From: a virus
Reading direction: 5' to 3' (one strand)
Length of the DNA stretch: 25,210 bases
IMG/VR virus record: IMGVR_UViG_3300027733_000191
Coordinates: 1 to 25,210 of that record
Shown here: positions 1 to 25,210 of the stretch, in pieces
How positions within the stretch are numbered: the stretch's first letter is position 1
How the letters are laid out: each line of letters starts with the position of its first letter
The notes under the pieces: generated by a model
What the model saw: the letters and a program-made list of their open reading frames with translations, nothing else
Told to the model about the DNA's origin: nothing
The model's database searches: none
Position numbers and translations under genes: made by a program

Positions 1-212
1 GTATTTAGAAACTCAATTACATTCATTTTAAAAAAGTAATCCCATTTAGTACGGTCATCTTTGCATATATCGTTTATGCTTGCAATCCATCCCCACTTTG
101 TTCTAAAAGTTTGAATTTCTCCATCAACTCCTTCGTGCTCTCCATCGCCTTGTTCGCTTCCGATTCCAAATAAATTAGGATATTTTGCTGCAATGCCTCG
201 TAGTATTTGCAA
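1..212 (-). CDS. Tail assembly chaperone, -1-frame extension (GT-like), partial
   Basis: A second open frame overlaps the 3' end of the 207-aa gene and continues past its stop (74-76) to the window edge. In transcription order it reads ..TFRTKWGWIASINDICK.. then a segment ending ..KMNVIEFLNT. It looks like real protein, yet it has no ATG before that late Met; only a TTG at 212-210 lies in frame. The frame is -1 relative to the upstream gene and is open from about base 251. Known biology: many siphophages make the G and GT tail assembly chaperones by -1 frameshifting between a short upstream frame and a downstream one. I infer the same here. A homopolymer undercount in the sequence is the main alternative. 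The rest of the gene, and probably the tape measure, lies beyond the left edge. Confidence 0.6.
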   Translation of the reverse strand, partial: MQILRGIAAKYPNLFGIGSEQGDGEHEGVDGEIQTFRTKWGWIASINDICKDDRTKWDYFFKMNVIEFLN

Positions 213-697
213 AAAAAAAGCATGATTGGATATGCAGTCGATATTTTCATTTCATTGTAGAATAGGTCTGCAATCTCTTTATGATTATCTCCTTTGTACC
301 CTAATTCTTTGCCATACCAATTACGTTCTACACAAACCGAAGCAAGTATATTATGGATGTTACTCAATATCTTTTCAGGTTCTTTGCAAAAGTGACTAAC
401 ATCAATGAACTGCTCGCTTGTTAATTCTTGTTCTTTCCATTTAACGATAAACTTTCTGCCACCTACTTTGAATTTCAACTTTATTTTTTCATCCGCTTGC
501 AGGTTCTCAATCTTATCAAGTCCTTTTAGTGCCTCAATCATTTCGCCTATTGGCATACTTTCGATTTCATCAACTGAAACACCACTAATTTCACTCAATA
601 TCAAAACCTTTCTATGCAAAGGGTCTTGTTCGAGTTCGCTAATTAGTTTGATTTTTAAAAACTGCTTAATGGTTAGTTGGTTGTAATTGCCTATCAT
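74..697 (-). CDS. Putative tail assembly chaperone (G-like), 207 aa
   Basis: It encodes 207 aa with an ATG start 17 nt after the terL stop. The protein is mostly predicted helix with no membrane segment. The N-terminal part includes the segment EISGVSVDEIESMPIGEM. The C-terminus is a charged helix ending in GDGLQA. I do not recognise the family with certainty. The call rests on size, a position among packaging/tail genes, and a -1 overlapping frame with no start of its own, which is the hallmark of G/GT chaperones guiding tail-tube assembly on the tape measure. Codon 3 positions become G-rich after about base 211 in this frame, while the -1 frame has the AT-ending codons usual in this genome. 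The effective switch could therefore occur at the U-tract rather than near the stop. Confidence 0.55.
   Translation of the reverse strand: MIGNYNQLTIKQFLKIKLISELEQDPLHRKVLILSEISGVSVDEIESMPIGEMIEALKGLDKIENLQADEKIKLKFKVGGRKFIVKWKEQELTSEQFIDVSHFCKEPEKILSNIHNILASVCVERNWYGKELGYKGDNHKEIADLFYNEMKISTAYPIMLFFCKYYEALQQNILIYLESEANKAMESTKELMEKFKLLEQSGDGLQA
211..219 (-). promoter_or_regulatory. Candidate -1 frameshift slippery site (U9)
   Basis: On the minus strand the 0-frame codons are ATG CTT TTT TTT TGC, which gives a perfect U UUU UUU heptamer (218-212) inside a run of nine U. Slipping back by one enters the frame that continues past the upstream stop. A second possible slip point is ACTTTTA near base 110, closer to the stop. 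I did not find a clear downstream stimulatory stem-loop. A run of nine is also a classic place for base-calling errors. Confidence 0.5.
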
Positions 698-714
698 CTT
701 TTATAAATATAAGT

Positions 715-1929
715 TTAAATTGAAATTGTTGAATATTTGCCACTTGGTCGGTTATTTAATTTTAAGAGTGCTACATATCTCATAGGGTCAATGCAATGAT
801 TTAGACTGTCTATTGGTTTGCCTGTTAGTTTGCCCTCGTTATCCTTTTCCCAAGTATAGCCCCTTAACTCTTTTATTAAATTAGTTGAGTTCTTTGTAAC
901 TTGTATCTCGTATCGTTTCAAAATGTCTATTCCTATCTTGATTGAATCTGCACCTTTAACTGCAGGTCGCACGTTGAAACCTTGCAGCCTTAGTTCTTCT
1001 ATTGATTTAGGCTCTGCACTATCACATATCAATTCCTTGCGCCCAAATTGGATAGATTTAAGAAAGTTACCTAAATCGTTATTTGTCATGTTCGTTCTGT
1101 ATAATAATTCATCAATGATTAGTTTGCCTTCATACTTATATATTGCTACAAGTGTGCTTGGGTCATTCGTGAAACCAAAATCCATTCCATGTCCGACAAG
1201 TTCGGCTTTCTCTGGTATTGTGTCAATCTGCTTCCATTGGTCAAATATGACATCTTGCAGGCTTCCGATTTGCCCAAGTCCATAAACTTGCCACCAATTC
1301 GCCCAATAAGTTGATGTCTTAGCTTTTAGTTCGGCTGCTTCAATGTCGTGTATAATTGTTTCGGGTAGTGCCTCATTGTCTTTATAAGTCAATATGATGT
1401 GTTCAGTGTCTTCATCATTCATCAATTCGGTATGCGCCCAAAATTCATTGGTAGGGTTAAAGTCTAACCATATCTCTCCACTTGTTCGGACTGCTAATTG
1501 GTGGTATGATTCAAATGTTATGTTATTCGCTTCGTTAATGTATAATATGTTTCTTCTTGCACCTCTTAACTTACTTTCCATTTCGGCTGAAAAGAACTCA
1601 ATATAAGAACCATTTGCAAAACGATAGGTAAGTAGTGAGCGATTCCAATTCAAATCTGAATAACGACCTGTCCACTCCATTATTTTTAAAAAATCTTTCA
1701 TTGCACCCCTGCGAAGATGTGGGATGGTTTCTGAAACTACTGATATTTCAAGATGTGGTGTTTTGCTCGCCCTATCAATTAAGATGGGTAAGATTCCAAA
1801 TGTTTTGCCTGCTGATTAGTCCCCCTTACAATTACTCATAAGGGGATGTTAGGAAGTCCCACCCTGAATGATTTTCTTTCGGGCAGTTAACTTCAATAAT
1901 CTATTTATTGCGGTTGTACGTTTAAACAT
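715..1929 (-). CDS. terL: Terminase large subunit, interrupted inside Walker A by a 36-nt non-coding gap
   Basis: This is the ATPase/nuclease that drives DNA packaging. The 5' segment (1929-1852, ATG start) encodes 26 aa ending ..KKIIQGGTS, then meets TAA. In the same frame, 36 nt later, the code resumes at 1815 as SAGKTFGILPILIDRAS.. and runs to 715. Joined Ser-to-Ser, this is a 391-aa protein with Walker A GGTSAGKT (residues 23-30), Walker B-like NILYINEAN (about 114-122) and nuclease-type acidic motifs: DFGF (D238), CDSAEPKSIEEL (D291) and NHCIDPMRY (D369). No ATG, GTG or TTG exists between 1815 and the ATG at 1701, and starting at 1701 would lose Walker A. A functional terminase therefore needs the two parts joined. 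TerS lies directly upstream. Identity as TerL is near certain; how it is expressed is inference. Confidence 0.9.
1816..1851 (-). other. 36-nt in-frame gap in terL with stop-flanked hairpin (candidate translational bypass element)
   Basis: The segment begins with TAA (1851-1849) directly after Ser codon TCC and ends with TAA (1818-1816) directly before Ser codon TCA. All three frames contain a stop (TAA; TGA at 1838-1836; TAA at 1834-1832), so one frameshift cannot cross it. It holds a hairpin: TCCCCTTA (1846-1839) pairs with TAAGGGGG (1828-1821), 8 bp including one U-G, with a 10-nt loop. A purine run GGGGGA lies just 5' of the TCA resumption site. GGGACT occurs on both sides (1860-1855 and 1823-1818), but jumping between these copies would put the downstream code out of frame. 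A Ser TCC to Ser TCA hop keeps frame. Confidence 0.7.
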
Positions 1930-2000
1930 TATTTATGTGAATGGTAATATTTTAAATCAAAACCTTTGTTTTGGCTTACTAAATTTATTTGAGTTGCTGT

Positions 2001-2402
2001 TTACTCGGGAAAAAGTGGCTGCTCAATATGCCTTACTTCGCTCTTATCTGTCAATCCATTTAATCGCTGTGTTATTGATGGATTGTAAATTCCTGCCATA
2101 CCTCCTTGTATTTGGTCATCCTTAATAGTTTTCCTTATGCGTGAACAGATAGCTATATAATCGCTGTACCTATTATCTAAATTTGCAAAATAGTGGCTTA
2201 AATCGCTTATAATGTCGTTATCGTAACAATAGAGTTCAAAACCTTCCAATGTCAATGGTCTTTCTTTCTTTCTGTTTACCTCATCCCCATCCTTACCGAC
2301 AAAGTCTTGAACTAAAATAGGGTTGCTTTTTACTTTTTGGCGATATGCTTCAAAGTATTCCCACATCTTTTCGGGTGTTTCAATGTATTTGTTCTTTCCC
2401 AT
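2001..2402 (-). CDS. terS: Terminase small subunit-like DNA-packaging protein, 133 aa
   Basis: It encodes 133 aa. The N-terminus ..YIETPEKMWEYFEAYRQKVKSN.. and the later segment ..RPLTLEGFELYCYDN.. match the general pattern of gp3-like small terminase subunits of Bacteroidota phages, which recognise phage DNA and load TerL. The C-terminal part GGMAGIYNPSITQRLNGLTDKSE is also typical. It starts at an ATG next to the methyltransferase stop and ends 71 nt before the terL start. Its position directly before terL supports the call. It uses TAA as a normal stop, which argues against reassigned stop codons in terL. Confidence 0.82.
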   Translation of the reverse strand: MGKNKYIETPEKMWEYFEAYRQKVKSNPILVQDFVGKDGDEVNRKKERPLTLEGFELYCYDNDIISDLSHYFANLDNRYSDYIAICSRIRKTIKDDQIQGGMAGIYNPSITQRLNGLTDKSEVRHIEQPLFPE

Positions 2403-3043
2403 TAGCTTAAATTTTCTTTTATAAATATAGCAGATAAAATATTAGCGTGTGTATTTGGTCTTTTACGTATCGTGTCTTCAATATTGTTTATAGTCAATAA
2501 TTTATAGCCATTTATATCAAAGTGATTGATTAGTGAAACTATATTAAAGTGGTGTAGGTGTTCATTAGGTCTTAGGTGTATATAGTCGTTACTTAAATAT
2601 TCAATATTAAGTGGCTGTGAGCAATTTGGAACTGAAACATAAACATATTTAGTGTTTAGGTCTTTGATAAAATTAATATCTTCAAAATGTTCTAAGACAT
2701 CAAACATACATACTACATCAACTTGTTCGAATATGTTATCGGTGGCTGTTACTTTTGGCGGTGTTGGTATTCCTGTGATGTCATTGCCAAAACATTTGAT
2801 GTCTTGCTCTGCACATAGTTGAATGAAGTCTCCTGCACCATAACCGATTTCAAGTATTTTAGTTGGTTTACCGATGCTGCCTACCATATAACCATATCTT
2901 AGCATACTCATTTGTTTTCGGAGTTCAATGATTGCACCATATCTTGATTCTACATATTCAGAATCGTAGGTAATAACATTTGGGTTTACTTGTTGCAATA
3001 CCCCTTGTTCATTTATTTTATATTCGTGGTCGTTTATTATCAT
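2402..3043 (-). CDS. SAM-dependent methyltransferase, 213 aa
   Basis: It has a class I methyltransferase fold of the Methyltransf_23 kind: motif I EIGYGAGDF (residues 65-73), a later acidic strand, and FDVLEHF (about 114-120). No DNA-target motif such as DPPY is visible, so a small-molecule or sugar substrate is more likely than DNA. The gene overlaps the GT9-like gene by 4 nt and its ATG is coupled to that stop. With the two glycosyltransferase-type neighbours it probably modifies a sugar. The acceptor could be a phage capsid or tail glycan, or host surface polysaccharide; that part is inference. Confidence 0.75.
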   Translation of the reverse strand: MIINDHEYKINEQGVLQQVNPNVITYDSEYVESRYGAIIELRKQMSMLRYGYMVGSIGKPTKILEIGYGAGDFIQLCAEQDIKCFGNDITGIPTPPKVTATDNIFEQVDVVCMFDVLEHFEDINFIKDLNTKYVYVSVPNCSQPLNIEYLSNDYIHLRPNEHLHHFNIVSLINHFDINGYKLLTINNIEDTIRKRPNTHANILSAIFIKENLS

Positions 3044-3708
3044 ATGTTTAAAAGTGTTTCGTTTGATACGTTGTGAATGCAGTTAGTATGATTGTCTGCT
3101 ACCATTAATCTATAAGGTTTACCCAATCCCTGTGCTATTGTTAAAGCAAACGACTGATTACAACTTGTAACCGTTGCATCGTTAATTAATTGAGCAAGTT
3201 CTAAGGCATTGTTTGTTTTAAAATATTCTAAGGAGTTAAATGGTGGTGTCATATCTTCTTCATACCCTACATAAAATACTTGTTTGTACTTTTCTTTTAG
3301 GTAGTCTATTTCAGTTTGCCATTCAAATCCGATTGCAGGGTAACGTGGTGTTACGTTTACAAGTGCATATTCGCCCTCTATTAATCTCTTTGGTGTTATT
3401 GTTAGCCAAGTATCATTCCAATTATCTTCGCTTAAATTAAATGCTCTTAAATGGTTTTTAAGTAAAGATACTTCGCCAAGTCCTTGCATATTGCGAAAGT
3501 CATCAAGGTTATGCGTTATTGGTTCGAGTGAAGACTTAGGCAATACTTCAATAATATACGGTTGTTCTTCAAGCAATGGTTTGATGTTTTGATAATACAC
3601 ATCATCAAAATTAGTTTTGTAATAACCTTTGCCTATCCTTTTGCAAACTGCTAAGGAATAAATCATGTCTCCATGTCCGCCACTATGTGAATATAATATC
3701 TTATCCAT
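3040..3708 (-). CDS. GT9/heptosyltransferase-like protein, 222 aa
   Basis: The N-terminus MDKILYSHSGGHGDMIYSL carries the G-x-GD loop seen at the start of GT-B heptosyltransferases (GT9 family). The C-terminal part TSCNQSFALTIAQGLGKP resembles the family's nucleotide-sugar-binding end, where genuine enzymes usually read ..DSGxxHLAxALGxP. At 222 aa it is much shorter than a cellular heptosyltransferase (typically over 300 aa), so parts of the fold are reduced. It lies between the methyltransferase and a 97-aa gene, overlapping both by a few bases. Sugar transfer is likely but the donor and acceptor are unknown. Confidence 0.6.
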   Translation of the reverse strand: MDKILYSHSGGHGDMIYSLAVCKRIGKGYYKTNFDDVYYQNIKPLLEEQPYIIEVLPKSSLEPITHNLDDFRNMQGLGEVSLLKNHLRAFNLSEDNWNDTWLTITPKRLIEGEYALVNVTPRYPAIGFEWQTEIDYLKEKYKQVFYVGYEEDMTPPFNSLEYFKTNNALELAQLINDATVTSCNQSFALTIAQGLGKPYRLMVADNHTNCIHNVSNETLLNI

Positions 3709-3994
3709 TGCGTTTAGGTCTTCCTATCTTTTTAGTTTCTTGGGCTGCCTTATCTGATTCATATTTATTAACCCACCTTATCATATTCATCAGTACTTCG
3801 ATGTTACAACCCGAACATCCGCCTGGTCTTATTCCTGTTAATTCGTGTTGAAATTCTTTTAACTGAAGCAGTTGATTAGTTTGACCTATCCAACTATTTT
3901 CGGTTTGAAAAACGTGCAGGAGTTCACGCAATGAAAAACGAATCGTCTCATCCTTATAAATTATCTCGCTGTAAATTTCGTCAAATGTTTTCAT
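3701..3994 (-). CDS. Conserved-type small phage protein, 97 aa
   Basis: I do not recognise a named family. The protein is soluble and helical, with a CSGCNIEVLMNMIRWVNKYE segment (two Cys separated by two residues, in GGCSGC) and a basic tail ..KKIGRPKRNG. The short Cys pair could bind metal or form a disulphide, but there is no second pair. It overlaps the next gene (3708) by 8 nt, and its ATG is adjacent to the stop of the 81-aa membrane gene, so it is translated as part of the same block. Confidence 0.6.
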   Translation of the reverse strand: MKTFDEIYSEIIYKDETIRFSLRELLHVFQTENSWIGQTNQLLQLKEFQHELTGIRPGGCSGCNIEVLMNMIRWVNKYESDKAAQETKKIGRPKRNG

Positions 3995-4239
3995 CAGTAT
4001 AGTTTTATTAATAGTCTTTTCATCAAAATAGCTAAGTAGCTTGCAAATCCACCATACCCTAATCCAATAAGAAAAGGTTGCGTTTGCGGTACAAATATAA
4101 ATAAAAGCACACTAAATAATGTACTCCAAAAAGAAAGGCATACAATGCAGTTAAAAGGTTTGAAGTCTAACCAACTTGGTAAACTACCTGCGGTAAAGAA
4201 ACTAATCCATAAAAAAGGCAATCCTAAAAGTTCTATCAT
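3994..4239 (-). CDS. Small integral membrane protein with CxxC motif, 81 aa
   Basis: It encodes 81 aa with about three hydrophobic stretches: the N-terminal GLPFLWISFFTAG, a central FWSTLFSVLLFIFV, and a C-terminal LGYGGFASYLAILM. The second is preceded by NCIVCLSFW, a CxxC just before a membrane segment. The gene starts one base after the glycosyltransferase stop. Such a protein could anchor or flip a modified sugar intermediate, or act in membrane exclusion. Neither is shown by the sequence. Membrane location is the only safe statement. Confidence 0.65.
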   Translation of the reverse strand: MIELLGLPFLWISFFTAGSLPSWLDFKPFNCIVCLSFWSTLFSVLLFIFVPQTQPFLIGLGYGGFASYLAILMKRLLIKLY

Positions 4240-4240
4240 A

Positions 4241-5314
4241 TTATTTATTTAAAATTTCTTTGTATGCTTCAAATCTTTCTGTTGCTACATTAGTCATGTG
4301 ATATCTTTGCACATCAATATACAACTGCGCCCTCAAATCTTCAACTAAGTTTGGATTGTCTATTAACTTGGTCATGTACTTATACCAATCGTTTTTGTGC
4401 TTTACTTTTAAACAATTAACCCCATGTTTTAAATCGGGCGAATAAGGATAAACATCGCTGCATATTACTGCTTTCATTTTAAATCCCGATTCTAATAGTT
4501 TGAGGTTTGATTTGTTGTTATTAAAACGATTATTTCGAAGTGGTATAAGTGATACGTTTATAAGGTCATAAAAGTTTCCATATTCCTTTACTCCAGTTTC
4601 TTTGAAGATTCCAAATTGTGATTCATCTGCTTTGCCCCTTGCACTCAATACACTTAAAATCGCTTGACTTGTTTCCGATTGCGTTGCAAAGCCACCATAA
4701 ACAACTCTAAACTTATCTTTGTAATCGTCTGCGGTGTATAACGAATACAAACCATCGTGCATCAATATAACATCTTCTAAGTGCGTTATTGACCCACTCC
4801 AACCGAAGTTTAACTTACCATTGAATTGTGGTTCTCTTAATTCAAAATGTCCCTCTGGATAAATTCCATTAGGTACGATATAAATATTTTTTTGACCTAA
4901 TTCCTTAGTGAGTGTATTTGCCAATAATTCGTGTGTGGTGGTGCAGGCGGTTGCGTTCTTAACTGCCAAACTTATCTGCTCGGTATGGTTGCCATCCTTT
5001 GCTGCATAGTATAAGATATGATTCTTTGGAAGGATATAATCATCATCTAAATCAATCACATAAGGTAGCCCAACTCTTTTTAGCTTATCAATTAGTGCCT
5101 GTGGTTCGTTTGTCTTTGATGCAAACCTATTCATCACAACCAAGTCAAAGTCCTTTAAGAACTCATCTGTTGCGCTGTCTACTTCATTTATTAGACTTAT
5201 CTCAATCTCATCTTTGAAAAGGTCTGACATTACGTTATGTGGCATCCATAACCTATGATAATCAACTCCGCTAATCTTTGGGTAACTTGGAATAACTATT
5301 AGTAGTTTAATCAT
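4241..5314 (-). CDS. Glycosyltransferase, GT-B fold (GT4-like), 357 aa
   Basis: It encodes 357 aa with a GT-B layout. The N-terminal half starts MIKLLIVIPSYPKISGVDYHR and contains ..YVIDLDDDYILPKNH... The C-terminal donor-binding half contains NFGWSGS (about residue 170) and ..NKSNLKLLESGFKMKAVICSD.. (about 265-285), where the E-x7-E-like acidic region and a glycine normally contact the nucleotide-sugar. It starts with ATGA overlapping the sigma-like gene stop. The neighbouring methyltransferase and GT9-like gene suggest a glycan-decorating cassette. The target, phage virion or host envelope, is not visible. It has its usual length and no sign of damage. Confidence 0.82.
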   Translation of the reverse strand: MIKLLIVIPSYPKISGVDYHRLWMPHNVMSDLFKDEIEISLINEVDSATDEFLKDFDLVVMNRFASKTNEPQALIDKLKRVGLPYVIDLDDDYILPKNHILYYAAKDGNHTEQISLAVKNATACTTTHELLANTLTKELGQKNIYIVPNGIYPEGHFELREPQFNGKLNFGWSGSITHLEDVILMHDGLYSLYTADDYKDKFRVVYGGFATQSETSQAILSVLSARGKADESQFGIFKETGVKEYGNFYDLINVSLIPLRNNRFNNNKSNLKLLESGFKMKAVICSDVYPYSPDLKHGVNCLKVKHKNDWYKYMTKLIDNPNLVEDLRAQLYIDVQRYHMTNVATERFEAYKEILNK

Positions 5315-5772
5315 ATTTGTTTCGCTTTTTGTTTAATTTTTTCTTTGACTGCCCTCAATGCTGAATAACTAATCCCCGTTAGCCTTTGGACTTTCTTCAT
5401 ATCCCCAAATTGATTATAAAGTAAGATAATTCGATTTTCAAATTCGTTTAAGGAAAGCATAAACTGCTCTGCTTCCTTAGTCATTATTTCTTTGCTTAGT
5501 TCACTTGGTGTATAGATGTCGAACTCAATTAACTCCCTTAAAACTATTTTACCTAACTTGCCATTTCTCGACATTACATTGAATGCTACCCTATAAAACC
5601 AAAATTTTAAATAGTTAAGGTCGGGAAGTCGTTCATCTGATATGGTTAGAATTTCGCAGATAGTTTCTTGGTAGATGTCTTCAGCATAGTGTGTATTTAT
5701 CTTATAGCACATTTCTTTGAATGACTTGTCGCTTACTATTACATCAACCAAATGCAGCCTATTGGGTTTCAT
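5311..5772 (-). CDS. Sigma-70-family-like (ECF-type) regulator, 153 aa
   Basis: It encodes 153 aa. The first half contains a sigma region 2-like helix pair (DIYQETICEILTISDERLPDLNYLKFWFYRVAFNVMSRN by position, residues about 30-70). The second half has a region 4-like helix-turn-helix (LNEFENRIILLYNQFGDMKKVQRLTGIS by position, about 108-138), followed by a basic C-terminus. A phage sigma-like protein could redirect host RNA polymerase to late genes; that is inference. It overlaps the glycosyltransferase start (ATGA) and is itself preceded by a coupled 15-codon micro-ORF. Confidence 0.65.
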   Translation of the reverse strand: MKPNRLHLVDVIVSDKSFKEMCYKINTHYAEDIYQETICEILTISDERLPDLNYLKFWFYRVAFNVMSRNGKLGKIVLRELIEFDIYTPSELSKEIMTKEAEQFMLSLNEFENRIILLYNQFGDMKKVQRLTGISYSALRAVKEKIKQKAKQI

Positions 5773-5816
5773 TCATCAGGATTTAGTAAAGCAAATATTT
5801 CATCTTCTCTTTCCAT
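5769..5816 (-). CDS. 15-codon coupled micro-ORF upstream of the sigma-like gene
   Basis: ATG at 5816 encodes MEREDEIFALLNPDE, and its TGA (5771-5769) overlaps the ATG of the sigma-like gene as ATGA. A TAACTTTG sequence, which fits the TAnnTTTG -7 element, lies 6 nt upstream (5829-5822), but I find no matching -33 TTTG at the usual spacing. The tight stop-start overlap suggests a translational-coupling leader. It may also be chance. Confidence 0.35.
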   Translation of the reverse strand: MEREDEIFALLNPDE

Positions 5817-5830
5817 TGTGGCAAAGTTAG

Positions 5831-6085
5831 TTATAATTTTTCAATTTCTTTTTTTACTTCATCCCAATAATTGTTATTGCCTTTTTCAGTTTGCATAATC
5901 CAAACATTGTTTTGTTCGATTATATACTCTAAGGCTGCTAATGCACATCTTTTAGCATCTTTTTTTATCCTTTGATTGCGATATTTATCGTTAGGTGGAT
6001 ACCATTTTAAATCTGAAACAAAATCATACTCTAAAATAATTGTGTATTTTAAAATCATTGCGGCTGCTTTTTCTTTTGGTGTCAT
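5831..6085 (-). CDS. Small phage accessory protein, 84 aa
   Basis: It starts MTPKEKAAAMILKY, has a basic middle (..RNQRIKKDAKRCALAALEYII..) and ends ..NYWDEVKKEIEKL. Proteins of this pattern are common in Bacteroidota phages and prophages and have no known function. The start ATG is preceded by CGGAGGTAACAAATG, an unusually good Shine-Dalgarno (GGAGG) for this host group, although those bases also encode the end of the upstream gene. It is the first of a string of small soluble genes (5831-6895). Confidence 0.65.
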   Translation of the reverse strand: MTPKEKAAAMILKYTIILEYDFVSDLKWYPPNDKYRNQRIKKDAKRCALAALEYIIEQNNVWIMQTEKGNNNYWDEVKKEIEKL

Positions 6086-6088
6086 TTG

Positions 6089-6325
6089 TTACCTCCGTAT
6101 GTTTCGTTGTAGTATAGTTCCATTAATTAGTTCTGTGATTGTTTGTTCAACTGATAGCTTTACATTATTTGAGTTTAAAGCATTGTATAGTACATCTAAT
6201 TGTGCTTGTATTTTTTGCTCCTTTTCCATTACTTTGGCTTGTTCAATAACTCCCTCCTCCTCCAAAGCATATCTTATAGTGTTTGGTATTTCATTTATTA
6301 AAAATTCTACTGATGTTTGTTTCAT
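6089..6325 (-). CDS. Small helical protein with EQAKxMEK motif, 78 aa
   Basis: It encodes 78 aa, acidic and helical: ..EVINEI-like N-terminus then VIEQAKVMEKEQKIQAQLDVLY. The EQAKxMEKxQ motif recurs in the 77-aa gene at 6662-6895 (FEQAKAMEKQQ), and both begin with a V-E-F/N-W-L-type N-terminus. They look like diverged paralogues. The function is unknown. It sits 3 nt before the 84-aa gene in transcription order. Confidence 0.6.
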   Translation of the reverse strand: MKQTSVEFLINEIPNTIRYALEEEGVIEQAKVMEKEQKIQAQLDVLYNALNSNNVKLSVEQTITELINGTILQRNIRR

Positions 6326-6329
6326 AATC

Positions 6330-6656
6330 TTATTTGTTTAAAAATTTATCTATTTGTTTGAACAGCCAACCTGTTAAATACGCCTCAGGTTCATCGTTAA
6401 ATCTATCTAGTTCAATACATTTATCTTGATAGATTAAGTTCTTTAAATGGACTATTTCGTGTGCTATGATAGTTCCTTCAGTGTATTCAAAAGCTACAAT
6501 ATACTCTGAAAATTCATTAGGCACTCGCATTGTAATAGCACCATAGTCAGACAAAGATTTTGTCCCATATTTCTTTTCAACATAGGACAAGTCTTTATCT
6601 AATATTATAGTTAACTTACACTGATATATCGGAATATCAATTGTTGTTTTATTCAT
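6330..6656 (-). CDS. HExxH zinc-metallopeptidase-like protein, 108 aa
   Basis: It encodes 108 aa with a HEIVH motif (residues 66-70) in GTIIAHEIVHLKN, and a downstream acidic motif NDEPEAYLTGWL (E89/E91) that can supply the third zinc ligand. This is the minimal gluzincin-like core also seen in ImmA/IrrE-type and other small phage peptidases. No DNA-binding or membrane segment is present. The substrate is unknown; cleavage of a host or phage regulator is possible. It lies among small early genes between the two EQAKxMEK paralogues. Confidence 0.6.
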   Translation of the reverse strand: MNKTTIDIPIYQCKLTIILDKDLSYVEKKYGTKSLSDYGAITMRVPNEFSEYIVAFEYTEGTIIAHEIVHLKNLIYQDKCIELDRFNDEPEAYLTGWLFKQIDKFLNK

Positions 6657-6661
6657 TAATC

Positions 6662-6895
6662 TTATTTGTTTTTAAATTTTTCGTTAAAATATTGTTCAAA
6701 ATCTTTTTTATAAAGCATTTCTGATTCATTAGCAAACTGTGATGTACTTAAAAACCAAGTTTCTTTATGTTGTTGCTTTTCCATTGCTTTGGCTTGTTCA
6801 AATAGTTCTTTAAAATTTGCGCTCATTGGTTGGCTCAATTTATTTTCAACCATTGCCTCTAACCAATTTACTGCGGTGTGTTTTATCTGTTCCAT
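6662..6895 (-). CDS. Small helical protein with EQAKxMEK motif, 77 aa
   Basis: It encodes 77 aa. The N-terminus ..HTAVNWLEAMVENKL and central FEQAKAMEKQQ resemble the 78-aa protein at 6089-6325. The C-terminus ends ..KKDFEQYFNEKFKNK. It is a small soluble phage protein of unknown function; the paralogy with its near neighbour is visible in the sequence. It overlaps the end of the 236-aa gene by 13 nt, so translation of the two is probably coupled. Confidence 0.6.
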   Translation of the reverse strand: MEQIKHTAVNWLEAMVENKLSQPMSANFKELFEQAKAMEKQQHKETWFLSTSQFANESEMLYKKDFEQYFNEKFKNK

Positions 6896-7593
6896 AAGTC
6901 TTCTATTGTTATTTGTTTAGCCATGTTGATTACTTCTTTTGATTCCATAGATAGTGTTTCAATCTTTGCCCTTAGCTTTCTCCTTAATAAAATGTCATTC
7001 GTTTTACACTGCATTTCTAAGTCTTCTCTAACATAGTCAAATGCTTCATCAATATTATAAGTATATTCAATGTCTATTACCTCATTTGTATCAACTAATA
7101 TCTTGTATATGTCGCCTATGCTTGGTTCATATAGTCCAAAATGACCAGTTTTTAAATAAAGAGATTTTGCATAAGACATAAATTCATCCCTAATTCTTAG
7201 CTTATCTTCTTCGGTATATTCCTTAATAGGTTCAATTCTTGGTGTGCTGCGTATTTTAATAGCATTTAAGCGCTTTTCTTCTGCCATAAATGACTTAATC
7301 CACTGATGAAAGGTAACTATGTTTAAACCAAAGTATTCGCCATATATCTTTCTTACTCCATTTTGGAAGCATAAATCAAGTTCATCAATTTTGAGGTTAA
7401 TAAAGTATCGTTTGATTTCGTTTATTACTCCATTTGATAGGCTGATTAATTCCTTAGATTCAATTACCTTTCCGCAATCGATGTAAGTCTTTGCAAGTAC
7501 TTTTATTACTCGGTCTTTAAGTTCTTGTTGCTGCATATCAACTATTAATTTCGAGTTGAGTGCGATTAAGTAGTGATTGTCGTTTGTTTTCAT
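6883..7593 (-). CDS. Unknown phage protein, 236 aa (replication-region type)
   Basis: It encodes 236 aa of mixed helix with no membrane segment. The pattern ..CGKVIESKELISLSNGVINEIKRYF.., a central YFGLNIVTFHQWIKSFM and a lysine/arginine-rich C-terminus (..LLRRKLRAKIETLS..) is one I associate with proteins beside replication genes in Bacteroidota phages, but I cannot assign a biochemical role. The start is ATG at 7593. Between it and the next gene upstream lies 74 nt of AT-rich DNA. Confidence 0.6.
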   Translation of the reverse strand: MKTNDNHYLIALNSKLIVDMQQQELKDRVIKVLAKTYIDCGKVIESKELISLSNGVINEIKRYFINLKIDELDLCFQNGVRKIYGEYFGLNIVTFHQWIKSFMAEEKRLNAIKIRSTPRIEPIKEYTEEDKLRIRDEFMSYAKSLYLKTGHFGLYEPSIGDIYKILVDTNEVIDIEYTYNIDEAFDYVREDLEMQCKTNDILLRRKLRAKIETLSMESKEVINMAKQITIEDLWNR

Positions 7594-7619
7594 TTTTGTT
7601 TTTTAGTTTTAGTTTTCAT

Positions 7620-7704
7620 TATATATTATATTATGCTTTAAATAATCTTTTAGCCATAATGAATATTTTAGTTTTCATCGTGTATCATATTAAGAGCCTC
7701 TTTT
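7620..7704 (-). repeat. Short direct repeats ATGAAAACTAA around the 63-aa gene
   Basis: ATGAAAACTAA occurs three times within about 250 bp on the minus strand: at the start of the 63-aa gene (7859), at its end (around 7678, where it reads Asp-Glu-Asn-stop in another frame) and in the intergenic DNA (around 7626). The last two share ATGAAAACTAAAA. These repeats suggest small duplications or slippage in this stretch. No mobile element is visible. Confidence 0.4.
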
Positions 7705-7859
7705 GACCACTCCGAAAGTTTAGACTTTACAATTAATTTCAGTCCATCAACCTTTGACAATGGACAGCGAAATGCAACCGTTTTAGTTTCTTCGTTGTAT
7801 TTAGGTTTAGCACCCGACCCTTGACGAGTGCCTCCCCTTGTTTCTTTCTTAGTTTTCAT
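7668..7859 (-). CDS. Small basic protein with GxGRQGSGAKPK-type N-terminus, 63 aa
   Basis: It encodes 63 aa. The basic N-terminus (KKETRGGTRQGSGAKPKY) is followed by a short strand TVAFRCP and a helical C-terminus. The overall form resembles the small ribbon-helix-helix-like or nucleic-acid-binding proteins found widely in Bacteroidota genomes and phages (..GGxRxGSGRKP..FRVP..). The last residues SKEALNMIHDEN are nearly the same as the end of the replication-module protein at 8555-9247. Its ATG abuts the stop of the 195-aa gene. Confidence 0.6.
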   Translation of the reverse strand: MKTKKETRGGTRQGSGAKPKYNEETKTVAFRCPLSKVDGLKLIVKSKLSEWSKEALNMIHDEN

Positions 7860-8447
7860 TTATGCAACTTTTATAGCGTTGGTAATAAATGATTTTAAAG
7901 CATCTCTATTAATACCCGAACCGCCACAATCAAAACATATTCCTTTTGCGTAATAGCTAAATGCAGGTATTATGCCAACTCCATTGCATTTACCACAAGA
8001 ACAATCACCTTTTGCAGCAAATAATTTAGGTGCAAAAAAATCTTTATCCTCACGAATAATAGTTAATAATTGAGCAACACGAGTTTGAATTTCGCTTATT
8101 GAAATAGATGTATTATCGTAGTATTCTGTATGGGTTGCATACTCCCAAGTTAAATCTATATGCTGAATATGCTTAAATTTTGTTGTAAGGCTTTTTTGCA
8201 TTAAATGACCATAATATGTTTTTCCGTACAAAGTTACTTTGTATGCAGTAGGTCTTTTTTTACCATCTTTACACATCATCCAAAAACCTCTACCATTTTC
8301 TTTAGCATTGTAGGCTTCTGATGGTATTAATGTAAGGCTCATAATACCGCTATCTATTAGCAAGTTCATATTTCTTACTGCTGTTTCTCTGTTAGTGTTG
8401 CTGTTTTTGTAACCAGCTCCGTTTAATAATTTAATGATAGTATTCAT
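7860..8447 (-). CDS. Unknown protein with DnaJ-like zinc motifs, 195 aa
   Basis: It encodes 195 aa. The first part starts MNTIIKLLNGAGYKNSNTNRETAVRNMNLL and looks like a helix-turn-helix-type helical region. The C-terminal part has two CxxCxGxG-like knuckles: CSCGKCNGVG (about 149-158) and CFDCGGSG (about 171-178). These resemble half of a DnaJ cysteine-rich domain and probably bind one zinc. No J-domain is present. It is the first gene after the strong Bacteroidota promoter at 8471-8501, which should drive it independently. Confidence 0.6.
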   Translation of the reverse strand: MNTIIKLLNGAGYKNSNTNRETAVRNMNLLIDSGIMSLTLIPSEAYNAKENGRGFWMMCKDGKKRPTAYKVTLYGKTYYGHLMQKSLTTKFKHIQHIDLTWEYATHTEYYDNTSISISEIQTRVAQLLTIIREDKDFFAPKLFAAKGDCSCGKCNGVGIIPAFSYYAKGICFDCGGSGINRDALKSFITNAIKVA

Positions 8448-8470
8448 ATCGTTTGTTTTTAATTACCCTA

Positions 8471-8501
8471 CAAATATACAATCTTATTTTGAAACTGCAA
8501 A
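8471..8501 (-). promoter_or_regulatory. Bacteroidota-type promoter (TTTG-N19-TATATTTG)
   Basis: On the minus strand TTTG (8501-8498) is followed by a 19-nt spacer and TATATTTG (8478-8471), an exact fit to the -33 TTTG / -7 TAnnTTTG consensus of the Bacteroidota primary sigma factor. The expected start lies about 8465, 17-20 nt before the ATG at 8447. It is the best promoter in the window and supports the host assignment. Confidence 0.75.
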
Positions 8502-8554
8502 CTATTTCAAATATTTATTAAATATATTTTATAACTTATTGAAAATCAAACGCT

Positions 8555-9247
8555 CTAATTTTCATCATAAATCATATTAAGTGCCTCTTTTGCTGAATTA
8601 ACCATTGATTCCATTTTGCTAGGTTGACCATTGGACAAATTTTGTCCTTTGTTAATTGGTTTCATATATTGGATTACATTGGCTAATTTAGTCTTCCAAT
8701 TCTTTATTGGAGTATCATGTCCATCGTGCCAATTATTCGTGTTATAATCAAAGTATTTAGCCTTTAAAGCATATTCATAGTTACCTATCATTTCTGCTTT
8801 TTCAATACAAGCTAATCCGTATACTACAAATTCATGTTCAGTTGGTGGTGAAAATATTTTTTTATTTTTACTTATACCTTTTAATATTATACTATTATTA
8901 TTTATATTATTATCATTTATTATATTTGCTTCAAGGGACTCTTCAAGGGGTGTTTGAGGGATGTCTAAGACCCCTTCAAGGGTATCTTCTGTATCTTCTT
9001 GATTATTAGATTTTACCTCATAACCTTTTAAGCCAAATTCTTTTGCTTCTAATACATAGTCCATAGTCTTCTTATAAGTCTCGAAATACTTTTTTACAAT
9101 TTTTGTTTTGATTGTTAAATCTTTTTTCAAATAATATCTAAAAACATTAGAAATAAATTCATCTAAGTGCTTATCATTTTCAAAAAATACTTCTGCAATC
9201 TCAATATCTTGTTTTGTGATTTTACAGTATTCCTTTTTAATCTTCAT
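8555..9247 (-). CDS. Replication-module protein (DnaD/O-like position), about 230 aa
   Basis: I place the start at the ATG at 9247 ([13 protein letters not shown]). A longer version from a TTG at 9292 would run through the leader's terminator hairpin. The N-terminal part is helical and basic; a low-complexity linker with NDNNINNN follows. The C-terminal segment ..[16 protein letters not shown].. to ..[19 protein letters not shown] is like the end of phage replication proteins in this host group (F-D-Y/S-x-x-W .. xKNWKxxxxxW/I). The last 12 residues [13 protein letters not shown] repeat the tail of the 63-aa protein. It is adjacent to NinG and recombination genes. The family call is tentative. 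Confidence 0.5.
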
Positions 9248-9257
9248 TTTTCTGCAT

Positions 9258-9374
9258 AAAAAAAGCATCGCTACTTTCTCTGTTTGACACAATCCCCAGT
9301 AAAGGATTACAGATACTTATAACGATGCTTAATTTAAATTTCTTCATACTGATAATTTTGGCAAGGTGTCAAAC
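9258..9374 (-). promoter_or_regulatory. Structured leader with interleaved inverted repeats and terminator-like U-tract
   Basis: In RNA order: GTTTGACAC (9374-9366), AAGCATCG (9330-9323), a small hairpin AATCC/GGATT (9308-9304 with 9295-9291), GTGTCAAAC (9290-9282), then CGATGCTT running into seven U (9270-9258). The first and fourth parts pair perfectly over 9 bp; the second and last over 8 bp. The two helices interleave, so they form a pseudoknot or compete. The U-tract ends 11 nt before the ATG at 9247. This looks like an attenuator or a riboswitch-like control of the replication gene. It is not a class I recognise. Confidence 0.55.
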
Positions 9375-9405
9375 TTGTTACTCCAATTTTCTTTTACAAA
9401 TATAA

Positions 9406-9498
9406 CTAATGGTTAATCAAATAATGGAATAATTTTAAGAGATATTTTTTCACAAATAATTCCCATACTGTTATAGTTATGATTATCTTGACTATCAT
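9406..9498 (-). CDS. Possible 30-aa hydrophobic peptide, coupled to the upstream stop
   Basis: ATG at 9498 overlaps the TGA stop of the 87-aa HTH gene (ATGA) and opens a 30-codon frame beginning MIVKIIITITVWELFVKKYL. It is hydrophobic with several Lys, like a membrane-active peptide or leader. AT-rich DNA yields such peptides by chance, so support is the coupling only. A TATATTTG follows at 9404-9397, but its nearest TTTG lies 13 nt upstream, too close for a standard promoter. Confidence 0.3.
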   Translation of the reverse strand: MIVKIIITITVWELFVKKYLLKLFHYLINH

Positions 9499-9758
9499 TG
9501 GTAACTATTGATTAGCTTTTTAGATGTCTTCTTGAAGTCCAAAGAATACTCAATAAATGAACAACTATTGCCAAAGATTGATAACTTAGTAACTCGTTCT
9601 TTCTTGATTGAGAATCCCAGTGCAATGATGTCTGCAATTCGCTGCGGTAACTTGGTGCAATAGCCAAATTGTTTTTGCGTTGCTTGAATTGATGTGATGC
9701 TGTTACCTGCTATCATATAGTAGATGATTGCTTCGGTTTGTGTTTTTGGTTTTTTCAT
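9495..9758 (-). CDS. Helix-turn-helix protein (HTH_39-like), 87 aa
   Basis: It encodes 87 aa. The N-terminal QTEAIIYYMIAGNSITSIQATQKQFGYCTKLPQRIADI.. (residues about 7-45) is a winged-helix/HTH pattern found in many phage replication-region proteins, where the typical form reads ..ITSxEAxxxFGxTRLxxRIxDL.. The C-terminal part is short and basic-hydrophobic (..FKKTSKKLINSYQ). It probably binds DNA. It lies between the homing-endonuclease-like gene and the structured leader, and could regulate replication genes. Confidence 0.65.
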   Translation of the reverse strand: MKKPKTQTEAIIYYMIAGNSITSIQATQKQFGYCTKLPQRIADIIALGFSIKKERVTKLSIFGNSCSFIEYSLDFKKTSKKLINSYQ

Positions 9759-9773
9759 TTTATTTTTTTGGTT

Positions 9774-10421
9774 TTAATCGTTTGTAATTCTTCTATAATA
9801 GTTCCCAATTTTTATTGGGGTATCAAATGCTTTTTGGGCATCCCAACCTCTAACTATTCTTGCCCTTATACTTACATAATCCGCTCTTCTATTTAATTTT
9901 TCTACTAATAACATAAATGCATATTTCTCTCCATTGTATGTAACCATTAAAGTATTATCTCTATTATTGTTATTTATTTTACTTGTAACCCACCTGCAGT
10001 TATTTGGTTCATATCCTTTTGAATTATCTTGCCTATCAATTTGCAAACCTTTCTCATACCCATTTTTTAAAGCCCAGTCTTTAAAGTCAAAATAATCATT
10101 AAGCCACTGATCACATACTTTTATACCTTTTCTAAAATACAAATGGTTTTCAAAATAATTTTCAGCACATCTTCTGATCATTGCTTTCCAAACCTTACAT
10201 AAATAAGTACCACTTTCCCCTTTTAATACATGAGAACAACCGCATGAAGTAATTCTTAACCTAATCAAATGAATTAATCGTATTGATTTTATATTACCAC
10301 AATCACATTTACATACAATCGTTCTGTTTTTCTGCCCACTTGGTAGTATTAACTTTTCTCCTTCTTTTACTACTAAAAATTTACCAAATCTCTGACCTTC
10401 TTTTAATTCAATTCTTTTCAT
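9774..10421 (-). CDS. Homing-endonuclease-like protein (AP2/HNH type), 215 aa
   Basis: It has an N-terminal zinc-ribbon-like part (KCDCGN .. SCGC, residues about 37-63). A central segment GIKVCDQWLNDYFDFKDWALKNG is followed by LQIDRQDNSKGYEPNNCRWVT (by position about 128-148), the signature of free-standing phage endonucleases related to HNH/AP2 homing enzymes. The C-terminal helix-loop region probably contacts DNA. Such genes are selfish invaders of phage genomes. Here it stands alone between NinG and the HTH gene, with no obvious intron beside it. Confidence 0.65.
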   Translation of the reverse strand: MKRIELKEGQRFGKFLVVKEGEKLILPSGQKNRTIVCKCDCGNIKSIRLIHLIRLRITSCGCSHVLKGESGTYLCKVWKAMIRRCAENYFENHLYFRKGIKVCDQWLNDYFDFKDWALKNGYEKGLQIDRQDNSKGYEPNNCRWVTSKINNNNRDNTLMVTYNGEKYAFMLLVEKLNRRADYVSIRARIVRGWDAQKAFDTPIKIGNYYRRITND

Positions 10422-10435
10422 GTTTATATTATATT

Positions 10436-11053
10436 TTAATGTTGCAATATAAACATTTTATATGATATTCCAATTTCTAAGTTAAATTTATTTCTATAAT
10501 CAATACGTTCTTTAGCACTTAAATTAAGATTATGGTCTTTAAATTCTTTTATTATCTTATTAGCTATATCATTCATTATCTCTAATTCAAAACTTGAATA
10601 TTTTTCTAACTTAGTAGATTTTAAACTTATTATATAATCTAAATAATCCTTTCCATATTCTCTTACTATACCTTCTTGCATTTTAACATCATTGCTTTGA
10701 TAATGGTTTGAATATGCTGACTGCCTATGTATATTATGTAGGTTAAATTTAATATTGTTATTACCACCTCGAGCATAAATATGCCCACCATGCATTTGTC
10801 CTTTAGTTCCAGTTGCTAAACATGGTAAGCCCTTATCAATTAGCCTTGCAATTAGTTGAACTTTTTTTTGAAGCAATTTATCATAATCAGTATTTTCTTT
10901 TTTTAAATCTGATTTAATAGCTTTTTCAACCTTGTTATAATTGACTTTTGCAGGCTTCAACTTACCCAACTCAATAGCACACTTGATACTGCATACCTTG
11001 TTTAAGCTATTGAATTGAGTGAATTGTTTTTTACAGAATTTGCACTTAGCCAT
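10436..11053 (-). CDS. ninG: NinG/Rap-like recombination endonuclease, 205 aa
   Basis: It encodes 205 aa. An N-terminal zinc ribbon CKFCKKQF .. CSIKCA (residues 4-26) is followed by a long basic helix. The core KGLPCLATGTKGQMHGGHIYARGGNNNIKFNLHNIHRQS (by position) has the HxGH.. and NxHxQ pattern of the lambda NinG (Rap) family, which cleaves Holliday-type junctions during Red recombination. It starts as TAATG on the stop of the 69-aa gene. The exonuclease and annealing genes are close, matching a lambda-like recombination module. Confidence 0.78.
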   Translation of the reverse strand: MAKCKFCKKQFTQFNSLNKVCSIKCAIELGKLKPAKVNYNKVEKAIKSDLKKENTDYDKLLQKKVQLIARLIDKGLPCLATGTKGQMHGGHIYARGGNNNIKFNLHNIHRQSAYSNHYQSNDVKMQEGIVREYGKDYLDYIISLKSTKLEKYSSFELEIMNDIANKIIKEFKDHNLNLSAKERIDYRNKFNLEIGISYKMFILQH

Positions 11054-11262
11054 TATTTCATTTTAGAGATATATTCTTCTAATGACATTTCGGTATCATT
11101 CTCACCATACCAATGTATCAAATAATCGCCTGAACTTAGTTTAGTTAAAACTATTTCATGTTCTACATTTTCAGCATATCCATGCTCACCTACTTTAGCG
11201 CAGTCTACAATCTCACCTTTAGGTGTTAAATCAAATTTGTTTTTTAAAATTAAAATACTCAT
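11053..11262 (-). CDS. Small unknown protein, 69 aa
   Basis: It encodes 69 aa, acidic and strand-rich (..GYAENVEHEIVLTKLSSGDYLIHWYGEND..), with no membrane segment or zinc motif. I do not recognise a family. Its TAA overlaps the NinG ATG (TAATG), so it is part of the recombination operon. The ATG at 11262 follows an A-rich stretch typical of Bacteroidota starts. Confidence 0.55.
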   Translation of the reverse strand: MSILILKNKFDLTPKGEIVDCAKVGEHGYAENVEHEIVLTKLSSGDYLIHWYGENDTEMSLEEYISKMK

Positions 11263-11288
11263 GTTTTTTTTATGCCGTCTATGGCTGT

Positions 11289-11708
11289 TTAGTTAATTGT
11301 TTTTAATGGATGATATTCGCAATCTGCAAGTAAATTTCCTATACTTCTAATTTCTACTAAGTCTCTTGGAGTTAATTTAAACCATTCACCCACTACTCTT
11401 TTCTGTTTAAATTCTTTATGTAACCAAGATTCTAATACTTTATTTCTTTCATCATATCCCCTTTCACAACCTAACGAAAGTAATAAATGTAAATTAGCCC
11501 CACTTTGATTTTTTAGCTGTCTAAATCTTTCTTTTAAATTATTAGTAATTCCTATTTTAAATAAACCACTATCTTGATTCAAAATTACATATACATAGTG
11601 TAACATATCTCCCATAATACACCTTTCAAATTCTTCAAGAGTTAACTCTTCAATGTCATCAGGCGAACAAGGATGAAATCTTTTAATATATCTTTCTATT
11701 AAATCCAT
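11289..11708 (-). CDS. GIY-YIG/T5orf172-type nuclease-like protein, 139 aa
   Basis: It encodes 139 aa. The core MLHYVYVILNQDSGLFKIG (by position about 35-53) and ITNNLKERFRQLKNQSG.. fit the T5orf172/MUG113 branch of the GIY-YIG superfamily: a Y-V-Y-V-I strand in place of GIY, the K-I-G strand, then the Arg helix. The downstream conserved acidic residue is probably in LESWLHKEF (E near 106), and EWFKL closes the domain. It is probably a small nuclease. It lies 3 nt downstream of the YqaJ exonuclease gene. Confidence 0.72.
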   Translation of the reverse strand: MDLIERYIKRFHPCSPDDIEELTLEEFERCIMGDMLHYVYVILNQDSGLFKIGITNNLKERFRQLKNQSGANLHLLLSLGCERGYDERNKVLESWLHKEFKQKRVVGEWFKLTPRDLVEIRSIGNLLADCEYHPLKTIN

Positions 11709-11711
11709 AAA

Positions 11712-12374
11712 TTAGCCATTTAATTGTTTTAAAAGTTTATCACGATAATTTGAAGCTGCGTTTATCTTATCCATTAATAATTCAACCCTACCATTGTCAT
11801 AAGGAATAGTTACATAATGAACTTGATTCTCATGCTGTTTTATTCTTGGGTCATAACTCATTAATACTGCCTCTTTTCTTTGCGTTAAAAACATATTAAG
11901 TTGGCACTGGTCGTAATACATCGGATATTCTTTTTGGATATTGTCAGCGTTCACAAAAAGTTTATTATAAAGGTGTGTATCTGAATTAGGGCATTTAATT
12001 TCAACTATCTTATCTTTTAGAATGACATCTGGAGTGCCACCACATATTCCCATATAAGTAAAGAAAACAAAACCACCCACCGAAGTATATATAAAGTCAT
12101 TGTCATTAACATCTAATCCGTTATCCTCTGCATATCTTAACACCGCTTGCGATTCGTTCTCTAATCCCCAATCAATCGCAGCGTTAAAGATGTCGGGTTT
12201 TGGTTCGCCTACCTGGTCGTTGATAGTTTCAAGTATGTAAGAAACTGCACCAACTGAAAGTCCTGTTTCACTTTTGCCATTTGCGGTTAGTTTGTTGATG
12301 TTGGATGCTGTGAATAAACCTTTGCGGTATTCTTTCCATTGCTCCTTTGTTTCAAATATAAATCTCTCTATCAT
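11712..12374 (-). CDS. YqaJ/lambda-Exo-like exonuclease, 220 aa
   Basis: This is a PD-(D/E)xK exonuclease that resects double-stranded DNA to provide 3' ssDNA for annealing. Visible motifs are ..GLENESQAVLRYAEDNGLDV (E72), GGTPDVILKDKIVEIKCP with D116, E125 and K127 as the metal/catalytic set, and a C-terminal YYDQCQLNMFLT helix typical of the YqaJ domain. It starts at an ATG preceded by AAGGAGAAAAATAT, a clear Shine-Dalgarno, and overlaps the annealing gene by 4 nt. The pair forms a lambda Red-like recombination system. Confidence 0.85.
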   Translation of the reverse strand: MIERFIFETKEQWKEYRKGLFTASNINKLTANGKSETGLSVGAVSYILETINDQVGEPKPDIFNAAIDWGLENESQAVLRYAEDNGLDVNDNDFIYTSVGGFVFFTYMGICGGTPDVILKDKIVEIKCPNSDTHLYNKLFVNADNIQKEYPMYYDQCQLNMFLTQRKEAVLMSYDPRIKQHENQVHYVTIPYDNGRVELLMDKINAASNYRDKLLKQLNG

Positions 12375-12913
12375 ATATTTTTCTCCTTATTACTTTTGAT
12401 GAAATTCAATGTATCTGCATCCACTTTAAATTCGATTGTATCACGTCTGTTTAAGTTAGCCCCAAATAAGTTTCCAAACATATCACAGGCGTCTTTTATC
12501 GCTATTGTCTTAGCTATTGGATAAGCCATCTGCAATGCACCATTATTGATATTCGCAAGGTCGGCAGGTGATGTATCTTTTTTAGTCTGTAATTGACAAG
12601 CCCCTATACCATCGTGAAAATTCCACTCATTGTTTGTAGGGTTTAAATAGTGAACTCTAACGGTTACCCAAACTCCATTGAAGGCTGTTCCCTGATTAGT
12701 GATTTCGATTTTATACTGCTTAAAGATTTTCTTGAGCAAGTGTTCGACCTTGTCTATTGGAAGGTAGTTGTAATCTCTAATGTACGGATGTTTCTTCACC
12801 CAACTTGTAGGCGGTTGCTGGCTTAATAGCAAGTTGAAAGCATCATTCTTGTAGCTTAGTTCGACATCTTGCGTGAGGTCGCTAAGTGTTGGTAGTTGTT
12901 GTTTGTCTGTCAT
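12371..12913 (-). CDS. Single-strand annealing protein (ERF/Rad52-like), 180 aa
   Basis: It encodes 180 aa. ..YLPIDKVEHLLKKIFKQY.., then ..GVWVTVRVHYLNPTNNEW.. and ..GALQMAYPIAKTIAIKDACD.. MFGNLFGANLNRRD by position, follow the strand-strand-strand-helix core of phage annealing proteins and the FG.. end typical of this Bacteroidota group. It should coat ssDNA made by the YqaJ exonuclease and pair homologous strands. Its ATG overlaps the upstream TGA (ATGA). The exact superfamily (ERF, Rad52/Sak or RecT-type) cannot be decided by eye. Confidence 0.72.
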   Translation of the reverse strand: MTDKQQLPTLSDLTQDVELSYKNDAFNLLLSQQPPTSWVKKHPYIRDYNYLPIDKVEHLLKKIFKQYKIEITNQGTAFNGVWVTVRVHYLNPTNNEWNFHDGIGACQLQTKKDTSPADLANINNGALQMAYPIAKTIAIKDACDMFGNLFGANLNRRDTIEFKVDADTLNFIKSNKEKNI

Positions 12914-13140
12914 TTTAGTAGCTCATTTATTTGTTTTATCGTTTGTTTATATTGGGTTTCGTTATGTTTGATTTGGGCTTCGCAATTCGTAATTTGAGTT
13001 AAGAATAATCTACTACTTTGAGTATCTTGTACTTCACTCCATTTGTCCTGCAAGAATATAATTTGTTCTTTGTAATCCCTAATGAGGTTCAAAATTTCTC
13101 TCAAATTAGTGGTCAAATCATTGATTAATTGATAGTTCAT
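12910..13140 (-). CDS. Small coiled-coil protein, 76 aa
   Basis: It encodes 76 aa with leucine/isoleucine spacing typical of a coiled coil throughout (..LREILNLIRDYKEQIIFLQDKW.. and ..QIKHNETQYKQTIKQINELLK). No catalytic motif is present. Its ATG overlaps the upstream TGA (ATGA) and its stop overlaps the annealing-protein ATG, so the three are translated as a chain. The function is unknown; an accessory of recombination is possible from position alone. Confidence 0.6.
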   Translation of the reverse strand: MNYQLINDLTTNLREILNLIRDYKEQIIFLQDKWSEVQDTQSSRLFLTQITNCEAQIKHNETQYKQTIKQINELLK

Positions 13141-13334
13141 TTTAGTTCTTTTAGTAATTCGTTAAATAATTCGGTTGCTTCTTTTGTTGATGAGCGGTAC
13201 TGGACTATGCCTACACCTTTCTTATAGTGGATAATTCGATAATTAGCATTGCTTAAATCACGTTCTAATACTAATTGCTCTGTTTTACCCCATCTATAAT
13301 CTAATCGCTTATGTGTTTGTCTTTCTCTACTCAT
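13137..13334 (-). CDS. Small basic unknown protein, 65 aa
   Basis: It encodes 65 aa. A basic N-terminus MSRERQTHKRLDYRWGK precedes a strand region ..YRIIHYKKGVGIVQYRS and a C-terminal helix TELFNELLKEL. It is not a family I recognise. It overlaps both neighbours (8 nt upstream, ATGA downstream), which supports real translation. It could bind nucleic acid because of its basic N-terminus, but that is only composition. Confidence 0.55.
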   Translation of the reverse strand: MSRERQTHKRLDYRWGKTEQLVLERDLSNANYRIIHYKKGVGIVQYRSSTKEATELFNELLKELK

Positions 13335-13560
13335 AACTTAAATCTTTTTTGTTGGTTAATGCTGTATATTCAATCTGCAATCGTGCTACTAATTCGGTTT
13401 GCACATCCCACTCGTTCAATGCCTCTGTGCATTCTTTGTAGGCTTCGTCAGTTTCATACAAGTATCTTCTGTTTAATGCTGCGGTGTGCTTTCTTTGACA
13501 TTCAAATAATCGGTTCTTTTGTCTTTGAAGTTCTCTGTATTCTATGCTTATTTCTCTCAT
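13327..13560 (-). CDS. Small coiled-coil protein, 77 aa
   Basis: It encodes 77 aa, nearly all helical and charged (..IEYRELQRQKNRLFECQRKHTAAL.. then ..ECTEALNEWDVQTELVARLQIEY..). The heptad-like spacing suggests a dimeric coiled coil. No family is recognised. It overlaps the 104-aa gene by a few bases and the 65-aa gene by 8 nt, in line with a compact early operon. Confidence 0.55.
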   Translation of the reverse strand: MREISIEYRELQRQKNRLFECQRKHTAALNRRYLYETDEAYKECTEALNEWDVQTELVARLQIEYTALTNKKDLSYE

Positions 13561-13820
13561 ATTATCTTTGTTATTAGTGGGAATGATTCGTTTACTTTAA
13601 ATTTGTTTATTCTTTCTTGCGTTTCTGCCATTAGTGTTTCTAAATACTTTCTCGCATCTGATTCTTTTACAAAAAGTGTTCTATCAATTACATCTGATCT
13701 GCCGTTGTTATGAGCGTGGCATACTTCAAATAGTTTCTTTTCGTAAAGGTATTGCAATTTAAACCCATTAGCACCTATTGAGGTCTGCTCTATCGTTTTT
13801 ATATTTCTTGGTCTTGCCAT
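13557..13820 (-). CDS. Small DNA-associated-type unknown, 87 aa
   Basis: I start it at the ATG at 13820 (MARPRNIKTIEQ), which overlaps the upstream stop as TAATG. A longer frame to 13871 would run into the upstream gene. The protein has a basic N-terminus, a strand segment FKLQYLYEKKLFEVCHAHN and a C-terminal helix ..SDARKYLETLMAETQERINKF.. The sequence is like the AP2-like/DNA-contact repeats of small phage proteins but I cannot confirm it. The function is unknown. Confidence 0.55.
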   Translation of the reverse strand: MARPRNIKTIEQTSIGANGFKLQYLYEKKLFEVCHAHNNGRSDVIDRTLFVKESDARKYLETLMAETQERINKFKVNESFPLITKII

Positions 13821-14425
13821 TATGGTTCTATAATTATTGGTTGCCCACCGATGTTTAAATATGCTTGACAAATTTCTTCAAGGCTCATATCATTCAAATC
13901 GTACATTACTGGAATCTCTTTATGTTCCGGTATTCCAAAATCGCAAGTGTCAATTAATGCGGTGTCTTTGTATTCGCTAACCATTGTTAAAACTTGGTCG
14001 TAGTTCAATATTGAATTGAATACAAAATTAGATTGCTTAGGTGTGTATTGTACCTCAATGATATGTCCTAATGTATCGTGAATGGTGCTTACTGCATAAT
14101 CAACTGAATGTCCTAATCTGTTACAATAATAAATTGCTTCTATTAGTTTATCAAATTCGCTATTATTATTAGGAGTTGAAGGATGAAAAGTTTTTTTCAT
14201 GTATTGGATAAACCAATCCAAGTGATTAGGTCTTTTCATTAACATACTTTCGTAGATGTCGCTGAACATCTTTTGTGCTGTTTCAACTTCATTAAGGGTA
14301 TTAAGCATCACTAATGCTATTCCTAATTGCGCTTGATAGTTTGGAGTTGTAAAGACTTCATCATCTTCATTTAATTCTTGAAAGTTGCGTATTAGGCATT
14401 CCTTAGTAGTTTGGCGTGTGTTCAT
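13820..14425 (-). CDS. Unknown phage protein, 201 aa
   Basis: It encodes 201 aa. It is acidic (..LNEDDEVFTTPNYQAQLGIALVMLNTLNE..), mostly helical in the first 130 residues and strand-rich afterwards, and ends ..SLEEICQAYLNIGGQPIIIEP. It has no signal, membrane segment or zinc motif. I recognise no family. Its stop is coupled to the 87-aa gene. It is the largest unknown in the early operon, so a metabolic or host-takeover role is possible, but the sequence gives no clue to chemistry. Confidence 0.55.
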   Translation of the reverse strand: MNTRQTTKECLIRNFQELNEDDEVFTTPNYQAQLGIALVMLNTLNEVETAQKMFSDIYESMLMKRPNHLDWFIQYMKKTFHPSTPNNNSEFDKLIEAIYYCNRLGHSVDYAVSTIHDTLGHIIEVQYTPKQSNFVFNSILNYDQVLTMVSEYKDTALIDTCDFGIPEHKEIPVMYDLNDMSLEEICQAYLNIGGQPIIIEP

Positions 14426-14426
14426 T

Positions 14427-14654
14427 TTAGTTTAGATTTAAAGTTTGATATGAATTGATTTGATTTAATTTGATTGTTAATTCTTTTAGTAGCCTGTTAG
14501 CTTGGTATACCTTGCAAAAGGTGTTATCATCTATCGCAATGTTTCTAAGTCGCTGAACACGCTCATAACGTGCAAGGATAGTGTTTGATTTTGATTTGTT
14601 CTGCATGGTCGTAATTTGTTCGCCATACATCATTCGTCTTAGTAGTTTTTCCAT
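14427..14654 (-). CDS. Small basic helical protein, 75 aa
   Basis: It encodes 75 aa, strongly basic and helical (MEKLLRRMMYGEQ.., ..ILARYERVQRLRN.., ..VYQANRLLKELTIKLNQ). It is not recognised. It lies 1 nt before the 201-aa gene and 4 nt after the 60-aa gene. Nucleic-acid contact is plausible from charge alone. Confidence 0.5.
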   Translation of the reverse strand: MEKLLRRMMYGEQITTMQNKSKSNTILARYERVQRLRNIAIDDNTFCKVYQANRLLKELTIKLNQINSYQTLNLN

Positions 14655-14658
14655 TTTG

Positions 14659-14841
14659 TTATCTGATTTGTAATGCGGTTATAAATCTTGTAATTGAAAA
14701 TTTTTTGTTGAAATAAATAACCCAATAGTCAGGCGGTGTAAATCCAAATGTTGGGTCTCCCCATCTGCAATGGTCGATTAATTCAGGCATAATCTTTTCG
14801 ATGTATTCCTTTTCTTCTTTGGTGGCTAATGCTCTTTCCAT
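14659..14841 (-). CDS. Small unknown protein, 60 aa
   Basis: It encodes 60 aa: a charged N-terminal helix MERALATKEEKEYIEKIMPEL, then an aromatic-rich part HCRWGDPTFGFTPPDYWVIYF and a short basic end. It is not recognised. Tight spacing to both neighbours (4 nt each) supports it as a gene rather than a chance frame. Confidence 0.5.
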   Translation of the reverse strand: MERALATKEEKEYIEKIMPELIDHCRWGDPTFGFTPPDYWVIYFNKKFSITRFITALQIR

Positions 14842-14845
14842 AATT

Positions 14846-15079
14846 TTAGTGTTCGATTAATTGGTTAATTTTGATTTCTTTGGTTAATGGTTCGGTAAAG
14901 TTTGCGTGCTTTTTAAAGTAGCTTAGGAATGAATCTGTGGTCAATTTAGGGCTATTGTTTACTGCCCACCTTTGAATGGTTCGCTCATTGCATCCCAAAT
15001 CTAAACTTAATTTAATTCGTAAGTTGTAGTCGGTTGCTAACTGGTCTCGGTTCTTTTTTGTCATTTCTGTTCGTGTCAT
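14846..15079 (-). CDS. Small helix-turn-helix protein (Cro/repressor-like size), 77 aa
   Basis: It encodes 77 aa. ..YNLRIKLSLDLGCNERTIQRWAVNNS.. (residues about 18-44) fits a helix-turn-helix: a first helix, a short turn LGCN, and a recognition helix RTIQRW. The C-terminal half is helical. It lies second after the promoter with the inverted repeat at 15410-15427, so it is a candidate regulator of that promoter. Two in-frame Met near the start (MTRTEM) leave the exact start open. Confidence 0.6.
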   Translation of the reverse strand: MTRTEMTKKNRDQLATDYNLRIKLSLDLGCNERTIQRWAVNNSPKLTTDSFLSYFKKHANFTEPLTKEIKINQLIEH

Positions 15080-15080
15080 A

Positions 15081-15353
15081 TTAGTCTTGTATTTTATTTA
15101 ATCGTGCGGTGCTTGCATCGTAGCTAAGTGTGCATAGGTCTTTACTCAATCCATCGTGCCAAGATGTATTGTCATCTATGTTTTTGATTGCTTTCCATGC
15201 TGCTCTCATTGCTTGCTTTGCTTCGCCTATTGTGTCATAATGAACATAAAAAGAGTTAAACATTCCATTTTCTTTTTGAGTGTAATTACTTAATGCGTTT
15301 AATAATCTAAAATTACCTCCGATTTGTCCTGTGATGTGAATTTGTGCTTTCAT
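15081..15353 (-). CDS. First gene of early operon, unknown, 90 aa
   Basis: I start it at the ATG at 15353 (MKAQIHITGQIGGNF); a TTG 54 nt upstream is less likely. It contains a strand-rich N-terminus and a helical middle GEAKQAMRAAWKAIKN, ending ..SYDASTARLNKIQD. It is the same kind of short early protein found first in many Bacteroidota phage early operons. It is not recognised at family level. The promoter/operator at 15405-15435 is 45-50 nt upstream, and its TAA lies beside the HTH gene start. Confidence 0.6.
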   Translation of the reverse strand: MKAQIHITGQIGGNFRLLNALSNYTQKENGMFNSFYVHYDTIGEAKQAMRAAWKAIKNIDDNTSWHDGLSKDLCTLSYDASTARLNKIQD

Positions 15354-15404
15354 TTTGTTTTGATTTAATTGGTTAATAATTATTTTGTTTCGTTTATCTG
15401 AGTT

Positions 15405-15435
15405 CAAAAGTCGTAGTTTTATACGACACTACAAA
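15405..15435 (-). promoter_or_regulatory. Early promoter with embedded palindromic operator
   Basis: Minus strand: TTTG (15435-15432), a 19-nt spacer, then GACTTTTG (15412-15405), a near match to TAnnTTTG. A perfect inverted repeat GTCGTA-N6-TACGAC (15427-15410) lies across the spacer and the -7 element, exactly where a repressor would block polymerase. The HTH protein encoded 330 nt downstream is the natural candidate binder. No second copy of the palindrome was noticed. Confidence 0.6.
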
Positions 15436-15498
15436 ACATTGAATGAAAATAAATCATAACTTGCTATAAATCAAGCTAATATTTTTTAGACTAAACGT

Positions 15499-15529
15499 AA
15501 AAAAGCCCCAAAATGTAACTTTTGAGGCT
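15499..15529 (-). terminator. Rho-independent terminator (minus)
   Basis: AGCCTCAAAA pairs with TTTTGGGGCT (10 bp with one U-G) around a 6-nt loop, followed by six U. It ends the transcript carrying the spanin-like gene and the structured RNA, and insulates the early promoter downstream. Its closing AGCCU/GGGCU matches the terminator at 16091-16115. Confidence 0.82.
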
Positions 15530-15530
15530 C

Positions 15531-15641
15531 GCCACTTACGATTGGCTAGTCTATTTGTGCTATGCTTTACCATATCGCCTGACTACCTTTACGATTTGCA
15601 CGTCTGCAACCAATATTTTTCAGTTGTTCGAAATTACCGAA
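15531..15641 (-). ncRNA. Candidate structured non-coding RNA upstream of the terminator
   Basis: Between the spanin-like stop and the terminator lie about 110 nt with no ORF but nested pairing: a hairpin GTTCG/CGAAC (15642-15626), a closing helix ATTGG/CCAAT (15614-15610 with 15545-15541), a hairpin TTGCA-GACG-TGCAA (15609-15596), a helix TAGTC/GACTA (15585-15581 with 15551-15547) and an inner GC(GA)TATG/CATAGC hairpin. The whole reads as a multibranch RNA of about 74 nt with its own terminator. It is not a tRNA: no T-arm is found. It could be a small RNA, a structured 3' UTR or a decoy. Confidence 0.45.
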
Positions 15642-16076
15642 CTACTCATTCTTTTTGTGAGGTTTTAGTAGGTATAATCCTAAAAACATAGCTAAAAAGC
15701 CAATGACAGCAAACCAATCTCTTGCTTTTATGTATAAACTCTCCCACCATTCTAATTTTTTAATCTTTGTCGGCACTTGCACCTGGACTAATTTTATTTT
15801 ATAGATAGTATCTGACTTGCATTGACCTTGTATGTATATCTTTTCGCCTATTTTTTTATAACGAATTTCTAAGCGGTCTTTAATAATCGTGAATGAATCA
15901 ATACTTGAATTGAAGAATGTATCTACTTTGATTGCTTTGATAACGATTGTATCGTGAACTAATACTGAATATGGAATACTATCAGTTATGCAGAACTTTT
16001 CTATTGCTTTTTTCTTTGTGTATAGGCAGCCCGATAATAACCAAGTGATACAAACTATTGATATAATGTTTTTCAT
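15642..16076 (-). CDS. Lipoprotein with C-terminal membrane anchor, candidate unimolecular spanin, 144 aa
   Basis: The N-terminus MKNIISIVCITWLLSGCLY is a lipoprotein signal with lipobox LSGC (C17 lipidated after cleavage). The periplasmic part is strand-rich (..VLVHDTIVIKAIKVDTF..). The C-terminus has one membrane segment WFAVIGFLAMFLGLYLL (about residues 121-137) and a basic tail. An outer-membrane lipid anchor plus an inner-membrane C-terminal anchor is the topology of u-spanins such as T1 gp11, which fuse the envelope membranes at lysis. It sits alone between two terminators, near the lysozyme. The role is inferred from topology. Confidence 0.55.
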   Translation of the reverse strand: MKNIISIVCITWLLSGCLYTKKKAIEKFCITDSIPYSVLVHDTIVIKAIKVDTFFNSSIDSFTIIKDRLEIRYKKIGEKIYIQGQCKSDTIYKIKLVQVQVPTKIKKLEWWESLYIKARDWFAVIGFLAMFLGLYLLKPHKKNE

Positions 16077-16090
16077 GGCTCAAATATAAT

Positions 16091-16115
16091 AAAAAAGCCC
16101 CACTAATGTGAGGCT
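16091..16115 (-). terminator. Rho-independent terminator (minus)
   Basis: AGCCTCAC pairs with GTGGGGCT (8 bp with one U-G) around a 4-nt loop ATTA, followed by at least five U. It lies 70 nt after the metallophosphoesterase stop and 15 nt before the spanin-like ATG, so the latter needs its own promoter or read-through. Confidence 0.82.
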
Positions 16116-16184
16116 CTTTAACCAAATAATTAAATCAAATGAAAAAACGAAAACTACTGTTGCAAATATACTTGTTTTTACAAA

Positions 16185-17174
16185 CTAAAAAACTTTTCCT
16201 TCTATTATTGATTTTAAATTGAAATTATAATCTCCTTTGTCATTCAGCTCTAAATATCCAAATCCATGTGTCCACATATTGATTGGCATATAAGCAGGAT
16301 GCAAGTCACATAAACAACCGATTGAGAAACATGAATATGGATGTTCATCTAAATTCTTACCCATGTCTTTTGTTTCTCTGTGAAAGTGCGAAGTTACTGC
16401 GCTTTTATTCAATTTCAATCTTAATGAACGTGCAGGATTTACACCGCCACTTGTTAATCCAGTTTCGTGACCATGAAATATGGCTAACTTACCTGCATAG
16501 ATATATTGAGTTGAATCTACTTTGATTATGTTTAAATCTCTTAGCTTTAAAAGTTCATGCAGTTTTATAAATTCAATGTCATATACTTCAGGTGCTTTCT
16601 GCATAATGTATTTATCATATCTTAAATCATGGTTGCCATAACTCCATACTATTAGTGCTTTTGGAAACATTGCCCTCAAACCTTTTAAGAATACACTGGT
16701 GCAATCAATCTCATATTTGACTGACCTCTTTCTCATGTCCTTTTCGTGTCGTGAAATAGTCGCAAAATCAATTAAATCCCCATTGATTATGATAGTATCA
16801 ACTTCTTGGTCCAATCCATATTCTAATGCTGCAAATACTGCATCATCATTATGATAAGGAATGTGTAAATCACTTATTATTAAAATCTTTTTACTTGCTT
16901 TTGGTAGTTTGTAAGGGTGTATTCTTTCACTTTCGCCTTTTGGCAAATCTTTTTTTAGTGCTTCAAATTCTTTGCGAAATTCAACATGATTTTCTTTTCT
17001 ATGTCTATCTCCATTTGCACCTTTCAAAGTTCTTATGTGAGTTCTTACTTGTTCAAGATTTGTATAAACACTTTTATTTTCAGCATAAATCTTCTTAGCC
17101 AAAGTCAAATTCGGAGTGTTTGGGAACTTCATTAAATACTCTTTTGCTATGTCTGATTTTATAGTGCCTTTCAT
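16185..17174 (-). CDS. Calcineurin-like metallophosphoesterase, 329 aa
   Basis: The start is taken at the ATG at 17174 (MKGTIKSDIAK); a TTG 12 nt upstream overlaps the preceding gene. Metal-binding motifs are in the order expected for the family: DLH (102-104), GDLID (132-136), GNHD (180-183), FHGH (233-236) and SHFH (262-265). The fold hydrolyses phosphoester bonds; phage members are variously nucleases or nucleotide phosphatases. About 95 residues precede the domain, helical and basic with ..LEQVRTHIRTLKG.., which could bind nucleic acid. All metal ligands appear intact. It sits between an acidic 73-aa gene and a terminator. Confidence 0.85.
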   Translation of the reverse strand: MKGTIKSDIAKEYLMKFPNTPNLTLAKKIYAENKSVYTNLEQVRTHIRTLKGANGDRHRKENHVEFRKEFEALKKDLPKGESERIHPYKLPKASKKILIISDLHIPYHNDDAVFAALEYGLDQEVDTIIINGDLIDFATISRHEKDMRKRSVKYEIDCTSVFLKGLRAMFPKALIVWSYGNHDLRYDKYIMQKAPEVYDIEFIKLHELLKLRDLNIIKVDSTQYIYAGKLAIFHGHETGLTSGGVNPARSLRLKLNKSAVTSHFHRETKDMGKNLDEHPYSCFSIGCLCDLHPAYMPINMWTHGFGYLELNDKGDYNFNLKSIIEGKVF

Positions 17175-17175
17175 A

Positions 17176-17397
17176 TTAGTCTTCAATGTTTACCTCATAA
17201 ATTGATTTCAATGAAAAGTGAACAAGTTTTAATGCCATTCTTTTAATATCTGCAACCATTTCTCTATCTTCATCTGATAACATAACTGTATCAATAGTAT
17301 CAACCATTTGATAAGCATAAGTTGATGAAGATATTATCTCTGAATGTGTTTCGCCTTCCTCATATACTACTTCTTCTAAATCTGTTGAAGTTTCCAT
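17176..17397 (-). CDS. Small acidic unknown protein, 73 aa
   Basis: I start it at ATG 17397 (METSTDLEEVVYEEG); a TTG-started version to 17427 overlaps another small ORF. It is acidic at the N-terminus and helical afterwards (..MLSDEDREMVADIKRMALKLVHFSLKSIYE..). It is not recognised. Its TAA lies 1 nt before the phosphoesterase ATG, so the two are probably co-translated. Confidence 0.55.
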   Translation of the reverse strand: METSTDLEEVVYEEGETHSEIISSSTYAYQMVDTIDTVMLSDEDREMVADIKRMALKLVHFSLKSIYEVNIED

Positions 17398-17467
17398 AAA
17401 TATCCTCGTCTGTATAATTTGGTTCAATCAAAGGTATTTCAATAATGTTTATTTCTTCAACTATCAT
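17360..17467 (-). CDS. Possible 35-aa ORF overlapping the acidic gene
   Basis: ATG at 17467 opens MIVEEINIIEIPLIEPNYTD.. for 35 codons to a TGA at 17362-17360, overlapping the start of the 73-aa gene in the other frame. The first 23 residues look like protein and have AT-ending codons. The last part (..NRFRRSSI) looks like a shadow of the overlapping gene. It may be a true small gene, or the 5' end of the 73-aa gene separated by a frameshift. Confidence 0.35.
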   Translation of the reverse strand: MIVEEINIIEIPLIEPNYTDEDIYGNFNRFRRSSI

Positions 17468-17480
17468 TTTTATATTATTG

Positions 17481-17909
17481 TTAAGTATAGAATAGTTGTG
17501 ATTCTTCTTTTCGCCTATTAACTAAGCCTTGTAAGACCTTTCCGCCACCAGTTGTGTAGTGTGTTTGCCACCATTGTTTAAGGTCCTTAGACTTACTATT
17601 AACCAAGTTAAATAATGTTTCAGATTTTCCGCAATTCCAAACGAATGAAACTAAGGCATCAAATTGATACTGGGTTAAATCTATCTTGATATTCTTATTT
17701 ACTATCGCTTCAAATTGTGGCAATAAATCCATAAGTAAGTCTTCAGCTTGTTGCTGTGTTATCTTATCTCCTAACTTGATTTTAGAACCATCTTTATAAA
17801 AGGTATTTCCATAACCAATAGTTACAATATTTGCAGGGCAAGTATAAGCAGTTAGTTTGCAGCCCTCAAATTTTTTAATTAATGCAATCCCTTTAATTCC
17901 CGTTTTCAT
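17481..17909 (-). CDS. GH24 phage lysozyme (endolysin), 142 aa
   Basis: This is a T4/lambdoid-type muramidase that cuts peptidoglycan at lysis. The N-terminus IALIKKFEGCKLTAYTCPAN.. VTIGYGNT by position carries catalytic E15, then C24 and T30 at the spacing of T4 E11-D20-T26; the Asp position is Cys, as in some GH24 members. Other family marks are ..QFDALVSFVWNCG.. and GLVNRRKEE near the end. There is no signal peptide, so it needs a holin. It overlaps the 67-aa holin candidate by 17 nt. Confidence 0.88.
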   Translation of the reverse strand: MKTGIKGIALIKKFEGCKLTAYTCPANIVTIGYGNTFYKDGSKIKLGDKITQQQAEDLLMDLLPQFEAIVNKNIKIDLTQYQFDALVSFVWNCGKSETLFNLVNSKSKDLKQWWQTHYTTGGGKVLQGLVNRRKEESQLFYT

Positions 17910-18096
17910 TGCTAAATAAATTTGTTAGTTCATCTATAACTGCACCGCCTACTAATATCCAAAAAGCTATCTTTTCATTGCCATTTACATAAGCAGAAAC
18001 CGAAATAGTCGCTAATATTGATTTAATAGCTAATAACCATTTCTTGACATTCTTAGGTGTAGGCTCAAAGTAGTTTTTAATTGATATTTTTTTCAT
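17893..18096 (-). CDS. Holin-like membrane protein, 67 aa
   Basis: It encodes 67 aa with two hydrophobic stretches, WLLAIKSILATISVSAYV and KIAFWILVGGAVIDELT, separated by a short NGNEK turn, and a polar N-terminus (..NYFEPTPKNVKKW). The size, two membrane segments and position overlapping the lysozyme gene fit a small holin. AAGGAG lies 5 nt before the ATG, though it also encodes the end of the upstream gene. Holin identity rests on context. Confidence 0.6.
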   Translation of the reverse strand: MKKISIKNYFEPTPKNVKKWLLAIKSILATISVSAYVNGNEKIAFWILVGGAVIDELTNLFSNENGN

Positions 18097-18458
18097 CTTA
18101 ACTCCTTAAATGTTTGCTCAAATCCAAATGATTTAATAAAAAAATAAGTTACGATTACTGACATCATTGTTGAGATAAAGCTATGTAGTATCTCATCATA
18201 AGAATAACTCAAACAAACGCAAGCTAAGGCATCAAAAATGAACTCTATTATTTTAATTCGATGTCCACCATCATTCGGGAATGTGTTATCCCAATAGCCT
18301 TTCTTATTTCGTGTAAATCTTGCATACGACCACCACTCACTATAACCATGTTTCTCATATAATGAATCGAATAAAATTATACACTCAAATAATGCTCTGC
18401 AATACCCTGCAATCAATGCGAATAGTACACCTAATATCATGTAGTCAAACTGGATCAT
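18093..18458 (-). CDS. Membrane protein of the lysis region, 121 aa
   Basis: It encodes 121 aa with membrane segments at both ends (residues about 5-25, and about 77-112 as one or two helices) and a polar middle with YEKHGYSEWWSYARFTRN. It overlaps the 67-aa holin-like gene and the 64-aa membrane gene (ATG-stop overlaps). Its position suggests a holin partner or antiholin, but membrane location is all that the sequence shows. Confidence 0.55.
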   Translation of the reverse strand: MIQFDYMILGVLFALIAGYCRALFECIILFDSLYEKHGYSEWWSYARFTRNKKGYWDNTFPNDGGHRIKIIEFIFDALACVCLSYSYDEILHSFISTMMSVIVTYFFIKSFGFEQTFKELR

Positions 18459-18649
18459 TTTTTTAATCCCTTTTCAAAATCATCAATAGATTTATCGGTA
18501 ATTAATTTAATTACCCAAGTGCAAAAACGATATGCCCAATAAATAATCGTACATATTGAAGCTATTGAAGCAAATAAAAAGTTGTGTTTCTCAAGCAAGG
18601 CTACAAAGCCTACTAATGATACTAATATGTCTAAGAATCTATGAGGCAT
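18455..18649 (-). CDS. Small membrane protein of the lysis region, 64 aa
   Basis: It encodes 64 aa with a hydrophobic stretch from about residue 6 to 50 (..ILVSLVGFVALLEKHNFLFASIASICTIIYWAYRFC..), enough for two membrane helices, and a charged C-terminus DKSIDDFEKGLKK. It is an alternative holin candidate to the 67-aa protein. It overlaps the 121-aa gene by 4 nt. Confidence 0.55.
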   Translation of the reverse strand: MPHRFLDILVSLVGFVALLEKHNFLFASIASICTIIYWAYRFCTWVIKLITDKSIDDFEKGLKK

Positions 18650-18657
18650 TTTGAGTT

Positions 18658-18858
18658 TTAAAATTTTGGTTTAACGTATTCTATCTGTGGTAAGTCCTTT
18701 ACCCATGCAAATTTTTCATCAGTTGTCTGTTCAACTTCTTCTGAAGTAATTATCCATATTCCATTGTCATCTTGCACAGGATTATAAGTGCAATTAGGTA
18801 TATATTCAATACCTATTAACTTATTCTTTTGCGTTGCTGTTAATTTATGTACTTTCAT
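18658..18858 (-). CDS. Small unknown protein, 66 aa
   Basis: It encodes 66 aa: ..IGIEYIPNCTYNPVQDDNGIWIITSEEVEQ.., soluble and strand-rich. Short proteins of this kind follow surface/tail genes in Bacteroidota phages, often virion-associated, but no function is known. Its ATG overlaps the LamG-like stop (TAATG). Confidence 0.55.
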   Translation of the reverse strand: MKVHKLTATQKNKLIGIEYIPNCTYNPVQDDNGIWIITSEEVEQTTDEKFAWVKDLPQIEYVKPKF

Positions 18859-19709
18859 TATACGTTACGACTTAGAGCTGTTTGAAATGCTTGAATACAA
18901 TTATAATAGACTAATTCTTCGGCTGCACTTAATGAGTTTGATGTCATTATATCTGCATAACAAAAAGTTTTAATTGAAAATGCTTGTACACCTCCACTAC
19001 TTTTTTTCACACCGCCAATAACTAATGTACTTGTATCGGTATTATTATATGAAAGATAGTTGAATGATTCTGTTTGACTTCCATTCCTATATACTTTATA
19101 ATTGTTTGAGGTCGTTCTATTCAATCTAATCAAACCATTTATACCAACTGATTGATAATTTGTTGCACCAAAATTTTCGTCATACTTATTACCACCAAAA
19201 AATTTAGTATTAGCACCTGACGTGTAGCCCATACCTATTTCAGTTGCCTTATATGTACTTGTGTCTAAATAGCCAATTTGTATTTCGTTATTTGCGACAT
19301 TTTCTCGAAAATAAACAGATAAACCATTGGCTGAATTTGATATTAAATTTTGAGGCACTTTTGTATCTGCATATCCATTAATGCCATTAAATTTAATACC
19401 ATTAGCATTTACAGTTGGGGCTGCTCCACTATATGTTAAATTATAGGTATTGCCTGAACTTGGTGTTTTTCCGTTAAAACTACAAGATGTTGATGTCCCA
19501 CCCACAAATAACCAAAAGGCTGTTAATCGAGTGTAAAAATCATAACTTGAATTGTTTGCACCTTGCCCTTTTAAGTCTTTATAAAGGTTATCTATTGCAG
19601 TTTTTTGAGTTGCATCTGTTATCCCTGCAACTGCTATAAACGCAGCAGCATCGGCATCTAAACCACCAAAGAATCGAGGGTTGCTTGCACCAATATAATT
19701 TCCAAACAT
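18858..19709 (-). CDS. LamG/concanavalin-like virion surface protein, 283 aa
   Basis: It encodes 283 aa, rich in Asn, Ser, Thr, Gly and Tyr. The N-terminal part (..DADAAAFIAVAGITDATQKTAID..) is a helical tail-associated module. The middle and C-terminal part (..CSFNGKTPSSGNTYNLTYSG.., ..IRLNRTTSNNYKVYRNGS..) has the strand pattern of a LamG/concanavalin sandwich, a common sugar-binding fold of phage fibres. The first 12 residues MFGNYIGASNPRF include no cleavable signal. It is probably a receptor-binding or decoration protein. It lies before the lysis genes. Confidence 0.6.
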   Translation of the reverse strand: MFGNYIGASNPRFFGGLDADAAAFIAVAGITDATQKTAIDNLYKDLKGQGANNSSYDFYTRLTAFWLFVGGTSTSCSFNGKTPSSGNTYNLTYSGAAPTVNANGIKFNGINGYADTKVPQNLISNSANGLSVYFRENVANNEIQIGYLDTSTYKATEIGMGYTSGANTKFFGGNKYDENFGATNYQSVGINGLIRLNRTTSNNYKVYRNGSQTESFNYLSYNNTDTSTLVIGGVKKSSGGVQAFSIKTFCYADIMTSNSLSAAEELVYYNCIQAFQTALSRNV

Positions 19710-19710
19710 A

Positions 19711-19977
19711 TTAGAAATATTTGATTATCGAACCACTTGCTAATTTTACTCGAGTAATTTTATAACCAGGGTCAGTTGGTAAATACATTCCTTGTTTAAT
19801 TGTTACTCCCGAAAGTCTTTTAGTTGTCAAAACATCGACATCGTTAATGTAAAATTCTGTAAATACACAATCTCCATTTACTACTATTGATTCAACTTGT
19901 AAGCCCGTGTAACTTGCGGTATCAGATACTATTCTAAAACCTCCTTGTCCACTAATTTTCTCTAATGCTGTACTCAT
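19711..19977 (-). CDS. Small virion-associated-type protein, 88 aa
   Basis: It encodes 88 aa, almost all strand (..TGLQVESIVVNGDCVFTEFYINDVDVL.., ..YKITRVKLASGSIIKYF), with a flexible N-terminus. The compositional pattern fits small beta proteins that sit next to phage tail/fibre genes. It is adjacent (1 nt) to the LamG-like gene, and may be a chaperone or a decoration subunit of it. The family is not recognised. Confidence 0.55.
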   Translation of the reverse strand: MSTALEKISGQGGFRIVSDTASYTGLQVESIVVNGDCVFTEFYINDVDVLTTKRLSGVTIKQGMYLPTDPGYKITRVKLASGSIIKYF

Positions 19978-19999
19978 AATTATATATATAAATTTTTGT

Positions 20000-20443
20000 T
20001 TAAATTGTTGGTATCTGACATCTGTCGTTCAATTCCATTAAGTCAAGTGCTATATCTAACTTCCATCCATCCACTATATCAGGAAAGCCCTCACGAACTT
20101 GTCCGAAGTTTACATCATATCTCACGTTAAAATAATCTTGATAAGTTGGATTATTCAATGCTGCAATTAAGTCACGACCTATGCTTAAAGTATCACTCAA
20201 TACATCTATTTCATTACTATTGTCTACTCTTTGAATATCTAAAATGTATAATGATAAATTCAAAGTAAACATTCTTTCACTCATTTGACTGTCGTTTACA
20301 TCGCACCAAACTAATGGATATTCTTCCTGTTCACTTGCACTTATCTCACTAATTTGCCCAAAAATAAAACTATTTATTTGTGCGTGGTTGTTGCAAATTG
20401 TTCTTATTATGTTTAGGACTTGGTTTAGTGTTATGAACTTCAT
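20000..20443 (-). CDS. Tail-completion/terminator-like protein, 147 aa
   Basis: It encodes 147 aa. Helix first (..LNQVLNIIRTICNNHAQIN..), then a repeated strand-helix-strand pattern (..MFTLNLSLYILDIQRVDNSN.., ..WKLDIALDLMELND). This matches the layout of gp-U/tail-terminator-like proteins of siphophages, which cap the tail tube and join the head. The position right after the connector supports it. The family call is from layout, not from a strict motif. Confidence 0.5.
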   Translation of the reverse strand: MKFITLNQVLNIIRTICNNHAQINSFIFGQISEISASEQEEYPLVWCDVNDSQMSERMFTLNLSLYILDIQRVDNSNEIDVLSDTLSIGRDLIAALNNPTYQDYFNVRYDVNFGQVREGFPDIVDGWKLDIALDLMELNDRCQIPTI

Positions 20444-20504
20444 TTTGTTGCTTTATAAATGCTTGTAATTTTTCGATGTTTGTCTTATTTATTCCCTTAT
20501 TCAT
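20370..20504 (-). CDS. Possible 44-aa basic ORF overlapping the tail-completion gene
   Basis: ATG at 20504 overlaps the connector stop as TAATG and opens a 44-codon frame (MNKGINKTNIEKLQAFIKQQ..) that runs 74 nt into the next gene. The first 20 codons are in otherwise empty DNA. The coupling is clean, but the later half looks like a shadow. Low-to-moderate support. Confidence 0.4.
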   Translation of the reverse strand: MNKGINKTNIEKLQAFIKQQNEVHNTKPSPKHNKNNLQQPRTNK

Positions 20505-21100
20505 TAGCAAAATGTGCAACCTCTGCCAGTTACACTTGGACTTGTTTCTAAATCAGTAAAATTGTATTGACCTTTGCAGCAGTTATTGTCATCTAATAGC
20601 ATTCCACTTGTATAATTAGATTGCTTTGCGTAAATAGTCGCTAAGTCTGCATTCGGTTGTGTTAAAAACAAAGGGTAAGTAGTTTGATTCGCATATAAAT
20701 ATTTAGTTAATCTTTCAGCATACCACTCCGCCTTATTCTTTGCCCTATCCATTACCATAGTTAGTTCATCAATGCTTGCAGGCTGCATATTATCTGCATT
20801 CTGAACCCCTACAGCCTTATTGAAATACTTATAATTAATATTTAAAGGTAGTTCATAACGTACATACCAAATCATTGCAGGTGTAATGTAAGTATCGAGT
20901 AATAATTTGTATGAATTACTCAATGTTCCTGCTATAATTTTACTTACAAAATCATTGTATAATGCTGTTCCTAAAATTGGTAAAATATAAAATGATTGCA
21001 CATCAATTATAGTCGGTGTTACTACCTTCATATCTACATTATCTTGCAAGATTGATTCTTGCTTCAATGTTGATTCACTTAAAAAAATTGCCTTTGCCAT
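20504..21100 (-). CDS. Head-tail connector-like protein (DUF6712-like), 198 aa
   Basis: It encodes 198 aa. ..VVTPTIIDVQSFYILPILGTALYNDF.. (residues about 26-51) and ..YKLLLDTYITPAMIWYVRYELP.. form the helical core seen in DUF6712/gp6-like adaptor proteins of Bacteroidota siphophages, which attach to the portal ring. The Cys-rich tail (..DDNNCCKGQ.. GRGCTFC) is an unusual feature, possibly metal- or disulphide-linked. Its ATG overlaps the portal stop (TAATG). Confidence 0.65.
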   Translation of the reverse strand: MAKAIFLSESTLKQESILQDNVDMKVVTPTIIDVQSFYILPILGTALYNDFVSKIIAGTLSNSYKLLLDTYITPAMIWYVRYELPLNINYKYFNKAVGVQNADNMQPASIDELTMVMDRAKNKAEWYAERLTKYLYANQTTYPLFLTQPNADLATIYAKQSNYTSGMLLDDNNCCKGQYNFTDLETSPSVTGRGCTFC

Positions 21101-23103
21101 TATCTTATTTTCTTAACTAATTCTTGGACAAAAATATGCCTACAAAACGGCAAGTTTACATCTTGTTTCGGGTCGTGATACCATCCACCCCTACGTCTAA
21201 AAGCATCATAGTTAGGTATTCCATAAATAGCCCCTAATTCTTGACCAATTTTATCAATGTCATCCTTTGAAAAGTAACGTGGATTTGCCATCATTGCTTC
21301 GCAAAAAGGTCTACTTGACCCACCTTTAACTAATGCAGGTGCATCGGGTCTTAAAACGTATCTATAACGGATGTATAACTCTTCAAAACTTGGCACTACT
21401 TTATTCGTTCCTGACCTTGTTAAACTTATTTTGCCTTGACTATCCAAATCAATCAAACCTTCATCCCCTAACGCTGTCAAACTTTCAATGATTGAGGTCT
21501 TATCTGTCTTTAAAATCTTGGTTAAATCTTCAATCGTTATATTAGGTGTTTTCTGAATTAAATCTAAAACTCCATTGTCTTGTTTGCTCAATGCGAATTG
21601 CTGTGTACTAAACATAAATTTCTTATGCTTTATACTTACAAAATTCTCAATAGGCTCACCATATTTTGAGAATACACTAAAATCTAAATCATCATCGGCT
21701 ATTTCATCATGTAAACACTTTGAGAATTGCGCTGTTGTATCTGTTGGAAGAACCGCATCGGCTGCTAATGGTGGTTTGTTTACTATACCTCTAATTTCAT
21801 CTTGACTTAATGAAGCTAATACCTTATTTGCAACAAGTGGACTTAATGAATTTAAAGCATCGCTAATAGTCGAGTTTACATTAGTTTGAATGTCTAATGG
21901 TTTTCTCCCTATAATCTCCCTCATTTCATCCTTTGTTAGAATTGTCATTAAGGTTTGCTCGCTAAAACTTGGCATGATTGGTTCTAATGCTTTTATTTTT
22001 AGCTTTCCTTTAATGGGTGCGAATAGATTATATATTTCTTCTTGGACTCTTTGTTTTGGATTAACGTATGTGTTAGCGAATAGATTGTAAGCATCAACCA
22101 TTTCATTGCGCCCACCTAATTGCCCCTCTACTCTTACCCCAAATAACATCGGTGAGGTAATCTTATGTCCTACAAATATTTCTTGTTGAATAGTATCGTT
22201 TAATGCTTCGTATTTCTTATCAAAATCGCCTGCAGCTAAGTCTAATATTGCGGGTACTCTTTGGGGGTCATCTACGAAATCAATTACTATACTACCTGCA
22301 TTGTCAGTTGGTGTGAACTTAGCTTTTAACTTGCGTTCAGTTGACTTCATTTCTTCATCTGATGGTACACCATTCTTAAACACAATCATTTTAGAACCTT
22401 TGAAACTATTTTGAATTTCGGCTCTATGAAAATTTGCTATTTCAGCATCAGTAATAATTGCAGGAATTGCACCAATATATTCTGGTAATGTATAAGTATT
22501 GATGTTAGGTCGATACGACTTGTAATAATAAATGCTTTCACTTGGTAACTTTTTTAAACTTGGGTCGAATGGTGGCAAGGTCTTATATTCATCTTCTTTG
22601 ATGTTAGTATTCTCTCCACCTTCGCTATTTAACCATTTATCGCTAATATAAAATTCGCTGTTATCTTCTGTGCTTCTTACATCACAATAATTAACGTGAT
22701 AAATTTCTGAAATCCCACCCTTTTTGTCGCTAACTATTTTAAGATAACAACCTCCAAAAATCTCATTATCTAAATCGGTCTTATTTAATAAGTCTTTTAA
22801 TGTTTCATAAGGGTTAGGATTGTCAATAAATGCTTTCAATGCCACTACTTCTTCGCCTTGCATTCCTAACTCATCAAACATCCAGCCTTGACCTGTTATG
22901 TATTGCTGCTTGCTTGTTAAAATTGCGTTATGTTTTGCGCTTCGATTGAATAAAGTTAGTAAAAAGTTAGGGTAGTTATTATTCTCACCATACTTTACAT
23001 ACTTTAATGTTTGCGAAGACTTAGGCTCAACAAATGCAGGTACTTTGTCATTCGTAAATTTAAGCACCATTACACTTGGATTATATTCTTTTTTATCTGT
23101 CAT
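21100..23103 (-). CDS. Portal protein with winged-helix-like and head-morphogenesis-like C-terminal parts, 667 aa
   Basis: The N-terminal 430 or so residues follow the portal pattern of Bacteroidota siphophages (..YGENNNYPNFLLTLFNRSAKHNAILTSKQ by position, later ..GRNEMVDAYNLFANTYVNPKQR..). This is the ring through which DNA is packaged. After about residue 505 there is a segment VLDLIQKTPNITIEDLTKIL.. DKTSIIESLTALGDEGLI that looks like a winged helix. The last 70 residues (..SSRPFCEAMM.. GGWYHDP .. PFCRHIF) resemble the end of MuF-like head-morphogenesis proteins. It is longer than a usual portal (about 450-500 aa). It couples to both neighbours by TAATG. Confidence 0.78.
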   Translation of the reverse strand: MTDKKEYNPSVMVLKFTNDKVPAFVEPKSSQTLKYVKYGENNNYPNFLLTLFNRSAKHNAILTSKQQYITGQGWMFDELGMQGEEVVALKAFIDNPNPYETLKDLLNKTDLDNEIFGGCYLKIVSDKKGGISEIYHVNYCDVRSTEDNSEFYISDKWLNSEGGENTNIKEDEYKTLPPFDPSLKKLPSESIYYYKSYRPNINTYTLPEYIGAIPAIITDAEIANFHRAEIQNSFKGSKMIVFKNGVPSDEEMKSTERKLKAKFTPTDNAGSIVIDFVDDPQRVPAILDLAAGDFDKKYEALNDTIQQEIFVGHKITSPMLFGVRVEGQLGGRNEMVDAYNLFANTYVNPKQRVQEEIYNLFAPIKGKLKIKALEPIMPSFSEQTLMTILTKDEMREIIGRKPLDIQTNVNSTISDALNSLSPLVANKVLASLSQDEIRGIVNKPPLAADAVLPTDTTAQFSKCLHDEIADDDLDFSVFSKYGEPIENFVSIKHKKFMFSTQQFALSKQDNGVLDLIQKTPNITIEDLTKILKTDKTSIIESLTALGDEGLIDLDSQGKISLTRSGTNKVVPSFEELYIRYRYVLRPDAPALVKGGSSRPFCEAMMANPRYFSKDDIDKIGQELGAIYGIPNYDAFRRRGGWYHDPKQDVNLPFCRHIFVQELVKKIR

Positions 23104-23537
23104 TATTGTGGTGTGTAAACAAAGGTAGTTGAATCGGCAGGATTATATTCTGTGTTATTTTGAGCAGTTGGAATATACCAAAGTAAGCCAGTTTCTAATT
23201 GCCCTAATACTTGTCCTGCTGCTTCTTCTGCTTCGGTTAAATCATTATATGTTTCTTCTGTTAATGTCGTTTCATATATAACGTAAGTATAAAAACCACT
23301 ATAAGGTAAGTATAAACTTTTATCTAAACCTTTATTAGCATTATTTGAATCTAAAAATATAAAAAACTCATTATACCTTTCTTTATATTGACTTGCATCA
23401 TCAAATATAATACAATATGAAATATCATTTGTAACTTGGTTCGTGCATTCAAGTAAATAATATGGACTTGTTCCAACTTTATTCTCGGTTAAAGTCACAT
23501 AAATATTTTGAGCCTCCTCTTGTGTAATTCGTATCAC
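23103..23537 (-). CDS. Virion structural-type protein, 144 aa
   Basis: It encodes 144 aa starting at GTG (23537); no ATG is near the start. It contains strand-rich segments (..YYLLECTNQVTNDISYCIIFDD..) and an acidic helix (..TEETYNDLTEAEEAAGQVLG..). Proteins like this occur between capsid/tail-tube and portal genes in Bacteroidota phages; the role is unknown. It follows the terminator at 23571-23604, so read-through or an unseen promoter must supply its mRNA. Its TAA overlaps the portal ATG. Confidence 0.55.
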   Translation of the reverse strand: MIRITQEEAQNIYVTLTENKVGTSPYYLLECTNQVTNDISYCIIFDDASQYKERYNEFFIFLDSNNANKGLDKSLYLPYSGFYTYVIYETTLTEETYNDLTEAEEAAGQVLGQLETGLLWYIPTAQNNTEYNPADSTTFVYTPQ

Positions 23538-23570
23538 TACTTATATATATAACTCGTGTGAAATTTTGCT

Positions 23571-23604
23571 AAAAAAAAACCACCTCAATAAGTGAAGTGG
23601 TTTT
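23571..23604 (-). terminator. Rho-independent terminator (minus)
   Basis: AAAACCACTTCA pairs with TGAGGTGGTTTT (12 bp with one U-G, 5-nt loop), followed by a run of U. In total nine T lie on the minus strand at 23579-23571. It ends the tail-tube transcript 23 nt after the stop codon. Confidence 0.85.
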
Positions 23605-23626
23605 AAGTTTATAAAAAAATAAGTAA

Positions 23627-24145
23627 TTAAGATTGCAATCCTGCGATAATACTCGAACTAACTTCATTCGCTAATGCTTTCTCCATTCCTGTAAAGGTTA
23701 GGATGTAACCATTAAACTCATTCATTGCTGCTCCACTTGCTGCACTACCTGCGGTCACTTCAACACCATTTTCTTTACCGAATAAAAAGTATTGACCCGA
23801 TTTAGTTTCTACAATAACTGAACATCTGTTTGCAATCAAAGTCTGTAATTGAAATTGAGTTACATAGGCTAATTTAGTAAAATTAGTATTTATGGTTTGC
23901 TCAAATGCAACCGTACCCAATGCAGCATCTGCCATTATGTTTTGAGTGAAATCGTTTTTGGCTCTTGGCAGTAAAGCATATTTGTAAAACTTTGTTCCAC
24001 CTGCTTTTGTGATTGCTGTCACAAATCCACTTGCATTTTCTGTTACTGCTGTAACATTTGCAAGCTCTGTGATGTAAATATTTTTGATACCTCCTACTGC
24101 ATCTTTGCAGTCTAAGGCGTATGAACTAACTATTGCACATGGCAT
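23627..24145 (-). CDS. Tail-tube-like protein, 172 aa
   Basis: It encodes 172 aa. The start ..SSYALDCKDAVGGIKNIYITEL.. and the end ..GAAMNEFNGYILTFTGMEKALANEV.. match the usual first and last blocks of a widespread Bacteroidota phage virion protein that follows the capsid gene; I regard it as the tail-tube subunit by size, strand content and place. A strong Shine-Dalgarno (AAGGAG at 24160-24155) lies 9 nt before the ATG, rare in this window, consistent with high expression. It is flanked by two terminators. Confidence 0.68.
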   Translation of the reverse strand: MPCAIVSSYALDCKDAVGGIKNIYITELANVTAVTENASGFVTAITKAGGTKFYKYALLPRAKNDFTQNIMADAALGTVAFEQTINTNFTKLAYVTQFQLQTLIANRCSVIVETKSGQYFLFGKENGVEVTAGSAASGAAMNEFNGYILTFTGMEKALANEVSSSIIAGLQS

Positions 24146-24168
24146 ATTTGTTTTCTCCTTTTAAGTTT

Positions 24169-24192
24169 AAAAAGGGGGCTGTTAACCCCCTT
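24169..24192 (-). terminator. Rho-independent terminator after the capsid gene (minus)
   Basis: AAGGGGG pairs with CCCCCTT (7 bp, 7-nt loop TTAACAG), then a run of five T (24173-24169). It begins four bases after the capsid stop. Partial termination here would give more capsid mRNA than tail-tube mRNA. Confidence 0.8.
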
Positions 24193-24195
24193 AAA

Positions 24196-25146
24196 TTATA
24201 CGATGAATTTTACTATTTCTGTTGGTTGTGAAATTTGAGTTCCTAACTTAAACTTCATTCTCATATATACTGAATCATAATCTTGAGAATACCAAGTACT
24301 CATTTCATCATCACCTTCTAAGTCTACACCCATGAACATATTAGTTGTTCTTAATGCGTATGCCTTATTAGTTCCATTCAATCCCGGTACTGGTACAATC
24401 TTTACGTTTGTTCCCAATAAATAATACTCACCTGTGGCATCTGTGTTAATATAATTATTTACAACATATGCAGCATTTGTATTAACTAATGCAGATTGAT
24501 ACAATCTTGACCAATCTTGACCTATGAATATTCTTGTATCTTCTTTGTCTAAAATTTGGGCAGGAATAGCTTGGTATGTAGCTTGTAATACTGATATAAT
24601 ATTTGATACCGTTACTGCTGTTACAGGTGTGATATATGCACTTACATTTGCACTTATAACTCCACTTGCCGCACCAATGATTTGAATCAAACCATCAAAT
24701 TTAGATGTATAGTCACTTGAACCACCACCCGATACTGACTGCCATAATGCAATTTCAATTTTCTCACCTTGCGAACCCATAAGATAGTTCATAAATGCTT
24801 CATCAATACCGCCTGGTAGTGATTCGTATTGTGAACCTGGTGATAATAAAAGCTGTGTGTACTTAGCCTCCAGTGTAGCTATACACCATGACTTTTCAAT
24901 CTTAATAGGTGCAACTGTCAAATTTCTTGATGAAATTGTCGTATCACCTGATGCTGATAAAAGTCCACAAGTTCCACCTGCGCCCCAATAGAAGTCATCT
25001 GATAATGAAGGTACTTGAATTGCTGATTTTACCCCTGTTAATTTCTGCATATAAGTTGCAGTCTTTGGAGTGAAGAAAGACTTAACAATAAGCATCTGCT
25101 CATTGGTCTTTGTGTAATTGGTTAATCCCGTTACGTTAAATGCCAT
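24196..25146 (-). CDS. Major capsid protein, HK97-fold, 316 aa
   Basis: It encodes 316 aa. The first 80 residues include a mixed N-arm (..MLIVKSFFTPKTATYMQKLTG..). The central part has a spine-helix region (..GIDEAFMNYLMGSQGEKIEIALWQ..) and the C-terminal half has ..KEDTRIFIGQDWSRLYQSALV.. then A-domain strands ending ..EIVKFIV. Its overall layout is that of Bacteroidota HK97-fold capsid proteins. No N-terminal protease-cleaved delta domain is evident, so a scaffold is probably separate. The next gene upstream ends at 25156. Confidence 0.8.
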   Translation of the reverse strand: MAFNVTGLTNYTKTNEQMLIVKSFFTPKTATYMQKLTGVKSAIQVPSLSDDFYWGAGGTCGLLSASGDTTISSRNLTVAPIKIEKSWCIATLEAKYTQLLLSPGSQYESLPGGIDEAFMNYLMGSQGEKIEIALWQSVSGGGSSDYTSKFDGLIQIIGAASGVISANVSAYITPVTAVTVSNIISVLQATYQAIPAQILDKEDTRIFIGQDWSRLYQSALVNTNAAYVVNNYINTDATGEYYLLGTNVKIVPVPGLNGTNKAYALRTTNMFMGVDLEGDDEMSTWYSQDYDSVYMRMKFKLGTQISQPTEIVKFIV

Positions 25147-25155
25147 AATTTTTTT

Positions 25156-25210
25156 TTATTTATTTTGTGATTTTTTAAATTCCATGAATAACTCAACTGC
25201 GGTCTTTGCA
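25156..25210 (-). CDS. C-terminal end of an unseen gene upstream of the capsid, partial
   Basis: The last 17 codons of a frame (..AKTAVELFMEFKKSQNK then TAA) enter from the right edge and end 9 nt before the capsid ATG. The position suggests a scaffold or prohead protease. The visible part is too short to identify it. Confidence 0.55.
   Translation of the reverse strand, partial: AKTAVELFMEFKKSQNK

Follow-up and report, generated by a model that had tools for sequence, protein, structure and literature searches.

A kissing-hairpin leader, apparently an undescribed RNA switch, precedes replication and other genes in many phages of Bacteroidetes

Comparison of a viral contig with its relatives points to what looks like an undescribed RNA switch at the start of gene blocks, including those for replication, in a large number of Bacteroidetes phages. 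The window, i.e., the whole stretch of 25,210 nucleotides analyzed here, is IMG/VR virus record IMGVR_UViG_3300027733_000191, positions 1-25,210, and it carries the element on its minus strand. We define the class by a TAnnTTTG box and a 5′ hairpin whose loop has its complement in a loop or bulge of the next hairpin, which ends in a U tail, and the window element has each of these parts. The element is most likely a cis-acting transcription attenuator or antitermination leader, and we estimate a probability of about 0.5 that it is a cis-acting, promoter-proximal leader RNA of conserved kissing-hairpin architecture which acts as a transcription attenuator.

On the minus strand, the two interleaved inverted repeats of the original prediction are present as GTTTGACAC (9374-9366) with GTGTCAAAC (9290-9282) and AAGCATCG (9330-9323) with CGATGCTT (9270-9263), and the inner AATCC/GGATT hairpin (AATCC 9308-9304, GGATT 9295-9291) lies within them. 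Two helices had been overlooked. One is the 4-bp stem CAAG/CTTG (9377-9374 with 9365-9362) of a 5′ hairpin, P0 (CAAG [UUUGACAC] CUUG, 9362-9377), which appears in the minimum-energy fold, holds strand A in its loop and recurs in relatives as the same hairpin with other letters; the other is UCUGU/ACAGA (9313-9309 with 9283-9279), or C-outer. The 5′ arms of C-outer and C-inner (AAUCC) together occupy 9304-9313, and their 3′ arms lie at 9279-9283 (ACAGA) and 9291-9295 (GGAUU). The 8-bp repeat grows to a terminator-like stem of 12 bp, stem B, with its 5′ arm at 9319-9330 and its 3′ arm at 9263-9274. The kissing core that can form alongside every other helix has 7 bp (TTGACAC/GTGTCAA) and not 9 because the outer two pairs of the 9-bp repeat overlap neighbouring stems; strand A is UUGACAC at 9366-9372, and strand A′ is GUGUCAA at 9284-9290, a 7-nt bulge within the terminator-like hairpin. 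With this core all helices are mutually compatible and are conserved together, which argues against the two competing folds that had been proposed as one option; the other option, a pseudoknot plus terminator, agrees with what was found, a leader RNA of kissing topology with a terminator-like hairpin at its end. The seven U are there, as the tract 9258-9264 that ends the terminator-like signal, at a distance of 10 nt from the ATG (9247) and not the 11 nt first given. An interleaved-helix scan returned 1 element in the window and 0 in 20 shuffles, and in a stricter scan that included the 5′ hairpin none of 300 dinucleotide shuffles reached the score of the window element. The folding energy of 9248-9380 was -32.9 kcal/mol (z -3.5 versus shuffled sequence), the predicted leader (9258-9392) had a folding z of -2.7, and in minimum-energy folds computed without constraints most of the 8 leaders folded had each of the two strands in a loop or a bulge.

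The element begins immediately after a Bacteroidetes -7 box, TATATTTG (9404-9397; consensus TAHHTTTG), that is kept in relatives. In this box the G is at -5 relative to the start (PMC6847099), and the box-to-start distance from the same study predicts +1 at about 9392 and a leader of about 135 nt from the start to the end of the U tract; the mean leader in F. johnsoniae is 33 nt. Between promoter and first gene the window has a terminator-like hairpin with a U tract, the arrangement of an attenuator. The gene behind the leader (8555-9247, minus strand; phrog_15768, unknown function) had been called a replication gene, and a putative replication-initiation protein is plausible by position, where relatives have Lin1244/DUF1376/DUF6291-type proteins, but the gene itself has no Pfam match. 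Elsewhere in the window, at 9774-10421 (minus strand), an HNH endonuclease gene lies between a NinG gene and an HTH_39 gene; the genes around HTH_39 may differ in relatives (methyltransferase and others). A tblastn search with the HTH_39 gene against phage records returned nothing.

Using the downstream protein as query, two viral contigs bearing the leader were recovered, and further relatives, one of which (L163) belongs to a Bacteroidetes MAG, had the same leader ahead of different genes. One near relative has GTTTGACCA/TGGTCAAAC in place of GTTTGACAC/GTGTCAAAC, a double compensatory change, and in a more distant group (L108 and others) all helices are kept with letters that differ everywhere except in the P0 stem, C-outer and C-inner covarying to UUUGG/CCAAA and AAGCC/GGCUU. 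The covariation analysis proposed along with the original prediction was run and revealed compensatory changes in the homologous leaders, in all helices but the P0 stem, which is invariant in the window group. In an alignment of 10 sequences (A4) tested for P0, kissing A/A′, B and C, the 33 pairs had 98.8% paired cells, 10 pairs were changed on both sides, and double-change cells numbered 36 as against 13.6 in shuffles, while slid control structures were 33-46% paired; the 7 pairs of A with A′ were 100% paired (n = 10 sequences), 4 of them changed on both sides. This alignment does not test P0, because its four pairs never vary in that group. In a second alignment (A7) of 23 sequences, the rows of which were picked by a scan that requires the A/A′ match, 29 pairs were 97.6% paired, with 21 pairs changed on both sides, 105 double-change cells versus 24.6 in shuffles, and slid controls at 38-42%; here P0 was changed on both sides in two pairs.

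The leader had further been called riboswitch-like. Ligand-binding aptamers usually have a large invariant region. Here the shared sequence comes down to short motifs (GAA, AAAnAUUAUA), with wide variation in loops and stems, no large invariant region and no conserved ligand-binding aptamer across distant members; unrelated genes follow, and a riboswitch is therefore not supported. That no known riboswitch class is matched was borne out by a covariance-model search against Rfam (riboswitches, C4 antisense RNA, ToxI and others), in which no family reached its gathering score on the elements and permissive searches gave none at E up to 1, the best weak matches having E values of 8-9. A search of published titles and abstracts, with most subscription papers and preprints lying outside it, returned no description of this leader. 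A leader with a terminator and long-range pairing is a known working kind; the architecture and the family appear to be new.

Several elements are followed by a small gene for a protein of about 65-80 aa, one member of which matches phrog_33177. With this small protein alone as bait, 80 viral loci were collected, giving 57 non-redundant upstream regions, and the architecture was present in 43 of them (shuffles of the same regions: mean 0.2, maximum 2), the remaining 14 not being called by the scan. The bait set held 28 different A sequences, each with a perfect complement. Whole-locus scans gave 47 matches in 957 kb versus 4 in shuffles, and 86 unrelated viral contigs (768 kb) gave 3 matches versus 3 in two shuffle rounds, i.e., shuffle level; a gapped pattern scan of viral contigs yielded mostly chance matches and was reused as a negative control. 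A structure-only search in the leader-bearing phages uncovered new elements; one phage can hold as many as three, and no two of them have the same loop pair. The 65-80 aa protein, of unknown function (LDKSTAIKFAKTLRTEINK; phrog_33177), is widespread between the leader and replication-type genes, e.g., at L204:8001-8225. About 5-40 nt before the small gene, L205-L283 have a second small hairpin with a covarying stem directly before the start codon, AGTTTAT-CGGT-ATCTTAAA-ACCG-TTATTATT, with the stem variants CCGT/ACGG and AGGT/ACCT.

Across the class the TAnnTTTG box is followed, in order, by an RNA start a few nucleotides on, the 5′ hairpin, a longer hairpin, a U-rich stretch and the start codon, and a linker AAAnAUUAUA is common ahead of the second hairpin. 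The kissing pairing is 7-10 bp, between the loop of the 5′ hairpin and its exact complement in the second hairpin, where other families have the partner strand in the apical loop and the window has it in the bulge. At least 6 T in 8 nt follow the hairpin in 44% of elements versus 11% of background, and some half of the relatives have a weak U tract (UUUUAC, UUUUCA). Most elements are found 4-50 nt upstream of a start codon, where a gene block begins, and the genes behind them are of replication type or encode YopX, an HNH endonuclease or a portal protein. The 5′ hairpin holds the GU strand GUNNNNNN in 26 elements, the terminator loop then holding its partner NNNNNNAC; 19 elements have the reverse arrangement, with the GU strand in the terminator loop, and a GAA flank travels with the GU strand in 14 of the 26 and 8 of the 19. 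The loop-loop module has thus been swapped between the hairpins, which is hard to explain except by loop-loop contact, and the swap, as an experiment of nature, speaks for the contact itself as the working part.

Cultured phages with the element comprise Lillamyvirus, Muminvirus, Olleya Harreka_1 (30085-30174), Tenacibaculum JQ (35963-36055), Cellulophaga phi10:1 and F. columnare V156, the last identified by eye (P0 GTAATGAAGTAGAGAGCATTAC, A′ CTCTCTAC), as well as Flavobacterium morran9-1 (14191-14289), and in most cases the element adjoins replication genes. No element above shuffle level was found in the cultured phages P12024S, Fpv5, BK687P6 and BC669P1; in Fpv5 and BC669P1 the loosest scan gave a few isolated matches, which had no proper promoter box or U tract of five and were not counted. 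In blastn searches of phage records the window leader matched nothing, and the morran leader matched 126 records, mostly Flavobacterium phages, many of the matches covering part of the query. A model (R2) weak on distant members found no match in 247 Bacteroidota genomes, a set with no positive genome as control, and a pattern scan of 395 Bacteroidota genomes matched 9 with 0 elements there, a reversed control pattern being about equally frequent. Similar leaders with a differing loop pair occur in lillamy (L290), mumin (L289) and morran (L284), phages of Flavobacterium LMO6/LMO9; the loop is GTGAGACG in lillamy, GTGGAACG in mumin and GTGAGAAG in morran, each with its complement.

In the mechanism that we favor, the nascent RNA would act as a transcription attenuator, with the second hairpin as a putative intrinsic terminator. 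Kissing with the already folded 5′ hairpin would set how fast and how stably this terminator forms and thereby what share of polymerases goes on into the replication (or other) gene block; freeing of either loop, by a phage or host protein, by translation or by the state of the polymerase, would be expected to change read-through. Each element holds both halves of its pairing, and control is therefore most likely in cis. No second copy of the full pairing strands was found in the window, morran9-1 or JQ (a single stray 7-mer occurred in Harreka_1), and therefore no separate partner RNA is seen. Taken together, a place between promoter and gene, a U-rich end and the lack of a second strand copy in the window suggest a leader that acts in cis and sets the level of read-through. 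What is conserved may not be strict termination, given the weak U tracts of roughly half the relatives; loop-loop pairing can be useful without termination, and a hairpin that stops 4-20 nt short of the AUG could instead work on translation.

The weak U tracts leave room for two other readings, both of which we consider unlikely. One is control of translation, in which a hairpin before the start codon would limit ribosome access and kissing would lock or unlock it. It draws on the start codon being often 4-20 nt away, on the small frame of the window group ending at the next start codon, and on the Bacteroidetes working without Shine-Dalgarno sequences, with initiation that depends on local structure (PMC6847099); it leaves the U-rich end unexplained, and the bait-set elements end 39-53 nt before the AUG with a separate small hairpin between. 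The other is a polymerase-modifying antitermination RNA, in which the folded kissing RNA would stay on the host polymerase and later terminators would be resisted, like put of phage HK022, of which putL is a sequence of about 70 nt with two stem-loops immediately downstream of PL (PMC9378689). Both are phage leader RNAs right after an early promoter, with two hairpins, that act on gene blocks (PMC9378689), and elements just downstream of promoters heading phage gene blocks, as compact two-hairpin RNAs, would suit such a role. The likeness is one of architecture, and the present leaders differ in having 7-10 bp of loop-loop pairing, a terminator-like second hairpin and a host of another phylum. 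What speaks against this reading is that the second hairpin itself resembles a terminator and that the members have just the short motifs GAA and AAAnAUUAUA in common, which leaves a shared protein surface little to recognize.

We see still less reason to favor a terminated leader RNA that would also act in trans on its own copies, for incompatibility or superinfection control with the loop as specificity, for which phage P4 CI RNA and plasmid antisense RNAs are precedents. The similar leaders of the LMO6/LMO9 Flavobacterium phages that differ at the loop pair, and the elements of one phage, up to three, which never share one, would agree with this, but drift plus compensation gives the same pattern, intramolecular pairing would compete, and no trans RNA or antisense promoter was seen. 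P4 immunity by leader termination likewise has short complementary leader segments and termination before replication genes; a processed RNA, an immunity function and a trans partner are P4 features, whereas the present element is described here from its sequence. Ribosome-mediated attenuation, confined to the window group, is improbable: a ribosome on a 36-codon open frame (9237-9347, minus strand) would cross stem B and prevent termination, the stop being coupled to the next start. This frame, the stop of which overlaps the ATG of the next gene, is open in 7 of 7 close relatives and stops just before or across the next start in all seven although the following genes differ, but its variable sites are spread over codon positions 1, 2 and 3 as 4, 3 and 5, with no third-position bias, and it is missing from the L108 group and other families with the same RNA fold; a coding role was dropped on these grounds, and the frame is probably incidental. 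In the repY-repZ pseudoknot of IncI/IncB plasmids, a leader frame and long-range loop pairing also precede a replication initiator; there the pairing switches on translation next to the start of the initiator, and an antisense RNA competes. Here, by contrast, a U tract ends the second hairpin, and no antisense RNA is known. The pT181 and pIP501 attenuators share a nascent leader with a terminator ahead of a replication gene and depend on antisense RNA and competing folds, while here all helices are compatible. Very improbable, finally, is a DNA-level feature, with the inverted repeats as an operator or replication origin; they do adjoin a promoter near replication genes, with a winged-helix gene just upstream, but they diverge freely yet stay complementary, both arms sit in loops of conserved hairpins, the arms are swapped between families, and the window has no other copies.

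Beyond the attenuator reading, we put forward tentatively, at less than even odds, that these elements form an undescribed phage-specific class of regulatory leaders, with a swappable kissing module (GAA-GUNNNNNN with NNNNNNAC) controlling polymerase entry into replication and other blocks of Bacteroidetes phages, and with loops that diversify between host-sharing phages and may define compatibility groups. To our knowledge, gene regulation in Bacteroidetes phages has been little studied. The leader is recognizable by structure alone in cultured Flavobacterium, Olleya, Tenacibaculum and Cellulophaga phages, and its position, often before replication genes, offers a direct handle on how these phages time replication.

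Two further elements were noted among the contigs. At L260:61-117 (plus strand), on a phage contig of the same group, a hammerhead type III ribozyme scores slightly over the Rfam gathering threshold, and in L152 and L161 inverted repeats of the type GGTTCACTA / TAGTGAACC form arrays that seem to be a repeat element of their own.
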